Below are positions 1-64,000 of a stretch of DNA of 64,000 bases, piece by piece (position 1 is the first letter of the stretch; every line of letters starts with the position of its first letter). The translations under genes and the position numbers were made by a program. Source of the stretch: Planococcus sp. MSAK28401 (lineage in GTDB: Bacteria > Bacillota > Bacilli > Bacillales_A > Planococcaceae); contig NZ_JAAMTH010000001.1 of assembly GCF_018283455.1 (NCBI RefSeq), positions 467,001 through 531,000 of the forward strand, in the 5' to 3' direction. The notes beneath the pieces are model-generated. The model had not been told where the DNA came from and ran no database searches. It was given only the letters and a program-made list of their open reading frames with translations.

Positions 1-277
1 AGACGAAGAACCCGATATCCGTGACACCTGATAAAGCGAATCCTTCTGTGCCGATCAAGCCGAACGATGACGGCCCGAACATCAATGCATAGCCGACAAT
101 GAAATAAAGAATGGAGCCAAGTGAAATGGTGATCATGTTTTTCATCAAAATATTAAGGGTATTTTTAGAGCGAGTGAATCCTGTTTCAACCATGGCGAAC
201 CCGGCGTGCATAAAAAACACAAGCATGGCGCCGAGCATGACCCACAGCATATCAACTGAGCTTTGTACAGCTTCCAT
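1..277 (-). CDS. amtB: Ammonium transporter AmtB (partial, 3' end outside window)
   Basis: Integral membrane channel of the Amt/Mep/Rh family that takes up ammonium. Only the first 92 codons are present: the gene starts at 277 and runs off the left edge. The visible N-terminus has a first membrane helix containing VMLGAMLVFFMHAGFAMVE, then RSKNTLNILMKN and a second helix, which is the standard Amt start. A ribosome site AGGGGAG lies 6 bases before the ATG. It follows glnK by 12 bases in the same direction, so both are read from one nitrogen-regulated promoter. The order glnK-amtB differs from the amtB-first order of Bacillus subtilis nrgAB. The family call is secure; nothing can be said of the C-terminus. 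Confidence 0.93.
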   Translation of the reverse strand, partial: MEAVQSSVDMLWVMLGAMLVFFMHAGFAMVETGFTRSKNTLNILMKNMITISLGSILYFIVGYALMFGPSSFGLIGTEGFALSGVTDIGFFV

Positions 278-289
278 AATGATCTCCCC

Positions 290-631
290 TTATCCAATCG
301 CGACAGTGCCGCGTTCTTTTGTTCTGATTCGGATGGCTTCTTCTACAGGCAGGATGAAAATTTTCCCATCTCCGACTTCGCCTGTCGACGCATAGTCAAG
401 CAAAGCTTGGATGATGTCTTCGACTTTTTCGTCTGAGACGACCATTTCCAGTTTCAGCTTAGGAGAAAACTCCATTCGGTAGGCATTCCCGCGGAACAAG
501 CCGACGCGCCCTTCCTGTTTGCCGATTCCGGCGATCTCAGTTACGGTCAGCCCATCGATTCCTTCGAGAGCTAATGCTTGCCGGACATCGGCGAAAACAG
601 AAGGGCGAATGATAGTCTCAATCTTTTTCAT
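290..631 (-). CDS. glnK: PII nitrogen-regulatory protein GlnK
   Basis: PII signalling protein (113 residues), a trimer that senses 2-oxoglutarate/ATP and normally plugs the partner ammonium channel. The sequence shows the PII pattern: an N-terminal beta strand MKKIETIIRP, the T-loop region GIGKQEGRVGLFRGNAYRME, the TGEVGDGKIF signature (B-loop) and the C-terminal RIRTKERGTVA. The usual T-loop YRGxEY is RGNAYR here. An upstream in-frame start at 664 exists, but the start at 631 has GAGGAGGAAG six bases ahead and gives the family length. Two perfect GlnR/TnrA boxes and a promoter lie directly upstream. Cotranscribed with amtB. Confidence 0.93.
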   Translation of the reverse strand: MKKIETIIRPSVFADVRQALALEGIDGLTVTEIAGIGKQEGRVGLFRGNAYRMEFSPKLKLEMVVSDEKVEDIIQALLDYASTGEVGDGKIFILPVEEAIRIRTKERGTVAIG

Positions 632-646
632 GCTTCTTCCTCCTCG

Positions 647-663
647 TGTTAGGTTTTCTAACA
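647..663. promoter_or_regulatory. GlnR/TnrA box 1
   Basis: TGTTA-N7-TAACA, a perfect match to the Bacillus consensus TGTNA-N7-TNACA. It lies between the predicted transcription start and the glnK ribosome site, a position suited to repression. Confidence 0.75.
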
Positions 664-672
664 TGTATATCG

Positions 673-689
673 TGTTAGGTTTGTTAACA
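673..689. promoter_or_regulatory. GlnR/TnrA box 2
   Basis: A second perfect TGTTA-N7-TAACA, 26 bases from box 1, overlapping the end of the -10 element and the likely start site. A third, one-mismatch copy (TGTTA-N7-TTACG) lies at 735-751, about 60 bases upstream of the predicted start, where TnrA-type activation would be plausible. Confidence 0.75.
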
Positions 690-717
690 TATTAATCAAT
701 GTTTTCTGACAATGCAA
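689..717 (-). promoter_or_regulatory. glnK-amtB promoter
   Basis: On the minus strand TTGCAT (717-712) and TAATAT (694-689) are separated by exactly 17 bases, a good SigmaA promoter. Transcription would start near 682, inside the second GlnR/TnrA box. Confidence 0.7.
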
Positions 718-825
718 GTGTTATTTTCTATTTATGTTAGGTTTTATTACGTGAAAACGATTACAAAAGGCGGTAATCAAGAGAAAATTATTTTTTTTAC
801 TTATTTAAAGGAAAAGGTGATGAGT

Positions 826-1476
826 ATGTATAGAATTTCAGAAGAACTGGCTGAATTGGGGAAAAAGCGCATTGCGGATTTTGCTGTGGAAGGCTTTGTT
901 TGGGGCAGCGGCCCGCAATCGCCGGCGTTGATGCTGGTCGGAGAAGCGCCAGGCGAGAATGAAGTGGAGACGGGCATTCCGTTTACGGGGCGTGCCGGAA
1001 AAGAATTGATGGCTTCATTGGAAGGAATCGGCCTTGAGCGGGAAGACGTCTATATCACCAGCGCTGTCAGAAGCCGCCCGTATAAATGGGGTGAAAAACG
1101 CACCCGGAGCGGTGAAGTGGTGAAGCGCAAGTACAACCGGGCCCCGAATAAAAAAGAAATCATCGCCCACGCCCCAATCCTTGATGAAGAAATTCGGGCG
1201 GTGAAGCCTCCGTTGATTGTGACGCTCGGAAATATCGGACTGCAGCGGCTCGTTGGGCGTGAAGCGAAGATCATGCAATTGCATGGAACGCTGATGGAAA
1301 CGCCAATCCTGTATTGGGATGAAGATAGTGGCGCATTTCTAGAGACGCAGGAGAGCTATCATATTTTTCCGACCTTCCATCCGGCAAGTGTGTTCTATAA
1401 CCCGGCAGTCCGCGAACATAAAAATGCGGATTGGGAAAAACTTGGGCGATTGCTGCGCAATGAAGTGCATGAATAA
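826..1476 (+). CDS. Family-4-type uracil-DNA glycosylase lacking Fe-S cysteines
   Basis: DNA repair enzyme expected to excise uracil from DNA. The 216-residue product has the UDG superfamily motifs GEAPGENE (motif A, about residue 35), GIPFTGRAGKEL, YITSAVRSRP and the C-terminal TFHPASVFYNP (HPAS motif). Family-4 enzymes normally carry four cysteines that bind a 4Fe-4S cluster; this protein has no cysteine at all, the usual KCRP being RSRP. It may therefore be a cluster-free relative. The open frame extends upstream to 712, but the start at 826 (or 820) is preferred because AAGGTGAT precedes it and homology begins at YRISEEL. Divergent from glnK; no operon partner. Confidence 0.8.
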   Translation: MYRISEELAELGKKRIADFAVEGFVWGSGPQSPALMLVGEAPGENEVETGIPFTGRAGKELMASLEGIGLEREDVYITSAVRSRPYKWGEKRTRSGEVVKRKYNRAPNKKEIIAHAPILDEEIRAVKPPLIVTLGNIGLQRLVGREAKIMQLHGTLMETPILYWDEDSGAFLETQESYHIFPTFHPASVFYNPAVREHKNADWEKLGRLLRNEVHE

Positions 1477-1568
1477 TGGGAAATCTTTCTTTGTTAAAAA
1501 AAGTTGCACAAAGGAAACTTCTGGAGTAGAATAGCCTTATTCATTACTACTGGAAGGAAGTTGGCTTT

Positions 1569-2378
1569 ATGGACAGTACGGTTTTATTCGCGCTTGGCTT
1601 GACGCTGTTTGCGGGGCTGGCAACCGGGATCGGCAGTCTGATCGCATTTTTTGCTTCGCGCACCAATACAAAGTTTTTGTCAGTGTCGCTCGGGTTCTCG
1701 GCCGGGGTCATGATTTATGTCTCCATGATCGAGATTTTCTTCAAAGCGAAAGATTCGCTGACGGCTGCTCAAGGAGAGACGGCAGGTTACTGGCTAACGC
1801 TCGCCGGCTTTTTCGGCGGCATGGTGTTCATGGCGGTACTTGACCGAATACTGCCACAGATGGGGAATCCCCATGAAGTGCGCACTGTAGAAGATATGGA
1901 CGATGGCCCGACCAATGATGAATACGCGCGTCTCCGCAAGATGGGGATTTTCACGGCGCTGGCCATTGCCATCCACAATTTCCCTGAAGGCATCGCGACA
2001 TTCATGTCAGCGATCCAAGACCCTGCCCTCGGCATCGCCATTGCAATTGCCGTGGCAATCCACAACATACCTGAAGGCATTGCGGTGTCGGTACCGATCT
2101 ATTACGCGACGGGCAGCCGCAAGAAAGCGTTCCAATACAGTTTTCTCTCGGGGGTATCTGAACCGGTTGGCGCGATTGCCGCTTGGCTATTCTTGATGCC
2201 TTTCCTCAGTGATACTTTGTTTGGCATCATCTTCGCGGGCGTTGCAGGGATCATGGTGTTCATCTCGTTGGATGAATTATTGCCGGCAGCGAAGCGTTAT
2301 GACGAAGCCCATTTATCGATTTATGGATTGGTTGCCGGAATGGCGGTCATGGCTCTCAGCCTCGTCCTTCTTGCGTAA
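1569..2378 (+). CDS. zupT: ZIP family metal transporter (ZupT-like)
   Basis: Membrane transporter of 269 residues for zinc and probably other divalent metals. It has about eight membrane segments, an acidic cytoplasmic loop after TM3 (residues about 100-120) and the two hallmark metal-site helices HNFPEGIATF (His136) and HNIPEGIAVSV (His165) of the ZupT/GufA branch. GGAAGG precedes the ATG. It stands alone and ends about 13 bases before a large hairpin that also covers the ribosome site of the next gene. No Zur-like palindrome is obvious upstream. Substrate preference cannot be read from sequence. Confidence 0.88.
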   Translation: MDSTVLFALGLTLFAGLATGIGSLIAFFASRTNTKFLSVSLGFSAGVMIYVSMIEIFFKAKDSLTAAQGETAGYWLTLAGFFGGMVFMAVLDRILPQMGNPHEVRTVEDMDDGPTNDEYARLRKMGIFTALAIAIHNFPEGIATFMSAIQDPALGIAIAIAVAIHNIPEGIAVSVPIYYATGSRKKAFQYSFLSGVSEPVGAIAAWLFLMPFLSDTLFGIIFAGVAGIMVFISLDELLPAAKRYDEAHLSIYGLVAGMAVMALSLVLLA

Positions 2379-2390
2379 CTTGAAACTTCG

Positions 2391-2428
2391 CGCCTCCTTG
2401 ACCGTATGAATGGTCAAGGAGGCGTTTT
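2391..2428 (+). terminator. 13-bp hairpin: zupT terminator and RBS sequestration
   Basis: CGCCTCCTTGACC (2391-2403) pairs perfectly with GGTCAAGGAGGCG (2412-2424) around an 8-base loop and is followed by TTTTC. The right arm contains the AAGGAGG ribosome site of the DUF4003 gene that starts at 2431, so the same hairpin may end zupT transcripts and hide the ribosome site in read-through RNA. Confidence 0.75.
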
Positions 2429-2430
2429 CA

Positions 2431-3375
2431 ATGGAAGCCAAAAAAATCGAAGAAACTTATGGTCGAGTCTCAAAAGCACTTGGTTGGGCGGCAGACAAGC
2501 AAGTGTCGCTTGCTGTGACAATGATTTATTTGAGCCGCGGGCATGAATTCGATGAGGATGCACATCGCGAAGTTTCTCAACTCATTAAAAAGAAAGAAGG
2601 GTTCACATCGCCGCTGCGCGCACATCTCCATCACATTGTGACGGCATATCTGGTGCTCGGGGATGAGCCGGCGGAAGAAGGGCTGGCCAAGCTCAATATC
2701 AATCAACAGGCACTGAACGACAGCAAGTTCTGGAAGAGTGCCTATACATATCTCGCGAGCTTGATGATGGAATCTCCCGAACAAGCGGAACGGTCGAGGG
2801 AATTGTACAATGCGATGAAAACCTATCATCCATTCCTCACATCCAGTGAAGACATTCCATATGTCGCTTTGCTTTCGAATCGGGAAGGGGACGTCCGGGA
2901 ACGCGCGGAAACGATGAACCGCTATTATAAAGAACTGCGGACTCAAGGGTTTTCAGCCGGCAATCATCTGCAATGGCTGAGCCAAGTGATGACCTTTGAC
3001 TCGCCGGCGTTTCAAGCGGAAGTGGCGGGGCGTGTCGTGGCGATCCGTGATTTCTTGAAAGCAGAGCGCATCAAAGTGCGCGGGGAGCATTATCCCTTGC
3101 TCGGTTTTTTAGCTATCGCGAATGCGGACGGAGCGGCGCTGGCTGCTGTAGTGGAGACGGCCCGTGCACTGGAGGCATCGAAATTATTCCGCTGGTATGG
3201 GCAGTGGGTCTTGCCGTCAGCGGTCCAATTGACCATGACAGAATCGGTGGAGCTGCGGGAAAGTGAAGCGGCGGTATTTTCGGCTTCCGTGGAAATGCTT
3301 ATGCAGGCGCAGCAGGCAGCGATGATGCTGGGGGTGAGCGCGGCAATCGCTTCTTCGAATAATTCGGGGAGCTGA
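2431..3375 (+). CDS. DUF4003 family protein
   Basis: Cytoplasmic protein of 314 residues with no known enzymatic role. It matches the DUF4003 pattern: all-helical, with the central block YNAMKTYHPFLTSSEDIPYVALL and then AGNHLQWLSQVMTF and YPLLGFLA. The start at 2431 follows AAGGAGG with correct spacing; an ATG at 2410 lies inside the hairpin loop and has no ribosome site. The ribosome site itself is in the 3' arm of a perfect 13-bp stem, suggesting translation is poor from RNA that reads through from zupT. Function unknown; the family call comes from recognised sequence pattern. Confidence 0.75.
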   Translation: MEAKKIEETYGRVSKALGWAADKQVSLAVTMIYLSRGHEFDEDAHREVSQLIKKKEGFTSPLRAHLHHIVTAYLVLGDEPAEEGLAKLNINQQALNDSKFWKSAYTYLASLMMESPEQAERSRELYNAMKTYHPFLTSSEDIPYVALLSNREGDVRERAETMNRYYKELRTQGFSAGNHLQWLSQVMTFDSPAFQAEVAGRVVAIRDFLKAERIKVRGEHYPLLGFLAIANADGAALAAVVETARALEASKLFRWYGQWVLPSAVQLTMTESVELRESEAAVFSASVEMLMQAQQAAMMLGVSAAIASSNNSGS

Positions 3376-3451
3376 TCGCAAAGCTCTCAGTCATCCCTTG
3401 TCACTTCAAGTCTGTAACGGTATAGTTAGGGTGTAAAGAATAACATACAAG

Positions 3452-3461
3452 TGTCAAGACA
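3452..3461 (+). promoter_or_regulatory. Possible NiaR-type operator before the NiaP-like gene
   Basis: The inverted repeat TGTC-AA-GACA sits directly before the AGGGGAAAG ribosome site of the transporter gene. It resembles the core of NiaR (YrxA) sites that repress niacin uptake genes in Bacillales, but the outer arms do not match each other. Low confidence. Confidence 0.35.
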
Positions 3462-3473
3462 AGGGGAAAGTAT

Positions 3474-4691
3474 ATGACAACTGTTACAGAAAAAAACACA
3501 AAATCTATATCACAACGAAAATTATTGGGTGTGGCGGGGCTCGGCTGGCTATTCGACGCAATGGATGTCGGGATCCTGGCATTCATTATTGCGGCACTTC
3601 ATGAAGATTGGGGGCTTACTTCCCAGCAAATGGGCTGGATCGGCGGCGTCAATTCCATCGGCATGGCGGTCGGTGCATTCGTGTTCGGAATTTATGCCGA
3701 CCGTATTGGGCGCAAGAAAATCTTCATCATTACCTTATTGCTGTTCTCACTAGCTAGCGGCATCTCGGCATTCACCACAACGCTTGCCGCTTTCTTGATT
3801 CTGCGTTTCTTTGTCGGCATGGGGCTTGGGGGAGAATTGCCGGTCGCCTCGACTTTGGTATCGGAAAGCGTCCCGGCAAAAGACCGTGGGCGAGTGGTAG
3901 TCCTGTTGGAGAGTTTCTGGGCTGCCGGCTGGTTGTTGGCTGCCATCATTTCTTACTTCATTATTCCGGCGTATGGCTGGCGGGTCGCGCTGTTGCTGAC
4001 GGCATTGCCTGCATTTTACGCTTTGTACTTGCGCCTCAATTTGCCGGATTCGCCACAATTTACTGCCAAAAAGGATGTACTGCGCTCCGTTTCCACCAAT
4101 ATTCGTGAGGTTTGGTCAAAAACCTATCGGCGTCCAACAATGATGCTGTGGATCGTCTGGTTTACGGTAGTCTTTTCGTATTATGGGATGTTTCTGTGGC
4201 TGCCGAGTGTCATGGTGATGAAAGGGTTTCCGCTTATCCAAAGTTTCCAGTATGTATTGATCATGACGCTCGCGCAATTGCCGGGTTATTTTTCCGCTGC
4301 CTGGCTGATCGAACGTGTGGGCCGGAAGTTCGTGCTGGTGACTTATTTGATCGGGACAGCTGCTTCTGCATTGGCTTTCGGGAACGCAGACACCGTCACT
4401 GCGCTATTGGTATCGGGTGCATTCCTATCGTTCTTCAACCTCGGCGCTTGGGGAGCGCTCTACGCATATTCGCCTGAGCAGTATCCGACAGTTATCCGTG
4501 CGACGGGCACAGGGATGGCGGCGTCATTCGGCCGGATCGGCGGTATTCTCGGTCCGATTCTTGTCGGTTCGATGCTGACGGCGGGCTTCGGCATCAACGT
4601 CATTTTTGCGATTTTCTGTGTTTCGATTTTGATCGGCGCATCGGCGGTCGCCTTCCTTGGGACTGAGACGAAACAAATGGAATTGGAATGA
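3474..4691 (+). CDS. MFS transporter, NiaP (niacin)-like
   Basis: Twelve-helix major facilitator of 405 residues. The start GWLFDAMDVGILAFIIAAL, the loop 2-3 signature FGIYADRIGRKK, FVGMGLGGELPVASTLVSE and the second-half LIERVGRKFVLV are typical of the sugar-porter-like AAHS/NiaP group, which includes B. subtilis NaiP (YceI) for nicotinate. Aromatic acids are the main alternative substrate. ATG at 3474 follows AGGGGAAAG. A TGTC-AA-GACA inverted repeat just upstream fits a NiaR site, which would support niacin, but this is inference. The gene stands alone and ends in a hairpin. Confidence 0.78.
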   Translation: MTTVTEKNTKSISQRKLLGVAGLGWLFDAMDVGILAFIIAALHEDWGLTSQQMGWIGGVNSIGMAVGAFVFGIYADRIGRKKIFIITLLLFSLASGISAFTTTLAAFLILRFFVGMGLGGELPVASTLVSESVPAKDRGRVVVLLESFWAAGWLLAAIISYFIIPAYGWRVALLLTALPAFYALYLRLNLPDSPQFTAKKDVLRSVSTNIREVWSKTYRRPTMMLWIVWFTVVFSYYGMFLWLPSVMVMKGFPLIQSFQYVLIMTLAQLPGYFSAAWLIERVGRKFVLVTYLIGTAASALAFGNADTVTALLVSGAFLSFFNLGAWGALYAYSPEQYPTVIRATGTGMAASFGRIGGILGPILVGSMLTAGFGINVIFAIFCVSILIGASAVAFLGTETKQMELE

Positions 4692-4696
4692 TGAAG

Positions 4697-4728
4697 CGCG
4701 GGCCGAATGAGGTCCGCGTTTTCGTTTT
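4697..4728 (+). terminator. Terminator after the NiaP-like gene
   Basis: CGCGGGCC pairs with GGTCCGCG (one G-U) and is followed by TTTTCGTTTT. Confidence 0.6.
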
Positions 4729-4810
4729 CTCTAAAGCGAAAAGAGGGAATGAGCCAAAAATAGCTAATAAGTAATAAAGAAATGAATTTAATGGAAACGA
4801 GTGTGGAGAT

Positions 4811-5653
4811 ATGGAGTGGAAATGGTACCAGGAGATTAGCGAATATATGGAAAAAGCACGGCCGCTGCTTGAAAAAAGGGAAGACCTATACAGTTTGTTT
4901 CTCGGTGTGCTTGGCCAGATTGAACAGAGACGTTATGAAACCTTTTTTTTAGGACTCGCGGAAGACGCGCAAGGAATTGCAGCATTGGCTTTGATGACGC
5001 CTCCCCACCCGTTGCAATGGATTGTCTGTCGTGAAGGTGCGAATGTGGAAGCGTTGGCGGCGAATGAATTCCGCAATGCGGAAATTGGTGTTTCCGGGGT
5101 CATCGGGGACAAAGAGAGCGCTGAAAGATTTGCGGAAGCGTGGGGAGGCCCTGTAGAAATCGCAATGGACCAAGGATTGTACCGGATCGACGCAGTGCAG
5201 AAGAAATTGCCGAAAATCCCTGGCACCTGGCGAGTGGCGAACCGGCTTGATGCTCCGTTGCTTGTCGATTGGTATCAATTATTCGGTGAAGATACCGGCA
5301 TCGGCAATCCGTCGCAAGAGGAGGCGGAAGAAAAAATCGCCGACTTCATTTCACGTAAAGAGGTATTTCTTTGGGAAGATGGAGGGCGTGCGGTATCCTG
5401 CATGAAAAAAGCGCGGCCATCCAAGCACGGCATCACCGTTTCATTCGTCTTTACGCCCAAAGAGTTGCGAAAAAAAGGCTATGCACGGACGCTTGTGGCC
5501 GAAATTACGGAAGAGCTGCTGAATGAGTATGATTTTGCTATGCTTTATACAGACTTGGCAAATGGCACTTCCAATAAGATTTACCAGGAAATCGGCTATG
5601 AACAAATCGCGAATCCGGTACACTTGAAATTTGGGCAGCCGGAACGGGAGTAA
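4811..5653 (+). CDS. GNAT family N-acetyltransferase
   Basis: Predicted acyl-CoA-dependent acetyltransferase of 280 residues with unknown substrate. The N-terminal half (about 1-135) is a degenerate domain; the C-terminal half has the GNAT acetyl-CoA site VSFVFTPKELRKKGYARTLV (motif A, R/KxxGY/A) followed by LYTDLANGTSNKIYQEIGYE (motif B). This two-part layout matches the COG3393-type GNATs. It sits 53 bases upstream of the OpuC-like ABC operon in the same direction, but there is no evidence of a shared function. Confidence 0.8.
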   Translation: MEWKWYQEISEYMEKARPLLEKREDLYSLFLGVLGQIEQRRYETFFLGLAEDAQGIAALALMTPPHPLQWIVCREGANVEALAANEFRNAEIGVSGVIGDKESAERFAEAWGGPVEIAMDQGLYRIDAVQKKLPKIPGTWRVANRLDAPLLVDWYQLFGEDTGIGNPSQEEAEEKIADFISRKEVFLWEDGGRAVSCMKKARPSKHGITVSFVFTPKELRKKGYARTLVAEITEELLNEYDFAMLYTDLANGTSNKIYQEIGYEQIANPVHLKFGQPERE

Positions 5654-5706
5654 AGCCCTGTGTATAAGGGTATAGAAAAACGACCAAATGAAAGGGGGCG
5701 AAGCGA

Positions 5707-6675
5707 ATGATCCGCTTTGACAAAGTCACGAAACGGTATCCGGACGGTACGGAAGCGTTGAAAGACGTTACGGTTGATTTGCCCGCCCGCCAGCTGACCG
5801 CCATTATTGGCCCCAGTGGTTGCGGGAAAACAACCTTAATGAAAATGGTAAACAAGCTGGAAAATCCGACGGCGGGCGCCATATACATAGACGATGAGCC
5901 GATCACCGGCATGGACGAGGTGAAGTTAAGGCGGTCGATCGGCTATGTCATTCAGCGCATTGGCTTATTTCCGCATATGACCATCGCCGACAATGTCTCG
6001 TTAGTTCCGAAGCTGTTGAATTGGCCCGCTGATAAAACCGACGCACGCTCGAAAGAACTGCTGCAATTAGTCGGGTTGGACCCCGCTGTCTTCATGGATC
6101 GCTATCCATTGGAATTGAGCGGCGGCCAGCAGCAGCGTGTCGGCGTTGTTCGGGCACTTGCGGGTGATCCGAACATCGTGCTGATGGATGAGCCGTTTTC
6201 GGCGCTCGACCCGAGCAGCCGTGAACAATTGCAGGACGAGCTGCGCCATTTACAGCAAGAAATCCATAAAACGATCATTTTCGTCACCCATGATATGGAT
6301 GAGGCCTTGAAAATCGCCGATACGATTGTCGTGATGAAAGATGGGCAAGTTGAACAGGTCGGGACGCCGCAGCAATTAATCGATGAGCCCGCCAATGAAT
6401 TTGTGCGGAACTTTATCGGCACTGAACGCATCAACCAAAAACGTTCATTTGGAGACAGGCGTCTGAAGGAATTCGCGTTTCTCTTCGATGGGGACTGGGC
6501 AGGGGAAGCGGAGCGGGCAGATGCCAAATTGTCTGTCAGCGACGCGTACCAGCTATTGGAGCAAAGCGGCAAACCGCGCCTTGCTGTAGTCGATGAAGGA
6601 ACACTAGTCGGCTTTGCCGGAGAGCGTGAATTATTGAGAGCTGCCCTCCATGTTGAAAAGGAGGCGACTGCATGA
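5707..6675 (+). CDS. opuCA: Glycine betaine/carnitine/choline ABC transporter ATP-binding protein (OpuCA-like)
   Basis: ATPase that powers compatible-solute uptake. Walker A GPSGCGKTT (about residues 37-45), a Q-loop at VIQRIGLFPHMT, signature LSGGQQQRVGVVRAL, Walker B IVLMDEPFSALD and switch VTHDMDEA are all present. The C-terminus is short: after about residue 240 only one recognisable CBS-like stretch (LSVSDAYQLLEQS to FAGERELL) remains, so the protein is 322 residues against about 380 for OpuCA with a CBS pair. The stop overlaps the start of the permease gene by 4 bases (ATGA). The CBS part normally senses ionic strength; reduced length may change that. Confidence 0.9.
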   Translation: MIRFDKVTKRYPDGTEALKDVTVDLPARQLTAIIGPSGCGKTTLMKMVNKLENPTAGAIYIDDEPITGMDEVKLRRSIGYVIQRIGLFPHMTIADNVSLVPKLLNWPADKTDARSKELLQLVGLDPAVFMDRYPLELSGGQQQRVGVVRALAGDPNIVLMDEPFSALDPSSREQLQDELRHLQQEIHKTIIFVTHDMDEALKIADTIVVMKDGQVEQVGTPQQLIDEPANEFVRNFIGTERINQKRSFGDRRLKEFAFLFDGDWAGEAERADAKLSVSDAYQLLEQSGKPRLAVVDEGTLVGFAGERELLRAALHVEKEATA

Positions 6676-7310
6676 ATGCATTTTTCGATACACTGGTAAG
6701 CCGCCAGGACATGATTCAAGATGCCTTTATTGAACATATCTATTTATCCTTTGTCGCTGTAGCCATCGGCATCGCAATCGCTTTGCCTACGGGTATTATG
6801 ATTGCCCGCTACCGGCGCTTTGCCGAACCGATCATCGGAATTACCGCTATCTTCCAGACGATACCAAGTCTAGCTTTATTTGGGTTTTTAGTGCCGGTTC
6901 TTGGCATCGGTTCTCCGACTGCTTTAATTGCACTGATCATCTACGCGTTATTGCCGATTTTGCGCAATACTTACGCCGGCATTGTCGGAGTCGATGGGTC
7001 CACGATTGAAGCAGGGCGTGGAATGGGCATGACGAGAACGCAGATTCTGCGTCAAATTGAATTGCCGTTGGCGCTGCCGTTCATCATGGCAGGCATTCGC
7101 ACCGCGACGGTTTTGACAGTCGGCATCGCGACGCTCGCGACTTTTGTAGGTGCTGGAGGCCTTGGCGATATCATCTACCGAGGGCTGCAATCGTATAATA
7201 ATTCGCTGGTGCTTGCAGGTGCATTGCCGGTTGCCTTATTGGCGATCGGGTTTGATTTGATTTTGAAATGGATTGAAAAACGCGCCACGCCAAAAGGATT
7301 GAAAGCTTAA
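6672..7310 (+). CDS. opuCB: Glycine betaine/carnitine/choline ABC permease (OpuCB/OpuCD-like)
   Basis: Membrane permease of 212 residues with about five or six helices and the binding-protein-dependent motif near DGSTIEAGRGMGMTRTQIL (EAA loop), ending LKWIEKRATPKGLKA. Starts within the last codons of the ATPase gene, so translation is coupled. Only one permease gene is present, whereas opuC operons of Bacillus carry two (opuCB and opuCD); the channel would be a homodimer, as in OsmF/YehW-type or simplified OpuC systems. Confidence 0.9.
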   Translation: MNAFFDTLVSRQDMIQDAFIEHIYLSFVAVAIGIAIALPTGIMIARYRRFAEPIIGITAIFQTIPSLALFGFLVPVLGIGSPTALIALIIYALLPILRNTYAGIVGVDGSTIEAGRGMGMTRTQILRQIELPLALPFIMAGIRTATVLTVGIATLATFVGAGGLGDIIYRGLQSYNNSLVLAGALPVALLAIGFDLILKWIEKRATPKGLKA

Positions 7311-7392
7311 ATTGTGTTCCTAGGGTGTGAAGTGAAGCCGTAATATGAATGAGGAAATAGGCTCTAAACGGGCCGAAAAGGGGGAAACATCA

Positions 7393-8286
7393 ATGAAAAA
7401 AACAGCATTTGGCGTATTGCTCGGCACATCTGCGATTCTTGCTGCTTGCAGCGGCGGCGCAGAGTCGGAACCTATCGTCATCGGGGGCAAGCCGTGGACA
7501 GAACAGTATATCCTGCCGCATATTCTAGGACAGTATATCGAAGCAAATTCGGATTATAGCGTGGAATACGAAGAAGGGCTTGGGGAAGTGTCGATCTTGA
7601 CACCAGCACTTGAGCAAGGCGATATCGACCTGTACGTCGAATACACGGGAACCGGCCTGAAAGATGTATTGAAGCGCGAATCGACGCCAGGACAATCATC
7701 TGAAGAAGTATTGGAAGAAGTGCGAGCGGGCTATGAAGAAGAACTTGATGCTACATGGCTCGAACCGCTCGGATTTGAAAATGGCTATACCTTGGCCTAC
7801 GCTAAAGATTACGATGCGGAAACCTATTCAGACCTTGCGGAAATCTCGCAATCGGAAGACATGACCTTCGGAGCGCCGCATCCGTTTTATGAGCGGCAAG
7901 GAGACGGCTACGATGATATGGTCGCGACTTATCCGTTCGAGTTTTCAGCGACTGAAAGCTTCGACCCGGCCATTATGTATGAAGCGGTCCAAAACGGTGA
8001 TGTCGACGTCATCCCGGCTTTCACTACAGACAGCCGTATCGACTTGTTCGACTTAGAGACGACAGAAGACGACCAGTCGTTCTTCCCGAAATACGACGCT
8101 GTACCGGTCGTCCGGATGGAAACGCTCGAAGAATATCCGGAGCTTGAGGGCTTGTTGAATGAGCTCGCCGGGCAAATCACGGAAGAAGAGATGCTCGCGA
8201 TGAATTCGCGCGTGGATGTGGACCAAGAAATCCCGAACGAAGTAGCGCGTGACTTCCTAATTGAAAAAGGCTTGATCGAAGAATGA
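7393..8286 (+). CDS. opuCC: Osmolyte ABC transporter substrate-binding lipoprotein (OpuCC-like)
   Basis: Extracytoplasmic binding protein of 297 residues. A lipoprotein signal with lipobox LAAC (Cys19) is followed by IVIGGKPWTEQYILPHILGQ and the GDIDLYVEYTGTGL block characteristic of the OpuCC/OsmF/ProX-like family. An in-frame ATG at 7345 exists, but 7393 has GGGGGAAAC just ahead and places the signal peptide at the N-terminus. It binds a quaternary ammonium solute; ergothioneine (EgtU-type) is an alternative in this fold. Third gene of the operon, followed by a strong terminator. Confidence 0.9.
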   Translation: MKKTAFGVLLGTSAILAACSGGAESEPIVIGGKPWTEQYILPHILGQYIEANSDYSVEYEEGLGEVSILTPALEQGDIDLYVEYTGTGLKDVLKRESTPGQSSEEVLEEVRAGYEEELDATWLEPLGFENGYTLAYAKDYDAETYSDLAEISQSEDMTFGAPHPFYERQGDGYDDMVATYPFEFSATESFDPAIMYEAVQNGDVDVIPAFTTDSRIDLFDLETTEDDQSFFPKYDAVPVVRMETLEEYPELEGLLNELAGQITEEEMLAMNSRVDVDQEIPNEVARDFLIEKGLIEE

Positions 8287-8288
8287 TG

Positions 8289-8324
8289 AAAACCTCTGCG
8301 GCATATTGCTGCAGAGGTTTTTTT
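8289..8324 (+). terminator. Terminator of the OpuC-like operon
   Basis: AACCTCTGC (8291-8299) pairs with GCAGAGGTT (8311-8319), followed by a run of seven T. Confidence 0.85.
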
Positions 8325-8396
8325 AGTTGTGCGGAAGTTCCGGTGGCGGTTTTTCGTGTAGTAATCCATAAGGGATTCTTGTACAATAAACGAAGG

Positions 8397-8414
8397 TGAG
8401 TGAATAGTCATTCA
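8397..8414. promoter_or_regulatory. FadR operator of the beta-oxidation operon
   Basis: TGAGTGAATAGTCATTCA agrees with the Bacillus FadR (TetR family) consensus TGAATGAnTAnTCATTCA at all fixed positions except one. It overlaps the region expected for the -35 of the TATAAT at 8426-8431. FadR is released by long-chain acyl-CoA. Confidence 0.72.
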
Positions 8415-8425
8415 ATTCAGCTTAA

Positions 8426-8444
8426 TATAATGAAAGCGATTTCA
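8426..8444 (+). promoter_or_regulatory. -10 element and cre (CcpA) site
   Basis: TATAAT at 8426-8431 is immediately followed by TGAAAGCGATTTCA (8431-8444), a full match to the cre consensus TGWNANCGNTNWCA. The placement over the start site predicts CcpA repression of fatty-acid degradation when preferred sugars are present. Confidence 0.72.
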
Positions 8445-8462
8445 AATTAGGGGTGATTATGA

Positions 8463-9614
8463 ATGAAAGAAGTAGTTATCGTTGAAGGTGTCCGGTCGTC
8501 AATTGGCAGGCGCAAAGGGCAATTCCGGGAGATGCGCCCGGACGAATTGGCAGCTGTCGTGCTGGAAGAGTTGGTGAGCCGTGCGGGAGTCGATAAAGGC
8601 ATGGTGGAAGACGTCATTCTCGGCTGCGTTTCTCAATCGGGTGAGCAAGGCGGCAATATCGCCAGAACGGCGGCATTGATTGCCGGATTCCCGGACTTTG
8701 TGCCGGGTGTCACCATCGACCGCCAATGCGGATCGAGCCAGCAAGCTGTTCATTTCGGTGCGCAGGCGATTCTTTCAGGTGATATGGACATTGTCATTGC
8801 AGGCGGTGTGGAAAGCATGACGCGCGTCCCGATGTTCTCCAATATGCAAGGCGCAAAGCCGAGTAAAAAACTGACCGATCAATACGAAATCATCAATCAA
8901 GGCTTGTCAGCAGAGCGCATTGCCGAAAAATGGGGGTTCAGCCGCCAGCAATTGGATGCTTATGCAGTAAAGAGCCACGAACGTGCACAAAAAGCGATCG
9001 ATAGGGGGCTTTACGACAAGGAAATCGTCTCAGTTGATGTACCGGACGAGCAAGGCGGTTTCCAGCAAGTCACGACAGATGAAGGACCCAGACCTGGGAC
9101 GACCGAAGAAGTGCTCGCCGGCTTAAAGCCAGCATTCGATGAACAAGGTGTCATCACAGCAGGCAACGCCAGTCAAATGAGCGACGGGGCGTCCGCCGTC
9201 TTGTTGATGTCGAAAGAAAAAGCCGGCGAACTCGGATTGAAACCGAAAGCGCGCATCATTGCCCGCACAGTGGTCGGCTCGGATCCGACTTTGATGCTGA
9301 CGGGGCCCATCGCCGCGACGAAAAAAGTGCTGGAGAAAGCCGGGCTGTCAATCGAAGATATCGACCGCTATGAAGTGAATGAAGCATTTGCGCCTGTTCC
9401 GCTCGCGTGGCTATCGGATATCGGGGGAGATCCGGACAAGCTCAATGTCAACGGCGGCGCCATCGCACTCGGGCATCCTCTAGGTGCGACCGGCACAAAA
9501 TTATTGGTGTCGCTTGTGCATGAACTCGAACGCTCTGGCAGCCGCTACGGCTTGCTGGCGATTTGCGAAGGCATGGGAATGGCCAATGCAACGATCATTG
9601 AACGAATGAGTTAA
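8463..9614 (+). CDS. fadA: Acetyl-CoA acyltransferase (thiolase)
   Basis: Thiolase of 383 residues that cleaves 3-ketoacyl-CoA with CoA in beta-oxidation. The nucleophile lies in DRQCGSSQQAVH (Cys89), the catalytic His in NGGAIALGHPLGATG (about His338) and the second Cys in CEGMGMANATI (about Cys368). The start has GGGGTGAT ahead. First gene of an operon with an SDR and an acyl-CoA dehydrogenase, behind FadR and cre sites, which supports a degradative rather than biosynthetic role. The exact chain-length preference is unknown. Confidence 0.9.
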   Translation: MKEVVIVEGVRSSIGRRKGQFREMRPDELAAVVLEELVSRAGVDKGMVEDVILGCVSQSGEQGGNIARTAALIAGFPDFVPGVTIDRQCGSSQQAVHFGAQAILSGDMDIVIAGGVESMTRVPMFSNMQGAKPSKKLTDQYEIINQGLSAERIAEKWGFSRQQLDAYAVKSHERAQKAIDRGLYDKEIVSVDVPDEQGGFQQVTTDEGPRPGTTEEVLAGLKPAFDEQGVITAGNASQMSDGASAVLLMSKEKAGELGLKPKARIIARTVVGSDPTLMLTGPIAATKKVLEKAGLSIEDIDRYEVNEAFAPVPLAWLSDIGGDPDKLNVNGGAIALGHPLGATGTKLLVSLVHELERSGSRYGLLAICEGMGMANATIIERMS

Positions 9615-9647
9615 TTAGATAAAGACGTAGCTAAAGGGGAGAATGAA

Positions 9648-10418
9648 ATGGATTTTTCAAATGTGACAGCTATCGTCACGGGCGGCGCATCAGGTCTTGG
9701 TGAAGCGACAGTGCGCCATATCGCAGAAAACGGCGGGCGGGCGATCATCTTTGATTTGAACGAAGCGCGTGCGCAACAGGTGATAGCCGATTTTAGCAAA
9801 GGGCAAGTCGGTTACTTCGAAACGGATGTGACAAACGCACTGGAAGTGGAGGGAAATGTAAAAAAGGCAGTCGATCAGCTTGGCTCTGTCAATCTCCTGG
9901 TCAATTGCGCAGGCATTGGCACACCCGGAAAAGTCGTATCGAAAGGGCAGCCGCTTGCGCTCGAGCGTTTCGAACAAGTCATCCAAGTCAATTTGGTCGG
10001 CAGTTTCAACGTCTTGCGCGCTGTAGCGGCGGCTATGCAAAAGAACGTGTCGAATGAAGGCGGCGAACGCGGTGTCATCATCTCGACCGCATCCGTTGCC
10101 GCATTTGAAGGGCAGATCGGGCAAGCGGCCTATAGCGCATCAAAAGGCGGCATTGTCTCGATGACCTTGCCGATTGCGCGTGAATTGGCGCGTGACGGCA
10201 TCCGCGTCATGGCCATTGCGCCGGGTCTCATGAAAACGCCGATGTTCGACGGCTTGCCGGAATCCGCCATCGCTTCGCTTTCTGCGACCGTGCCATTTCC
10301 GGCGCGTCTCGGGCATCCTGCTGAATACGCAAAATTGGTCGAGAGCATTGTTGAAAATCCATTATTGAATGGCGAAGTGATCCGCTTGGACGGCGCAATC
10401 CGCATGCAGCCGAAATAA
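9648..10418 (+). CDS. SDR 3-hydroxyacyl-CoA dehydrogenase (type II/HSD10-like)
   Basis: NAD-dependent short-chain dehydrogenase of 256 residues. It has the Rossmann motif TGGASGLGEATV near the N-terminus, the NAG equivalent VNCAGIG, catalytic YSASKGG and the PG motif APGLMKTPMFDGLP. The last pattern and the ending GEVIRLDGAIRMQPK match 3-hydroxyacyl-CoA dehydrogenase type 2, fitting the oxidation step between hydratase and thiolase. It lies 33 bases after fadA and 24 before the dehydrogenase gene. No enoyl-CoA hydratase is present in this operon. Confidence 0.88.
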   Translation: MDFSNVTAIVTGGASGLGEATVRHIAENGGRAIIFDLNEARAQQVIADFSKGQVGYFETDVTNALEVEGNVKKAVDQLGSVNLLVNCAGIGTPGKVVSKGQPLALERFEQVIQVNLVGSFNVLRAVAAAMQKNVSNEGGERGVIISTASVAAFEGQIGQAAYSASKGGIVSMTLPIARELARDGIRVMAIAPGLMKTPMFDGLPESAIASLSATVPFPARLGHPAEYAKLVESIVENPLLNGEVIRLDGAIRMQPK

Positions 10419-10442
10419 AGTAAGAAAAAGGGGATGGGAGAA

Positions 10443-11591
10443 ATGGCAAGATACCGCTTTGAAGAAGAAGAGCATACAATGTTCCGTAAATCCTTGCGCA
10501 AGTTTTTGGAAAAAGAAGCGGTGCCGCAATACGATCAATGGGAAAAAGACCGCCTGATCCCGAAATCGTTCTGGAGGCAGCTTGGCGATATGGGCTTTTT
10601 ATGCCCTCAAGTCGAAGAACAGTACGGCGGGCTTGGCCTTGATTTCCGCTACGGCGTCATTATCGGTGAAGAAATGGAGCGAGTGGGGGCGAGCTTGACG
10701 GGTGTCGGGCTGCATAATGATATTACCGTGCCTTATATTGAAGCATATGGAACAGAGCAACAGAAACAGGATTGGCTGCCGGGTTGTATCAGCGGCGAAT
10801 ACATCACTGCGATTGCGATGACGGAACCAGGTGCTGGGTCAGACCTCGCCAATATTTCCGCCACGGCTGTAAAAGACGGCGACTATTATATCGTCAACGG
10901 CCAGAAAACCTTTATTACCAACGGCATCAATTCGACGCATGTGCTGGTTGTCGTCAAGACCGACCTGAAAGCGGAACCGAAGCATAAAGGCATTTCCTTG
11001 TTGATGGTCGAAGAAGGGACGCCTGGGTTTACGAAAGGGCGCAAGCTTGATAAAGTCGGGCTTCATGCGCAAGATACGTCTGAACTGTATTTCGAGGATT
11101 GCAAAGTCCCGGCCGCCAACCTGGTCGGCGAAGAAAACAAAGGCTTTACATACTTGATGGAAAAATTGCAGCAGGAGCGGCTCGTCGTGGCGCTTGCCGC
11201 GCAAATCGCATCGGAAGATATGCTGGAGATGACAATGGATTATGTGAAATCACGCAAAGCATTCGGCAAGCCGATCAGCGCATTCCAGAACACCCAATTC
11301 AAACTAGTCGAAATGGCGACCGAAATCGAACTCGGCAAAGCGTTTCTCGAATCCTTAATCGAAGAGCATATGGCCGGAAAAGACGTCGTCTCGAAAGTGT
11401 CGATGGCAAAATACTGGCTGACGGAAACGGCGAAGAAAATCTCGGGCGAATGCATGCAATTACACGGCGGCTACGGGTATATGGAAGAATACAAAATCGC
11501 CCGGCGCTACCGCGACATTCCAGTCGCAGCAATTTATGCCGGTTCGAATGAAATCATGAAAACCATCATCGCCAAACGGATGGGCCTCTAG
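10443..11591 (+). CDS. Acyl-CoA dehydrogenase
   Basis: FAD-dependent acyl-CoA dehydrogenase of 382 residues that introduces the first double bond in beta-oxidation. It carries ITAIAMTEPGAGSDL and YIVNGQKTFITNG (substrate and FAD contacts) and the C-terminal MQLHGGYGYMEEY and YAGSNEIMKTIIAKRM; the glutamate-containing YAGSNEI region is close to the usual YEGTxxI. The ATG at 10434 would have no spacing from the AAAAAGGGG tract; 10443 is better placed. Last gene of the FadR/CcpA-controlled operon; no clear poly-T terminator follows. Confidence 0.92.
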   Translation: MARYRFEEEEHTMFRKSLRKFLEKEAVPQYDQWEKDRLIPKSFWRQLGDMGFLCPQVEEQYGGLGLDFRYGVIIGEEMERVGASLTGVGLHNDITVPYIEAYGTEQQKQDWLPGCISGEYITAIAMTEPGAGSDLANISATAVKDGDYYIVNGQKTFITNGINSTHVLVVVKTDLKAEPKHKGISLLMVEEGTPGFTKGRKLDKVGLHAQDTSELYFEDCKVPAANLVGEENKGFTYLMEKLQQERLVVALAAQIASEDMLEMTMDYVKSRKAFGKPISAFQNTQFKLVEMATEIELGKAFLESLIEEHMAGKDVVSKVSMAKYWLTETAKKISGECMQLHGGYGYMEEYKIARRYRDIPVAAIYAGSNEIMKTIIAKRMGL

Positions 11592-11601
11592 ATAGAAAGA
11601 A

Positions 11602-11711
11602 CTTGACGGGCGCCTGTGTTCTGGACGAGGCGTATTGCATGCCTGTACGCTGCTTGTGTAAACCGGTCCAGAGGTCGTCCAAATCGAACCTCCCGCTGGT
11701 GATCCGTCAAG
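11602..11711. other. Nested inverted repeats between fatty-acid and trp operons
   Basis: Outer arms CTTGACGG (11602-11609) and CCGTCAAG (11704-11711) enclose TCTGGAC (11620-11626)/GTCCAGA (11666-11672) and the innermost GCGTA (11630-11634)/TACGC (11646-11650). GGACGA at 11623 can alternatively pair with TCGTCC at 11675. No poly-T follows. Purpose unknown; could be an mRNA 3' structure. Confidence 0.45.
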
Positions 11712-11738
11712 GTGTAAAGAGAAGTTGGAGTTTGTCAC

Positions 11739-11767
11739 TTGACAGAATATACAAAACCTTTTAGTAT
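11739..11767 (+). promoter_or_regulatory. trp operon promoter
   Basis: TTGACA (11739-11744), 17-base spacer, TAGTAT (11762-11767): a near-consensus SigmaA promoter. Transcription would start near 11774, at the 5' end of the T-box leader. Confidence 0.82.
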
Positions 11768-11773
11768 GAAGGA

Positions 11774-12097
11774 CAACTTGTTGGTAGCGGCAAGTCTATT
11801 CGAGAGAAGAGTTAGCAGAGGCGAGAACAGAAGAGTTTAAATCGAGGATTGAGACGAGTAGGCAGTGGCGTCTATTTAGAGAGTCAGCGGGTGGTGGAAG
11901 CTGATTAGAAGCGCTGTGCGAATGGACTTATGAGAGCCAGCCGGAAAGCGGAAGCGAGTATGGCGGACGTATCCCTGCGTTAAAGGGAAGGGCTTAAGAA
12001 GCCTGTTTGAGTGAGTGCAAAATGCATTAATGCGTGGTGGTACCGCGGTTAAAACCGTCCCCGCAACCGGAATAGACTCCCGGTTGCGGGGATTTTT
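11774..12097 (+). promoter_or_regulatory. Trp T-box leader
   Basis: Untranslated leader of about 320 bases that senses uncharged tRNA-Trp. Stem I includes the GTGGTGGAAGC segment, and GCGAATGGACTTATGAG holds the specifier codon TGG at 11923-11925. The universal T-box TGGTGGTACCGCGG is at 12035-12048, and the competing terminator follows at once. When tRNA-Trp is uncharged its acceptor end should pair with the T-box and favour the antiterminator. Confidence 0.92.
12059..12097 (+). terminator. T-box attenuator terminator
   Basis: CCCCGCAACCGG (12059-12070) pairs perfectly with CCGGTTGCGGGG (12080-12091), followed by ATTTTT. It lies 31 bases upstream of trpD. Confidence 0.93.
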
Positions 12098-12128
12098 GCA
12101 TTTAAAAACGAGACGAGGAGAGATTGAG

Positions 12129-13121
12129 ATGAGCAGAGCAGAGAATATGAATGAACATACAATGAAACAGCGAGCATTGAAATTATTGGAAGGGCGTATG
12201 GACCGCCAGCAGATGAAAAATTTCTTGAATGAATTGCACGAAAAAGGCGAGACGGCTGATGAATTGGTCGGCATGGTCCTGGCAATGCGTGAGAAAGCAG
12301 TGAAGCTTCCGGAAATGGCAGGCGAGCTGGTGGATGTTTGCGGAACCGGCGGCGACAAATCCTTTAGCTTCAATATCAGCACATTGACGGCTTTCGTCTT
12401 GGCGGGCTGCGGCATGAGCGTCGCAAAGCACGGCAACCGAAGCGTTTCCAGCAAAACGGGCAGCTCTGATTTATTGGAAGAGATCGGGATTTCCACCCAA
12501 TTGGCTGTAGAGGAACTGCCGGCACTCGTCGAACAGACAGGCATCGCCTTTTTGTTCGCGCCAGCGATCCATCCGGCACTCGGTGGCTTGCGCGAAGTGC
12601 GCAAGGAAATCGGCACGCCGACCATTTTCAACTTGGTCGGCCCGCTGGCGAATCCTTTGCCGATCGCCATCCAAATGAGCGGCGTCTATCGCCCGGACAT
12701 GATGGAACCGATGGCCGATGCCTTGATGCGTCTTGGCAGAAAGCGCGGGGCGATTGTCCACGGGGCAGGCGGGCTGGATGAATTATCTCTTGCTGGAACT
12801 AACCAATTGATCGTCTTTGACGAACAAGGCAAGCGCAGCATGACGGTCCATCCTCACGAAGTTGGGCTTGAAACCGCGCCGATCGAGGCGATTCGCGGCG
12901 GCGATTCGAAGCGCAATGCAGAGATCTTCAAAGAAGTCATCGGCGGAACGCCGAGCGCTTATTTGGACACGGTAGCATTGAACGCGGGAACGGTCCTTTA
13001 TGTGAGCGGCCGTGCCGCAAGCATTTCAGAAGGCGTGCATCAGGCGCGCAAATCCATTATTTCAGGAGAAACGGCGCGTGTGTATGAATTGCACCGCCTA
13101 GCATCGGGGGTGCTCGTATGA
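12129..13121 (+). CDS. trpD: Anthranilate phosphoribosyltransferase
   Basis: Second step of tryptophan synthesis: transfers phosphoribose from PRPP to anthranilate. The 330-residue protein shows the PRPP loop VCGTGGDKSFSFNIST (from about residue 70), AKHGNRSVSSKTGSSDLLE and the ending GAxxLYVSGRA-type block VLYVSGRAAS. The start at 12129 has GAGGAGAG ahead and follows the T-box terminator; the upstream open frame is part of the leader. It is the first structural gene; trpE and trpG, normally ahead of it, are absent. The stop overlaps trpC by 4 bases. Confidence 0.96.
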   Translation: MSRAENMNEHTMKQRALKLLEGRMDRQQMKNFLNELHEKGETADELVGMVLAMREKAVKLPEMAGELVDVCGTGGDKSFSFNISTLTAFVLAGCGMSVAKHGNRSVSSKTGSSDLLEEIGISTQLAVEELPALVEQTGIAFLFAPAIHPALGGLREVRKEIGTPTIFNLVGPLANPLPIAIQMSGVYRPDMMEPMADALMRLGRKRGAIVHGAGGLDELSLAGTNQLIVFDEQGKRSMTVHPHEVGLETAPIEAIRGGDSKRNAEIFKEVIGGTPSAYLDTVALNAGTVLYVSGRAASISEGVHQARKSIISGETARVYELHRLASGVLV

Positions 13122-13891
13122 CCATATTGGACAAAATCATGGAAACCAAACGGCAGGAAATCACTGCCTATGAAAATAGTTATCCTAAAACCGAGCAGTA
13201 TCCGGATAAACCGAAACTTATCGACACATTGCGGAAAAGTCGCGGCGTCATTTCGGAGATCAAACGCGCATCGCCGTCGAAAGGCGACATCCGCATGGAA
13301 GTGGACGTTGTCGAACAAGCCCGTCAATACGAAGGGGCTGGCGCAGCTGCCATTTCCGTATTGACGGATGAGCAATATTTTAAAGGCTCCATCGAAGATT
13401 TGAAGAAAGTGGCACGAGTGGTTTCGGTGCCGGTGTTGTGCAAAGATTTTATGGTCAGCGAAATCCAGATTGAACGGGCGAAAGCGGCTGGAGCAACGAT
13501 CATTCTATTGATTGTCGCTGCGCTTAAAGACGAGGAGCTCGAACGGTTATTCCGCTATGCGGATTCGCTCGGCTTGGAAATCCTCGTGGAAGTGCACGAT
13601 GCGGCAGAGTTGGAAAAAGCGGTCGCGATCGGAGCGCAATTGATCGGCGTCAATAACCGCAATTTGAAAACTTTTGAAGTGTCACTGGAACGGACGGCGG
13701 AATTGGCTGAGAAATTTACATTCGGCAGCGGTTCGGTGCTAATCAGCGAGAGTGGCATGAACGATACGGCGGATGCGCACAAAGCATATGAACTCGGCGC
13801 ACAAGGCGTGCTGGTCGGGGAAGCGTTGATGCGTTCGGAAGATCCGGCAAGCTGGATTCGCCAGGCAACAGGACAGGAGGCAGCGCAATGA
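13118..13891 (+). CDS. trpC: Indole-3-glycerol phosphate synthase
   Basis: Fourth step of tryptophan synthesis; closes the indole ring. A TIM-barrel enzyme of 257 residues with [12 protein letters not shown] (catalytic Glu and Lys), [39 protein letters not shown] and SESGMND in the standard order. Start and stop both overlap the neighbouring genes by 4 bases, so translation is coupled through the operon. Confidence 0.96.
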
Positions 13892-15696
13892 CACGTGTTA
13901 AAATCTGTGGATTGATGGAAGAGCAACACGTTAAAGCCGCATCACAAGCGGATGCAATCGGATTTGTCTTTGCCCCAAGCAAACGGCGTGTATCGGTCGA
14001 ACGGGCGCAAGAGTTATCGCGTCTCGCAAACAATGGCATGCAGCGGATCGGCGTCTTCGTCAACGCTTCATACGAAGAGATCGAAAACGCCGTCAAAACG
14101 GTACCGTTGACGATGGTGCAATTGCACGGCGATGAACCAGACGAATTGATACGGCGCATCGAAGTGCCGGTCATTCAAGCCTTCTCGATCCGCACACCGG
14201 ATGATGTAGAGAAATTGAACAACTCGATTGCGGATTATATATTGGTCGATGCGCCAGGCACTGACTACCGAGGAGGCAGCGGGCATGTGTTTGATTGGAG
14301 CCTCCTGGAAAATGTAGACTTGGATCATAGCCGCCTTATTTTAGCAGGTGGATTAAATAAAGAGAATGTTCAAGCGGCTATCAGCCAAACTGCTCCGTTC
14401 ATGGTCGATGTGTCGAGCGGCGTAGAAACGGATGGCCGAAAAGATAAAGTGAAAATCCAGCAATTCATACTACAGGCAAAGGGTGATTCGATGGAGAGAA
14501 CACAGGAGAAGACGATAGATCCAGTAGGTTTTTTCGGGCGCTACGGCGGTCAATTTGTACCGGAAACTTTGATGAAAGCAGTCAAAGAGTTGGAAGCGGC
14601 TTATGAAGATGCCAAAAACGACGATGAGTTCCAAAAGGAGTATCACCATTACCTGAAAGAATATGTCGGGCGTGAACAGCCGCTGACCTTTGCGGCGCGC
14701 ATGACAGAAGCGTGGGGCGGCCCGAAAATTTATTTGAAGCGCGAGGATTTGAACCATACCGGCGCCCATAAAGTGAACAATGCCATTGGCCAAGCGCTGC
14801 TCGCACAGCGAATGGGCAAACGTAAAATCGTTGCCGAAACCGGAGCTGGCCAACACGGCGTGGCAACGGCAACCATTTGCGCCTTGTTCGATTTGGATTG
14901 TGTCGTGTTCATGGGCGAAGAAGACATCAAACGCCAGCAGCTCAATGTGTTCCGCATGAAATTATTGGGTGCGCGCGTCGAAAGTGTCACAAAAGGCAGC
15001 GGAACGCTTAAAGATGCGGTCAATGAAGCGCTGCGCTATTGGGTCACCAATGTTGAAGACACTCATTACTTGATCGGCTCAGCTCTTGGGCCGCATCCAT
15101 TCCCGACGATGGTGCGCGATTTCCAAAGCGTCATCGGCAAGGAGACGAAGCGGCAGATCCTTGAGAAAGAAGGGCGCTTGCCGGATGCGATTGTGGCATG
15201 TGTCGGGGGCGGATCCAATGCTATCGGCATGTTCCACCCGTTTATTGAAGATGCATCGGTCCGCTTGATCGGCGCAGAAGCGGCTGGAGACGGCGTGGAT
15301 ACTGAACGCCATGCGGCTACTTTGACTAAAGGATCGGAAGGCGTGCTGCACGGGGCGATGATGAAGATCTTGCAAGACGACGCTGGGCAAGTGCAGGAAG
15401 CCCATTCGATTTCTGCAGGGCTCGATTACCCGGGCATCGGTCCGGAACACGCTCACCTTGCGGATAACGGGCGGGTGACGTATGAAGCGATCACCGATGA
15501 CGAAGCGCTCGCATCGGTCATTGAAATGTCGCGCCTTGAAGGCATCATTCCGGCGTTGGAATCTGCCCATGCAATAGCGGAAGCGAAAAAACAAGCGCAG
15601 TCGATGACGGCGGATGAAGTGCTCGTCATTTGCGTATCCGGCAGAGGCGATAAGGATATGGCGACATACGCCGAAAAATTGGAGGGGCTGTCATGA
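13888..15696 (+). CDS. trpFB: Fused phosphoribosylanthranilate isomerase - tryptophan synthase beta
   Basis: One open frame of 602 codons holds two enzymes. Residues about 1-198 are TrpF: VKICGL (catalytic Cys), [14 protein letters not shown] then GGSGHVFDW (catalytic Asp), [10 protein letters not shown] and VDVSSGVE. Residues 202-602 are Trp[18 protein letters not shown] (PLP lysine), [19 protein letters not shown] and [12 protein letters not shown]. The junction reads AAG GGT GAT TCG ATG. The ATG at 14491 has AAAGGG ahead and could start a separate TrpB. One more G in the GGG tract would create a TGA stop and restore the usual separate genes, so the fusion may be a recent indel or a sequencing error. 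Confidence 0.9.
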
Positions 15697-16463
15697 AACG
15701 ATTAGCAGAACTGAAACAAGCAGGACATAAAGCCTTTGTCGCCTATATCATGGCAGGCGACGGCGGAATTGAAAAACTCGGTGAGCAGATCCAGTATCTG
15801 CAAGAGCGCGGGGTGACGGCGATTGAAGTCGGCATTCCGTTTTCGGATCCGGTCGCTGACGGCCCGACGATCGAAGCGGCGGGGAACCGTGCGCTTTCTG
15901 AAGGCATCACACTGGAAAAAGTGCTCGATGAGATGCAGCGCTTTGACTTCGAAGTAAAAGTGCCGCTCATCATCATGACGTATTTAAATCCGGTCATTCG
16001 CTTCGGTGCGGAGCGCTTTACACAGGAAGCGAAAAAAGCGGGGGCATCAGGAGTCATCATTCCGGACTTGCCGTTCGAGCATCGCCAATTGATTGAACCG
16101 TTCGCGAAACAGCAGGAACTCGTACTGATTCAGCTCGTCACCTTGACGACCATCGAGAGCCGCCTGGAAGAAATCCTCAAGCAGGCGGAAGGATTCGTTT
16201 ATGCGGTAACCGTGACTGGCATTACCGGAAGCCGTGATGAGTTGGCGGAAGAAGTCGGCGCCTTCACACGAAAAGTGCGGGAATTGAGCCCTGTCCCCGT
16301 CTATGCAGGATTCGGTATCTCGAAAGAAAGCCATGTCGATAGGCTGCGTGATGATGTCGATGGCTTCATTGTCGGCAGCGCGATTGTCCAGGCATTCCAC
16401 GAAGGCCGCATTGAAGATATCGAACCCTTGATCGATGCAGTGACTGCCCCTCATTCGGTATAA
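15693..16463 (+). CDS. trpA: Tryptophan synthase alpha chain
   Basis: Cleaves indole-3-glycerol phosphate to indole, which is passed through a tunnel to the beta subunit. A TIM barrel of 256 residues with [18 protein letters not shown] (catalytic Glu and Asp), [23 protein letters not shown] and [10 protein letters not shown] followed by GFIVGSAIV (phosphate site). Overlaps the end of trpB by 4 bases and is the last gene of the operon. No strong terminator separates it from the DNA glycosylase gene 20 bases on. Confidence 0.96.
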
Positions 16464-16483
16464 TGCCGTTAGGAGGGATTAGC

Positions 16484-17077
16484 ATGTTTGAGCCGTTGGA
16501 TGCGAATTATTTTGAAGCGCCGACACTTGATTTGTCGCGCGACTTATTAGGTAAGATCCTGGTCCATGAACTGCCCGGCGGAATTGTCGCTGGGAAGATC
16601 GTCGAGACCGAAGCATATATGGGGGCGGAAGACCGGGCGGCGCATAGCTTCGGCAATCGCCGCACCAAGCGTACAGAAGTGATGTTTGGCAGATCCGGCC
16701 TTGTGTATACGTATCAAATGCACACCCATACATTGTTGAATGTCGTCAGCGGGCCGGAAGAAACGCCGCGCGCCATCTTAATCCGTGCAGTCGAGCCGGT
16801 CGAAGGCGTCGAATTCATGGCGGAGCGCAGAGGGCTGCATATGCCGATGAAGCAATGGACAAGCGGGCCAGGCAAGCTGACGAAAGCGATGGGTATCACG
16901 ATGAACTATAATGGCCATCACTTCACTGAACGCCCGCTTTATATTGCAGAGGGCGAAGCGGTGCATGCGGTGTCGGCAGGGCCTCGCGTCGGCATCGGGA
17001 ATTCACAGGAAGCGGTCCATTATCCGTACCGCTTCTGGGAAACGGAAAACCCGTTTGTCTCGAAATTCCGTCCGTAA
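16484..17077 (+). CDS. 3-methyladenine DNA glycosylase (AAG/MPG family)
   Basis: Base-excision repair enzyme that removes alkylated purines. The 197-residue protein has the family blocks LLGKILVHELPGGIVAGKIVETEAYMG (with the catalytic-site ETEAY), DRAAHSFGNRRTKRTEVMFG, GLVYTYQMH and VSAGPRVGI. The start at 16484 follows TTAGGAGGG; the longer frame from 16463 lacks a ribosome site. It may be transcribed by read-through from the trp operon, but a functional link is unlikely. Confidence 0.93.
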   Translation: MFEPLDANYFEAPTLDLSRDLLGKILVHELPGGIVAGKIVETEAYMGAEDRAAHSFGNRRTKRTEVMFGRSGLVYTYQMHTHTLLNVVSGPEETPRAILIRAVEPVEGVEFMAERRGLHMPMKQWTSGPGKLTKAMGITMNYNGHHFTERPLYIAEGEAVHAVSAGPRVGIGNSQEAVHYPYRFWETENPFVSKFRP

Positions 17078-17084
17078 TCCGGAT

Positions 17085-17110
17085 GTTTAAGCTTTCCAAT
17101 TCGTGGAATA
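17085..17110 (+). promoter_or_regulatory. Weak SigmaB-like promoter before the DJ-1/PfpI gene
   Basis: GTTTAA (17085-17090) and GGAATA (17105-17110) are 14 bases apart. The -35 is perfect for SigmaB but the -10 is poor. The related B. subtilis gene yfkM is SigmaB controlled, hence the note. Confidence 0.3.
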
Positions 17111-17147
17111 CTGAAAGGGAGCACATAAACAGAAGGAGTGAAGGAAA

Positions 17148-17666
17148 GTGGCAAAAATTGCAACGTTAATTACAGATATGTTCGAAGATGTGGAGTATAC
17201 AGGACCGGCAAAAGCGTTTAACGAAGCGGGCCATGAACTGATCAATATCGAAAAGGAAGCAGGCAAGAAAGTGACCGGCAAGCAAGGCGAAGCCGTTGTC
17301 ACAATCGATAAAGGCATTGACGACGTGAACCCGGACGAATTCGATGCACTGCTATTGCCAGGCGGATTTTCGCCGGACCAATTGCGCGCTGACGATCGTT
17401 TCGTGACCTTCACGAAAGCGTTTATGGATTCGAAGAAACCAGTCTTCGCAATCTGCCACGGGCCGCAGCTATTGATTACGGCGAAAGCTTTGGAAGGCCG
17501 CAAAGCGACAGGCTTCAAATCGATCCAAGTCGATATGGAATACGCTGGCGCAACTGTTGTGGATGAAGAAGTGGCTGTATGCCAAGACCAATTGGTAACA
17601 AGCCGCCAGCCGGATGATATCCCGGCGTTCAACCGCGAGTCACTGAAATTGCTTGAAAACAAATAA
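17148..17666 (+). CDS. DJ-1/PfpI family protein (YfkM-like stress protein)
   Basis: Cytoplasmic class-I glutamine-amidotransferase-fold protein of 172 residues, related to general stress protein 18 (YfkM) and to PfpI/YhbO deglycases. The nucleophile elbow AICHGPQLLI contains the reactive cysteine; ALLLPGGFSPDQLR and the ending VTSRQPDDIPAF complete the family pattern. A GTG start at 17148 follows AGGAGTGAAGG. Probably protects against carbonyl or oxidative stress; true activity is debated in the family. Followed by a good terminator. Confidence 0.88.
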   Translation: MAKIATLITDMFEDVEYTGPAKAFNEAGHELINIEKEAGKKVTGKQGEAVVTIDKGIDDVNPDEFDALLLPGGFSPDQLRADDRFVTFTKAFMDSKKPVFAICHGPQLLITAKALEGRKATGFKSIQVDMEYAGATVVDEEVAVCQDQLVTSRQPDDIPAFNRESLKLLENK

Positions 17667-17676
17667 GGAACTATCC

Positions 17677-17706
17677 AAACCGCTCCCTTTACCGGGGGCG
17701 GTTTTT
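17677..17706 (+). terminator. Terminator after the DJ-1/PfpI gene
   Basis: AACCGCTCCC pairs with GGGGGCGGTT (one mismatch), followed by TTTTT. Confidence 0.8.
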
Positions 17707-17742
17707 ACGTGTCGAAAATTGTTCGGAAATCGAAATGCACTC

Positions 17743-17771
17743 TTGCATACATAAGTAATTGCTTATATAAT
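17743..17771 (+). promoter_or_regulatory. ars promoter with ArsR operator
   Basis: TTGCAT (17743-17748), 17-base spacer, TATAAT (17766-17771). The palindrome ATAAG-N6-CTTAT (17751-17766) fills the spacer and is the likely ArsR operator, so a bound repressor would block RNA polymerase. Confidence 0.8.
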
Positions 17772-17800
17772 AAACCCATTGCCAAAAAGAGGTGACTGAA

Positions 17801-18130
17801 ATGGACTACAAACAAATGGAACAGAGCTTGAAAGCGGTAAGCGACGAAAACCGCATGCTAATTTTGAAATACTTATCGAAGGAGGCATTGTGCATCTGTG
17901 AATTTACGGAGCTGCTGGATATGTCGCAGCCGGCCATCAGCCAGCATATGCGCAAACTCAAGCAGGCAGGATGGATTTGTGAAGAAAAGCGCGGGCGCTG
18001 GACAATCTGGTCGCTCAATGAAAAGCATCGGCTTTATGAGGTGTTGTCCTCGCTTCTAGCGATGCTGCCGGAACCTGAGCGGACAGTGGAATCGCTCGTT
18101 GCGGAAGGCAAGAAAGTGAATTGCAATTAA
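17801..18130 (+). CDS. arsR: ArsR family arsenical repressor
   Basis: Metalloid-sensing winged-helix repressor of 109 residues. The helix before the recognition helix reads LCICEFTELL, the ELCVCDL-type arsenite site with Cys-x-Cys; MSQPAISQHMRKLKQAGW is the DNA-binding helix-turn-helix. The C-terminus adds VNCN. The start at 17801 is preceded by AGAGGTGA; the GTG at 17792 is too close to it. Promoter and palindromic operator lie directly upstream and arsB is 15 bases downstream, so it autoregulates a two-gene operon. Confidence 0.92.
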   Translation: MDYKQMEQSLKAVSDENRMLILKYLSKEALCICEFTELLDMSQPAISQHMRKLKQAGWICEEKRGRWTIWSLNEKHRLYEVLSSLLAMLPEPERTVESLVAEGKKVNCN

Positions 18131-18145
18131 GGGGTTGGAACTGAA

Positions 18146-19441
18146 ATGGATGTTTGGTTAGCGAGTATTATTTTTCTGGTGACATTGCTGTTTGTCATCT
18201 GGCAGCCGCGTGGTTTGTCGATCGGCTGGTCGGCCATTGCGGGGGCAGTTGTCGCCTTGATATTCGGCGTCGTTGACTTCGGCGACGTGTGGGACGTAAC
18301 GGGGATCGTATGGAATGCGACATTAACTTTTGTCGCTTTGATCATCATTTCCTTGATTTTGGATGAGATTGGATTTTTTGAATGGGCGGCATTACATATG
18401 GCGCGTTTCGCCAAAGGCAGCGGCTTGCGCATGTTTTTCCTCGTTACGCTTCTTGGGGCGGTCGTAGCGGCGCTTTTTGCCAATGATGGCGCGGCGCTAA
18501 TTCTGACGCCGATCGTTCTTGCGATGGTAAGGGCCTTGAAATTCCGCGATACGATGATTTTGCCGTTTATCATGGCATCTGGCTTTATTGCTGATACGGC
18601 CTCCTTGCCGTTTGTTATCAGTAACTTGGTCAATATCGTTTCAGCTGATTTCTTCGGCATCGGCTTTACGGAATACGCATTACATATGGTGGTTCCGAAC
18701 TTATTCAGCATACTGGCAAGCATGCTTGTGCTGTACTTATTCTTTAAAAAAGACATCCCGGGCCGTTTTGACCCTGGGGTTTTGAAAAAACCGGATACTG
18801 CGATCAAAGATATCCGCATTTTCCGCCTGTCTTGGGTGGTTCTTGGGGTCTTGCTGATCGGCTACTTCATGAGCGAGTCGCTTGAGATCCCGGTTTCCTT
18901 GATTGCCGGCTCTATCGCAATTATTTTCCTGGCGATTGCACGCAATAGCAAGCACGTCGAAACGATGACGGTGCTAAAAGGCGCACCATGGGCGATCGTT
19001 TTCTTCTCAATCGGCATGTACGTCGTTGTTTACGGATTGCGCAATGTCGGCTTGACTTCGGTTCTCGCCCAGGCGATTGAATGGACAGCGGGGCACGGCC
19101 TGTATGCGGCGACGATCGGCATGGGCTTTATCGCAGCAATCCTGTCGTCCGGCATGAACAATATGCCGACAGTCATGATCAATGCCTTAGCCATCGCTGA
19201 GACGAATACGAACGGCGTCATGCGCGACGCTTTGATTTATGCCAATGTCATCGGATCCGACCTCGGCCCGAAAATCACGCCAATCGGTTCGCTTGCGACA
19301 CTTTTATGGCTTCATGTATTGAAGACGAAAGGCGTCGAAATCAGCTGGGGATATTATTTCAAAGTCGGCATCATCCTCACCGTCCCGACTTTGTTCATCA
19401 CCTTGACCGGGCTTTATTTATGGTTAACGGTGTTGAATTAA
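18146..19441 (+). CDS. arsB: Arsenite efflux pump ArsB
   Basis: Membrane extrusion protein of 431 residues with about 12 helices that expels As(III)/Sb(III). Recognised from the ArsB order: [10 protein letters not shown] near the start, [70 protein letters not shown] and [21 protein letters not shown]. No arsA or arsC is next to it, so arsenate would need a reductase encoded elsewhere. Followed by a strong two-way terminator. Confidence 0.95.
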
Positions 19442-19452
19442 TCAACACAACG

Positions 19453-19492
19453 AAAAATGCCCGCCATTCAAAAGTGAATGGCGGGCATTTTT
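19453..19492. terminator. Bidirectional terminator, arsB / DUF7662-GNAT gene
   Basis: AAAAATGCCCGCCATTC (19453-19469) pairs perfectly with its complement at 19476-19492, with A and T tracts on both sides, between convergent genes. Confidence 0.9.
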
Positions 19493-19502
19493 AAATTTTG
19501 GC

Positions 19503-20303
19503 TTAGTCCAAAAACTTGGCCAAGTAGATTTCGTCGTGTTCTTTGCCGTCGATGATGAGTGAGCGGCGGCGTGTGCCTTCTGCTTCGAACCCGGCTTTTT
19601 CATAAAGCTTGCGGGCACGCTCGTTGGCTTCGAGGACCGTCAATTCCAGGCGGGAGATGCCTTTTTGCTTGGCCCAGTCTTCCGCTTTTTCGAGGAGCGA
19701 TTTGGCGATGCCTTTGCCTTGTGCTTCCTTCAGAAGGCCGAGGGCTAATGCTGCCCGGTGTTGTGCCCGCTTCGCTTCATTGCCGATGACCATCAAATAG
19801 CCGACGTGCTTGCCATTCAAGATGGCGATGATAATAGCGGAATGGCCACTTTGTTTCCACTCGATGATTTGCTTGCGGACACGCTGCGTGGAAAGCGAGC
19901 GCTCGTCCTTGCCGTAAAGCATGAAATCGGATTCCGCCTCTACGGCTTTTTGGAGCAAGGCCAGCGACCGGGCATCCCCGTGTTCAGCGGTGCGGATCAA
20001 TAAAATATCTTTGTCTTCGGCCTCTTTACTGGCTGCTGTGTTCTTGGCATCCGCTTTTTCGAAGACGACATAACGGTCGGGTTCGACTTCCGCAACGCGG
20101 TAACCGGAATCCATCCAGGCGTGGAAATGTTTTGCAGGGGGCTTCGACTTTTTCCACCAGCTTTTGTTCAAGTAAGCGGCGTTGGGCAAGTTCTGGCCCA
20201 TGATTTGCTCGATTTCCGAAAAGGTCAAACGGATGTTGGAATTCGTTGCGGATTGAAAATAATGGGACAAGGGAATGTATTTCTTTTCCAATAATATAGT
20301 CAC
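19503..20303 (-). CDS. DUF7662-GNAT fusion protein
   Basis: A 266-residue two-domain protein. Residues about 8-80 (IPLSHYFQSA, LTFSEIEQIMG, LPNAAYLNKSWW, AWMDSGYRVAEVEPDRYVVF) match the DUF7662 pattern, a small domain with conserved WW and GW/GY positions often found near nucleic-acid enzymes. Residues about 100-266 are a GNAT acetyltransferase with LGLLKEAQGKGIAKSLLEKA (acetyl-CoA loop) and LEANERARKLYEKAGFEAEGTRRR, ending like RimI/ribosomal GNATs. Start: GTG at 20303 with GGAAGAGG 5 bases ahead; GTG at 20309 would have no spacing. Substrate unknown; the N-terminal domain may bind DNA or a partner. Confidence 0.75.
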   Translation of the reverse strand: MTILLEKKYIPLSHYFQSATNSNIRLTFSEIEQIMGQNLPNAAYLNKSWWKKSKPPAKHFHAWMDSGYRVAEVEPDRYVVFEKADAKNTAASKEAEDKDILLIRTAEHGDARSLALLQKAVEAESDFMLYGKDERSLSTQRVRKQIIEWKQSGHSAIIIAILNGKHVGYLMVIGNEAKRAQHRAALALGLLKEAQGKGIAKSLLEKAEDWAKQKGISRLELTVLEANERARKLYEKAGFEAEGTRRRSLIIDGKEHDEIYLAKFLD

Positions 20304-20530
20304 TGGCACCTCTTCCTTCCAAAAATATAGGATTAGTTAGTAATATAATACCATTCAAATGTGCTAAAGTACACACTAAACTTTAAGAATACTGATAATT
20401 CTAAAATTATTTCCGTATTTAGTTGGTGAAATGCTGGGTAACACTAGGTTTTCAGTCGCAGATTTTTTATGGAGAGGAAATTTGTGATAGAATAATCTCA
20501 GAAACTACACAAGCCAGGAGGCCATTATTC

Positions 20531-21457
20531 ATGTCAAATGTTTTTGTACTAGGTCATAAAAATCCGGACACCGATTCGATCTGTTCGGCAATCGCTTATG
20601 CCCATCTGAAAAAAGAGCTCGGAATGGACGCTGAAGCCATTCGCCTCGGTGAACCGAACAATGAAACGCTTTTTGCGCTCGACCATTTCAAAGCCTCGAA
20701 TCCCCGCTTGGTGAAACGCGCTTCAGACGAAGTGAAGCAAGTCATTCTTGTTGATCACAACGAGCGCCAGCAAAGCATCGACGATATCGATGAAGTCCAA
20801 GTGATCGAAGTAATCGACCATCACCGGATTGCTAATTTCGAAACAACCGATCCGCTTTATTTCCGCGCAGAACCTGTGGGATGCACAGCGACGATTTTAT
20901 TGAAGCTTTATAAAGAACATGCAGTCGAAGTGCCGGCTGATATTGCCGGGTTGATGCTATCAGCCATCATTTCGGATTCATTGCTATTCAAATCCCCGAC
21001 CTGCACCGATCAGGACATTCAAGCAGCGAAAGAACTGGCAGAGATCGCCGGTGTCGATTCACAAGAGTACGGTCTTGCCTTGTTGAAAGCCGGCGCCGAT
21101 TTAAGCAATAAAACACTGGAAGATTTGATTTCACTCGATTCCAAGGAATTCGAAGCAGGCGACCATCGTTTTGAAGTGGCGCAAGTCAACGCCATCGATG
21201 TAGCGGAAGTACTGGAGCGCCAGGCGGAATTGGAAGTATTGATCAGCAACACAGTTACCGCCAAAGGCTTGGACCTTTTCGTCTTCGCTGTCACGGACAT
21301 CCTGAACAATAACTCGGAAGCGATTGTCCTTGGACGCCGCGCAGACATCATCGAATCTGCCTTTCAGTCAAGCGTCGTCAACAACCGCGTGATTTTGCCG
21401 GGCGTTGTCTCAAGAAAAAAACAAATCGTTCCGGTCATTACTGAAGCTTTAAGCTGA
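20531..21457 (+). CDS. ppaC: Manganese-dependent inorganic pyrophosphatase
   Basis: Family II pyrophosphatase of 308 residues, hydrolysing PPi to phosphate in the cytoplasm. The DHH-family motifs are in order: [17 protein letters not shown] (metal His and Asp), [19 protein letters not shown], then the C-terminal DHHA2 domain ending [11 protein letters not shown] (substrate-binding SRKKQ). The start at 20531 has CAGGAGG; a longer frame from 20423 is non-coding leader. A monocistronic gene followed by a terminator. Confidence 0.96.
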
Positions 21458-21482
21458 TTCCCTATGGGAGTCAGTTTTTTTG
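21453..21482 (+). terminator. ppaC terminator
   Basis: CTGATTCCC pairs with GGGAGTCAG (one wobble), followed by seven T; the stem begins in the stop codon region. Confidence 0.75.
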
Positions 21483-21559
21483 TGCTGGGAATTATTTTCA
21501 AGCAAAAAAATTGTGGCGTATCTATGTCATTGCTATAGTAAGTGGCGAGGTGAATAGTT

Positions 21560-22270
21560 ATGAAAATTGAAGTTTGGTCAGATTACGTTTGCCCATTCTG
21601 TTATATAGGAAAGCGCACATTGGAACAAGCACTCGTACGCTCAGGCTATGAGAGCCAAGCGGAGATCACATTTAAAGCATACGAATTGGATCCACAAGCG
21701 CCAGTGGACTCCAGCAGATTTGCCTACGAACACTTGGCGGAAAAGATGGGGCAAAGCCTCGAACGGGCAAAAGAAATGACAGCTGGGGTTGCACAACAGG
21801 CAAAAGCGTTTGATTTGCATTATGATGTGGAGAACATGCCCCACGCTAATACCTTTTCTGCGCACCGACTCGTCAAATGGGCTGCCACACAAGGCGAGGA
21901 ACATCAACTGACCGAGCTATTGATGCACCATTACTTCGAAAAAGCGCATAATATCAGCAATGCGGAGACCTTGCTGTCGATTGTTGAAAAAGCAGGGCTT
22001 GATCGCGAACAGGCAGCGGAAGTTCTCGATTCGGATCAATTCCAGGGCGAGGTCGAGCGCGACATCCAAGAGGCCGGGCAAATCGGTGTACAAGGCGTCC
22101 CGTTTTTCGTGGTTAACCGAAAGTATGCAATTTCTGGCGCGCAGCCGCTTGAAGCGTTCATTGAGGCATTAGAACAAATCGCTGAAGAAGAAGGTTTGCG
22201 CCCGGCATTGAAGCCGATTGGAAAAGCGAAAACAAGCTTTTGCACAGGAGATTCCTGCGACGGCGAATAA
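21560..22270 (+). CDS. DsbA family oxidoreductase, FrnE-like
   Basis: Cytoplasmic thioredoxin-fold protein of 236 residues without signal peptide. The N-terminal WSDYVCPFCYIGKRTLE carries the CPFC active site, and QEAGQIGVQGVPFFVVN contains the cis-proline loop (GVP). Near the end FCTGDSC gives the extra CX4C pair known from FrnE proteins, which act as disulfide oxidoreductases in oxidative stress. It lies about 95 bases before azoR, which has its own promoter. Substrates unknown. Confidence 0.9.
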   Translation: MKIEVWSDYVCPFCYIGKRTLEQALVRSGYESQAEITFKAYELDPQAPVDSSRFAYEHLAEKMGQSLERAKEMTAGVAQQAKAFDLHYDVENMPHANTFSAHRLVKWAATQGEEHQLTELLMHHYFEKAHNISNAETLLSIVEKAGLDREQAAEVLDSDQFQGEVERDIQEAGQIGVQGVPFFVVNRKYAISGAQPLEAFIEALEQIAEEEGLRPALKPIGKAKTSFCTGDSCDGE

Positions 22271-22284
22271 GCCAAGCAAGCGCG

Positions 22285-22330
22285 TTGACTTTGTATCTCG
22301 AATTACTTATAATTAAAAAGTCTCGAATTA
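22285..22330 (+). promoter_or_regulatory. azoR promoter with two MhqR-like half sites
   Basis: TTGACT (22285-22290), 17-base spacer, TATAAT (22308-22313). ATCTCGAATT (22295-22304) lies in the spacer and TCTCGAATTA (22321-22330) just after the start site, 26 bases apart. Both match the left arm of the MhqR palindrome ATCTCGAATTCGAGAT that occurs intact at 39475. Confidence 0.7.
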
Positions 22331-22365
22331 AAGAATAATATTAATAGTATAAAGGAGTTTTACAA

Positions 22366-22998
22366 GTGGAAAACATTTTAGTCGTAAAAGCCAATAACCG
22401 TCCGGCTTCTGAGGGCGTTTCAAGTAAAATGCACGAAGTATTCATGGAGAACTTAAAGACAGATGCAGAGGTCAATACATTTGACGTATTCGCAGAAGAC
22501 ATGCCGTATTTCGGACAGGATTTCTTCGATGCCATGCAAAAATCCGCACAAGCGGAAGAATTGACTGACCTAGAGCAGCGCATCTTGACGGCAGCCAACA
22601 AAGCGATGGACGCATTCATGGACGCTGATGTAGTCGTTTTCGCATTCCCATTGTGGAATAAAACAATTCCTGCAGCCTTGCAAACATTCATCGACTATGT
22701 CTACCGTGCAGGCATGACCTTCAAGTACACAGAAGAAGGCCCGGTTGGCTTGGTTCCAGAGAAGAAAGTCATCATCTTGAACGCACGAGGCGGCGTCTAC
22801 TCGACACCGGAAATGGCACCTAGTGAGATGAGCGTTAACTACATCCGTGCCATCATGAACTTCTTCGGCATCACAGATATCGAGGAAGTCATCATTGAAG
22901 GACACAATATGTATCCTGACCGTGCTGAGCAAATCATCGCAGACGGCATGGAACGCGTAAAAGAAACAGCTAATACACTTTCTAAAGTAAACGCATAA
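22366..22998 (+). CDS. azoR: FMN-dependent NADH-azoreductase
   Basis: Flavodoxin-fold quinone/azo reductase of 210 residues that reduces quinones and azo dyes with NADH via FMN. Recognised by KANNRPASEGVSSKMHEVF at the FMN phosphate site, VFAFPLWNKTIPAALQTFIDYVYRAGMTF and ILNARGGVYS. Starts with GTG at 22366 after AAAGGAG. The promoter carries MhqR-like half sites, consistent with B. subtilis azoR2 (MhqR regulon) and a role in quinone detoxification. Ends with a TTCG-tetraloop terminator. Confidence 0.93.
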   Translation: MENILVVKANNRPASEGVSSKMHEVFMENLKTDAEVNTFDVFAEDMPYFGQDFFDAMQKSAQAEELTDLEQRILTAANKAMDAFMDADVVVFAFPLWNKTIPAALQTFIDYVYRAGMTFKYTEEGPVGLVPEKKVIILNARGGVYSTPEMAPSEMSVNYIRAIMNFFGITDIEEVIIEGHNMYPDRAEQIIADGMERVKETANTLSKVNA

Positions 22999-23008
22999 TG
23001 ACTGGAAG

Positions 23009-23042
23009 GACGGAAACGCTTCGGCGATTCCGTCTTTTTTTT
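23009..23042 (+). terminator. azoR terminator
   Basis: GACGGAA-A-CGC-TTCG-GCG-A-TTCCGTC with a UUCG tetraloop, followed by nine T. Confidence 0.9.
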
Positions 23043-23104
23043 TGCTTAAAATTGCCGGGACTGAGCTTTTCCAATCAAATGGATCGATTCAACTTTTTTT
23101 TATG

Positions 23105-23261
23105 CATTTATTTGCTCAACTTTCGCTGTGCTCAAGCCTCGGACATTCGTTTGCTCCCACATCTGCGAGGCAGATGCGTCGCAAATAAATGAACTCAGCT
23201 GCCCTCTATAACATTTATTTGCTCGACTTTCGCTGTGCTCAAGCCTCGCAAACGAATGTCC
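23105..23261. repeat. Intergenic composite repeat (direct plus inverted arms)
   Basis: A 37-base direct repeat lies at 23105-23141 and 23212-23248 with one mismatch. Each copy is followed by one arm of a perfect 14-base inverted repeat, GGACATTCGTTTGC (23141-23154) and GCAAACGAATGTCC (23248-23261). Between them CATCTGC-GAG-GCAGATG (23160-23176) forms a short hairpin. The reverse complement of 23151-23196 is about 90 percent identical to 51243-51287, so this is a dispersed element. No gene is seen in the 351-base gap from 22999 to 23349. Confidence 0.8.
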
Positions 23262-23349
23262 GAGGCATGCCTCGTGCATTCGTTGGTTAATGATTTCCAC
23301 ATAGGGGTAGACAGTCAATAAGCAAAACATTCAATAAAGGAGGGGCAGC

Positions 23350-24903
23350 ATGTCTCAAAGTGAACAGCAAAGCCGTATTCCCGAATCGAAGGAGTCTTTT
23401 TGGAGAGCGTACAAGGAATTGCCGGATTACCCGGCATTTACCGGCAATAAGTCCACGGAAGTTGCAGTAGTAGGGGCTGGCATCGCCGGTGTCATCACCG
23501 CGTATCTATTGGCGAAGGAAGGAAAGAAAGTGACACTTCTTGATGCCGGTAAATTGATTGATGGCGTCACGGGCTATACAACTGCGAAAATTTCAGCTCA
23601 GCACGGCCTGTATTACGCGCCGCTGATCAAGCTCGTTGGGGAAAAACAAGCGCAGCTTTATTACGAAGCCAATATGGACGGATTGAAATTCATTGAAGAA
23701 ACAGCAAAAGAGTTGAACATCGATTGCGATTTCTCGCATCAGGATGCATTTATCTATTCGACAAAAGATTCCACGGTGAAGTTATTGGAGAAAGAAGCGG
23801 AAGCGTACCAGCAGCTTGGCATCGATGGCGGGCTTGCGCGCAAGGAGTCGGAACTGCCATTTCCTGTGACGGAGGCGCTCGTCATGCGCAACCAGGCCCA
23901 ATTCCATCCGGTGAAATTCCTGACCGGCCTCGTAAAAGAACTGGAGAAAATGGGTGTGGACATTCATGAACAAAGCCGCGCCATGAAAATCCTAAGCAAA
24001 AAAGACCCAGTGATCCAAACGGAAAACTTATCTCATTTGTCCTGCGACAAAGTAGTGGTCGCCACGCATTATCCGTTCAACGATTTTGACGGCATGTATT
24101 TCTCGAGACTGTCTGTCAACCGCTCTTATGCCATTGCTGTCCGGACCGAAGGCAAGATTCCTGAAGGCATGTACATCAGTGCCGACAGCCCATCCCGCTC
24201 TATCCGCTTTACGCCAGGTGAAGACGGAGAAAAACTCTTGTTGCTTGGCGGCGATGGCCATGCCACAGGCCAGAGTTCAGTCGAGACGATGGAGCATTAC
24301 GAGAATTTGGCGAAGTTCGGTGAAGATTATTTTGCTGCAGAGGAAATTCCGTATCGCTGGTCATCCCAGGATATGACGACTTTGGATAAAATCCCTTATG
24401 TCGGTACGATCACCGCTGGATATGAAAATATTCTCGTCGCGACCGGATTCCATAAATGGGGGATGGCGAACGGCGCCATTGCCGGGCGGATTTTGACCGA
24501 CCAAATCGTCGGGCGCGACAACCCATACGCTGCGCTATTCGATCCGACGCGGCCGAAAGTGAAAACGGCCGATGCGGCAAGCTTCTTGAAGGACAATGCA
24601 TCGGTGGCGAAAGAACTGGTCAGCGGCAAACTGAAAAAAGCCTCCAAGACAATCGACGACCTGGAAAAAGGGCAGGGCGGCCTTGTCAAAGTGGACGGCA
24701 AAAAAGCGGGCGGCTACCGCGATGAATACGGCCAAGTGCATCTCGTCAAACCGACCTGTACGCATATGGGCTGTGACGTGGCATGGAACGATGCCGAAAC
24801 TTCATGGGATTGCCCGTGTCATGGTTCCCGCTTCTCGCATACCGGGGAAGTATTGGAAGGGCCTGCCGTGAAACCGTTGAAGAAATTGGAAGGCGGCATA
24901 TAA
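23350..24903 (+). CDS. FAD-dependent oxidoreductase with C-terminal Rieske domain (YhfW-like)
   Basis: Two-domain redox protein of 517 residues. Residues about 35-400 form a DAO-type FAD domain (EVAVVGAGIAGVITAYLLAKEG, then DGVTGYTTAKISAQHG and GFHKWGMANGAIAG). Residues about 430-517 are a Rieske domain with CTHMGCDV and CPCHGSRF, both Cys-His ligand pairs intact, binding a 2Fe-2S cluster. Architecture and length match B. subtilis YhfW. The ATG follows AAAGGAGGGG. Substrate unknown; electrons probably pass between flavin and Fe-S cluster. Followed by a two-way terminator. Confidence 0.93.
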   Translation: MSQSEQQSRIPESKESFWRAYKELPDYPAFTGNKSTEVAVVGAGIAGVITAYLLAKEGKKVTLLDAGKLIDGVTGYTTAKISAQHGLYYAPLIKLVGEKQAQLYYEANMDGLKFIEETAKELNIDCDFSHQDAFIYSTKDSTVKLLEKEAEAYQQLGIDGGLARKESELPFPVTEALVMRNQAQFHPVKFLTGLVKELEKMGVDIHEQSRAMKILSKKDPVIQTENLSHLSCDKVVVATHYPFNDFDGMYFSRLSVNRSYAIAVRTEGKIPEGMYISADSPSRSIRFTPGEDGEKLLLLGGDGHATGQSSVETMEHYENLAKFGEDYFAAEEIPYRWSSQDMTTLDKIPYVGTITAGYENILVATGFHKWGMANGAIAGRILTDQIVGRDNPYAALFDPTRPKVKTADAASFLKDNASVAKELVSGKLKKASKTIDDLEKGQGGLVKVDGKKAGGYRDEYGQVHLVKPTCTHMGCDVAWNDAETSWDCPCHGSRFSHTGEVLEGPAVKPLKKLEGGI

Positions 24904-24910
24904 AACGTAG

Positions 24911-24944
24911 AAAAAAAGAAGCAGCGGCGGCTGCTTCTTTTTTT
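24911..24944. terminator. Bidirectional terminator, YhfW-like / YceI
   Basis: An A tract with GAAGCAGC pairs with GCTGCTTC and a T tract around GGCG, between convergent genes. Confidence 0.88.
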
Positions 24945-24948
24945 ATGC

Positions 24949-25473
24949 TTATGCTGGGTTCGCTTGGATTTCCAAGTTCAATTTGATGTCTTCGCCGACA
25001 AGCACGCCGCCTGTTTCAAGCGCTTGGTTCCATGTCAAACCGAAATCTTTGCGGTTGATTTTGCCGTTGACGTTGTATGCAACGACTTCGACGCCCCAAG
25101 GGTTGGTGGCTTTGCCGCCGTATTCCGCTTCGAACTTCGCTGGGCGGGTCACGCCTTTGATCGTCAAATCACCTTCAAGCTCGTATTCGTCATCGTCTTT
25201 TTTGCGGATATCGGTTGCGTTGAACGTAATGTAGGGATGCTGTTCAGCGTCAAAGAAATCTGCAGAGCGCAAATGGTTGTCGCGGTCTTCGTTATTGGTG
25301 TCAATGCTTGTCACATCGATTTTGAAATCGATCAATGCATTTTCCAGATTGTTTTCATCTGCTTCCACCTGTGCTTCATAAGAAGCGAAAGAGCCTTTCA
25401 CTTTCGAGATCATCATGTGTTTCACGGAAAATCCGATTTCTGAATGCGCTTGGTCTACTGTCCATTTTTTCAT
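24949..25473 (-). CDS. YceI family lipid-binding protein
   Basis: Lipocalin-like beta-barrel of 174 residues, a family that binds polyisoprenoid or other amphiphilic molecules. It has the typical start WTVDQAHSEIGFSVKHMMISKVKGSF, HLRSADFFDAEQHPYITF and GDLTIKGVTRP. There is no signal peptide, so it is cytoplasmic, as in many Firmicutes. The start at 25473 has GGAGG 9 bases ahead. The promoter (25508-25536) contains an MhqR-like half site, hinting at induction by quinone-like compounds. Confidence 0.92.
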   Translation of the reverse strand: MKKWTVDQAHSEIGFSVKHMMISKVKGSFASYEAQVEADENNLENALIDFKIDVTSIDTNNEDRDNHLRSADFFDAEQHPYITFNATDIRKKDDDEYELEGDLTIKGVTRPAKFEAEYGGKATNPWGVEVVAYNVNGKINRKDFGLTWNQALETGGVLVGEDIKLNLEIQANPA

Positions 25474-25507
25474 GAGTAATTCCTCCAATTTCGTATGTGT
25501 TAGCCTT

Positions 25508-25536
25508 ACTATAATCAATTAATATCTCGAAGTCAA
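25508..25536 (-). promoter_or_regulatory. yceI promoter with MhqR-like half site
   Basis: On the minus strand TTGACT (25536-25531), 17 bases, TATAGT (25513-25508). The spacer contains TTCGAGATAT, the right arm of the MhqR-type palindrome, in the same position as in the azoR promoter. Confidence 0.6.
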
Positions 25537-25675
25537 TAGGTTTTAATTAAAATAGTTTTAATTAAAGATAAAATTTATTTGGACTTTAGTCCTTAACAAG
25601 GCGATATCACTTGTCAAAACATGATGAAAAATGGATACTATTAAGAGCGAAAAGTTTAGAAGGGATTTGCTTGGA

Positions 25676-26593
25676 ATGATGAAAGAAACTTGGTTGACAG
25701 ATTTGCGCCGTTTTGTGGCGGAAGATCATGTCAAAATGGACGAGCCTTTGCATTTGCATACATTGACTAAAATGGGCGGGCCGGCCGATATATTTGTAGC
25801 ACCGACAACTGAAGATGAAGTGGCTTATACTGTAAAATACGCATATGATAATGACATCCCGCTATTAATGCTTGGGAATGGCTCCAATATGGTTGTCCGC
25901 GACGGTGGCGTCCGTGGAATCGTGCTGACGTTCAAAAAGCTCGACGGCATCATGATTAATGGAACAACGGTCATCGCACAAGGTGGTGCCGACATTAAGA
26001 CCGTATCCCGCGCAGCAGCGGACAGCCAATTGACTGGCTTGGAATTCGCCTGTGGCATCCCCGGTTCGATCGGCGGCGCAATGGCGATGAATGCCGGCGC
26101 ATATGGCGGCGAGATTCAAGATGTTATCGTCCAGGCGACGGTCTTGACAAAAGAAGGGGAAAAGCTTGTCTTGACGAAAGACGAGTTGGAACTCGGCTAC
26201 CGGAAAAGTATCATCACGAAAAAAGGGTTTTATGTCCTTGCTTCCGAGTTTGGCCTTGAAATTGGCGAGCAGCGGTTCATCGACGCGAAAATGGACGAAT
26301 TGACGTTCCAGCGCGAAAGCAAGCAGCCGCTTGAATTTCCTTCTGCAGGAAGTGTCTTCAAACGCCCGCCGGGTAATTTTGCTGGCAAGTTGATCCAGGA
26401 AAGCGGCTTGCAGGGCAAGGGATTCGGTGGTGCGGAAGTTTCGACAAAACATGCCGGATTTATCGTCAATAAAAACAACGCGACCGCCAATGACTACATT
26501 CAAACGATTGAAATGGTGAAAAAAGCGGTGTTCGAAAAATTCGGCATCGATTTGGAGCTTGAAGTAAAAATCGTCGGCGAAGAAATGGCTTGA
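25676..26593 (+). CDS. murB: UDP-N-acetylenolpyruvoylglucosamine reductase
   Basis: Flavoenzyme that reduces UDP-GlcNAc-enolpyruvate to UDP-MurNAc in peptidoglycan synthesis. It has TKMGGPADIFVAP, LGNGSNMVVRDGGVRG (FAD), GIPGSIGGAMAMNAGAYGGE and FPSAGSVFKRP (catalytic Ser), with the C-terminal KHAGFIVN. This is the short type II form. The start is uncertain: ATG at 25631 gives 320 residues without a clear ribosome site; 25676 gives 305, close to the S. aureus enzyme, with AAGGG about 11 bases ahead. It stands alone. Confidence 0.92.
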   Translation: MMKETWLTDLRRFVAEDHVKMDEPLHLHTLTKMGGPADIFVAPTTEDEVAYTVKYAYDNDIPLLMLGNGSNMVVRDGGVRGIVLTFKKLDGIMINGTTVIAQGGADIKTVSRAAADSQLTGLEFACGIPGSIGGAMAMNAGAYGGEIQDVIVQATVLTKEGEKLVLTKDELELGYRKSIITKKGFYVLASEFGLEIGEQRFIDAKMDELTFQRESKQPLEFPSAGSVFKRPPGNFAGKLIQESGLQGKGFGGAEVSTKHAGFIVNKNNATANDYIQTIEMVKKAVFEKFGIDLELEVKIVGEEMA

Positions 26594-26601
26594 TTTAAAC
26601 T

Positions 26602-26636
26602 AGCGGCACTCCTTTAGACGGAGTGCCGCTTTTTTA
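26602..26636 (+). terminator. murB terminator
   Basis: AGCGGCACTCC (26602-26612) pairs perfectly with GGAGTGCCGCT (26620-26630), followed by TTTTT. Confidence 0.92.
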
Positions 26637-26686
26637 AGTAGGGCCATTATTATGGTATAATGAATTCAAAGTAATTTGCGGAGTGG

Positions 26687-28171
26687 GTGGTCAATATACA
26701 GAGCTTTAGTGTAGACGGTATAATCTTGATCGGCGGGATCTTCCTCCTTGCTGGCGTTTTAATGACGAAAGTATCTGCTCGCGCCGGCGTTCCCTCGCTC
26801 GTTTTGTTTATGTTCCTCGGCATGGTGTTAGGCAGTGATGTTTCAGGCCTCATCTACTTCTCCAACGCAGAAATTGCCCAGATGGTCGGAATTGTTGCCC
26901 TCATTATTATCCTCTTCGAAGGCGGTTTGCAAACCCAGTGGAAGCATATCCGCCCGGTTCTTGGCGGTTCGATCGTCCTGGCGACGCTTGGGGTTTTGAT
27001 CACGACAGGCATTGTGGCTGTCGCAGCGTATTATGTTTTTGATTTGACTTGGCTGCAGGCTTTGCTGCTTGGTTCCATCGTCGGTTCGACGGATGCCGCA
27101 GCGGTATTTTCCGTTCTCGCAGGCCAAAACATCAAAGCCAAAATCTCCTCAACGCTCGAAGCGGAGTCAGGAACGAACGACCCGATGGCGATGTTTTTGA
27201 CCATCGCTTTCGTGCAATTAATCATGATCCCAGATTCATCGGTCTGGACGATGCTCGGCAGCTTCCTGCTTCAAATGGGGCTTGGCTTGGTCCTGGGATT
27301 GGCACTTGGATTTTTCGCGTCATGGACCATCAACCGGATTCGGCTGGATGCATCTGGACTTTACGCGGTGCTTGCCGCTGGTTTTGCGATTTTCATCTAT
27401 AGCTTTACGGCCGTCCTCGGAGGCAGCGGGCTGCTTGCGGTTTACTTGGCAGCGCTTGTGATCGGGACGCGCGATTTGACGCATAGCTATTCCATCGTCT
27501 CTTTCCATGAAGGATTCGCTTGGCTCATGCAGATCGTCATGTTCGTCATTCTCGGCCTGCTCGTCTTTCCGAGCCAATTGGCGGACTGGGAACTGATCTG
27601 GAAAGGGCTTGTGTTATCGTTCGTGTTGATTTTTGTAGCACGCCCGATTGCCGTCTTCATCAGTACGGCATTCTTCGATTACGATGTGAAAGAAAAGCTG
27701 TTCATGTCGTGGGCAGGGCTGCGTGGAGCGGTGCCGATCGTTCTGGCAACGTTCCCGATGCTCGCGGGCATGGAAAACAGCATCCTGTTTTTCAATATCG
27801 TTTCGTTCATCGTGCTGACGTCTGCGTTGCTGCAAGGTTCGACCATCGCGTTTTTTGCCGAGAAACTCGGATTGAACGGGCGCCCGGTTCCAAAGCGAAT
27901 CCATTCCCTGGAATTGGTGTCGATGGACCGTGCCAATGCAGAAATGCTTGAAGTCGAACTATCGGAGAAATCGCCTTTTGCTGGCCAGTTGGTACAGACG
28001 ATCGGCCTTCCGAACCAGACCTTGATCAGTGCCATTATCCGTTCCGGCAAGCTCGTCATGCCAACTGGAACAACGCGTCTCAGAAAAGGGGATGTGCTGT
28101 ATGTCCTTACTGAAAAGAAACAAGTGCCGAAAGTGAAACTGGTACTTGGAGAAGAAGATTTCGTCAACTAA
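26687..28171 (+). CDS. CPA1 family potassium(sodium)/proton antiporter with TrkA-C domain
   Basis: Membrane antiporter of 494 residues: about 12 helices to residue 400, then a cytoplasmic TrkA-C (RCK-C) domain (MLEVELSEKSPFAGQLVQ to GTTRLRKGDVLYVLTEK). The transport-site region LLGSIVGSTDAAAVFSVL and EAESGTNDPMAM are conserved NhaP/CvrA features, and WAGLRGAVPIVLATFPM is the other half. The start is GTG at 26687 with GGAG three bases ahead; a TATAAT lies at 26655-26660. Likely pH/K+ homeostasis. A weak hairpin with seven T follows at 28170-28198. Confidence 0.9.
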   Translation: MVNIQSFSVDGIILIGGIFLLAGVLMTKVSARAGVPSLVLFMFLGMVLGSDVSGLIYFSNAEIAQMVGIVALIIILFEGGLQTQWKHIRPVLGGSIVLATLGVLITTGIVAVAAYYVFDLTWLQALLLGSIVGSTDAAAVFSVLAGQNIKAKISSTLEAESGTNDPMAMFLTIAFVQLIMIPDSSVWTMLGSFLLQMGLGLVLGLALGFFASWTINRIRLDASGLYAVLAAGFAIFIYSFTAVLGGSGLLAVYLAALVIGTRDLTHSYSIVSFHEGFAWLMQIVMFVILGLLVFPSQLADWELIWKGLVLSFVLIFVARPIAVFISTAFFDYDVKEKLFMSWAGLRGAVPIVLATFPMLAGMENSILFFNIVSFIVLTSALLQGSTIAFFAEKLGLNGRPVPKRIHSLELVSMDRANAEMLEVELSEKSPFAGQLVQTIGLPNQTLISAIIRSGKLVMPTGTTRLRKGDVLYVLTEKKQVPKVKLVLGEEDFVN

Positions 28172-28198
28172 GCTTGCCTCTGCGGCAGGCTTTTTTTG
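28170..28198 (+). terminator. Terminator after the CPA1 antiporter
   Basis: AAGC-T-TGCC pairs with GGCA-G-GCTT around a short loop, followed by seven T. Confidence 0.7.
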
Positions 28199-28256
28199 AT
28201 GCTGAGGAAGGATTTTCCACTGCGCCAGTCGAATGAAAAGCAAAAAGGGGGATCCA

Positions 28257-30614
28257 ATGATGAAAAAGAAAAAATGGGGGAAATGGCTATTGATTGCATT
28301 CGGGTCGCTGCTCGTATTGGCAGCCGTTGCAGTTATTTTTGCAAACGTTTACATATCGAAGTCGAAACCGGTTATTGAAGGTGAGGTGGCTGTTGGGGTG
28401 CTGGAAGAGCGCGTGACGGTCGTGCGGGATGATATCGGCGTGCCGCATATCCAAGCACAAAGTGATGCAGACTTGTACCGGGCGCAGGGCTATGTGCAGG
28501 CGCAAGACCGCTTATTCCAAATGGATTTATCAAGGCGGCAAGCGAGCGGACGCTTGGCTGAAGTAATCGGCGAAGCAGCCATTGATACCGATAAACACTT
28601 CCGCACCTTCAGCTTGCGCCGTGCCGGAGAAGCATCTTGGGAGGGCTACGGGGACGAAGCGAAGCAAGTGCTCGAATGGTATGCGGAAGGCGTCAACGCG
28701 TATATCGAAGAAGCCAAAGAAGAAGGGCGCCTGAGCTATGAGTTTGCGCTGCTTGGCTATGAACCCGAACCATGGACGCCGGTCGATTCTTTGGCAATCG
28801 GCAAATTCATGGCCTATGATCTTGGCGGCCATTGGAATTCGCTCGCTGTTCGGCATTGGGCGTTGAATGAATTCCCGGAAGATAAAGCGCGCGAATTGTT
28901 CATACGCTATCCGGAAGAGGCGCCGGCGATTTTGGCAGCGAACAAAAAACAGCCGGTCGTAGTCGCAGGAGCTTTCGATCCATCAGTCATTCCGCCAGAA
29001 TTCAACGGCAGCAATAACTGGGTCGTTTCAGGCGATAAGACGGAAAGCGGGCTGCCGCTACTAGCAGACGATCCGCATCTCGGGCTCAGCACGCCATCCA
29101 TTTGGTACCAGATGCATTTGGAGTCGCCGGAACAAAATGTCAGCGGCGTCATTTTCGCAGGTATTCCGGGAATCATTCTCGGGCATAACGAACAGATTGC
29201 ATGGGGGGTGACGAATGTCGGGCCGGATGTCCAGGATCTGTATATCGAAACGCCGAACCCTGACGATCCGACACAGTTCCGTTATGAAGGGCAATGGGAA
29301 CAAGCGGAGGTGCTAGAAGAGCCGATAAAGGTAAAGGATGGGGAGACAGTTGATTTCGAAGTGCTCGTCACGCGCCACGGGCCTATCGTATCGCCGGTCT
29401 TGTATGAAGAAGAAGAGTCTTCCGCTATTTTTTCTATGCAGTGGACAGCGCTTGAGCCGACACTCGAACTGCAGGCCGTGTTGAATTTTAATAAAGCGGA
29501 GAACTGGGAACAATTCGAAACGGCCTTGGAAGATTTCCAGGCGCCTGCACAGAATTTCGTATTCGCGTCGACTGACGGCACCATTGCGTACAAAGCGAAC
29601 GGGCGCATTCCGATCCGCAAACAAGGCGATGGGCAATTGCCGGTGCCGGGTGATTCTGCTGAATATGGCTGGGATGGCTATGTGCCGTTCGATGAATTGC
29701 CGCGTTCGGTCAATCCGGAATCCGGCTTTATCGCGACCGCTAATAACCAAGTCATAGATGATAGCTATCCGTACCATATCACGGATTTCTGGGCGCAGCC
29801 TTATCGCTATGAGCGCATCGCGGAAGTGCTCGATGAAAACGATAAACTGACTGCGGAAGACATGATGGCTTTGCAGATGGACCAGAAAAATCTATACGCT
29901 GCAGAATTTCTTGAAGGAATGATGGCGGAAGTCGAAAAAACGACAGATGAACACGAAGAATTGTTCAAGATGCTGCGGGAATGGGACCAAGTCGACAGTG
30001 CAGGGCAAGCAGCGCCTTTCGTGTTCCATACATGGATGCGCCAATTGCCGGACACCTTATTCGAAGAACAATTTCCTGAAGATGTCTACGATATGCTGTC
30101 AGGCAAAAACCATATCACTGACGCTATGTTGCGCCAAGCTTTTGAAGGAGACGAGGGCGCATGGGTCCGTGAATATGGCGGCACAGGGAAATGGCTCGCT
30201 GATTCGCTCGATTTTGCTCTCGATGATATCGAAGCTGAACAAGGCAGCGATCCGCAAGACTGGGAATGGGGCGAATACCATCAGTTGACCTTCCCGCATC
30301 CTGTCGCGGGGGCCTCACCAATTCTCGAACAGTTCTTGAATCCGGACAAGGTGCCAGTGGGCGGCTCGAATATTACCGTTCAGGCAGCGGCCTTCAATGA
30401 TGATGGTGATGTCGATCACGGGGCATCTTGGCGTTTTGTGGCCGACCTTGCCGATTTATCGAAAGCCTATCACATTGTGGGGCCAGGACTGAGCGGCCAC
30501 GTGAAGTCCGACTTTTTCCATAATCAAGTCGACAAATGGGCGCAAGGCGAGTTTCATGAAACCCGCATCGAAGGCGATATGGAAGGAGCCGAATTAACGC
30601 TCATTCCTGAATAA
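28257..30614 (+). CDS. Penicillin acylase family Ntn hydrolase, membrane anchored
   Basis: A 785-residue precursor. A Lys-rich start and one hydrophobic helix (about residues 8-30) anchor it outside the cell membrane. The Ntn nucleophile is the Ser in FNGSNNWVVSG (about Ser252), where autocleavage would create alpha and beta chains; the beta chain has LLADDPHLGLSTPSIWYQMHL and WGVTNVGPDVQDLYIE. The ending GLSGHVKSDFFHNQVDKWAQGEF is typical. The family cleaves amides such as penicillins, acyl-homoserine lactones or acyl-peptides; the real substrate cannot be told. ATG at 28257 follows AAAAAGGGGG. Confidence 0.92.
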   Translation: MMKKKKWGKWLLIAFGSLLVLAAVAVIFANVYISKSKPVIEGEVAVGVLEERVTVVRDDIGVPHIQAQSDADLYRAQGYVQAQDRLFQMDLSRRQASGRLAEVIGEAAIDTDKHFRTFSLRRAGEASWEGYGDEAKQVLEWYAEGVNAYIEEAKEEGRLSYEFALLGYEPEPWTPVDSLAIGKFMAYDLGGHWNSLAVRHWALNEFPEDKARELFIRYPEEAPAILAANKKQPVVVAGAFDPSVIPPEFNGSNNWVVSGDKTESGLPLLADDPHLGLSTPSIWYQMHLESPEQNVSGVIFAGIPGIILGHNEQIAWGVTNVGPDVQDLYIETPNPDDPTQFRYEGQWEQAEVLEEPIKVKDGETVDFEVLVTRHGPIVSPVLYEEEESSAIFSMQWTALEPTLELQAVLNFNKAENWEQFETALEDFQAPAQNFVFASTDGTIAYKANGRIPIRKQGDGQLPVPGDSAEYGWDGYVPFDELPRSVNPESGFIATANNQVIDDSYPYHITDFWAQPYRYERIAEVLDENDKLTAEDMMALQMDQKNLYAAEFLEGMMAEVEKTTDEHEELFKMLREWDQVDSAGQAAPFVFHTWMRQLPDTLFEEQFPEDVYDMLSGKNHITDAMLRQAFEGDEGAWVREYGGTGKWLADSLDFALDDIEAEQGSDPQDWEWGEYHQLTFPHPVAGASPILEQFLNPDKVPVGGSNITVQAAAFNDDGDVDHGASWRFVADLADLSKAYHIVGPGLSGHVKSDFFHNQVDKWAQGEFHETRIEGDMEGAELTLIPE

Positions 30615-30646
30615 GGTATACTGGAGAAAAACATTCGGGGGATTTT

Positions 30647-31000
30647 ATGAAAAACATATTGGCTGTAGGGTTCGGCGGCATGGCCGGATCGCTTCTCCGC
30701 ACGGCTGTGTTTCAATTCGCCGGGGCTGGGCTGGGCTTATGGCTTGTGAACATTATCGGAAGCTTCATCATCGGCATCGCAGCGGCCCGGTTGGTGAAGC
30801 GTTCGGCGGGAACGCGGCTGTTCGTCTCGACCGGCCTGATTGGTTCGTTCACAAGTTTTTCGGCCTTTTCAGCGGATTGGTTCCGCCTGCTTGAATCGTC
30901 CTTATTAACAGGCATCATGTATGCGCTTGGCATGACGGCCGCATCAATTGTTGCAGCGGCTTTGGGGTTGTTAGCGGGGCGCAAGGGGGTGGCCAAATGA
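30647..31000 (+). CDS. crcB1: Fluoride channel subunit CrcB/FluC (1)
   Basis: Small four-helix fluoride channel protein of 117 residues. GGMAGSLLRTAVF, LVNIIGSFIIGIAA (conserved Asn) and STGLIGSFTSFSAFSADWF (phenylalanine box) match FluC. The stop overlaps the start of crcB2 by 4 bases; Bacillales usually encode such pairs, which assemble as a heterodimer in antiparallel topology. No fluoride riboswitch pattern was seen in the short gap upstream. Confidence 0.93.
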   Translation: MKNILAVGFGGMAGSLLRTAVFQFAGAGLGLWLVNIIGSFIIGIAAARLVKRSAGTRLFVSTGLIGSFTSFSAFSADWFRLLESSLLTGIMYALGMTAASIVAAALGLLAGRKGVAK

Positions 31001-31332
31001 TCAGCATCGCGATATTCGGCTTTCTCGGGGCCGTTGCCCGTTATCTCTGTTATATGGCAGTGGAAAACCGTGCGCGCCAGCCGAAGCTTGCGACTTGGTT
31101 CGTCAACAGTGCCGGCTCGCTCATCATCGGTGCATGCCTCGGGGCAGGTGTGCCGGCAGCTTCCGGAATCTTCGGGTTTCTCGGCGCGTTCACGACATTT
31201 TCGACAATGGCGCTCGACAGTGTGAAGGATTTTGAAGACGGCCATTGGAAGCGGGGCATCTTTTATATTTCAGCGACCCTTGTTTCCGGCCTAGTGCTGT
31301 TTGCTGTCGGCTATTCAATTGCTTCTACGTAA
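30997..31332 (+). CDS. crcB2: Fluoride channel subunit CrcB/FluC (2)
   Basis: Second FluC subunit, 111 residues, with FLGAVARYLCYMAVENR, WFVNSAGSLIIGACLG (conserved Asn) and GIFGFLGAFTTFSTMALDSV (phenylalanine box). Translation is coupled to crcB1 by a 4-base overlap. Exports cytoplasmic fluoride. A strong terminator starts at its stop codon. Confidence 0.93.
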   Translation: MISIAIFGFLGAVARYLCYMAVENRARQPKLATWFVNSAGSLIIGACLGAGVPAASGIFGFLGAFTTFSTMALDSVKDFEDGHWKRGIFYISATLVSGLVLFAVGYSIAST

Positions 31333-31368
31333 AAAAACCGTTCCGCTGAAATAGCGGGACGGTTTTTT
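31333..31368. terminator. Bidirectional terminator, crcB2 / DmpA-family gene
   Basis: AAAAACCGTTCCGCT pairs with AGCGGGACGGTTTTT with one mismatch, between convergent genes. Confidence 0.88.
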
Positions 31369-31379
31369 GTGTTGTGTTT

Positions 31380-32366
31380 TTATTCGAACTGGCCTTTTTC
31401 AACGACGCGTCCCATGCGCCCGGCAGTGGTCTCGGCATGGAACAGCGATTGATAGACCGCTTCTTCCGTTGATTCGATCACCCCTTGGAACAGCGAAGCC
31501 ATCACGTCGTGGTCATCGCGCAATACCCGCAAATCAGTAAAAGGAGATTGCTGCTGGTGGGGAATGGTATAGGCGGTGGAGAAGGCGATGATGATGTCTC
31601 CTGAGCCGTTATGTACATGCGTGCCAGTTCGGCCGAGCCCGATCGCCGCACGTTTGGCGAGCCGTTTCAGCTGGCGGCTATCGAGCGGTGCATCGGTGGC
31701 GATTACGATGATGACAGATCCGTCCGGGCGCTGTTCCGGTGCGCCTTCCGGCAGCCAATTGGCGATGGCGATTTCTTCTTTGCGCCCGAAATTGGTCAAA
31801 ACGAATGCGCCGGCCGTGAACTGTTCATCCCCGTATTCCACAGTGCGTGAAGAAGAGCCGATGCCGCCCTTGACGCCATAGCAAATCATCCCTTTTCCGG
31901 CACCGACAGCCCCTTGCGTAAAGTCAGCGGAAGCTGTGCGAATCGCCTCGGCAGCATGAAGAGGTTCGACCGCCATCCGCCGCATCGAATTCAAATAGCT
32001 GTCATTGCATTCGCCGACAACCACATTCAACGAGCTGGTCGAATCGCCGATGGCAGGATTTTCCGCAAGCATATAGTCCATCGTTCCTTGCAGCACCGCT
32101 GCTACGCTGAAAGTATTCGTCAGCATGATTGGGGATTCGATCACGCCAAGTTCATCGACTTGGATGAGTCCGGCGGTTTTGCCGAAGCCATTCAATACAA
32201 ACGAGGCAGCAGGCGTTTTTCGTTCGAACCAGTTGCCGGCATGCGGCAGGATCGCCGTGACGCCGGTGCAGACTGACTCTTCATCATTGATCTTTTCGTC
32301 GAGTGTGATATGGCCGACTTTGACGCCTGGGACATCGGCGATGGAATTGCGTTTTCCTTTATGCAT
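31380..32366 (-). CDS. P1/S58 (DmpA) family aminopeptidase
   Basis: Self-processing Ntn-type aminopeptidase of 328 residues. NSIADVPGVKVGHITL at the start, GAGKGMICYGVKGGIGSSSRTVEYG, TAGAFVLTNFGRKEEI and IGLGRTGTHVHNGSGDIIIAFSTAY are the family blocks. Members of S58 cleave N-terminal D- or L-residues or beta-peptides. Several ATGs lie upstream; 32366 is chosen because GGGG lies 6 bases before it (32369 is the alternative). No signal peptide, so cytoplasmic. Confidence 0.9.
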   Translation of the reverse strand: MHKGKRNSIADVPGVKVGHITLDEKINDEESVCTGVTAILPHAGNWFERKTPAASFVLNGFGKTAGLIQVDELGVIESPIMLTNTFSVAAVLQGTMDYMLAENPAIGDSTSSLNVVVGECNDSYLNSMRRMAVEPLHAAEAIRTASADFTQGAVGAGKGMICYGVKGGIGSSSRTVEYGDEQFTAGAFVLTNFGRKEEIAIANWLPEGAPEQRPDGSVIIVIATDAPLDSRQLKRLAKRAAIGLGRTGTHVHNGSGDIIIAFSTAYTIPHQQQSPFTDLRVLRDDHDVMASLFQGVIESTEEAVYQSLFHAETTAGRMGRVVEKGQFE

Positions 32367-32465
32367 CATGATCCCCATTTCTGTTTTTCTGCATGACAAC
32401 AGATACTTGCCCCGAGCTTGACAAAATGGGTGGGGTTGAACAGCGCTGCTGATTGCAGTTCTTCT

Positions 32466-32885
32466 TTATTTGATAACCAACACCGGCACTTTAACGCGCT
32501 TGGCTACTTTGTGGCTAACGCTGCCTAGCACGAATTCCTGAACGGGATTCAAGCCGCGGCTGCCGATGATGACGATATCGTATGGGTGTTCGTTGGCGTG
32601 GGAGACGATGGCCGGACCAGGTGCCCCGTGGACAATGACGCTTTTTACACGTATACCTGCTTGGCGAAAAATATCTTCGAACGGTGCCATATATTCGCGG
32701 GCAGCTGTAGCTATTTGCTCGCTTGTGAGCCCGCGATTACTTTCCCTTTCGGATTTTCCGTAATCGACCGCACAAATAATTGTTACTTGTGCCAAAGGCG
32801 TTCCTTTAACGAGTTGAATCGCATGTCGTGCGGCGCGTTTTGAATGATCGGATCCATCGATGGCAACCAATACGTGTTGGTACAT
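32466..32885 (-). CDS. Universal stress protein (UspA family)
   Basis: Cytoplasmic single-domain USP of 139 residues. It has the start HVLVAIDGSDHSKRAA and the ATP-binding motif GSRG-N9-GSVSHKVA, so it is of the nucleotide-binding type. Role in stress survival by family knowledge only. Transcribed away from cadC. Confidence 0.93.
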   Translation of the reverse strand: MYQHVLVAIDGSDHSKRAARHAIQLVKGTPLAQVTIICAVDYGKSERESNRGLTSEQIATAAREYMAPFEDIFRQAGIRVKSVIVHGAPGPAIVSHANEHPYDIVIIGSRGLNPVQEFVLGSVSHKVAKRVKVPVLVIK

Positions 32886-32969
32886 AATTCGTCTCTCCTG
32901 TTCTATGATGTCGTTATTTTTATTAGTATAGCATTTACTGAATTACGAACGGGAGGCTGCATTTTTCAT

Positions 32970-32985
32970 TCAAACAACGGTTTGA
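32970..32985. promoter_or_regulatory. CadC operator 1
   Basis: TCAAACAACGGTTTGA, a palindrome overlapping the -35 of the cad promoter and resembling the S. aureus CadC operator (TCAAATAAATATTTGA). Confidence 0.75.
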
Positions 32986-33010
32986 CTGTTAGAGTCAATC
33001 AACGTATACT
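32982..33010 (+). promoter_or_regulatory. cadC-cadA promoter
   Basis: TTGACT (32982-32987), 17-base spacer, TATACT (33005-33010); predicted start near 33017. Confidence 0.82.
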
Positions 33011-33018
33011 GAAATCAA

Positions 33019-33034
33019 TCAAATGAAGGTTTGA
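33019..33034. promoter_or_regulatory. CadC operator 2
   Basis: TCAAATGAAGGTTTGA at the start of the transcript, followed by ATGAAG as in the S. aureus cad operator. Together with operator 1 it brackets the promoter. Confidence 0.78.
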
Positions 33035-33052
33035 ATGAAGGGTGTGAACAGG

Positions 33053-33424
33053 ATGAAAGAGATGTGCGATATTACAAAAGTCCATCCCGAAGCGGTCGAT
33101 CGGGTGCAGCAGCATATGGTGGAGCTTGATGGCGTTTCGGCTTTGTTCAAAGCATTGGCAGATGAAACGCGCTTGAAGATTGCTTATGCGCTGACGATCG
33201 AGCCGGAAATGTGCGTCTGCGACATTGCCGCAGTGATCGGCTCATCGACAGCGACAGCATCCCACCATTTGCGGTATTTACGCGAACGGGATTTGGCGAA
33301 ATCCGAACGCAAAGGCAAGCAGATTTATTATTCCTTGGCGGATGACCATGTGCGTCAGCTTGTGACCATCGCGAATGAACATGCGAAAGAAGGTGTTTCA
33401 GTTGAGCAAAACCTATCGTCTTGA
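33053..33424 (+). CDS. cadC: Cadmium/zinc-responsive repressor CadC
   Basis: ArsR/SmtB family metal sensor of 123 residues. The order matches CadC: an N-terminal metal arm with MKEMCDI, ALADETRLKIAYAL, PEMCVCDIAAVIGSS (Cys-x-Cys of the metal site) and STATASHHLRYLRERDL (DNA-binding helices), then SLADDHVRQLVTIANEHAKE. Two CadC operators flank the promoter. The 3' end overlaps the start of cadA by 23 bases. Cd(II), Zn(II) or Pb(II) would release it. Confidence 0.93.
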   Translation: MKEMCDITKVHPEAVDRVQQHMVELDGVSALFKALADETRLKIAYALTIEPEMCVCDIAAVIGSSTATASHHLRYLRERDLAKSERKGKQIYYSLADDHVRQLVTIANEHAKEGVSVEQNLSS

Positions 33425-35471
33425 AAATTTATCGTGTACAAGCTGTGCTGCGAAATTCGAACAGAATATCCGCAATCTGCCGGCAACGAAACACGTTGAA
33501 CTGAACTTCGGCGCATCCAAACTGCGGGTCGATGGCAATGTGTCGATCGAAGAATTGGAAAAAGCGGGCGCCTTCGACCATATCCGCGTCTATCCGGAAA
33601 AACAACGCGTGGCCCATGTGCCATTTTATAAACGACGCCAGACGGTCGAAACGGCCATTTCGTTCGTCTTTCTCATCGCCGGCATCATCGCTTCATTCCA
33701 GCTTGGCGAGGCGCATCCATGGTCAATCGGCTTATTCGGCGCATCGATGCTGATCGGCGGCTATCGAATGTTTTCCACTGGAGCGAAAAATCTCAGTCGC
33801 TTGGAGTTCGATATGAAAACATTGATGACCATCGCGATTATCGGCGCTGTGATCATCGGCGAGTGGCGGGAAGGTGCAGTCGTCGTGTTCTTATTCGCCA
33901 TCAGCGAAGCGCTGGAATCGTTCTCGATGAACAAAGCGCGCCAATCGATCCGTTCGCTCATGGACCTTGCTCCATCACGGGCATTGATCCAACGCGATGG
34001 CGAATTGATTGAATTGGAAACGGAAGACATCCGTATCGGCGATGTATTGATCGTCAAGCCCGGTCAAAAAATCGCCATGGATGGCACAGTGTTGCGCGGT
34101 GAATCGGCTGTCAACCAGGCGGCGATCACCGGTGAATCGATCCCTGCCACCAAACAGCCGGGAGATGAAGTGTTTGCCGGCACGATGAATGAAGAAGGCG
34201 CATTGGAAGTAACCGTCACAAAACGTGTGGAAGATACGACCATCGCAAAAATTATCCATCTGGTGGAAGAAGCGCAGGCGGAAAAAGCGCCATCGCAGCA
34301 ATTTGTCGACCGTTTCGCGAAATATTACACGCCGGCAATTATTGCTGTCGCATTTTTGGTTGCGCTCGTTCCGGGATTTGTTACGGGAAATTGGGAGCTG
34401 TGGGTGTACCAAGGCCTGGCCGTGCTCGTTGTCGGCTGCCCATGCGCGCTCGTGGTATCGACGCCTGTCGCGATTGTCACGGCAATTGGCAATGCGGCAA
34501 GACAGGGTGTACTTATTAAAGGCGGTATCCATTTAGAAGAAACAGGGCGCCTACAGGCTATCGCGTTCGACAAAACCGGCACCTTGACGAAAGGTTATCC
34601 GGAAATGACCGATGTGTTGCCGGAAGAAGGTTATACGCCTGAGGAAGTGGTTAAGCTCGCGGCGTCCGTCGAAGCCTTATCACAGCATCCGCTCGCCCGT
34701 GCCATCACGAAACAAGCGCCCGAACTATACCCATCCGAACGTTTCCAGTCCTTGACCGGTAAAGGTGTGCATGCAGAAATCGGCGGCACGCGCATCCGTG
34801 TCGGCAGCTTAAAATGGGCTGAGGAGCACGGGTTCCATGCACCGCCAGCCGCTTATCGCCTGCAGGAAAGCGGAAAATCCGCGATGGCGGTATTTTCCAG
34901 CAAGCATTTATTCGGGGTAATCGGCGTTGCGGACGCCATTCGAGAAGAAAGCCCGGCGATTATCGAGCGCTTGAAGGAGATCGGTGTCAGTCGCACGATC
35001 ATGCTGACAGGGGATCACCCGGCAACAGCTAAAGCCATTGCTGCGGAAATCGGTGTGACGGATATCCGTGCCGGATTGATGCCTGAAGATAAATTAGCAG
35101 CTGTTAAGGAGCTGCAGTCAAAATATGGACGCGTGGCGATGGTCGGCGACGGCATCAACGACGCACCGGCACTCGCGGCGTCCGATATCGGCATAGCCAT
35201 GGGCGGGGCCGGAACGGACGCAGCGCTCGAGACAGCGGATATCGCCTTGATGGCGGATGATTTGGAGAAACTTCCATATACTATTCGACTAAGCAGAAAA
35301 ACTTTGCGTATAATAAAGGAAAATATCATCTTTGCACTGGCACTGAAAATCTTGGCTCTGCTCTTGATCATTCCAGGCTGGCTCACGTTATGGATCGCAA
35401 TCTTTGCGGATATGGGAGCTACGCTATTGGTCATCTTGAATGCATTGCGCTTGGTGAAAGTCCAGAAGTAA
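33402..35471 (+). CDS. cadA: Cadmium/zinc-exporting P1B-type ATPase
   Basis: Membrane pump of 689 residues. One N-terminal metal-binding domain with LSCTSC (Cys12 and Cys15), membrane helices, the phosphatase motif TGESIPATKQPGDEV, VVGCPCALVVSTP (CPC transport site), FDKTGTLTKG (phosphorylated Asp), SQHPLA and GDGINDAPALAASDIG. The preferred start is TTG at 33402, with AAGGTG 8 bases before it, inside the end of cadC, giving coupled translation. Exports Cd, Zn and Pb ions. Length is close to B. subtilis CadA. Confidence 0.95.
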   Translation: MSKTYRLENLSCTSCAAKFEQNIRNLPATKHVELNFGASKLRVDGNVSIEELEKAGAFDHIRVYPEKQRVAHVPFYKRRQTVETAISFVFLIAGIIASFQLGEAHPWSIGLFGASMLIGGYRMFSTGAKNLSRLEFDMKTLMTIAIIGAVIIGEWREGAVVVFLFAISEALESFSMNKARQSIRSLMDLAPSRALIQRDGELIELETEDIRIGDVLIVKPGQKIAMDGTVLRGESAVNQAAITGESIPATKQPGDEVFAGTMNEEGALEVTVTKRVEDTTIAKIIHLVEEAQAEKAPSQQFVDRFAKYYTPAIIAVAFLVALVPGFVTGNWELWVYQGLAVLVVGCPCALVVSTPVAIVTAIGNAARQGVLIKGGIHLEETGRLQAIAFDKTGTLTKGYPEMTDVLPEEGYTPEEVVKLAASVEALSQHPLARAITKQAPELYPSERFQSLTGKGVHAEIGGTRIRVGSLKWAEEHGFHAPPAAYRLQESGKSAMAVFSSKHLFGVIGVADAIREESPAIIERLKEIGVSRTIMLTGDHPATAKAIAAEIGVTDIRAGLMPEDKLAAVKELQSKYGRVAMVGDGINDAPALAASDIGIAMGGAGTDAALETADIALMADDLEKLPYTIRLSRKTLRIIKENIIFALALKILALLLIIPGWLTLWIAIFADMGATLLVILNALRLVKVQK

Positions 35472-35492
35472 GAGGCGTTTGGAGGTTGCGAT

Positions 35493-36611
35493 TTGAAGTT
35501 AACAGAATGGACCATGGAAGAGCACGAGAAATTGATCGAGTTTATGACGACCAACTCATGGCCTTATCATGGCCACGAACACCCGGTGCGCGCCTTGATC
35601 GAAAAGACGATCGTAGAAGGCGGCTATAAATCGGATCAGGTCAAGACCTTTTGGATTGAAAACGACGAAGGCGAACAAGTGGGCCTGGTGAAAATCTTTG
35701 ACCTGCAGGATGAGATTCCGCTGTTCGATTTGCGGATCGCCGATTCCTACCGCGGGCAGGGCTATGGCCCGAAAGCGCTGCGCATGATCGCCGATTTCGT
35801 CTTTTCCTTGCCGGAGAAGAAAATCCGCCTGGAAGGCCATACGCGCCACGATAATTTTGCGATGCGCAAAGCGTTCGAACGAACTGGTTTCGTGAAGGAA
35901 GCGCATTTACGCCAAGCGTGGTTTTCGCCGAAACAAAACCGTTATCACGACGCGGTAACTTACGGTATGACTCGCGAAGACTGGGAAGCTGGCGTAACGA
36001 CGCCAGTCATGTGGGATGACGCAGTCAAAGCGCCGGCAGATCCCCCTTTCAATCCGTTGTTACTGGAGTTTCCAGAAACATTTGAATCAGAGCGTTTAGT
36101 GATCCGTGCGCCAAAAAGAGAAGATGCCGTGCTTAGTTTTGAAGCGGTGCGCCACTCATTGGAGGCATTGCGCCCGTGGATGCCGTTTGCGCAACACGAG
36201 CCGAATCTCGCGGAAATGACGGCGAATTTGATTCAAGCAGAAACAGATTTCATGTTGCGCAAAGACCTGCGGTTGCATTTCTTCGATAAGAACAGCGGGC
36301 AGTTCATCGGTTCGAGCGGCTTGCACCGCATCGACTGGGAAGTGCGCAAATTCGAAATCGGCTATTGGGTGGACAGCCGTTTTGAAGGAAAAGGCTATGT
36401 AACGGAAGCGGTAGAGCGCATCACGCGTTTTGCGTTCGAAGAGTTGCAAGCGAACCGCGTCGAAATCCGCTGCGACCCGGACAATGTCCGGAGCCGCGCA
36501 GTAGCGGAGCGTCTTGGCTTTGAACTCGAAGGCATATTGCGCAAGGATAGCCTGTCGAGACATGACGGCAAGATCCGCGATACATGCGTCTATGCGAAAG
36601 TGAGAGCATAA
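35493..36611 (+). CDS. Tandem GNAT acetyltransferase (two GNAT domains)
   Basis: A 372-residue protein with two complete RimJ/RimL-type GNAT domains. Domain 1 (about 1-170) has LRIADSYRGQGYGPKALRMI and DNFAMRKAFERTGFVKEAHL. Domain 2 (about 190-372) starts SERLVIRAPKREDA and has EIGYWVDSRFEGKGYVTEAV and DPDNVRSRAVAERLGFELEG. The start is TTG at 35493 after GGAGG. It lies 21 bases after cadA. The two domains are usually separate genes; the substrate may be ribosomal protein N-termini or an antibiotic. No frameshift is visible, so the fusion looks real. Confidence 0.88.
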   Translation: MKLTEWTMEEHEKLIEFMTTNSWPYHGHEHPVRALIEKTIVEGGYKSDQVKTFWIENDEGEQVGLVKIFDLQDEIPLFDLRIADSYRGQGYGPKALRMIADFVFSLPEKKIRLEGHTRHDNFAMRKAFERTGFVKEAHLRQAWFSPKQNRYHDAVTYGMTREDWEAGVTTPVMWDDAVKAPADPPFNPLLLEFPETFESERLVIRAPKREDAVLSFEAVRHSLEALRPWMPFAQHEPNLAEMTANLIQAETDFMLRKDLRLHFFDKNSGQFIGSSGLHRIDWEVRKFEIGYWVDSRFEGKGYVTEAVERITRFAFEELQANRVEIRCDPDNVRSRAVAERLGFELEGILRKDSLSRHDGKIRDTCVYAKVRA

Positions 36612-36656
36612 AAAAACCCCGGGAAGGCAGATCGCTCTGCTTTCCCGGGGTTTTTT
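36611..36656. terminator. Bidirectional terminator after the tandem GNAT gene
   Basis: An A tract with ACCCCGGGAA pairs with TTCCCGGGGT and a T tract; the inner part GGCAGA/TCTGCT adds a loop stem. Confidence 0.9.
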
Positions 36657-36672
36657 AGGGTCCGGTGTTTAT

Positions 36673-36828
36673 CTAAACACCTTTCCTGCCTGTCACTAAG
36701 TTAACGATCAAGACGATTGCCGCGATGATCAAAAGAATGTGAATAAGTCCGCCTGCTACGTCTAATAAGAATCCGATCACCCATACCGCAAGAATTACTA
36801 CCAAAATAATCCAAAGAATACGTCCCAT
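36673..36828 (-). CDS. lmo0937 family small membrane protein
   Basis: A 51-residue protein, MGRILWIILVVILAVWVIGF at the start, with two hydrophobic helices joined by LLDVAGGLIHI and a short NLVTGRKGV tail. This matches the lmo0937/YqaE-like stress peptides of Firmicutes. The start at 36828 has AGGTGGAG ahead. A SigmaB-type promoter (36879-36904) lies directly upstream, in line with the SigmaB control known for Listeria lmo0937. Function unknown. Confidence 0.82.
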   Translation of the reverse strand: MGRILWIILVVILAVWVIGFLLDVAGGLIHILLIIAAIVLIVNLVTGRKGV

Positions 36829-36878
36829 GTTCTCCACCTGCCTTTCAGTTTCATCTATCTTTTGTGTTATATCTATCA

Positions 36879-36904
36879 CTACCCTGAGCGAAAATGCGCT
36901 AAAC
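36879..36904 (-). promoter_or_regulatory. SigmaB-type promoter of the lmo0937 homologue
   Basis: On the minus strand GTTTAG (36904-36899), 14 bases, GGGTAG (36884-36879), against consensus GTTTAA-N12-14-GGGTAT. Confidence 0.68.
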
Positions 36905-37056
36905 CTTTCGCCATCCGTTCCATGCCGTTTTTATGAATGTTGGAAAATTGCCTTTATTCGGCGCTTTGGAAAGCATGCAGCAAGCGCCTGTGCTCAGTTG
37001 TTCACAAGGCGGCAGTATAGTAAACTGAACATAGCGACGCGAGGGAGGAACGGAAT

Positions 37057-37479
37057 TTGCCTACTCCAAGTATGGAAGACCATATTGAAATCATTTATTC
37101 ATTAATAGAGCAAAAAGGATACGCGCGCGTCTCGGATATCGCCGAGGCGCTATCGGTGTTGCCGTCATCCGTGACGAAGATGGTGCAAAAACTCGATAAG
37201 GACGGCTACTTGATCTACGAACGCTACCGGGGGCTGATGCTGACGCCTAAGGGGCAGAAACTCGGCAAGCGCTTGCTGCAGCGCCATGACCTGCTTGAGC
37301 AATTTTTGCGGCTGATTGGTGTGGATGAAGATAAAATCTACGGCGATGTAGAAGGAATCGAGCATCATTTGAGCTGGAATTCCATCGACCGCATCGCTGA
37401 TCTGGTCCAGTTGCTTGAAGAAGATAAAGGCGTAGCGGAAAAATTGAAGAAGTTAAGCAACGAGCAAAAAAACAGCTAA
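37057..37479 (+). CDS. mntR: Manganese transport regulator MntR
   Basis: DtxR-family Mn(II) sensor of 140 residues that represses manganese uptake and activates efflux genes. Very close to B. subtilis Mnt[16 protein letters not shown]-type helix-turn-helix ([20 protein letters not shown]), [14 protein letters not shown], and the metal-site region [23 protein letters not shown]. The start is TTG at 37057 after GAGGGAGG, which puts [10 protein letters not shown] at the N-terminus as in homologues (Asp/Glu metal ligands). cvfB follows 23 bases later. No manganese transporter is in the window. Confidence 0.95.
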
Positions 37480-37502
37480 CCCAAATAGAGGAGGTATGCA
37501 GC

Positions 37503-38363
37503 ATGGCTTTGCATCCAGGATTGAAAGCATTATTGCACATTAAAGACCGTTCCACATCCCAGTGGATCTTATCGGATGGTTCAGGGGACGAAGTGACGAT
37601 GAACGCATCAGAAATTGAAGAAGGGCAAGAGGTCGGTGAGGAGATTGAAGTCTTCTTGTACCGCAACCGGCAAGGTGGCATCTCTGCCACACCGATGATC
37701 CCGCATATTTTGCCGAGTGAATACGGCTGGGCGAAAGTATTGAAAATTTCTCCGCGCGAAGGCGCAGTCGTCGATATCGGCACGACACGCGAAGTTTACG
37801 TCCTACCGGCTGACTTGCCGCCGGTGCAGGAGTTATGGCCGGCGCAGGGCGACCATATTTTCATGACGCTTCGGACAGACCGCTATGGTGATCTTTACGG
37901 GCGCCTGGCGACAGAAGAAAAGGTGCTGGAACTTTACGAGCGGGCGCCTGCTGAAGTTTATAACAAAGATTTGAAAGCACGCGCTTACCGCTTGCTGCCA
38001 GTCGGTTCATTCATGTTATCGGTGCCAGAAAACTATCGTGTCTTCGTCCATGAATCAGAGCGTGAAGCAGAACCGCGCCTCGGCGAAGAAAAAACGGTGC
38101 GCATCATCGATGTGAAAGACGACGGCACGCTCAACGGGTCTCTTTTGCCGCGCAAACAGGAACGCCTATCGGACGATGCGGAAGAAATTTTGCGCTACCT
38201 GGAAAATGCAGGCGGCCAAATGCCTTTTACCGATAAATCGTCGCCCGATGAAATCATGGAAATGTTCGGCATGAGCAAAGCCGCATTCAAGCGTGCACTC
38301 GGCAGGCTTTACAAAGAACGCCGCATCGTGCAAGAAGACGGTTGGACAAAATTGCTTGGCTAA
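37503..38363 (+). CDS. cvfB: CvfB/YitL family RNA-binding protein
   Basis: Three S1-like domains followed by a winged helix, 286 residues, as in S. aureus CvfB and B. subtilis YitL; a regulator of virulence and RNA metabolism in staphylococci. Visible blocks are GWAKVLKISPREGAVVDIGTTREVYV, GDHIFMTLRTDRYGDLYGRL and the C-terminal winged helix FGMSKAAFKRALGRLYKERRI. The ATG follows GAGGAGG. It may share a transcript with mntR. Confidence 0.93.
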   Translation: MALHPGLKALLHIKDRSTSQWILSDGSGDEVTMNASEIEEGQEVGEEIEVFLYRNRQGGISATPMIPHILPSEYGWAKVLKISPREGAVVDIGTTREVYVLPADLPPVQELWPAQGDHIFMTLRTDRYGDLYGRLATEEKVLELYERAPAEVYNKDLKARAYRLLPVGSFMLSVPENYRVFVHESEREAEPRLGEEKTVRIIDVKDDGTLNGSLLPRKQERLSDDAEEILRYLENAGGQMPFTDKSSPDEIMEMFGMSKAAFKRALGRLYKERRIVQEDGWTKLLG

Positions 38364-38417
38364 GGAACTTTTCTGCCTCAAATGCGTACTAATATTTGAA
38401 GAAAGGGGCAAAAAAAC

Positions 38418-39305
38418 ATGAAAAAAATAATGATACTTGCCACATTAATGATGGCTTTCGCATTGGCTTTTGCCGGTGCGGCATCCGCAAATGTCGGAAT
38501 AAATGAGAAATTTGGCTTGCCAATCGTCGTTTACGGAGGCGATTTATCCGCAGATGAAAAGGCGCAAGTTGCTGAAAGCCTGGACGTTGCTGGAGAAGCG
38601 GAAGTGGAAGAAATTGAAGTAACCGGGCAGGACCTAGTCACATACATTACGGACGGGGACGCGCGGGCACGCATGTATTCTTCTGCTAAAATCACCCGCA
38701 CAGAAGAAGGTGAAGGGCTGGTCATTGAAATCGCCACGCCGGATAATATCACCCAAGTGACAACGGATATGTACGCCAACGCCATGCTGACGGCAGGCAT
38801 TGAAAATGCCACCGTAGAAGTGGCTGCACCGAAAGCGGTAACTGGGCATTCTGCACTTGTCGGGATCTACAAAGCCTATGAAGTCAACGGGGAGCAGCTC
38901 GATCCTGAACGGACAGATGTTGCCAATGACGAATTATCCGTGGCGACAGAATTGTCTGAAGGCGGCGTCGACCAGGAAAAAGTCAGCGAATTATTGACAG
39001 AAATCAAAAAGCAGATCGCTGAACAGAATCCGGCAACACGTGAAGATGTCGAACAGATCGTTGAAGAGCAATTGAGCCGCCTGCAGATTGAATTGAGCCC
39101 TGAAGATCGCCAATTGCTGGTCGATTTGATGGACCGCATCCGCCAGCTCGATATCGATTTCTCGAAATGGTCGACTGAATTGGAAGACTTGAGCAAGACG
39201 ATCAGTGATAAAATCGATACCGTCGTCAATGACGAGGGGTTCTGGGAAAGTGTGAAACAATTTTTCCGTGATTTGGCTAATACCGTTCGCGGCTGGTTCA
39301 ACTAA
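38418..39305 (+). CDS. DUF1002 (YpuA-like) secreted protein
   Basis: Exported protein of 295 residues. A signal peptide (KKIMILATLMMAFALAFAGA, cleavage near ASA-N) precedes the DUF1002 domain (YGGDLSADEKAQVAESL, GDARARMYSSAKITRTEEG, AMLTAGIENATVEVAAPKAVTGHSAL). The C-terminal third is a charged coiled-coil-like region. AAAGGGG precedes the ATG. Role unknown; in Bacillus the homologue is YpuA. Ends with a strong terminator. Confidence 0.92.
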   Translation: MKKIMILATLMMAFALAFAGAASANVGINEKFGLPIVVYGGDLSADEKAQVAESLDVAGEAEVEEIEVTGQDLVTYITDGDARARMYSSAKITRTEEGEGLVIEIATPDNITQVTTDMYANAMLTAGIENATVEVAAPKAVTGHSALVGIYKAYEVNGEQLDPERTDVANDELSVATELSEGGVDQEKVSELLTEIKKQIAEQNPATREDVEQIVEEQLSRLQIELSPEDRQLLVDLMDRIRQLDIDFSKWSTELEDLSKTISDKIDTVVNDEGFWESVKQFFRDLANTVRGWFN

Positions 39306-39360
39306 ACCATTTTTCTCCAGAGATGAATCCGCAGGAAAATAATGAATAGAAAATAACGTA

Positions 39361-39402
39361 GTCCTGGAAAATCGTGAAAATGGTTTCCAGGACATTTTTT
39401 TG
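39361..39402 (+). terminator. Terminator after the DUF1002 gene
   Basis: GTCCTGGAAA pairs perfectly with TTTCCAGGAC around 13 bases, followed by ATTTTTTT. Confidence 0.88.
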
Positions 39403-39474
39403 TCCTTTACCCCGGTAAAGCGTAAACAGCTGTCTTGCAGAAAAACCTCAGTAAATGATAAGCTATAAGTAATA

Positions 39475-39490
39475 ATCTCGAATTCGAGAT
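39475..39490. promoter_or_regulatory. MhqR operator (perfect palindrome)
   Basis: ATCTCGAATTCGAGAT, a 16-base perfect palindrome followed by AAAG, matches the B. subtilis MhqR box recorded before azoR2, mhqNOP and mhqED. It lies between the probable promoter and the ribosome site of the dioxygenase gene. Confidence 0.85.
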
Positions 39491-39508
39491 AAAGAAAGGG
39501 TGCTTTTC

Positions 39509-40477
39509 ATGCAAGTTGCAGGCATTCACCACGTTTCAGCAATTACAGCCAACGCAGATAAAAACCATGACTTCTTCACGCGCATTCTTGGGATGCGCCT
39601 TGTCAAAAAAAGCGTCAACCAAGATAACCCGTCTTCCTATCATTTGTTTTATGCAGACGCAGTAGGGACACCGGGAACCGATATGACTTATTTTGATATC
39701 CCGATGGCAGGCAGAACCTATCCAGGCGTCACTGCCATCAGTAACACCGGATTTCGTATCCCATCAAGCGAGGCACTTGATTACTGGTTGGAGCGTTTCC
39801 GTGAGTTCAGCGTCCCATACGGCGAAAAAACCCAGCGTTTTGGCCGGGATACTGTGGAATTCCAGGACTTTGAAGGATCGCGCCTGATGTTAGTCGTCGA
39901 TCAAGGAGAGGGCATCCCATTTGGCAAACCTTGGACAAAAGCGAGCGTTCCGGAAGAGTTCGCGATCCGCGGGCTTGGGCCAGTCAGGCTGACAGTGCGT
40001 AAAGCGGAGCGTACAGCTAAGGTGTTGACGGATATTCTCGGGTTTTCAAAAGCCGGTGCCTATGCGCCGGAAGTGGAAGGTCAACCAGAAATAATCGTCT
40101 TTACGACAGGAGAAGGCGGACCTGGCGGCGAAATACATTTAGAGGAGCGCTCAGATCTTCCGCCGGAGCGTCCCGGCCGGGGAAGCGTCCATCACGTAGC
40201 GTTCCGTGTGAAAACTTACAAAGAGTATCATCAATGGAACGAATATTTGCGTGCCAACGGTTTCCAAACGTCCGGTGAAGTGGACCGTTATTATTTTAAA
40301 GCGATTTACTTCCGTGAGCCGAGCGGGATCCTGTTTGAGTTATCGACAGATGAGCCTGGCTTTGCGACTGATGAAAATGCAGACGAACTTGGCGAAGGTT
40401 TGGCCTTGCCGCCATTTCTTGAGCCGAGACGCAAGGAAATCGAAGACTCTCTCCGTCCGTTGAAGATCAACCGCTAA
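39509..40477 (+). CDS. VOC family ring-cleaving dioxygenase (MhqO-like)
   Basis: Cytoplasmic protein of 322 residues with two VOC (glyoxalase/dioxygenase) modules: GIHHVSAITANADKNHDFFTRILGMRLVKKSVNQD at the start and GSVHHVAFRVKTYKEYHQWNEYL in the second half, ending FREPSGILFELSTDEPGFATDE. Conserved His and Glu positions (HHVSA, HHVAF, LFELST) are metal ligands. This is the MhqA/MhqO/MhqE group, which cleaves hydroquinone-type compounds. The start at 39509 has AAAGGGTG; GTG at 39500 is in the ribosome site. The operator upstream is a perfect MhqR box. Confidence 0.92.
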   Translation: MQVAGIHHVSAITANADKNHDFFTRILGMRLVKKSVNQDNPSSYHLFYADAVGTPGTDMTYFDIPMAGRTYPGVTAISNTGFRIPSSEALDYWLERFREFSVPYGEKTQRFGRDTVEFQDFEGSRLMLVVDQGEGIPFGKPWTKASVPEEFAIRGLGPVRLTVRKAERTAKVLTDILGFSKAGAYAPEVEGQPEIIVFTTGEGGPGGEIHLEERSDLPPERPGRGSVHHVAFRVKTYKEYHQWNEYLRANGFQTSGEVDRYYFKAIYFREPSGILFELSTDEPGFATDENADELGEGLALPPFLEPRRKEIEDSLRPLKINR

Positions 40478-40555
40478 TTGACGATAAACCTGAAGCAACG
40501 GGAAATTTCGATTTGCTTGCACAGATAAAGTGGAACATAAGGAGGAATTGGATCG

Positions 40556-40837
40556 ATGGAATTGAAATTTACAGAACTTGGGCATGATGAATTCGCTTTT
40601 CGCGAAACAAACGGCGAGACAGTGAAAGCTGAAATCACGTGGACGCAAATGGCTGATTTGATGGTCGTGGAATACACCTATGTCGAAGAAAGCCTGCGCA
40701 ATCAAGGGCTTGCAAAAGAACTCGTCGACCACGCAGCAGCTTATGCACGTGAAAACCAGTTCAAGATGCAGCCGGTTTGTTCATATGTAGCTGAAGTGTT
40801 CGAGCGTTCGGATGAATACAACGACGTCAAAGCCTGA
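40556..40837 (+). CDS. YjdJ-like GNAT N-acetyltransferase
   Basis: Short GNAT of 93 residues, of the COG2388 type, with only the acetyl-CoA core: MVVEYTYVEESLRNQGLAKELVDHAAAYARENQFKMQPVCSYV, then YNDVKA. These minimal GNATs often acetylate small metabolites or cysteine (YjdJ/NATD1). AGGAGG precedes the ATG. It lies 78 bases after the dioxygenase gene and may share its transcript, since no terminator is seen between them. Ends in a two-way terminator. Confidence 0.88.
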   Translation: MELKFTELGHDEFAFRETNGETVKAEITWTQMADLMVVEYTYVEESLRNQGLAKELVDHAAAYARENQFKMQPVCSYVAEVFERSDEYNDVKA

Positions 40838-40863
40838 ACTTCAATTCGCATTAAAGACGCAAA

Positions 40864-40902
40864 AAAAGCAATCCATTTCCTCATGAAGTGGATTGCTTTT
40901 CT
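40864..40902. terminator. Bidirectional terminator after the YjdJ-like gene
   Basis: AAAAGCAATCCA pairs with TGGATTGCTTTT around 13 bases, with A and T tracts on both sides; it also ends the minus-strand micropeptide transcript. Confidence 0.88.
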
Positions 40903-40927
40903 ATGTATTGATGAATGTTTGGCTCAT
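40901..40927 (-). CDS. Possible 8-residue leader-like ORF
   Basis: MSQTFINT, preceded by AGAAGGAGTGAG with good spacing and ending at the edge of the terminator. It follows the 32-residue peptide gene by 14 bases. The strong ribosome site is the only support; it may be chance. Confidence 0.25.
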   Translation of the reverse strand: MSQTFINT

Positions 40928-40941
40928 AGGCTCACTCCTTC

Positions 40942-41040
40942 TTACAGGCTTGTCATGAAGAACACGATGGCTGTAAGGATGGATGCGCCGCCTACCCCGT
41001 ACATGAAATCCGCTTGGTTAAAAATTAGTTTATTTTCCAT
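40942..41040 (-). CDS. SigmaB-driven 32-residue membrane peptide
   Basis: Small ORF, MENKLIFNQADFMYGVGGAS then a hydrophobic run ILTAIVFFMTSL, so a single C-terminal membrane helix with a polar N-terminus. AAAAGGGG lies 9 bases before the ATG. A perfect SigmaB promoter (41091-41115) is about 50 bases upstream and a terminator ends the transcript at 40864, so it forms a complete small transcription unit. No known family recognised. Too short for standard gene callers. Related in setting to the lmo0937 homologue, also SigmaB-driven here. Confidence 0.6.
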   Translation of the reverse strand: MENKLIFNQADFMYGVGGASILTAIVFFMTSL

Positions 41041-41090
41041 TTTTTAGAACCCCTTTTATATTTTGTATTTGTCTTGCTGATAGTAATAAA

Positions 41091-41115
41091 ATACCCAGCT
41101 TGATAAAATTTAAAC
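41091..41115 (-). promoter_or_regulatory. SigmaB promoter of the 32-residue peptide gene
   Basis: On the minus strand GTTTAA (41115-41110), 13 bases, GGGTAT (41096-41091): an exact match to the SigmaB consensus. Confidence 0.78.
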
Positions 41116-41272
41116 AAGTTTTAATAATATTTCAGCGGGAATGAAAGTAATACGAAACCAAAATGGCGCGAAAGCGTATAGATGAGAGAAGAAACATAAT
41201 AAGGACAGAAGGGCACGCCGGAAGCGTCCGAATACGCCGTGCAGCCCGGAGACAGAAATGGGAGGTTTTTTA

Positions 41273-41821
41273 ATGAATCAGGCACCGGAGAATTACGGAA
41301 CCATCAAAAGGACAGGAGAAAAAGCTCTTGGCATCATCGGTTCCATTTTCAATGTAATCGGCATCATTCTATCGATTATTGTCATCACCAGCTTGAGCGG
41401 TTTTGAAGGCAGCCAGATGCAAATGGAGATGCAGGAAGAACTGCGCAATGATCCGACTTTATCAAGTCCGGAAGATGCCCAAATGGCAGTAGATACATTT
41501 GATGCCATCGTGGCAGGATTTGACGTCATTGGCTGGGTATTGGTCATTTTGCTTGCGATCAGTACGGTCTTCGCCGTTTTGGCCATCACGAAATTGAAAT
41601 CATTTGAGAAAGCGAACACGGCAGGTATTTTCTTCATCCTAGCCGGGATCTTCGCCGGGATTTTATCGCTGACATCGATCCTCTTCTACATCGCTGCGAT
41701 CATGTGCTTCGTGCGCAAGCCGCCGCTCCGTGAAGATGAATTGATGGGCCGCAGCAATGAACCGGCCACAAGAAGTGATGCGGTAACGCGTGAAGACGAC
41801 ACACCGTACCGCCCCTTGTAA
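41273..41821 (+). CDS. DUF4064 membrane protein
   Basis: A 182-residue membrane protein with a cytoplasmic N-terminus (YGTIKRTGEKALGIIGSIFNVIGI is the DUF4064 start), a first helix, an acidic extracellular segment (about 50-80), and two or three further helices before a hydrophilic tail. Role unknown. The start at 41273 has GGGAGG ahead; the frame from 41258 begins in the ribosome site. The 5' leader (41211-41247) can form a two-part hairpin, GGGCACG/CGTGC-CCC with GCGT/ACGC inside. Confidence 0.85.
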   Translation: MNQAPENYGTIKRTGEKALGIIGSIFNVIGIILSIIVITSLSGFEGSQMQMEMQEELRNDPTLSSPEDAQMAVDTFDAIVAGFDVIGWVLVILLAISTVFAVLAITKLKSFEKANTAGIFFILAGIFAGILSLTSILFYIAAIMCFVRKPPLREDELMGRSNEPATRSDAVTREDDTPYRPL

Positions 41822-41857
41822 GAAAAGAAAATCGTTAACTCTTAAATTCAAGCAAAG

Positions 41858-41890
41858 AAAACCCCCTCGAAGCGAATTCGAGGGGGTTTT
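41858..41890. terminator. Bidirectional terminator, DUF4064 / GNAT
   Basis: AAAACCCCCTCGAA pairs perfectly with TTCGAGGGGGTTTT around GCGAA, between convergent genes. Confidence 0.92.
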
Positions 41891-41904
41891 GTGCAGTTCT
41901 AGAT

Positions 41905-42396
41905 TTATTGCGCTTGGCCTGAAAGGTCGAAAACGTATTTGGCTGTCTGAAGGGGATGCCCTTCGAACAATTCCTCAAATTCTTCGAGCAAGAGGAAGCC
42001 GTTCGCTTCGTAGAAGTTGCGGCCTTTTTGGTTTTTGCTTTCGACGTAGACGAATAATTGCTGCCCGCCTTTTAAGCGCGACAAGCCATCCGACAGCAGT
42101 TTCTTGCCGAAGCCTGAACGTTGGTGCTCGGGCTTCATGTACATGGCGATCAATTCGGCATCGCCGTCTTCATCGACTTTCGTGAAGTTCGCGAAGCCCA
42201 CAGCTTGCCCGTCTTGTTCAGCAAGCAGGAGGATCGTCCGCTCCATGCGCATTTCGAGCATTGGGGTCGAGTAGGATTGCTCCAAAAACTTCAGTTGTAT
42301 GGGAGCTGGAATGATCCCTTCGTACGTATCATTCCAGCTGATGTGAGCGATTTCCCGTACAGATTCGATATCTGCCGGTGTACCTGTGCGAATCAT
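41905..42396 (-). CDS. GNAT family N-acetyltransferase
   Basis: Single-domain acetyltransferase of 163 residues. MIRTGTPADIESVREIAHISWNDTY at the start, IAMYMKPEHQRSGFGKKLLSDGL (acetyl-CoA loop) and VYVESKNQKGRNFYEANGFLLLEE (motif B) are clear. Resembles YitI/PhnO-like GNATs; substrate unknown. Divergent from the ElaA-like gene. Confidence 0.9.
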   Translation of the reverse strand: MIRTGTPADIESVREIAHISWNDTYEGIIPAPIQLKFLEQSYSTPMLEMRMERTILLLAEQDGQAVGFANFTKVDEDGDAELIAMYMKPEHQRSGFGKKLLSDGLSRLKGGQQLFVYVESKNQKGRNFYEANGFLLLEEFEELFEGHPLQTAKYVFDLSGQAQ

Positions 42397-42490
42397 GCGA
42401 TCACCTCTGGAATTATTTTTGCTATCATATCAAACTCTAGCCTGAATAGCCATTGATGTGGAATAATGAAATCATAGGAGGCGATGGATT

Positions 42491-42949
42491 ATGGCGTGGA
42501 AAAGTTATCAATTTGACGACTTCACAGCACAAGCATTATACAATATATTAAAGCTTCGTGTCGAAGTATTTGTGGTGGAACAGAATTGCCCATACCCGGA
42601 ATTGGACGGGTTGGATGAAGTTTCAACCCATATGGTATATGAAGAAGACGGCGAGGTGCTTGCCTATGCCCGGCTGGTGCCGGCAGGGAAGAAATACGAT
42701 GCGCCATCGATCGGCCGCGTCATCGTCCGCAAAGAGGCGCGCGGCCGTGGACTGGCAAAGGAACTCCTCGAGCGCTCGATCCGCTATATTGACGAACAAT
42801 GGAAAGAACCCGAGATCCAATTGCAAGGACAAGTGTATCTGAAAGAGTTTTATGGCTCATTCGGTTTCGAAGCGATTTCAGAGATTTACAATGAGGACGG
42901 CATTTCGCATATCGACATGAAGCGATATGCGGCCGAAACAGCTGAGTGA
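42491..42949 (+). CDS. ElaA family GNAT acetyltransferase
   Basis: GNAT protein of 152 residues of the ElaA type: LYNILKLRVEVFVVEQNCPYPELDGLDE, then YARLVPAGKKYDAPSIGRVIVRKEARGRGLAKELLERS and LKEFYGSFGFEAISEIYNEDGISHIDM. All family landmarks are intact. An AGGAGG site precedes the ATG. The substrate of ElaA is not established. It is one of six GNAT genes in this window. Confidence 0.92.
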   Translation: MAWKSYQFDDFTAQALYNILKLRVEVFVVEQNCPYPELDGLDEVSTHMVYEEDGEVLAYARLVPAGKKYDAPSIGRVIVRKEARGRGLAKELLERSIRYIDEQWKEPEIQLQGQVYLKEFYGSFGFEAISEIYNEDGISHIDMKRYAAETAE

Positions 42950-43016
42950 TTCATGATTAGCTTTGGCCGATTAGGGTAAACAAGGCATAACAAGAAAAGA
43001 AAAAGGAGTGCTGCAA

Positions 43017-43421
43017 ATGGCTAGGAAAAAAGGTGGCGGCAGAGGCTTGCTTTTAGCAGGACTGGCAGCCGGTGCATACGCATATTTCAAAAAACCGGAA
43101 AACCGCGAGAAAGCAACTGTTGCATTTAATGATGTGAAAGCGAAGGTGAATGAGTATATGGAATCCCAAAACTTGGACCAGAACAAAGACCAGCAAGACC
43201 AAAAAGGCGAAGGCTTGGACAAGACCGACTTACAGGAAAACAAGATGACTTCTGAAGGCGGTACGCAAGCAACTGTCCAGTACTACAATGAAAAAGAGCA
43301 GAAAGAAAAGAAAGAAGACAATGACGATGTGAAGCTTTCTTCAAACGACGACAGCGAAGAAAAATCGGAAAACACCGATTCGGTTTCATCCGAGCCGCGT
43401 TTGAATACCGATAAGCTGTAA
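43017..43421 (+). CDS. YtxH-like small stress protein
   Basis: A 134-residue protein with one short hydrophobic N-terminal segment (GLLLAGLAAGAYAYF), then PENREKATVAFNDVKAKVNEYM and a long, very hydrophilic Glu/Lys/Asn/Ser-rich tail, probably disordered. The start and charged tail resemble YtxH/gas-vesicle-like envelope stress proteins. The start at 43017 has AAGGAGTG ahead. Function unknown. A GGGTAA 40 bases upstream hints at SigmaB but no -35 is convincing. Confidence 0.65.
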   Translation: MARKKGGGRGLLLAGLAAGAYAYFKKPENREKATVAFNDVKAKVNEYMESQNLDQNKDQQDQKGEGLDKTDLQENKMTSEGGTQATVQYYNEKEQKEKKEDNDDVKLSSNDDSEEKSENTDSVSSEPRLNTDKL

Positions 43422-43426
43422 ATTCC

Positions 43427-43465
43427 AAAAAGACCGCCCTGGCACCTGTGCCGAGGCGGTCTTTT
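43427..43465. terminator. Bidirectional terminator, YtxH-like / MFS
   Basis: AAAAAGACCGCC pairs with GGCGGTCTTTT; the loop GGCACCTGTGCC forms an inner stem. Confidence 0.9.
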
Positions 43466-43480
43466 ACGTTGCCAAGAAAA

Positions 43481-44605
43481 TCAGCGTTCGAGCGTCAGCC
43501 AATTGGCCAAAGCGATCGACAGCAATAGCGATCCGCTGAACAGGAAACCGCCGTCTGCAGTGAGTGCCAAAGCCCCGGTGACTCCGGAACCTGCGACGAC
43601 GCCGATGGAGAAAAAGGCATAAAAATATCCGTAGGCACGCCCTCTTGATGCGGGTTCTGTGGCATCGATCAACAAGGAATTGATCGAAGGGAACAACAGG
43701 GCGAAACCGAATCCGTACGTACACATTGCCGCATACAGCAGCGGTTCTGTCGAGATATTTGCGAGTGCGAACAGCGAAGTGCCCATGACGGCAAAGCCGA
43801 TGATTAGAGTGATGATCGGGCGCACGGCATCGAACAGCCGATTGATCGGCAACAGGAAGACCAGGATGGCAGACAAGCCGAATGCGCTTAGCAATAAGCC
43901 GCTCAGTTGAGTGGGAAGCCCGAGCGCCTCCACTTTCAGTGGCAGCATATAAGCAAGCACGCCTTGTGAGAACATCAAAAAGAATGCGCCTGAAAAAGAG
44001 CGCCAAAGCCCTGCGTTCCATTGAAAAGCTTGGCGTTTAGCAGACGAACTATCCACTGGCTTATTCACTTGATGCCTCCGCAATAGAAAGAACGCAGCAA
44101 TCGCGAGCAAGCCGATCAAGGTGCCGGTGACGGCCATGGTCTCTGGGGCGCTGCCGCGGCTTGTATAAATCGCTCCGTAAGCAGGGCCGATGATTGCCGC
44201 AAGCCCCACGAAGGCGCCGGAAATTGCTGCATTTTTACCGCGGCGGCTATGGTCGGTGCGGTTCGCTAAATAAGTGAACGCGGCCGGTACCGTCAACCCG
44301 GCCGCTAAGCCATGTAAAAAGCGGATGGCGAGAAGGCTGTAAGGTCCTTCTGCCAAGCCGTAGATGAACAGCGCAGCACTTGTCGAAGCAAGCCCCGTCA
44401 ATAAGATGGCAAAAGGTCCTTTGCGGTCGGAGAAGATGCCTGATATGATATTGCCGAATGTATTCGATAATGAATACATACCGACAGCAAGGCCTGCCAA
44501 AAATGGCCCGGCACCGAGCGATACGGCAAACGGGCTGATGATTGGCAATTGGGCAAATAAATCAAAAAACGCGAAGAAGATGATAAGATAAATGAAAAAG
44601 CGCAA
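43481..44605 (-). CDS. MFS transporter
   Basis: Twelve-helix major facilitator of about 374 residues. GMYSLSNTFGNIISGIFSDRKGP is the loop 2-3 motif and FLHGLAAGLTVPAAFTYLANRT follows; drug or metabolite efflux is likely. Start uncertain: TTG at 44617 touches the AAAGGAAG site, whereas TTG at 44605 has GGGGA 5-6 bases ahead and begins with RFFIYLIIFFAFF. No neighbour suggests a substrate. Confidence 0.82.
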   Translation of the reverse strand: MRFFIYLIIFFAFFDLFAQLPIISPFAVSLGAGPFLAGLAVGMYSLSNTFGNIISGIFSDRKGPFAILLTGLASTSAALFIYGLAEGPYSLLAIRFLHGLAAGLTVPAAFTYLANRTDHSRRGKNAAISGAFVGLAAIIGPAYGAIYTSRGSAPETMAVTGTLIGLLAIAAFFLLRRHQVNKPVDSSSAKRQAFQWNAGLWRSFSGAFFLMFSQGVLAYMLPLKVEALGLPTQLSGLLLSAFGLSAILVFLLPINRLFDAVRPIITLIIGFAVMGTSLFALANISTEPLLYAAMCTYGFGFALLFPSINSLLIDATEPASRGRAYGYFYAFFSIGVVAGSGVTGALALTADGGFLFSGSLLLSIALANWLTLER

Positions 44606-44782
44606 GGGGGTCCCCAACTTCCTTTAAGATGTAGTGATGCGCGGCACTTCCAACTTGAGCGACGCATTTGTCAATAGGCCGGCGCCTGGGTGAAAAGAAA
44701 TAAATGCGGCAAGGTGGATTATATTCCGCGTGGTTTAGGGTATTGAAACACATGACCTTATTATAGCACCGGAGGGAAGAAG

Positions 44783-45676
44783 ATGAAAAAAGCGATGTTC
44801 ATTTGGAACCCTTCCTCAGGGAAGGAACAAGCGGCAGATTATAAAGACTTTGCGGAAAAGACATTAACGGAAATGGGCTACCAAGCCGATATGCGTGAAA
44901 CGACAGGGCCTGGAGACGCCACACATTTTGCTGAGGAAGCATGCGAAAAACACTATGACCTCGTCGTGGCGATGGGTGGCGACGGCACAATCAACGAAGC
45001 GGTATCGGGTTTGGCAGAAAAAGAACACGAACCGCTTTTCGGATTGGTTCCGCTCGGCACGGTCAATGACTTTGCGCGTGCGCTCGGCATCTCGTTGGAC
45101 CCGGAAGAAGCGATTGAAGGCTTGAAGACAGGGCGTGAAAAACGCGTAGACATCGGAAAAGTCGGCGATCAATACTTCATGAATATCCTGGCGATCGGTG
45201 AAATCGCTGAATCGACTTATGAAGTGGAGCCTGAACAGAAGACCAAGCTCGGGGCTTTCGCTTATTTCGTCGAAGGCGTCAAAGCAGTCACTTCGGATGA
45301 AGTCACGACATTCGTCATCGAGCATGACCATGGCACTTGGGAAGGCGAGGCCAAACTCGTTCTCGTGGCATTGACCAATTCGGTGGGCGGGTTCGAGAAG
45401 CTGGCGCCGGAAGCATTGACTGACGACGGCCTACTCCATTTGTATATCGTTGAAAACGCTGCGCTTCCGGCATTTGTCCGCATGGCGACGGCCTTGGTGC
45501 GCGGCAAATTCGAGGAAGATCCAGCTGTGGAAGCCATCCATACGACGCGGGTTTCAATCCGAACGAGTGAGCCGCTGTCTTGTAATATCGATGGGGATGA
45601 AGGCAGCACCACGCCATTTGATATTGAAATCATGCCGCGCCATATCCGTGCGGTCGTTCCTGGGGAAACCGACTAA
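44783..45676 (+). CDS. YegS/BmrU family lipid kinase (diacylglycerol kinase fold)
   Basis: Cytoplasmic lipid kinase of 297 residues. KAMFIWNPSSGKEQAAD (NPxSG), VAMGGDGTINEAVSGL (GGDGT nucleotide motif), GLVPLGTVNDFARALG and NIDGDEGSTTPFDIEI are all present, so it is probably active on diacylglycerol or a related lipid. The ATG has GGAGGG ahead. Monocistronic with its own terminator. Confidence 0.92.
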   Translation: MKKAMFIWNPSSGKEQAADYKDFAEKTLTEMGYQADMRETTGPGDATHFAEEACEKHYDLVVAMGGDGTINEAVSGLAEKEHEPLFGLVPLGTVNDFARALGISLDPEEAIEGLKTGREKRVDIGKVGDQYFMNILAIGEIAESTYEVEPEQKTKLGAFAYFVEGVKAVTSDEVTTFVIEHDHGTWEGEAKLVLVALTNSVGGFEKLAPEALTDDGLLHLYIVENAALPAFVRMATALVRGKFEEDPAVEAIHTTRVSIRTSEPLSCNIDGDEGSTTPFDIEIMPRHIRAVVPGETD

Positions 45677-45718
45677 TAGAGACTGCCGGACAGCTGGCCG
45701 GATATAGATACAGCACAG

Positions 45719-45757
45719 AACAGGCCGTGAATTAGCGACGGCCTGTTTTGAGTTTTT
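45719..45757 (+). terminator. Lipid kinase terminator
   Basis: AACAGGCCGT pairs with ACGGCCTGTT around 9 bases, then TTGAGTTTTT. The rest of the gap to 45979 is AT-rich with no gene seen. Confidence 0.82.
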
Positions 45758-45979
45758 GTAAAAACATTGGGAATTGGAACTTTTTCGTCGCTGAAACGTA
45801 CAGTTAAGTGTATAATTGGTTTTAACTGTTACTGATGTCATATGTTTGAAATATAAATTAGCTCAATTTACTTAAAAACTTGTAAATTTATCTGTAAAAC
45901 GCTATTATTATTATTTATTCAAGCAGTTCATTAAATGAATAAGTTCGTTAAATTTTTTACATAGAAAGCCGGGGAGAAG

Positions 45980-46765
45980 ATGAATATACTTGAAACGCCA
46001 TCCATTCAGGAAACCATTTCCAGAATCTTTATGAACGAAACAGAAAACGTCGCGCAGCTGGAGGGGCTGGAACGTTTTTTTGAAGTCGAGACTCAACTAA
46101 TGCACGAAATCCACAACCTGGAGAAAGACCGTGCTAAAGAAACTTTGCGTGAATTGATCGACATGCTCGCCCTTCACGCAGGAAAAGACATCATTCGGAC
46201 CGTCCGCAATTATTACATCATTTTATCGTCCGTTATGGCACGTAAATTGTATGAAATGCGTGTACCGCCGAAAAAAGCGTTCGCTTTTAATGCAGCTTGT
46301 GTCGAATTGGTCGATAAGCATATGAACGATTCGGAATTTATGTATGTGGCCGATGAATTGATCGAGTTTTTCACGTCGATCATCTCGGAACGCAAACAGC
46401 CGTCATTCGGCCACCAAACCGTCAACAAAGTCGTCATTTTCATCAATGACGAAGTCGAACGCGATTTGTCGGTGGAGGAAATCGCTAAACACTTCAATAT
46501 TTCGACCAGCCACTTGTCGCGCATTTTCCGCGAGCATGCAGGAATTACGCTGGTGGAATATTTGAACGTGCGCCGCGTGGAAGAATCGCAATATTATTTG
46601 CGCCATTCCAATAAAGGGATTTCGGAGATTTCCAAGCAATTCCACTTCTGCAACCAGAGCTATTTTACGCGGATCTTCAAAAAATATACCTCGGTGACGC
46701 CAAAGCAATTCCGCGACAGCCAGCATATTCCTTATTTCCGCTATACTTTGCCGAATGCCAAGTAA
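45980..46765 (+). CDS. AraC family transcriptional regulator
   Basis: DNA-binding regulator of 261 residues. The N-terminal 150 residues are helical and match no sensor domain I can name. The C-terminal AraC domain has two helix-turn-helix units: DLSVEEIAKHFNISTSHLSRIFREHAG and KGISEISKQFHFCNQSYFTRIFKKYTSVTPKQFR. GGGGAG precedes the ATG. Targets unknown; yidC follows after a terminator. The long AT-rich 5' region may hold its promoter and operators. Confidence 0.9.
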   Translation: MNILETPSIQETISRIFMNETENVAQLEGLERFFEVETQLMHEIHNLEKDRAKETLRELIDMLALHAGKDIIRTVRNYYIILSSVMARKLYEMRVPPKKAFAFNAACVELVDKHMNDSEFMYVADELIEFFTSIISERKQPSFGHQTVNKVVIFINDEVERDLSVEEIAKHFNISTSHLSRIFREHAGITLVEYLNVRRVEESQYYLRHSNKGISEISKQFHFCNQSYFTRIFKKYTSVTPKQFRDSQHIPYFRYTLPNAK

Positions 46766-46789
46766 AGGAGAAGCAATTCTCCTTTTTTC
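46765..46789 (+). terminator. Terminator after the AraC-family gene
   Basis: AAGGAGAA pairs with TTCTCCTT around GCAA, followed by TTTTC. Confidence 0.78.
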
Positions 46790-46908
46790 TTATGCCAAAT
46801 TTTTGTCACAAGAAATGAAAAAAGCAGCCAGTCCACGGACCGTGCATTGAATTTTTGCGTCCATATCGTTATACTTCTTAATAGTCCAAAAAGGTGAAGG
46901 TGACAAAC

Positions 46909-47706
46909 GTGAAAAAGAAACTTACATTACTGCTCATGCTTGCGGCAACGATTGCTTTCTTGAGCGGCTGTTCAGCAGTTGAAAACAAAGAAGGATTTTT
47001 CTACTCGATATTTGTAGCGCCATTTGATTTTTCGCTTGATTATTTAGGGAATCTCTTCGGAGGAAGTTACGGGCTGGCGATTGTGGTCATCACGATCATC
47101 ATCCGCCTCGTCTTGATGCCGTTCATGCTGCGCACATATAAACGCCAGCAAGGCATGAAAGTGAAGATGGATAAGATGCGTCCAGAAATGGAAGATATCC
47201 AGAAGCGCTTAAAAGAAACGAAGGATAAAGAAGAGCAAATGAAGCTCCAGCAGGAAATGATGGGGCTTTACAAGAAGCATGACGTCAATCCGCTCAATAT
47301 GGGCTGCTTGCCGGTCGTCATCCAAATGCCGATCATCATGGGCTTATATTTTGCCATTCTCTATTCGCCGGATGTGCGCTCACACGAATTCCTATGGTTT
47401 AACCTCGGTTCGCCGGATATTGCTATGACCTTGATTGCGGGTGCTGTGTACTTCTTCCAGGCGAAAGTATCGCTATGGACCATGCCGGAACAGCAGCAAA
47501 AGCAGATGAAATTCTTCATCTACCTGTCTCCGATCATGATCATGTTCATCTCGTTCACATCGATGGCTGCACTGCCTGTGTACTGGGCAGTTGGCGGGAT
47601 CTTGTTGATCATCCAAACGTTCATCGGCCGGAAATTCTATTCGGAACATCCGGAAAAAGCGTTGGAAGCGGTTGAAGAAACTGAAACAGTCGACAAGAAC
47701 AAATAA
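46909..47706 (+). CDS. yidC: Membrane protein insertase YidC/Oxa1
   Basis: Lipoprotein insertase of 265 residues. A signal with lipobox LSGC precedes the conserved core: YGLAIVVITIIIRLVLMPFMLRTYK, the coiled MRPEMEDIQKRLKETKD hairpin, NMGCLPVVIQMPIIMGLYFAI and the last helices ending FIGRKFYSE. The hydrophilic-groove Arg is in IIIRLVLMP. GTG at 46909 has AAGGTGA 5 bases ahead; GTG at 46894 lacks spacing. Bacillales usually have two copies; the classical one lies by rnpA, so this stand-alone gene is probably the second (YqjG-like). Confidence 0.93.
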   Translation: MKKKLTLLLMLAATIAFLSGCSAVENKEGFFYSIFVAPFDFSLDYLGNLFGGSYGLAIVVITIIIRLVLMPFMLRTYKRQQGMKVKMDKMRPEMEDIQKRLKETKDKEEQMKLQQEMMGLYKKHDVNPLNMGCLPVVIQMPIIMGLYFAILYSPDVRSHEFLWFNLGSPDIAMTLIAGAVYFFQAKVSLWTMPEQQQKQMKFFIYLSPIMIMFISFTSMAALPVYWAVGGILLIIQTFIGRKFYSEHPEKALEAVEETETVDKNK

Positions 47707-47708
47707 AC

Positions 47709-47742
47709 AAAAAGCCGGCGCAATTGCCGGCTTTTTTTTCAG
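47709..47742 (+). terminator. yidC terminator
   Basis: AAAAGCCGGC pairs with GCCGGCTTTT around GCAATT, followed by more T. Confidence 0.92.
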
Positions 47743-47754
47743 GAGAGATCATTG

Positions 47755-48000
47755 ATGAACCCGAAAATTTTACAAGGTATTTTGATTTTATTACTCAGCA
47801 TACTGGCGATCGTCTTTCTGTTCATGGGCAGCATGGAAATCGCTGTATTGTTTATGACGCTGCTTTTTGTCTTGACGAACACGTTCCGCTATAAGCAAAT
47901 GAAAGAACTGGGCATGGCCCGGGAAGCAAGATGGACAAAAGGCATGGCGATACTCTTTGCCGTTTTGTTTGTCGTCGTCTCAATTGTGATCTTTATCTAA
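47755..48000 (+). CDS. Small hypothetical membrane protein
   Basis: An 81-residue protein, MNPKILQGILILLLSILAIV at the start, with three hydrophobic segments separated by NTFRYKQMKELGMAREARWTKG, whose positive charges should be cytoplasmic. AGGAGAG precedes the ATG at 47755 (a TTG at 47752 is possible). No family recognised. Lies just after the yidC terminator. Confidence 0.75.
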   Translation: MNPKILQGILILLLSILAIVFLFMGSMEIAVLFMTLLFVLTNTFRYKQMKELGMAREARWTKGMAILFAVLFVVVSIVIFI

Positions 48001-48001
48001 A

Positions 48002-48036
48002 AAACAGCACAGGCTAATTAGCCTGTGCTGTTTCTG
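48002..48036. terminator. Bidirectional terminator at 48.0 kb
   Basis: AAACAGCACAGGCT pairs perfectly with AGCCTGTGCTGTTT around AATT, with T runs in both directions. Confidence 0.85.
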
Positions 48037-48127
48037 TATGATGGTGTTTATCTTTTTTGCGTTCTTCCAGAAGAAAGTCCAACTGACTCATGAGGGTCAG
48101 CAGGTCATGCTTTGATATCTCTTTCAA
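48014..48127 (-). CDS. Possible 37-residue small protein
   Basis: A TTG-started ORF, MKEISKHDLLTLMSQLDFLL then EERKKDKHHHTETAQAN, with AAGGGAG 9 bases ahead and the stop inside the terminator hairpin. It begins as an amphipathic helix and ends in a His-rich, charged tail. The SQLDFLL piece recalls Spo0E-like phosphatases but lacks their full motif. No family recognised; the ribosome site and codon use are the only support. Confidence 0.45.
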   Translation of the reverse strand: MKEISKHDLLTLMSQLDFLLEERKKDKHHHTETAQAN

Positions 48128-48213
48128 AATTCCCAGCTCCCTTAACAGTTATGCCAAATTATTCGGTGCAGTGGTGGTCGTTAAGGGGGTCGGAACATTA
48201 TTTTTAAATATTT

Positions 48214-49365
48214 TTAATAAGCAAAACGTTTGCGTGTCAACAACACCAGCACTACGGCCGGGAACGAAGACGCCGCCATCCCGAGGAATGAATAGCCCGG
48301 GGCGATTTCGTATAGGTAGCCGCCGGCAAAAGTCAAAAGTGCGACACTCAAGCTCATGCCGAGTGCGGCATACATGCCTTGCGCCGCAGGGATATTGACT
48401 GGATCGAGCTTTTTGAAGATATAGCGGATAAAGGCAAAATGCGCGACGCCGAAAGACAAAGCGTGAAGCGTCTGCGCCAAAATGAACACCCAGACCGATG
48501 GAAACAAGAAAATCAAAATCCAGCGAACGGTCGAGCCGATGCCTGCCAAAAGGAACATCGATGACACCGACCATCTCTCGAACAGCGTATCGGCTTTGAC
48601 GAAAAAGACGATTTCAAAAATCACCGCTACATTCAGGATCAGGCCAATGTAAAAGCTGTTGACGCCGATATCCTGAAGATAGATAAAGCCGTAATTATAA
48701 TAGGCCGCATGCGCTCCCTGGAGAAGGATGGACACGACGAGAACGGTTAAAAACCCTTTTGATTTCAGCAGTTCCGCCGTAGCGCTTGGCCCTTTCTTCG
48801 TTCTCGGTGCCGGCCTCGATTGCAGCGGGACAGGAGAAGCGAGCGATTGAGTGACCGCCATGAACAGCAAACCTAGAAGCATGATCCATAAAATCGCATT
48901 TTCTTGCCAGACAGCGGTAGCCGCCCCGACAATCAATAAAGCGATCGTATAGCCAAGCGAACCATAGGACCGGCTTTTGCCGTAATGAATGCGGTCGGTC
49001 TGCATCAATACGGTCGCGCCGCTTTCCATCGCAGGCAATAAATTCGGGTAGATAAAGCTGAAAGCAAATGTGATGATGAACAGTAAGGTATAGGAATTAG
49101 CCGGGATGTAGAACGCCATTACGATAAACGAAGCGATGGCAAGGATCTGCATCAAGCGCCCAAGCGAGAAAAGTCGCGTCAGGAGCGGGAAGAAAAACAA
49201 AGTCGATAGTGACCGTGCGACCATGCCGGTCCCCATGATGACGCTGGCTGCCGAAACGCTCAGCCCTTTTTCATTTGTCAGCCAGCCGGTCCAATAAGGC
49301 AAAAAGACGCCCCATGTAAAGAAAAACGCAAAAAAGTTCAACGAAAGCCATTTTTGATTGTGCAT
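48214..49365 (-). CDS. MFS transporter, PPP/HcaT-like
   Basis: Twelve-helix transporter of 383 residues resembling the phenylpropionate:H+ symporter group (LacY-related MFS_1_like). NFFAFFFTWGVFLPYWTGWLTNEKGLS at the start and the tail ILAQTLHALSFGVAHFAFIRYIF with ANIPAAQGMYAA-like segment fit. The start at 49365 has GGAGA 9 bases ahead; the long open frame to 49524 overlaps the promoter of the divergent vanY gene. Substrate unknown, possibly a nucleoside or aromatic acid. Confidence 0.8.
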   Translation of the reverse strand: MHNQKWLSLNFFAFFFTWGVFLPYWTGWLTNEKGLSVSAASVIMGTGMVARSLSTLFFFPLLTRLFSLGRLMQILAIASFIVMAFYIPANSYTLLFIITFAFSFIYPNLLPAMESGATVLMQTDRIHYGKSRSYGSLGYTIALLIVGAATAVWQENAILWIMLLGLLFMAVTQSLASPVPLQSRPAPRTKKGPSATAELLKSKGFLTVLVVSILLQGAHAAYYNYGFIYLQDIGVNSFYIGLILNVAVIFEIVFFVKADTLFERWSVSSMFLLAGIGSTVRWILIFLFPSVWVFILAQTLHALSFGVAHFAFIRYIFKKLDPVNIPAAQGMYAALGMSLSVALLTFAGGYLYEIAPGYSFLGMAASSFPAVVLVLLTRKRFAY

Positions 49366-49489
49366 GAATAAATCTCCACTCTTTTCCAGAAGTCTGATTA
49401 AAGTATACCGAAATATTTTCGCGCCAGGGGAATTTTCGGGAAGAAAATGATAGAATGGAAAAGGAATTGACAGGAAAGTTGGCCAGCCC

Positions 49490-50356
49490 ATGAAACCCAC
49501 AAAAAAGAAAAACGACTTCGACAAGAAATTTTATATAAAATGGATGGTGATCGCAATGACAGCAATCTGGGCAGCAATTGCCGCAGTGTGGCTCTCTATG
49601 CATAATTGGGATACAGAAGAAAGCATGAAAGCATTAGCACAGGCCTTTACCGAACAACCGGCAGAAACCGAACAGCAAGCCCCTGCAGAGGAGGAACCGG
49701 CAGTGAAAGAAGAGCCAGCAGCGACAGAAGAAACTGAACAGCCTGAAACACAACCGGAAGAGCAGCCGAAAGAAGAAACGCCTGCACCAGCACCGAAAGA
49801 CGCCACCGTCTATCCTGAGATTGATCAATTGCCATCAGAACCGACCATCGTGAACGGCATCCTGCTGGCGAATAAACAGCATCCGCTGCCTGCAAGTTAT
49901 GCACCTGGCGAAAACGCGGAGGCCCGCGCGGCATTTGACTCGATGGCACAAGCAGCCGCCAAAGATGGCTTGCAATTAGTCGCCTTCAGCACATACCGCG
50001 GATTTGACCGTCAAAAACAATTGTACGAAGGTTATGTCGCCAAAGACGGCCAGGAAGCAGCCGACCGCTACAGTGCACGCCCTGGCTACTCCGAACACCA
50101 GACAGGACTCGCCTTTGATATCGGTGAAGCCGGCCAGGAACAGCACTGGGCATCTGCTTCCTTCGGCGATACGGCAGGAGGCAAATGGGTAAAGGAAAAC
50201 GCCCATAATTACGGGTTCATCCTGCGCTACCCGCAAGGAAAAGAACAAATCACCGGCTATATGCATGAATCCTGGCATTTCCGCTATGTCGGAAAAGAAG
50301 CCGCCACCGCAATCTACAACCAGAACATCACCTTGGAAGAATATTTGGGGATTTAA
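49490..50356 (+). CDS. D-alanyl-D-alanine carboxypeptidase, VanY/M15B family
   Basis: Membrane-anchored zinc peptidase of 288 residues. A signal anchor (about 17-36), then a 70-residue Glu/Pro/Ala-rich linker spanning the wall, then the M15B catalytic domain from about residue 115. Zinc ligands and catalytic residues are in SEHQTGLAFD (His203, Asp210) and ESWHFRYVG (Glu260, His263). Trims the D-Ala-D-Ala end of peptidoglycan stem peptides; no vancomycin resistance genes are near. The ribosome site AGGAAAG is rather far from the ATG. Confidence 0.92.
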   Translation: MKPTKKKNDFDKKFYIKWMVIAMTAIWAAIAAVWLSMHNWDTEESMKALAQAFTEQPAETEQQAPAEEEPAVKEEPAATEETEQPETQPEEQPKEETPAPAPKDATVYPEIDQLPSEPTIVNGILLANKQHPLPASYAPGENAEARAAFDSMAQAAAKDGLQLVAFSTYRGFDRQKQLYEGYVAKDGQEAADRYSARPGYSEHQTGLAFDIGEAGQEQHWASASFGDTAGGKWVKENAHNYGFILRYPQGKEQITGYMHESWHFRYVGKEAATAIYNQNITLEEYLGI

Positions 50357-50480
50357 GTGACAAGCGAATAAATGGAACCGGCCGTTTTCCTGAAAAGGGG
50401 GAGCGGCCGGTTTTTTGTTTTAGAGAAAGTCTAGTTAGACATGAAAGCGAAATTTGGTATTCATTGCAGGTTTCATCGCG

Positions 50481-51128
50481 AGATAGCCGCCTCCCGCTTG
50501 GGGCATGCCTCCCGCAATAAGCCAAGAAGAACACTTGTCTTATTGCTTCGGCTCGCCCGTGTACGCGGTTCGGCTTTAAGATTTCATTGGATATTGCGTG
50601 CGAAGACGTTTCACAGTTAGTTAATTTCATCCACTGGCGGGGATGCTTAGTTAGACTTGATAGTGAGGTGAAACGTTCGTTGAGTATTTTATCGTGAGAT
50701 AGCCGCCTCCCGCTTTGGGCATGCCTCCCGCAATAAGCCAAGAAGAACACTTGTCTTATTGCTTCGGCTCGCCCGTGTGCGCGGTTCGGCTTTAAGATTT
50801 CATTGGATATTGCGTGCGAAGACGTTTCACAGTTAGTTAATTTCATCCACTGGCGGGGATGCTTAGTTAGACTTGATAGTGAGGTGAAACGTTCGTTGAG
50901 TATTTTATCGTGAGATAGTCGCCTCCCGCTTTGGGCATGCCTCCCACCATAAGCCAAGAAGGGCACTTGTCTTATGGCTCCGGCTCGCCCGTGTGCGCGT
51001 GTCGGCTTTAAGATTTCATTGGATATTGAGTGCGAAGACGTGTCACTGTTAGTTGTTTTCATCGGCTGGTGGGGACGCTTAGCTGGACTTGATAATTGCA
51101 GAGAAGTTACATTCGCTGTTCCATTTGA
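50481..51128. repeat. Three tandem 216-bp repeats with conserved hairpin
   Basis: Unit starts at 50481, 50697 and 50913. Copies 1 and 2 differ at only about two positions; copy 3 is clearly diverged, and 50432-50480 resembles the last 49 bases of a unit. Each unit holds a hairpin: GCAATAAG-C-CAAG, 7-base loop, CTTG-T-CTTATTGC. In copy 3 an A-T pair has become C-G (CCATAAG/CTTATGG) while the loop also changed, so pairing is preserved. The period is a multiple of three and leaves an open frame of 244 codons on the minus strand, but there is no supporting start or family. No gene seen from 50357 to 51567. Confidence 0.85.
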
Positions 51129-51242
51129 GTTTACGAAGATGGTTAAAGCTTTTCGCGCTTACTTCAATATGTGATGAATTTCATTGCCTCTCTAAAACTA
51201 GAGATGAAGCGGAAAGGGGCGAATGGATGGCGAGGGGAAGCC

Positions 51243-51325
51243 GAGTCCATTCATTTGCGACGCATCTGCATGCAGATGTGGGAGCAACGGTTTTCCTGCG
51301 ATGCTCGAACACAGAGAAACTAGGT
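51243..51325. repeat. Copy of the dispersed intergenic repeat
   Basis: 51243-51287 is about 90 percent identical to the reverse complement of 23151-23196, including the hairpin CATCTGC/GCAGATG. Similarity continues more weakly to about 51325, where GAACACAGAGAAAC corresponds to GAGCACAGCGAAAG of the other copy. Confidence 0.7.
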
Positions 51326-51445
51326 GCCCTGGACTGAGCGCTAGCGAGGGAAGCGGCTGAAGCCGGCCCCCGGGCAGCCGAAAACGCGACGTCCTGTCGC
51401 ATCGGCTGCATGACCCGCATCCTGCGGGCCTAAAGCGTCCCCTTG
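51325..51445. other. GC-rich structured intergenic element
   Basis: GCAGCCGA (51374-51381) pairs with TCGGCTGC (51402-51409), enclosing GCGAC/GTCGC; CCCGCA-TCC-TGCGGG follows at 51414-51428. Base composition is richer in G+C than the flanks. No reading frame supported. Function unknown. Confidence 0.5.
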
Positions 51446-51525
51446 CAGCGTAATCTCCACCACCATAAATTTCCACTATCATTTTCTGATTTAAAAACCC
51501 TACCACATCTACAACTCACCAAACG

Positions 51526-51556
51526 AAAAAAACGCCCTTCCATATGGAAAGGCGTT
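51526..51556 (-). terminator. Cardiolipin synthase terminator
   Basis: In minus orientation AACGCCTTTCC pairs with GGAAGGGCGTT around ATAT (one wobble), followed by TTTTT. Confidence 0.88.
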
Positions 51557-51567
51557 CACTGGTTTGA

Positions 51568-53025
51568 TTATAGAATCGGTGCCAACAGGCGAGCGATGGA
51601 TTCCTTCGATTTGATCATGCGGGTTCTCGCCATGTACATCTCATAAGTCAGCTCTGACGACAATTCCGTATCTTGCCTGAACATATCCGCGAGCTCCATC
51701 GAAACCTTCTCATCGTAAATGAATGCATTCACTTCAAAATTCAACTTGAAGCTGCGGACATCGATATTCGCTGTGCCGACCGTCGACGCTTCATCATCAA
51801 TAACGATCATTTTCGTATGCAGGAAGCCGTTATCGTAGATGAACACCCGGGCTCCGGCCCGCAACATCTGGCCGGCGTACGAATACGTCGCCCAATAGAC
51901 AAACGGGTGGTCCGGTTTGTTCGGGATCATGATACGCACATCGATTCCGGACAGCGCCGCAATCCTGAGGGCGTCATAGAAACTCGCATCCGGAATGAAA
52001 TACGGCGTCTGGATGTAAATATATTCGCGCGCTAAGTGGATCAGCTTTAAATAGCCGTCCTTGATCTGTTCCCATTCCTCGTCCGGGCCGCTGGAGACAA
52101 TCTGCATCGAAGTCGAGCCCTCTTCGGGTTGTGGAGGGAAGTACGCTTCATCATATTCAATATCGTGCCGCGCAGAAGCCTGGTTCCAGTCGAGGATAAA
52201 GCGCGTCTGGAGCGGATAAAGGGCATTTCCTTCCAGCCGGAGATGCGTATCGCGCCAATAGCCGAAGCGGCGGTTGAGCCCGAGATATTCCTCCCCGACG
52301 TTAAAGCCGCCGATATAGCCGACCTTTCCGTCAATGACCACGATCTTCCGGTGGTTCCGGTAGTTCAGCCGGGGGTTGATGATCGGCATAATGGAAGGGA
52401 AGAAGGTTTCCACTTCGCCACCGGCTGCTGAAAATTCCTTGAAATGGCGCTTGCTCAAACTGCGAGAGCCCATGTCATCATAAAGAAGGCGTACTTTTAC
52501 GCCTTCTTTCGCCTTGGCGAGCAAAGCGTCCATAATGCGATTGCCGAGCTGGTCCAGCCGGAAGATATAATATTGGATGTGGATATGATCCTGTGCTTGT
52601 TCGATATCGCGAATGAGGGCATCGAATTTTTCCCGGCCGTCGTTGAAGATTTTCACGTGATTGTTTTGGGTCAACAACGCGCCGTTATTGCGCAAATGCA
52701 GGTAAATCAAATTGCTGTAATCCTTTGTGCTGACATCCTGAAAAGGGAAAGTGCCGTCATGGATTTCATTCATTTGATGGGCGATTAGGCTTTCGATTCC
52801 GATCCGTTTACGGCCTTCTTCCCATTTAAAAAGCTTTTTTTGACGAAGCTTGCGGCCGAGCAACAGGTAGATGAAGAATCCGGCAATCGGAATGAAGAAG
52901 AGCACCAATAGCCATGCCCAAGTGGAGGAAGCATCCCGGCGTTCCAGAAACACCAGCGCCGCTGCAAGGAAAATGTTCAAGATGAAGATTGCAGCAGTCA
53001 ACACACTGATAATGGTGACGGTCAT
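51568..53025 (-). CDS. cls: Cardiolipin synthase
   Basis: Membrane phospholipase-D-type synthase of 485 residues that joins two phosphatidylglycerols to cardiolipin. Two N-terminal helices (about 1-60) precede two HKD sites: NHRKIVVIDGKVGYIGGFN (His225) and LHTKMIVIDDEASTVGTAN (His403). YIQTPYFIPD is the conserved link. The start chosen is the second ATG (53025), 7 bases after AAAGGAG; the first ATG has no spacing. Monocistronic. Confidence 0.94.
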   Translation of the reverse strand: MTVTIISVLTAAIFILNIFLAAALVFLERRDASSTWAWLLVLFFIPIAGFFIYLLLGRKLRQKKLFKWEEGRKRIGIESLIAHQMNEIHDGTFPFQDVSTKDYSNLIYLHLRNNGALLTQNNHVKIFNDGREKFDALIRDIEQAQDHIHIQYYIFRLDQLGNRIMDALLAKAKEGVKVRLLYDDMGSRSLSKRHFKEFSAAGGEVETFFPSIMPIINPRLNYRNHRKIVVIDGKVGYIGGFNVGEEYLGLNRRFGYWRDTHLRLEGNALYPLQTRFILDWNQASARHDIEYDEAYFPPQPEEGSTSMQIVSSGPDEEWEQIKDGYLKLIHLAREYIYIQTPYFIPDASFYDALRIAALSGIDVRIMIPNKPDHPFVYWATYSYAGQMLRAGARVFIYDNGFLHTKMIVIDDEASTVGTANIDVRSFKLNFEVNAFIYDEKVSMELADMFRQDTELSSELTYEMYMARTRMIKSKESIARLLAPIL

Positions 53026-53165
53026 GGCCATTCTCCTTTGTGGATAATTGTTTATTGCCTCTAGTATAGACTAGTTGTGTAATTGAAAGAAAGAGAGAGC
53101 TAAGTGGATGTTATTTCCTTATTATAACTTTTATTGTAATTAACTGCCTCTCAACTTTATTGACT

Positions 53166-53203
53166 ACAAAAAAACTGCACTCTGCGGATGAGAGTGCAGT
53201 TTT
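53166..53203 (-). terminator. Terminator of the terpenoid-synthase-like gene
   Basis: AACTGCACTCT pairs perfectly with AGAGTGCAGTT, followed in minus orientation by seven T. Confidence 0.9.
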
Positions 53204-53205
53204 AT

Positions 53206-54036
53206 TTAACTAAGACGTTCTTCTTCTTTCAATTGTTCAACAATGCCTTCGACTTCTTGGCGGCTCATCTTTTCCTTGCCGGACTTGAGCGCTTTTAAGG
53301 TGCTGTGGGCAAGTGCGAGCGGCACTTTGCAGAACATGAGGATGCGTTTATTTTTGATGGATTTTACATATTGGTCAGCTTGCGATAGATTTTCGCGTGC
53401 GTAGCTGAACATATCGTCGCGCGTCCAGCCGTCCGGGACGAACGTGACGCCGCGCTCGTAATCTTCATCGTAATTGCGCAGCATATTGACAGCCTGCAAA
53501 CCGCGGCCGAATCCGATGGCGAGTTCTGTATCGGTTTCGGTGCCGTCATGCCACCTCCAAAGATCAGAAAGCATGACACCGACGAGCCCTGCGACATAAT
53601 AAGTGTAATCATCCAAGTCTTCGCGCGTATGGATGACCCAGTCTTTTTCGACCCATTTGGCCATGCCGCCAGCCATGATGGCTGTCGATTCGAGAACTTT
53701 TCCGCGAATTTCGGGCGGGCATACTTCGATCCAATCCGGAAGCCGCATTGTTACGGATGGCAAATAATCCGCGTAAGGGGCGACAAGCGCCGCATATTCC
53801 GTTTCGTCCATATCCGTTTCGAGCATATGTTGGATGGAGCGCAGAAGAGACGCTTTCACTTCAGCAGGAAGCTCGGGATGATCTTCAATTTCATCGATTG
53901 CGCGCATGCACAAATAGGCGGAGCCGACGGTTTTTTTCAGGACAGGATCCAAAAAGCTGATCGGAATGAAAAAGGTCCGGCTCGTTTGTTTCAGCATCGC
54001 GAGTGATTCTTTTTGCAGATTGGCGACTTTGCTCAT
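53206..54036 (-). CDS. Phytoene/squalene synthase family protein, atypical second Asp motif
   Basis: All-helical isoprenoid synthase-fold protein of 276 residues. The first Asp-rich site RAIDEIEDH is intact (Asp48, Asp52). The second, normally QxxNxxRDxxxD, reads QAVNMLRNYDEDYERG: the first Asp is Asn188 while Asp192 remains. Such loss could abolish head-to-head condensation, as reported for the FPP-phosphatase-like YisP type, or mark a new subgroup. AGGAGGA precedes the ATG. It lies 167 bases downstream of the SPS/SPP pair, separated by a terminator, so probably has its own promoter. Confidence 0.82.
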   Translation of the reverse strand: MSKVANLQKESLAMLKQTSRTFFIPISFLDPVLKKTVGSAYLCMRAIDEIEDHPELPAEVKASLLRSIQHMLETDMDETEYAALVAPYADYLPSVTMRLPDWIEVCPPEIRGKVLESTAIMAGGMAKWVEKDWVIHTREDLDDYTYYVAGLVGVMLSDLWRWHDGTETDTELAIGFGRGLQAVNMLRNYDEDYERGVTFVPDGWTRDDMFSYARENLSQADQYVKSIKNKRILMFCKVPLALAHSTLKALKSGKEKMSRQEVEGIVEQLKEEERLS

Positions 54037-54169
54037 CTTCAGTCCTCCTTTATATAGATTTTCAGCATGTTTATGTATGGGCGCGGCCCACTTGATTCGT
54101 AAAATGTCTTCCTTCTAAATATAAACGAAATGGCTGAAAAAACAAATGATTACCCATAGCAGCACAAGA

Positions 54170-54204
54170 AAACCCTTTGGAAGAAACGCGTTCTCCAAAG
54201 GGTT
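54170..54204 (-). terminator. Terminator of the SPS/SPP-like operon
   Basis: AACCCTTTGGA pairs with TCCAAAGGGTT, followed in minus orientation by TTTTC. Confidence 0.82.
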
Positions 54205-54923
54205 CAGTCTACATGAAAATGGTTCCACGCCTCGTGAATTCCGCCGGCGCAATGCCGATTTGCACGGAAAATGAGTGGGTGGTCTTCGTGGGTTTTGAGT
54301 TCCGGCTGTGCGTTTCCGACGATGACGGAAGGAAAACCGAGCGTCAGCATTTCCAAGTCGTTTCCGGAATCACCCGCGACCAGCAGTTTAGCATCGGAAA
54401 TTCCGTGGCGTTCCAACAGGTAGCGGAGTGCCTGGCCTTTCCCGCTATTCGATGGCAGGATGTCCAAGTCTTTGCCGCCGCTGAAGATCAGCTTATGGGG
54501 CACTTTTTTGGCTTCCAAGAGGTTGCGGAATTGTTCGACCGCTTGTACCTCCGTGACATGGTAGGAGCGCCGGCTTGTCACAGGCAAATCTTGCGGGGTC
54601 AAGCCGTCGATTGTCTTCGCTAGCGCTTCGACTTGCTCGGGCGCCCAATCGTCCATCAAATGGGCTTCCCAATTTTCATCTTTAGAAAAATTGGTTCCCG
54701 TATAGATTTCGGTCCCGACATCGGTGACAAGAGCTTGTGGAATCGGGAGCCCTTCATCTGCAATCAACTGTTGTGCAGAAGCAAGATGGCGGCCGGTAAT
54801 ATAGATCAAGCCGACTTCGTAAGGCTGCTGTTCATAGAAATCCAGCAACTCCTCGAGCCCGGCTCTATCACCGACTAAGGTTCCGTCCAGGTCGGTCGCT
54901 AGCAAGTGTGTTGCTCCGTTCAC
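54204..54923 (-). CDS. HAD-IIB hydrolase, sucrose-phosphate phosphatase-like
   Basis: Predicted sugar-phosphate phosphatase of 239 residues. Motif I LLATDLDGTL (nucleophile Asp10, acid Asp12), motif II YITGRHLASA, the type IIB cap, and motif IV VAGDSGNDLEML match the S6PP family, which removes phosphate from sucrose-6-phosphate and related disaccharides. The GTG start at 54923 has GAGGTGAT ahead and overlaps the end of the glycosyltransferase gene by 56 bases, so the two are translationally coupled. The pairing with a GT4 gene of SPS type supports the substrate class. Confidence 0.86.
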   Translation of the reverse strand: MNGATHLLATDLDGTLVGDRAGLEELLDFYEQQPYEVGLIYITGRHLASAQQLIADEGLPIPQALVTDVGTEIYTGTNFSKDENWEAHLMDDWAPEQVEALAKTIDGLTPQDLPVTSRRSYHVTEVQAVEQFRNLLEAKKVPHKLIFSGGKDLDILPSNSGKGQALRYLLERHGISDAKLLVAGDSGNDLEMLTLGFPSVIVGNAQPELKTHEDHPLIFRANRHCAGGIHEAWNHFHVD

Positions 54924-56130
54924 GGATAATCACCTCATACAATGTATTTATTTTTTTTGAAATGCTATCCCAATTGAAATCTTTACGGGCAATGCGCACC
55001 GCTTGGCGGCTAAGGCGCTCAACCAGCAGCGAATTGACAGAAAGTACTTCCATTGCAATCGCCAGATCGATTTCATTTTGAGCTTCGACAAGCAAACCGC
55101 TGACGCCATCTTCAACGACATTTTTCAAGCCGCCGACTTTCGAGGCGATGACCGGGCTGCCGCAAGCTTGTGCTTCAGCTGCAACCATGCCGAACGATTC
55201 GTAGAAACTCGGGACGATGGTGGCGGTAGCTGAATTGAACAGCAATGCCAATTGTTCTTGGTTTTTCGGTCCGACAAAGCGGACATGCTGTTCAATACCC
55301 CGTACCGCTTTACGCAGCTCCAGGTCTTTCGGCAAGCCTGTGTCAGGGTCGATAGCATCAGGTTCACCGCCGGCAATCACCAATTCAGGTGTGTAGCGGC
55401 TGCCACTTTTTTCTGCAAGAAGCTTGAAAGCTTTCAATAAAGTGAAAATGCCTTTCGTTGCTTCCAGACGGCCTGCAAAAACGAAGAGGGGGTCCTCGTA
55501 GCCGAATTTTTTCCGGATATGGTGTCGGCTGCCGCGGACGCGAAACGCCTCGTCGACTCCGATGGGGATTACTGAGATGGGAGAAGCGGCGGAAACGTTC
55601 TCTTTAATTACTTGTTTTTCTGTATTTGTCGTCGCCAAAATATGGTCGCTATGGGCAAGTACGGTTTCTTCCGCTTTTTCACGCCGTGCGTCATGCGTGC
55701 CGGTCGCTTCTTCCTTGGCCCATCCGAGCGAGTGGGATGTATGGATATAAGGCAGCCCGAATTCTTCTTTGAGCTTCTTGCCAATCAATCCTGAAAGCCA
55801 ATAATGGGTATGGACGATATCGTAATTCGATAGCGGCAATAGCCGTTTCATTTCTTCATAAAATGCCGGGAGCATGGAGTACATTTCATTTTTTGAAACG
55901 AATCCTTTATAGCCGGCTTCTACACGGATCACGCGGCAGCGTTCACCGAAATGTTCAACTTGTGGGGCGTTTTCATCGCACCAATGGGTAACGACATCCA
56001 CCTGCCACCCTCTATTTTCAAGAGCGAGTGCCAGTTGCTTGACGTAATTGTTTTGGCCGCCTGCTTGTTTTCCGCCGAGCTTTGCCAAAGGATCGCCATG
56101 GTCTGATACAAAAAGCACTTGTTTGGTCAT
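54868..56130 (-). CDS. GT4 glycosyltransferase, sucrose-phosphate synthase-like
   Basis: Retaining glycosyltransferase of 420 residues, GT-B fold. SDHGDPLAKLG and GGQNNYVKQLALAL at the start are the SPS/GT4 glycine loop, HTHYWLSGLIG and HTSHSLGWAK follow, and VPSFYESFGMVAAEA is the E-x7-E motif. Together with the coupled SPP-like gene it probably makes a phosphorylated disaccharide such as sucrose-6-phosphate or a mannosyl/glucosyl analogue. A SigmaB-type promoter lies 60-85 bases upstream, suggesting an osmolyte role under general stress. The exact sugar cannot be decided. Confidence 0.85.
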   Translation of the reverse strand: MTKQVLFVSDHGDPLAKLGGKQAGGQNNYVKQLALALENRGWQVDVVTHWCDENAPQVEHFGERCRVIRVEAGYKGFVSKNEMYSMLPAFYEEMKRLLPLSNYDIVHTHYWLSGLIGKKLKEEFGLPYIHTSHSLGWAKEEATGTHDARREKAEETVLAHSDHILATTNTEKQVIKENVSAASPISVIPIGVDEAFRVRGSRHHIRKKFGYEDPLFVFAGRLEATKGIFTLLKAFKLLAEKSGSRYTPELVIAGGEPDAIDPDTGLPKDLELRKAVRGIEQHVRFVGPKNQEQLALLFNSATATIVPSFYESFGMVAAEAQACGSPVIASKVGGLKNVVEDGVSGLLVEAQNEIDLAIAMEVLSVNSLLVERLSRQAVRIARKDFNWDSISKKINTLYEVIIRERSNTLASDRPGRNLSR

Positions 56131-56191
56131 TGTCGTTCATCTCCGTTCGTTATTTCCTCCCGCCCGAAAAAGGTGGGAGTGCATATTATAT

Positions 56192-56217
56192 ATACCCATA
56201 TTTAGGAAATGCTAAAC
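56192..56217 (-). promoter_or_regulatory. SigmaB promoter of the SPS/SPP-like operon
   Basis: On the minus strand GTTTAG (56217-56212), 14 bases, GGGTAT (56197-56192): one mismatch from the SigmaB consensus GTTTAA-N12-14-GGGTAT. Confidence 0.75.
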
Positions 56218-56251
56218 AGGATTTCTGAAAAGTTCCAAAACTTTTATCTGC

Positions 56252-56287
56252 AATAAAAAAAGAACGCCTATGTAAGCGCTCTTTTAA
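56252..56287 (-). terminator. MBL hydrolase terminator
   Basis: In minus orientation AAGAGCGC pairs with GCGTTCTT (one G-U), followed by TTTTTTT. Confidence 0.72.
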
Positions 56288-56291
56288 TTTT

Positions 56292-57143
56292 TCATTTCGT
56301 ATGGACAAACTTTCCGTAAGATGGAACGGCGACGTCCGGGAAATGATCCGCGAGCTCGACGAGGCCTTTAGCCAAGACAGAACCTTTCATCGGCTTGCCG
56401 TGTCCAGTGGCAGCGAAAGAAGGTTTCAAGTCCACAAGTTTGGACACCGATTCCCAGGCGGCGCGCCAATCGGTCGTTAAATACACCGGCGGGCCATGCA
56501 CTTCTTTTTTCTGGCGCATCACTTTATAAAGTGAATCCTGCTTGACCGTGACAAATGCATCTCCTGCGATCAGTACGCGGCCGACGTCTTTGAAGAAGGA
56601 AACATGGCCTTTTGTATGGCCGGGTGTATGGAGCCAGCGCCAGTTCGGCAAATCAGGGATGCTGCCGTCTGCCGGAAGCTCGACCAAATGCTCGGAAATG
56701 TCGATGGCTTTTACCGGGAAAGTCTTGGACATTTTCGCGACCATTCCGCCTTCTACAGTGGAATCGGGCTCGGGATAATCTTCTTTTCCGGTCAAGTACG
56801 GGAATTCCTCAGGGTGTGCGTAGACAGGGACCGGATGCTTTTCAAGAATATCGATGAGTGCGCCGACATGGTCGAAATGGCCGTGCGTCAGTAAGATTGA
56901 CTGCAATTGCTGGTCCGGGCCGAAACGATTTTCAGCTTCCTTCAATATCTTTTCGGCGGAATGCGGCATGCCAGCATCCACCAATACCCAGCGTGGGCTG
57001 ATGGACGGATTTCCGATCAAGAAGACATTGGAGATTTTCGTCGTATAGCAATACGTATCCGGAGCGATTTCGATGCCCGAGCCGCTGCGGATCGATGTCA
57101 TCGGCATGAGTGCCTCAGTTTCAGTGCTGCGTTCCATAAACAT
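56292..57143 (-). CDS. MBL-fold metallohydrolase
   Basis: Cytoplasmic metallo-beta-lactamase-fold hydrolase of 283 residues. LLTHGHFDHVGA is the HxHxDH metal motif, WLHTPGHTKGHVSFF and LIAGDAFVTV give the further ligands, and TGHGKPM the last His. Possible glyoxalase-II, lactonase or thioesterase; not resolvable from sequence. The start at 57143 has AAGGAGG; the frame to 57182 extends into leader. Lone gene, divergent from the DAO-type gene. Confidence 0.9.
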   Translation of the reverse strand: MFMERSTETEALMPMTSIRSGSGIEIAPDTYCYTTKISNVFLIGNPSISPRWVLVDAGMPHSAEKILKEAENRFGPDQQLQSILLTHGHFDHVGALIDILEKHPVPVYAHPEEFPYLTGKEDYPEPDSTVEGGMVAKMSKTFPVKAIDISEHLVELPADGSIPDLPNWRWLHTPGHTKGHVSFFKDVGRVLIAGDAFVTVKQDSLYKVMRQKKEVHGPPVYLTTDWRAAWESVSKLVDLKPSFAATGHGKPMKGSVLAKGLVELADHFPDVAVPSYGKFVHTK

Positions 57144-57295
57144 TGATTCCTCCTTAAGATTCGTCCATTGGATTTTCTTCATATGATTGCTTTACCCGAA
57201 ATGAAGATTTCCAATCCAGCCCAGCGCAATTTGAGTCTCCTGCCGCGATTCGTTAGAATGGAAAGAAGATTGTCAAGGAAGCAAGGTGCAGAAAA

Positions 57296-58417
57296 ATGAA
57301 ATCAATCATCATCATCGGCTCCGGCATCGTCGGGGCAAGCGCAGCATATTATGCGGTAAAAGCAGGGAACAGCGTCACATTGATCGACCGGGCGGACCGC
57401 GGCCAGGCGACAGGTGCGGCAGCAGGCATCGTCTGCCCGTGGATCTCGCAAAGGCGCAACCAGGCCTGGTACCGTCTCGCCTCAAACGGCGCCGCCTATT
57501 ACCCGGTTCTCATTAAAGAACTCGAAGCACTTGGGGAAAAAGAGACCGGCTACAAGCAAGTGGGCATCGTCAGCATCCACGAAGAATCGAAACTCGACAA
57601 AATGGAACAGAAAGCGCGCGAACGCCAAGCGGGATCTCCAGAAATGGGCGAACTCGAACGATTGACCCCGGAAGAGACAAAAGCCAAGTTCCCGTATGCC
57701 GGCGACCGTTACGGCTCTTTGTATGTCAGTGGGGCGGCGCGTGTCGACGGCAGCGCCATCCGTGATGCGCTTATCCGTTCTGCCAAGCGACTGGGCGCAA
57801 AATTCATCCAAGGTGACGCCAAGCTGCTGATAGAAGTGGGGCAGGCAACAGGCGTGTCAGTAAACGGCGAAAGTTTGAGGGCAGAGCGGATTATCTCAGC
57901 GGGCGGCGCGTGGGCTGCGGAACTGTTCAAACCGCTCGGGCTTCAATTGAAAGTCGTTCCTCAAAAGGCGCAAATTTTGCATCTGCAGTCTAGTGAGTCC
58001 GGGACAGGCGACTGGCCGGTTGCAATGGTGCCTTTCGGCCAATACATCGTGCCGTTTGAAGATGGGCGCATCGTCGCGGGTGCCACCCACGAGAACAATG
58101 CCGGCTTTGACGCTAAACTGACCGCCGGCGGCATTTTTCATATCCTGGAGAAAACTTTGGACGTCGCGCCAGGGCTTGCCGCAGCTGAATTCACGGGCGC
58201 AGCCACCGGGTTCCGCCCGGCGACACTCAGCGCCTTGCCGTTCATCGGCCAAGTACCGGGGCAAGCGCAGCTTTTCGCCGCCAACGCACTCGGTGCATCA
58301 GGGCTTACGGCGGGACCGTATCTCGGCATGCAACTCGCGAAACTCGCCACTGGCGAAACCTTGGATCTCGACGTCAGCTTATATGATATTGAAGAAGCTT
58401 TCGAAGAAATTAAATAA
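57296..58417 (+). CDS. DAO family FAD-dependent oxidoreductase
   Basis: Flavoprotein of 373 residues resembling D-amino-acid dehydrogenase (DadA) and glycine oxidase (ThiO). IIIIGSGIVGASAAYYAVKAG is the FAD-binding Rossmann motif, GAAAGIVCPWISQRRNQAW is distinctive for this subgroup, and ATGFRPATLSALPFIG with NALGASGLTAGPYLG closes the fold. A ribosome site AGGAAGCAAGG lies ahead. Likely oxidises an amino acid or amine; the substrate is unknown. Ends in a 32-base perfect hairpin. Confidence 0.88.
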   Translation: MKSIIIIGSGIVGASAAYYAVKAGNSVTLIDRADRGQATGAAAGIVCPWISQRRNQAWYRLASNGAAYYPVLIKELEALGEKETGYKQVGIVSIHEESKLDKMEQKARERQAGSPEMGELERLTPEETKAKFPYAGDRYGSLYVSGAARVDGSAIRDALIRSAKRLGAKFIQGDAKLLIEVGQATGVSVNGESLRAERIISAGGAWAAELFKPLGLQLKVVPQKAQILHLQSSESGTGDWPVAMVPFGQYIVPFEDGRIVAGATHENNAGFDAKLTAGGIFHILEKTLDVAPGLAAAEFTGAATGFRPATLSALPFIGQVPGQAQLFAANALGASGLTAGPYLGMQLAKLATGETLDLDVSLYDIEEAFEEIK

Positions 58418-58418
58418 G

Positions 58419-58450
58419 AAAAGGCAGGAGACCCGGGTCTCCTGCCTTTT
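58419..58450. terminator. Terminator, 32-base perfect palindrome
   Basis: AAAAGGCAGGAGACCC is followed directly by its exact complement, with T run on the plus strand. Confidence 0.9.
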
Positions 58451-58603
58451 CTGCATTCAAGAATCAAAGCCCTGTCCCAATAGTTGAAGAAGCGTTTGCT
58501 GGTGATTGCTTTTGCTTAATAATGCAGAGCATTGCATCGCAAAAATAAGCTCTCACGTAGTTCGATCTTATCTTTCCTGCCGTTTTTGTGTGGACCTTGA
58601 CTA

Positions 58604-59833
58604 TCAGTCCGCCTTGCCAAAGATTTTCCGGTGCGTCTCCAAGATGAACTGTTTATACGGGAGGTCCGGCATTGGTTCGATCAATTCTTTGGCTTGTTGT
58701 GCATAGATTTTCGCTTGCTCATGATCGCCTAATTGTTCATAAATCAAGGCCATATAGGCTTCTTTTTCGTAATGCATCGATAAATCATAAGGGTGGTGAA
58801 TGAAAAGGTTCATGCGGTGTTGTTTGAAACAGTCTAGTGCTTCCTCGATCCGACCCATGCCGAAAAGTACCTTGCCTTTTTCCAAGAAGTAAAAATCCTC
58901 TTCATCTAGCAATTGGCGCATTTTTTCGAGCAGCTGGTCGGCTTTTTCGTATTCATGGGTGAACGAATTCAAATAATGGATTTCGATGGCAGTGGCATAG
59001 GCTCCAATTTCAGGATCCTCTGAAAACTCGGCAAAAAGTTTAAGCTTGCCGACGTAATAATCCTTGCGCTCTATATCACCAGCAAGAAGCGCTTCAAAGC
59101 CTGCTAACCTGTAGAGCGCATTAATCTGATAGAAAATCTGCTGTTTCTTGGAATAGGAGATAGCTTCTTCCATCATCCGGCGGGCATTTTCCTTATCTCC
59201 AGTAGCGGAATACAGGATGGACTCATAATAATCGAAATCCAGTTTCTTTAATGGATCAAGGCTGCCAGTTTGTTCTTGGATTAATTTACGAGATTCCTGC
59301 AATGTGGATAAGGCTTCTGCGTAATGATGTTCAGTGAATTTCATCAGCGCACGAAACATATGAAGGTCAGCGATGGAATTAATTAAATGCAGTTGTTCAT
59401 ATATCGCTTCAGCACGATCGAACGCCGGTTTCCAATCGTAACGTTTCGAGTGATAACAACAGCGGCTATAGATTTCAAGCAGCCGCGCCGATTCGTAGCG
59501 AAACGGCAATTTCTCAACATAAGGGTGGATGCGATCTGCAATCTCCTCATAGCCTGCCACCATTTCTTCGCTAGTGCCCGAAACGTTCCGGCGCTTGTCT
59601 TCAATTTCATCGAGCAAAGCGCGAAGCTCCGCGGTCGGTATCTCCTGGAGCAATTCGGTTCGATCGATTCCAAGCCGCTCCGCAATATAGGAAAGGCTCT
59701 CCATCGACGGATTCGCTTTGTTGTTCTCGATCAAACTGAGCATGCCCTTCGACAGCTCATCTCCGGCAAGCGCCTGCAAAGTCAGGCCTTGCTCTTTTCG
59801 TATTTGTTTAATGCGTTCCCCCAAAGTTGCCAT
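58604..59833 (-). CDS. XRE-TPR regulator (RRNPP-like)
   Basis: Regulator of 409 residues. An N-terminal helix-turn-helix of XRE type (IKQIRKEQGLTLQALAGDELSKGMLSLIENNKANPSMESLSYIAE) is joined to about 330 residues of tetratricopeptide-like helical pairs (YDWKPAFDRAEAIYEQL, ALSTLQESRKLIQE, GRIEEALDCFKQHR, GDHEQAKIYAQQAKELIE). This is the layout of Rgg/PlcR/NprR-type peptide-responsive regulators, though also of peptide-independent ones. No small secreted signal gene is seen beside it. AGGTGAG precedes the ATG. It is divergent from an MFS gene whose promoter carries two 17-base palindromes. Confidence 0.88.
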   Translation of the reverse strand: MATLGERIKQIRKEQGLTLQALAGDELSKGMLSLIENNKANPSMESLSYIAERLGIDRTELLQEIPTAELRALLDEIEDKRRNVSGTSEEMVAGYEEIADRIHPYVEKLPFRYESARLLEIYSRCCYHSKRYDWKPAFDRAEAIYEQLHLINSIADLHMFRALMKFTEHHYAEALSTLQESRKLIQEQTGSLDPLKKLDFDYYESILYSATGDKENARRMMEEAISYSKKQQIFYQINALYRLAGFEALLAGDIERKDYYVGKLKLFAEFSEDPEIGAYATAIEIHYLNSFTHEYEKADQLLEKMRQLLDEEDFYFLEKGKVLFGMGRIEEALDCFKQHRMNLFIHHPYDLSMHYEKEAYMALIYEQLGDHEQAKIYAQQAKELIEPMPDLPYKQFILETHRKIFGKAD

Positions 59834-59954
59834 AAACTCACCTGCTTTTTCTATAATGTATCATCTTGGTGCTGTTCTTTAGAGTATTTTTATATCCATT
59901 GTAAATGAGTACAACCATCAATGTCGCTTATCTAGAAAATAATAATGGTTATTT

Positions 59955-59971
59955 GTTTAATTATATTAAAC
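59955..59971. promoter_or_regulatory. Palindromic operator 1 (XRE-TPR/MFS)
   Basis: GTTTAATTATATTAAAC, upstream of the -35 of the MFS promoter; 54 bases (about five helical turns) from the second copy. Confidence 0.72.
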
Positions 59972-59977
59972 TTTCTC

Positions 59978-60006
59978 TTGCATTGCGAATAAATGCGTGA
60001 TATATT
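59978..60006 (+). promoter_or_regulatory. MFS exporter promoter
   Basis: TTGCAT (59978-59983), 17-base spacer, TATATT (60001-60006), lying between the two palindromes. Confidence 0.75.
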
Positions 60007-60008
60007 TT

Positions 60009-60025
60009 GTTTAATTAAATTAAAC
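60009..60025. promoter_or_regulatory. Palindromic operator 2 (XRE-TPR/MFS)
   Basis: GTTTAATTAAATTAAAC, covering the predicted start site of the MFS gene. It differs from operator 1 at only one central base. Confidence 0.75.
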
Positions 60026-60048
60026 TTTTTGAAAAGGGAGCGAAAAAC

Positions 60049-61338
60049 ATGAACGAAGTGGGTAAAATCAAACAGGCTACGTACCATCTGTATACGTTCA
60101 CCATCAGCAAATTGATTTCCACATTTGGCAGTTCGGTATACGCATTCGGCATCAGCCTCTACGTCCTGGCTTTGACCGGTTCCGCCGCCAGTTTCGCCAT
60201 CAACTTAATCTGCAGCATCCTGCCCCGGACTTTATTTGCGCCTTATGCCGGCTACGTCGCGGATAATTACCCGAAAAAAGCCGTGGTGCTGCTGTCTCAG
60301 GCAGCGAGCGTCTTATCCGTCGGCGGGCTTTTGCTCTACAGTATGTCAAACGGCCTGTCGCTTGCGGCAATCTACACGGCGACTGCATTGATTTCCGTCA
60401 GTTCCATGTTTACCAGCGTCGCCTTTTCATCTTCCATCGCCAATTTAATCGACCCGGAACGCATCCAAAAAGCGATGGGTTATAACCAATCGGCATTAGC
60501 CATCGCCACAATCGGAGGGCCAGTCATCGGCGGCATGCTGTTCGGCTTTGTGTCGATGAACGTTTTCCTGCTGATCCAAGTGATCGCCTACGCACTTGCT
60601 GCGGCACTCGAAGCGACGATGAACTTCCGGCTCTATACAAGACGCGTCGAAACGGAGTCTGCAGAAGACAAGCAGGGCGTCTGGCAGGGCATGAAAGAAG
60701 GTGCTGCCTACCTGCGGAAAAACCGTGTCATCACCGTCATCGTCACAACGGCTGTCGGATTGAATTTTTTCTTCTCCGCATTGATGATTGGCTTGCCGTT
60801 CATCGCCGTCCAGCAATTAAAAGTGGAAGCGACGCATTTTGGCTTCATTGAAGCGATGATTGCGCTCGGCATGCTGCTGGCATCGATTTATTTCTCGGTG
60901 CGCAAGGAAGTCAAATTCCCGCTGCAATTTTCCAAACGTGCCATTATGATCATGTCGCTGTTGCTTGCGGCGGTCTCACTGCCACTGGTCGCTGGCTTGT
61001 CCTATTGGGGCAATGTCATCTACCTGCTCTTCCTGATGCTGGCGTTCGGCATCTCCAATGTCTTCGTCAACACGCCAATCGGGGTCATGATGCAAAAAGA
61101 TGTCGACGAAGAATATCGTGGCCGCGTCTTCGGAATCCTGGAATCGATGGCGATGGCCATGATGCCGCTTGGCTATTTGCTGTTCGGCTTGCTCTATGAC
61201 CTGGTGCCGGCGCAATACGTGTTATGGGCTTGCAGCCTGTGCCTATTGATCTTGACGGCTTACAGCATGCGCCCGGCCATCATTCGCGAAGCTTATCCCG
61301 AGCTTGCGGAAAAGCCATTTGATAAAGTATTGTCCTGA
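60049..61338 (+). CDS. MFS exporter
   Basis: Major facilitator of 429 residues, resembling macrolide-type or multidrug exporters: FTISKLISTFGSSVYAFGISLYVL at the start, LFAPYAGYVADNYPKKAVVL (loop 2-3) and NTPIGVMMQKDVDEEYRGRVFGILESMAMAMMPLGYL, typical of the MFS_3/MefA-like group. AAAAGGGAG precedes the ATG. Control by the divergent XRE-TPR protein is suggested by two palindromes around the promoter. Ends in a strong terminator. Confidence 0.88.
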   Translation: MNEVGKIKQATYHLYTFTISKLISTFGSSVYAFGISLYVLALTGSAASFAINLICSILPRTLFAPYAGYVADNYPKKAVVLLSQAASVLSVGGLLLYSMSNGLSLAAIYTATALISVSSMFTSVAFSSSIANLIDPERIQKAMGYNQSALAIATIGGPVIGGMLFGFVSMNVFLLIQVIAYALAAALEATMNFRLYTRRVETESAEDKQGVWQGMKEGAAYLRKNRVITVIVTTAVGLNFFFSALMIGLPFIAVQQLKVEATHFGFIEAMIALGMLLASIYFSVRKEVKFPLQFSKRAIMIMSLLLAAVSLPLVAGLSYWGNVIYLLFLMLAFGISNVFVNTPIGVMMQKDVDEEYRGRVFGILESMAMAMMPLGYLLFGLLYDLVPAQYVLWACSLCLLILTAYSMRPAIIREAYPELAEKPFDKVLS

Positions 61339-61344
61339 ATCCAC

Positions 61345-61380
61345 AACAACCGCCTTCTTCCGAATAGGCGGTTGTTTTTT
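61345..61380 (+). terminator. MFS exporter terminator
   Basis: ACAACCGCCT pairs perfectly with AGGCGGTTGT around 10 bases, followed by TTTTTT. Confidence 0.9.
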
Positions 61381-61394
61381 GCGTCCAAGCGATT

Positions 61395-61424
61395 CCATGT
61401 TTTAGGAGAACATGGAAAGGGAAA
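61395..61424 (+). promoter_or_regulatory. Possible SigmaB promoter and palindrome before the SDR gene
   Basis: GTTTTA (61399-61404), 14 bases, GGGAAA (61419-61424), a weaker SigmaB match. CCATGTT (61395-61401) and AACATGG (61409-61415) form an inverted repeat over the -35. Confidence 0.45.
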
Positions 61425-61465
61425 AGCGGAGGAGATATAAAACTCGAGAAAGGTGGAGATGCACG

Positions 61466-62320
61466 ATGAAAGACAAAGTGGAAAAAGTGCCGGCGCAGCA
61501 TCAGGAGCGCCAGCCTGGATTTGAGAATGAAATGAAACCGCACCCAGATTTCCAGGGGAATCTGGCAGGGGCTTCGCAGCGTTTGCCTGGCAAAGCCGCT
61601 CTCATAACCGGAGGCGATAGCGGAATCGGCCGAGCCATCGCCGTCGCTTTTGCAAAAGAAGGGGCAGACGTCGCGATTGCCTATCTGGATGAACACGAAG
61701 ATGCCGAGGAAACGAAGCAGCTCGTCGAAAAAGAGGGGCGCAAGTGCCTGCTCATCGCTGGAGACATAGGCGATGAGGCGTTTTGCAAACAAGTTATTGC
61801 GCAAGTAATCGAGGGATTTGGGAAACTCGATGTGCTGGTCAACAATGCCGCAGAGCAGCATGTACAGGAATCGCTAAGGGATATCACGGCAGAGCAGCTG
61901 GAAAAAACCTTCCGCACTAATATCTTCAGCATGTTCCACCTGACAAAAGCCGCACTGGACCATTTGAAACCTGGCGCATCGATCATCAATACCACATCGA
62001 TTACCGCATTCCGCGGCGAGCCAAGCCTAATCGATTATTCGTCAACCAAAGGCGCAATTCTGGCATTCACCCGAGCCTTGTCCGGATCGCTCGCAAAAGA
62101 AGGCATCCGGGTCAATGGCGTGGCACCCGGCCCGATTTGGACGCCGCTCATTCCAGCTTCTTTTTCGGCGGAAGATGTCGAAGGCTTCGGAAGCGGCACG
62201 CCGCTCGGACGGCCCGGGCAACCCGATGAACTGGCGCCAGGGTATGTATACTTGGCTTCCGACGATTCATCCTACGTCACCGGTCAAGTCCTCCATATAA
62301 ACGGAGGCACGCCATATTAA
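61466..62320 (+). CDS. SDR oxidoreductase, YhdF/YhxC-like general stress type
   Basis: Short-chain dehydrogenase of 284 residues with the N-terminal extension (QHQERQPGFENEMKPHPDF) typical of the YhdF/YhxC/GSP39 group. ALITGGDSGIGRAIAVAFAKEG is the dinucleotide site, VNNAAEQ, the Ser of INTTSIT, catalytic YSSTKGA, and GVAPGPIWTPLIPASF follow. AAAGGTGGAG precedes the ATG at 61466; the frame from 61412 is leader. A weak SigmaB-type promoter fits the general-stress role of the group. Substrate unknown. Confidence 0.9.
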   Translation: MKDKVEKVPAQHQERQPGFENEMKPHPDFQGNLAGASQRLPGKAALITGGDSGIGRAIAVAFAKEGADVAIAYLDEHEDAEETKQLVEKEGRKCLLIAGDIGDEAFCKQVIAQVIEGFGKLDVLVNNAAEQHVQESLRDITAEQLEKTFRTNIFSMFHLTKAALDHLKPGASIINTTSITAFRGEPSLIDYSSTKGAILAFTRALSGSLAKEGIRVNGVAPGPIWTPLIPASFSAEDVEGFGSGTPLGRPGQPDELAPGYVYLASDDSSYVTGQVLHINGGTPY

Positions 62321-62329
62321 GGATTTTCA

Positions 62330-62366
62330 GGCATTCAATCAGTTCAACTGATTGAATGCCTTTTTT
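62330..62366 (+). terminator. SDR terminator
   Basis: GGCATTCAATCAGT pairs perfectly with ACTGATTGAATGCC around TCA, followed by TTTTTT. Confidence 0.93.
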
Positions 62367-62408
62367 ATCCATAAATAAATTAATTTACAGGGAAGAGAGG
62401 TGCGTGCC

Positions 62409-62726
62409 ATGTCTAAGCAATTGACAACGCCGCTAAAGAAACCGATCTGGACATTGATTGTATTGAATTTAGCGGACGGCTTTTTGACTTATTGGGGGCT
62501 ATTGGCAGGAGCGATTGAAGAAGCGAATCCCTTGCTTAGCGGATTGCCGCCGTTTGCGATCTTTATACTTAAGGTGTTGTTATCTGCTTGTCTTGCCGCG
62601 TTCCTCTTTACCCCGCTTGTGCGGCTTGAGTCGCGGATCTGGCGCTATTTTCTCTTGGTAACTAATTTTTTATATATCAGCATATTATCGCTCCACATCA
62701 TTTGGATCGTTTTGTTATATCTATAG
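62409..62726 (+). CDS. DUF5658 small membrane protein
   Basis: A 105-residue membrane protein with three or four helices. WTLIVLNLADGFLTYWGLLAGAIEEANPLLS is the DUF5658 pattern (conserved D, T, E and NPL). The start at 62409 has AGAGGTG ahead. Function unknown; often found near transporters. Ends in a two-way terminator. Confidence 0.8.
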   Translation: MSKQLTTPLKKPIWTLIVLNLADGFLTYWGLLAGAIEEANPLLSGLPPFAIFILKVLLSACLAAFLFTPLVRLESRIWRYFLLVTNFLYISILSLHIIWIVLLYL

Positions 62727-62761
62727 AAAATCCCCGGACAGCCAAGCTGTCCGGGGATTTT
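62727..62761. terminator. Bidirectional terminator, DUF5658 / MFS
   Basis: AAAATCCCCGGACAGC pairs perfectly with GCTGTCCGGGGATTTT around CAA, between convergent genes. Confidence 0.93.
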
Positions 62762-63949
62762 CTATGCCGGGGTCTGGCCGGTTTGTTGTTCTGTATAGCG
62801 CAACGATTTTTTGGAAGCTTTGAACAGGACGATCAAGATGATGCTGAAAATGGCCAATCCGCCGGAAAGATAATAGATGGCGCCGGATTGCATGGTGAGT
62901 AGCCAAGTGAAAAACAGCGGGCCGATAATGCGCCCGAGATTGTCCATCGAATAGGTCATGCCAGCCGCTGTCCCATATTTGCCGCCTGCTTCTTTCGAAG
63001 TGAGCGAGACGAGTACAGTGCGCGCCAAGGCGTTGCCTGCAGTGAAGATGCTGAGTGCGACGCCGGCAAACACCAAGCTGGTCGTAAACGGCAACAGCAC
63101 CAAGCCTAAAGCGGTGACAATTTGTGCGCCGATGATCCACTGCGTCTCCGTTCCGTTTTTCACGCGGCGGACAACACCGCCTTGAATCGCGGCATCCACA
63201 AAGCCTGAGGCCATGAACAAATAGCCGAGCTGGAGCGGGGTGATTTCAATTTGGTCAATCTGGAACAATTGGAACGTTGATTCCAAACCTGCGAGAAGGA
63301 ACGTCACCATGAAAGAGAATACGAACAAATAACGGATGCGGTAATGCCAAAGCGTACTGGCGCCTTTTGGCACTAGCTTGCGTTTGACCGCTTCTCCTTT
63401 GCGCACCGGTTCTTTCAAGACGATGCTTGCATAGACCATCAATAACAGCACAAGGATAGCTGAAGCGGTAAACGGCAAGGACAAGGAGACCGCGCCGAGC
63501 AAGCCGCCGATCGCCGGCCCGAAAATAAAGCCGAGCCCGATCGACATGCCGAGAAGGCCCATGTATTTATTGCGTTCTTCATCTGTCGTGATGTCTGCGA
63601 CATATCCCGTAACCGCTGTATAAAGTGCACCTGAGAACAAGCCGCCGATAACGCGCGACATGTATAGCAGGATAAGATTATCGAGAAACAGCGAAAACAG
63701 GAAAAAACTGAGGGCGAAGCCGGCAAGCCCGACCAAGATCAGTTTTTTGCGGCCGGTACGGTCAGATAATCTGCCCCATAATGGCGCGGTAAAAAAGGAC
63801 GAGAGCGCATATATCGTAATCAAGCCCCCGACGTGGATATCCGCATAGCCTTGTTGGACGATTACTTCTGGGAGTATCGGGATGATCAAGCCGAAGCCAA
63901 GATAGACGAAAAACTGGACCGACATGAGCAATAAAATGGTTTTCTTCAT
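62762..63949 (-). CDS. MFS multidrug exporter, NorA/TetA-like
   Basis: Twelve-helix exporter of 395 residues. FFVYLGFGLIIPILPEVI (antiporter start), APLWGRLSDRTGRKKLIL (motif A), MSRVIGGLFSGALYTAVTGYVADIT, and motif C GLLGMSIGLGFIFGPAIGGLLG mark a drug:H+ antiporter of the DHA1 family. The start at 63949 has AGGA 9 bases ahead; the open frame to 63988 lacks a ribosome site. Drug specificity unknown. The remaining 51 bases to the window edge hold its leader. Confidence 0.9.
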   Translation of the reverse strand: MKKTILLLMSVQFFVYLGFGLIIPILPEVIVQQGYADIHVGGLITIYALSSFFTAPLWGRLSDRTGRKKLILVGLAGFALSFFLFSLFLDNLILLYMSRVIGGLFSGALYTAVTGYVADITTDEERNKYMGLLGMSIGLGFIFGPAIGGLLGAVSLSLPFTASAILVLLLMVYASIVLKEPVRKGEAVKRKLVPKGASTLWHYRIRYLFVFSFMVTFLLAGLESTFQLFQIDQIEITPLQLGYLFMASGFVDAAIQGGVVRRVKNGTETQWIIGAQIVTALGLVLLPFTTSLVFAGVALSIFTAGNALARTVLVSLTSKEAGGKYGTAAGMTYSMDNLGRIIGPLFFTWLLTMQSGAIYYLSGGLAIFSIILIVLFKASKKSLRYTEQQTGQTPA

Positions 63950-64000
63950 AAAGGAATTCCTGCTTTCTGCAAAGACTGGTGTTTTCATTTTACTCTTGTT

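What the first reader, a model, noticed from the sequence alone, without database searches (positions are those of the whole stretch)
50432..51128. Tandem 216-bp units with a hairpin kept by compensatory change
Copies 1 and 2 are nearly identical, so the array expanded recently; copy 3 is older, yet an A-T pair in its stem became C-G on both sides, which implies selection on the fold. Each unit has further CG-rich blocks. The array lies in a gene-free 1.2 kb between vanY and cls. It could be a structured RNA, a protein-binding array or a duplicating mobile repeat. The period is a multiple of three, giving a false long ORF.
Basis: partly seen in the sequence, partly recalled or inferred. Interest (0 to 1): 0.7.

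Follow-up and report, generated by a model that had tools for sequence, protein, structure and literature searches.

The report
Modular hairpin repeat family in Planococcus
The three tandem 216-bp units are one of about 32 arrays, in this one bacterium, of an apparently uncatalogued hairpin-bearing repeat that occurs in every Planococcus genome searched and looks like a modular, mobile-type (BOX/MITE-like) element rather than a gene.

Summary
In detail: three 216-bp units lie between vanY and cls, copies 1 and 2 are 96% identical, and copy 3 carries a compensatory stem change. But the array is not alone. The same genome holds 65 BLAST matches in about 32 intergenic arrays; all 46 Planococcus genomes searched with a hairpin model have it, as do many Sporosarcina/Filibacter. 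Over 106 diverse copies 96% of stem cells pair and 15 of 24 pairs show double-sided changes (0/500 shuffles reach this), so the fold is selected. At the vanY-cls site 14 related species carry 1-3 units, while most distant species have only a ~50-100 bp terminator spacer: an insertion with changing copy number. The element is composite: leader, n hairpin units, and a tail of swappable hairpins, here including an Rfam Bacillaceae-1 RNA. Arrays are almost never between divergent genes and usually lie outside intrinsic terminators; here no sigma-70-like promoter was found. Best reading: a new BOX-like, non-autonomous modular repeat whose hairpin is kept by selection on propagation or exchange. A transcribed RNA or a protein-binding DNA array is not excluded. 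The long ORF is spurious. No mobilising enzyme was found and no transcript data were available.

The parts
49490..50356 (+). vanY (D-alanyl-D-alanine carboxypeptidase family), flanking gene
   Evidence: Pfam PF02557, 4.5e-43
50374..50414 (+). Intrinsic terminator of vanY, bounding the element on the leader side
   Evidence: terminator-like scan, 18-pair stem; -29 kcal/mol
50430..50483 (+). Leader: part of the inter-hairpin spacer before the first hairpin; exact start approximate
   Evidence: shared with other arrays' leaders; D2 repeat at 50432
50484..50578 (+). Hairpin core of unit 1
   Evidence: fold z -3.3 (+) and -4.5 (-); covariation over 106 copies
50579..50699 (+). Spacer of unit 1
   Evidence: the repeat finder D1; alignment
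50700..50794 (+). Hairpin core of unit 2
   Evidence: alignment of units; unit 96% identical to unit 1
50795..50915 (+). Spacer of unit 2
   Evidence: alignment of units
50916..51010 (+). Hairpin core of unit 3, with the A-T to C-G compensatory pair
51011..51094 (+). Spacer of unit 3, joining the tail
   Evidence: TRF array end; alignment
51095..51199 (+). Tail linker
   Evidence: shared between arrays and orthologous sites
51200..51219 (+). Tail foot, 5' side (AGAGATGAAGCGGAAAGGGG)
   Evidence: conserved across 14 species, 91% mean identity
51220..51326 (+). Exchangeable tail module (GAATGGATGGCGAGGGG...)
   Evidence: replaced by other modules in sister species; dispersed elsewhere in the genome; folds z -2.8
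51327..51372 (+). Second exchangeable tail module (CCCTGGACTGAGCGCTAGCGAGGG...)
51373..51428 (+). Bacillaceae-1 RNA motif within the tail
   Evidence: RF01690, 44.7 bits against cut-off 35
51433..51457 (+). Tail foot, 3' side (AAGCGTCCCCTTGCAGCGTAATCTC), partly complementary to the 5' foot
   Evidence: conserved across species, 93% mean identity
51530..51557 (-). Intrinsic terminator of cls, bounding the element on the tail side
   Evidence: terminator-like scan, 12-pair stem
51568..53031 (-). cls-like PLD-family gene, flanking gene
   Evidence: Pfam PF13091, PF13396
50328..51062 (-). Spurious 244-aa ORF through the array
   Evidence: most other arrays have periods not divisible by three; no Pfam family over its cut-off

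Best explanation
The array is one copy of a modular, non-autonomous interspersed repeat of Planococcus: a leader, one to several units each with a conserved ~95-nt hairpin, and a tail of exchangeable hairpin modules. It entered the gap between the vanY and cls terminators in an ancestor of one Planococcus subclade (shown: filled and empty sites). Unit number then changed, most likely by unequal recombination or replication slippage (change shown, mechanism inferred), and tail and unit segments were swapped with other copies (swapping shown, mechanism inferred). The hairpin is the recognised part; it stays foldable because only foldable copies are propagated or serve as donors, through a trans-acting factor not yet identified (inferred). 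Arrays persist where they disturb neither promoters nor transcripts: next to terminated gene ends, almost never between divergent genes (position shown, reason inferred).
For: 65 matches and about 32 arrays in one genome; present across the genus. Covariation: 15 of 24 pairs with double-sided changes, 0/500 shuffles. Same site filled in 14 species with 1-3 units, empty in most distant species. Different tail modules between the same feet at the same site, and modules inserted into hairpin units; tail pieces at 57 places. Intact unit dispensable at this site: G021 lost 18 nt of one arm, G104 is split by an insert. Terminators between gene and element in 19/21 tail-side and 9/14 head-side cases; 1 of 32 arrays between divergent genes. 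The same hairpin sits in a MITE-like inverted-repeat frame in Filibacter.
Against: No transposase or target duplication is linked to the Planococcus form; exact ends are not defined. The one RAYT of the genome has its own, unrelated repeats. The hairpin core at the vanY-cls site is more conserved (88.5%) than leader, linker, post-tail spacer (72-73%) and cls four-fold sites (65%), which could mean function in place, although conversion among copies would do the same. The orientation bias among tandem genes (17:4) is not explained by pure tolerance.
Confidence: 0.6

Rival explanations
1. A structured RNA: the hairpins act as RNA, probably from the element's minus strand, made by read-through past the tail-side gene's terminator or from an unrecognised promoter, for example as a transcript stabiliser, RNase target or sponge.
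For: Covariation. Minus strand folds better (mean over copies); A.C mismatches exceed G.T on the plus strand, 53 to 26, p 0.003. In 27 of 32 arrays the tail-side gene reads towards the element, and in 17 of 21 tandem pairs the minus strand runs along the genes. An Rfam RNA motif lies in the tail. Hairpin conserved above its surroundings at one site.
Against: Terminators on both sides and no sigma-70-like promoter in the region; terminators in 19/21 tail-side cases genome-wide. The strand asymmetry shrinks to p 0.024 once the mutation pattern of the spacers is allowed for. Broken units are tolerated. No single gene context.
Confidence: 0.22
2. A DNA array bound by a protein (as gyrase or IHF bind BIMEs in enterobacteria), shaping supercoiling or nucleoid structure next to gene ends.
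For: Tandem spaced palindromes near gene ends; 10 of 32 arrays between convergent genes; conserved loop and spacer blocks.
Against: Pairs co-vary rather than keep a fixed duplex sequence, which duplex binding does not require; most arrays are not between convergent genes; copy number at a site drifts between 1 and 3.
Confidence: 0.12
3. A coding repeat: the 244-aa minus-strand ORF is a repetitive protein.
For: Open frame through three units.
Against: Most other arrays have periods not divisible by three; conservation follows stems; no Pfam family over its cut-off.
Confidence: 0.01

Closest known systems
BOX elements of Streptococcus pneumoniae (PMC3049150)
   Same: Modular leader-repeat-tail build with a variable number of middle modules, RNA-foldable, dispersed, favouring gene 3' ends, able to make chance ORFs on expansion.
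   Different: Middle unit here is about 216-247 bp with a ~95-nt hairpin; tail modules are swapped; no terminal inverted repeats were recognised in the Planococcus form. Sequence relation was not tested.
BrickBuilt MITE of Porphyromonas gingivalis (PMC4596501)
   Same: Tandem repeat flanked by leader and tail, intergenic, about 20-30 places per genome.
   Different: Its repeat is 23 bp and it has inverted-repeat ends; here the unit is ten times longer with a covarying hairpin.
bcr1 of the Bacillus cereus group (listed in PMC2267715)
   Same: Group-specific, intergenic, structured interspersed repeat of Bacilli.
   Different: Not listed there as a tandem leader-tail system; sequence relation was not tested.
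REP/BIME with RAYT
   Same: Dispersed palindromes near gene ends; the genome has one RAYT.
   Different: That RAYT is flanked by its own repeats, unrelated to this hairpin.
Bacillaceae-1 RNA (RF01690, PMC2864571)
   Same: Present above the gathering score as one module of the tail.
   Different: Not part of the repeated unit; some sister species have other modules in its place.

Membership tests
Small structured interspersed repeat (BOX/BIME/bcr kind) | Many dispersed intergenic copies in one genome and its relatives | tested here: met
   65 places, about 32 arrays; all 46 genus genomes
Small structured interspersed repeat (BOX/BIME/bcr kind) | Conserved secondary structure | tested here: met
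Small structured interspersed repeat (BOX/BIME/bcr kind) | Insertion at sites empty in relatives | tested here: met
   vanY-cls filled in 14 species, empty in most distant ones
BOX element (S. pneumoniae) | boxA/boxB/boxC sequence homology | not tested
   only the architecture was compared
MITE | Terminal inverted repeats | tested here: inconclusive
   none recognised by eye in the Planococcus form; clear in the Filibacter frame
MITE | Target-site duplication | tested here: inconclusive
   empty sites too diverged to define the junction; TA suggested in Filibacter
RAYT-mobilised REP | Repeat flanks the RAYT gene | tested here: not met
   L159 has no core match and carries other repeats
Bacillaceae-1 RNA (for the 216-bp unit) | Covariance-model match of the unit | tested here: not met
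   only the tail at 51373-51428 matches
Structured RNA gene | Transcription | not testable with these tools
   no expression data; no promoter-like site found

The most novel reading that the evidence does not exclude
A genus-wide building-block system in which interchangeable covarying hairpins are assembled on shared stems in terminator-bounded gaps, and exchanged or mobilised as folded single strands by an unknown enzyme, with the hairpin also serving an RNA or single-strand function at each site.
Probability: 0.15. Interest if true: 0.8.

Novelty: new variant of a known kind. Interest (0 to 1): 0.5.

Why it matters
It adds a large structured repeat family, apparently uncatalogued (no Rfam family, no paper found), to a poorly explained class. 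The same site in different species has different unit counts and swapped hairpin modules, so the old question whether such repeats are selfish or functional can be tested directly. It also suggests that an Rfam motif of unknown role (Bacillaceae-1) can travel as a module of such repeats.

Tried and rejected
Coding repeat: rejected, because most other arrays have periods not divisible by three. RAYT-mobilised REP: the only Y1 transposase match in the genome has its own repeats. Integron attC-like array: considered because of the tandem hairpins; no attC-type end motifs were seen by eye, and no integrase search was made. Insertion at a fixed distance from a terminator (as class C group II introns do): the tail-to-terminator distance differs, about 70 nt here and about 40 nt in L035 (read). 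Orientation set by replication: 24:8 overall, but 5:5 between convergent genes, so the bias seems to follow genes. Phage or plasmid carriage: no phage record matched; the one plasmid record (NZ_CP025126, 7 kb) carries ordinary chromosomal-type genes and may be a misfiled chromosomal piece. Three viral-contig pattern hits were not followed; the pattern is degenerate enough for chance hits. Literature: no paper found on such repeats in Planococcus or Sporosarcina. The plain strand-asymmetry test lost much of its force once a similar mutation bias was found in the spacers.

Full report
OBSERVATION. The window holds three head-to-tail units of 216 bp (50471-51094; copies at 50460, 50676 and 50892, the later two 96% and 82% identical to the first). 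The region between vanY and a PLD-type, cardiolipin-synthase-like gene holds no credible gene. The 244-aa minus-strand ORF is an accident of the period: most other arrays have periods not divisible by three.

NOT A LONE ARRAY. The unit matches 65 places in the same genome. A profile search finds full or partial units in 32 arrays of one to several copies, in two main forms with periods near 216 and near 245. A direct BLAST match occurs in all 23 other same-genus genomes of the first sample and in none of 16 genomes of other families. A covariance model of the hairpin finds it in all 46 genomes of the genus and in 40 of 204 other genomes of the family, mostly of one genus. Named hits of a hairpin-tip pattern are almost all Planococcus/Planomicrobium, Sporosarcina and Filibacter. 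Rfam has no family that matches the unit.

THE FOLD. On 106 diverse copies 95.9% of stem cells are standard pairs, 15 of 24 pairs have changes on both sides, and 188 cells show such changes, against about 48 in shuffles (0 of 500 shuffles reach the observed value on any measure) and at most 18 when the partner is slid. RNAalifold alone finds 18 pairs, 13 with double changes. On a tree, parsimony counts 62 changes from one Watson-Crick pair to another. So a hairpin of about 95 nt is selected. A.C mismatches on the plus strand exceed G.T (53 to 26, p 0.003), which would favour the minus strand as the folded one; but the spacers show a related mutation bias, and the corrected test gives only p 0.024. 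The strand is therefore suggested, not shown.

ANATOMY. Comparing arrays by eye gives a leader that starts roughly 55-75 nt before the first hairpin, n hairpin-spacer units, and a tail. In the window the tail runs from about 51095 to 51457: a linker, a foot AGAGATGAAGCGGAAAGGGG, inner hairpin modules, a Bacillaceae-1 RNA motif (51373-51428, 44.7 bits), and a closing foot AAGCGTCCCCTTGCAGCGTAATCTC. Pieces of the tail occur at 57 places in the genome. Of 21 Bacillaceae-1 matches in the genome, 8 lie within about 1 kb of an array on its tail side.

HISTORY AT THIS SITE. The cls gene was found in all 46 genus genomes, and vanY next to it in 27 of the 30 loci fetched, the other three being cut by a contig end. 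Fourteen related species carry one to three units there; most of the more distant species have a spacer of about 50-100 bp that usually holds little more than a terminator hairpin, and a few hold other repeats. G004, a close relative, has two units, which supports the view that units 1 and 2 here arose by recent duplication. At the same site sister species carry different tail modules between the same feet, and several have a tail-type module inserted into a hairpin unit. Segments are therefore exchanged among dispersed copies, and the compensatory difference of unit 3 need not have arisen in place. The hairpin core is well conserved here (88.5% mean pairwise identity, against 72% leader, 72% tail linker, 73% post-tail spacer and 65% cls four-fold sites), by constraint or by conversion. 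Yet G021's single unit has lost 18 nt of one arm and G104's is split by an insert, so an intact unit at this site is dispensable.

POSITION. Of 32 arrays 10 lie between convergent genes, 21 between tandem genes and 1 between divergent genes; in 27 the gene next to the tail ends towards the element (p 0.0001). In tandem pairs 17 of 21 have the element's minus strand along the genes (p 0.007), while between convergent genes orientation to replication is 5:5. Twenty arrays from other species, many probably orthologous, include none between divergent genes. A terminator-like hairpin separates gene from element in 19 of 21 tail-side and 9 of 14 head-side cases. In the window both sides have one, and no sigma-70-like promoter was found. 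The gene calls behind these counts are simple codon-usage calls of my own.

RELATIVES IN OTHER FRAMES. In Filibacter tadaridae the same hairpin lies in a short frame with inverted ends (TATATATGTTGACATAAAGAATCC ... GTTCAACATATATA), with 36 frame-end matches; several frames have lost the hairpin by central deletions of different size. This looks like a MITE with a large palindrome, possibly with a TA target. It supports mobility of the hairpin within the bacterial family, as a lead and not as proof.

JUDGEMENT. Shown: a genus-wide dispersed family, a selected fold, insertion with empty sites, changing copy number, module exchange, and placement next to terminated gene ends. Inferred: propagation of the folded hairpin by a trans-acting factor. 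It works like a BOX element (PMC3049150) or a leader-repeat-tail MITE such as BrickBuilt (PMC4596501), but sequence relation to them was not tested, no target duplication was found in Planococcus, and no mobilising enzyme is known; the resident RAYT is probably not it. A transcribed minus-strand RNA and a protein-binding DNA array remain open; the former is made less likely by the terminators and the lack of a recognisable promoter. No transcript data were available.

Noticed in passing
L159 (own genome C1:2504566-2504901 and flanks): A RAYT-like Y1 transposase gene flanked on both sides by its own palindromic repeat AATTGTGTGGTGCACAGGGACA; a separate REP system.
   Followed up: partly
L336-L355 (Filibacter tadaridae, G093): MITE-like frames with inverted ends TATATATGTTGACATAAAGAATCC and nested central deletions of the hairpin, as if the palindrome had been excised in different lengths.
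   Followed up: partly
L153, L154, L156 (vanY-cls gap of distant Planococcus): Other, unrelated hairpin-rich repeats occupy the same gap in species without the array.
   Followed up: no
window 23121-23204 (-): A dispersed copy of the tail module of 51235-51319 elsewhere in the window (C1:490121-490204).
   Followed up: no
L058 3676-4513 and L056 2933-4029: Arrays in which a tail-type module has been inserted into the arm of the unit hairpin and then amplified with the unit.
   Followed up: no
L038 (own genome near C1:462000): A long run of G in the spacer of one unit (L038_1), possibly a slippage-prone tract.
   Followed up: no
L170 (NZ_CP025126, Planococcus sp. MB-3u-03): A 7-kb record filed as a plasmid carries an array and chromosomal-type genes; probably a misfiled chromosomal piece.
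   Followed up: no
L333-L335 (IMG/VR contigs): Three viral contigs match the degenerate hairpin-tip pattern; perhaps chance.
   Followed up: no
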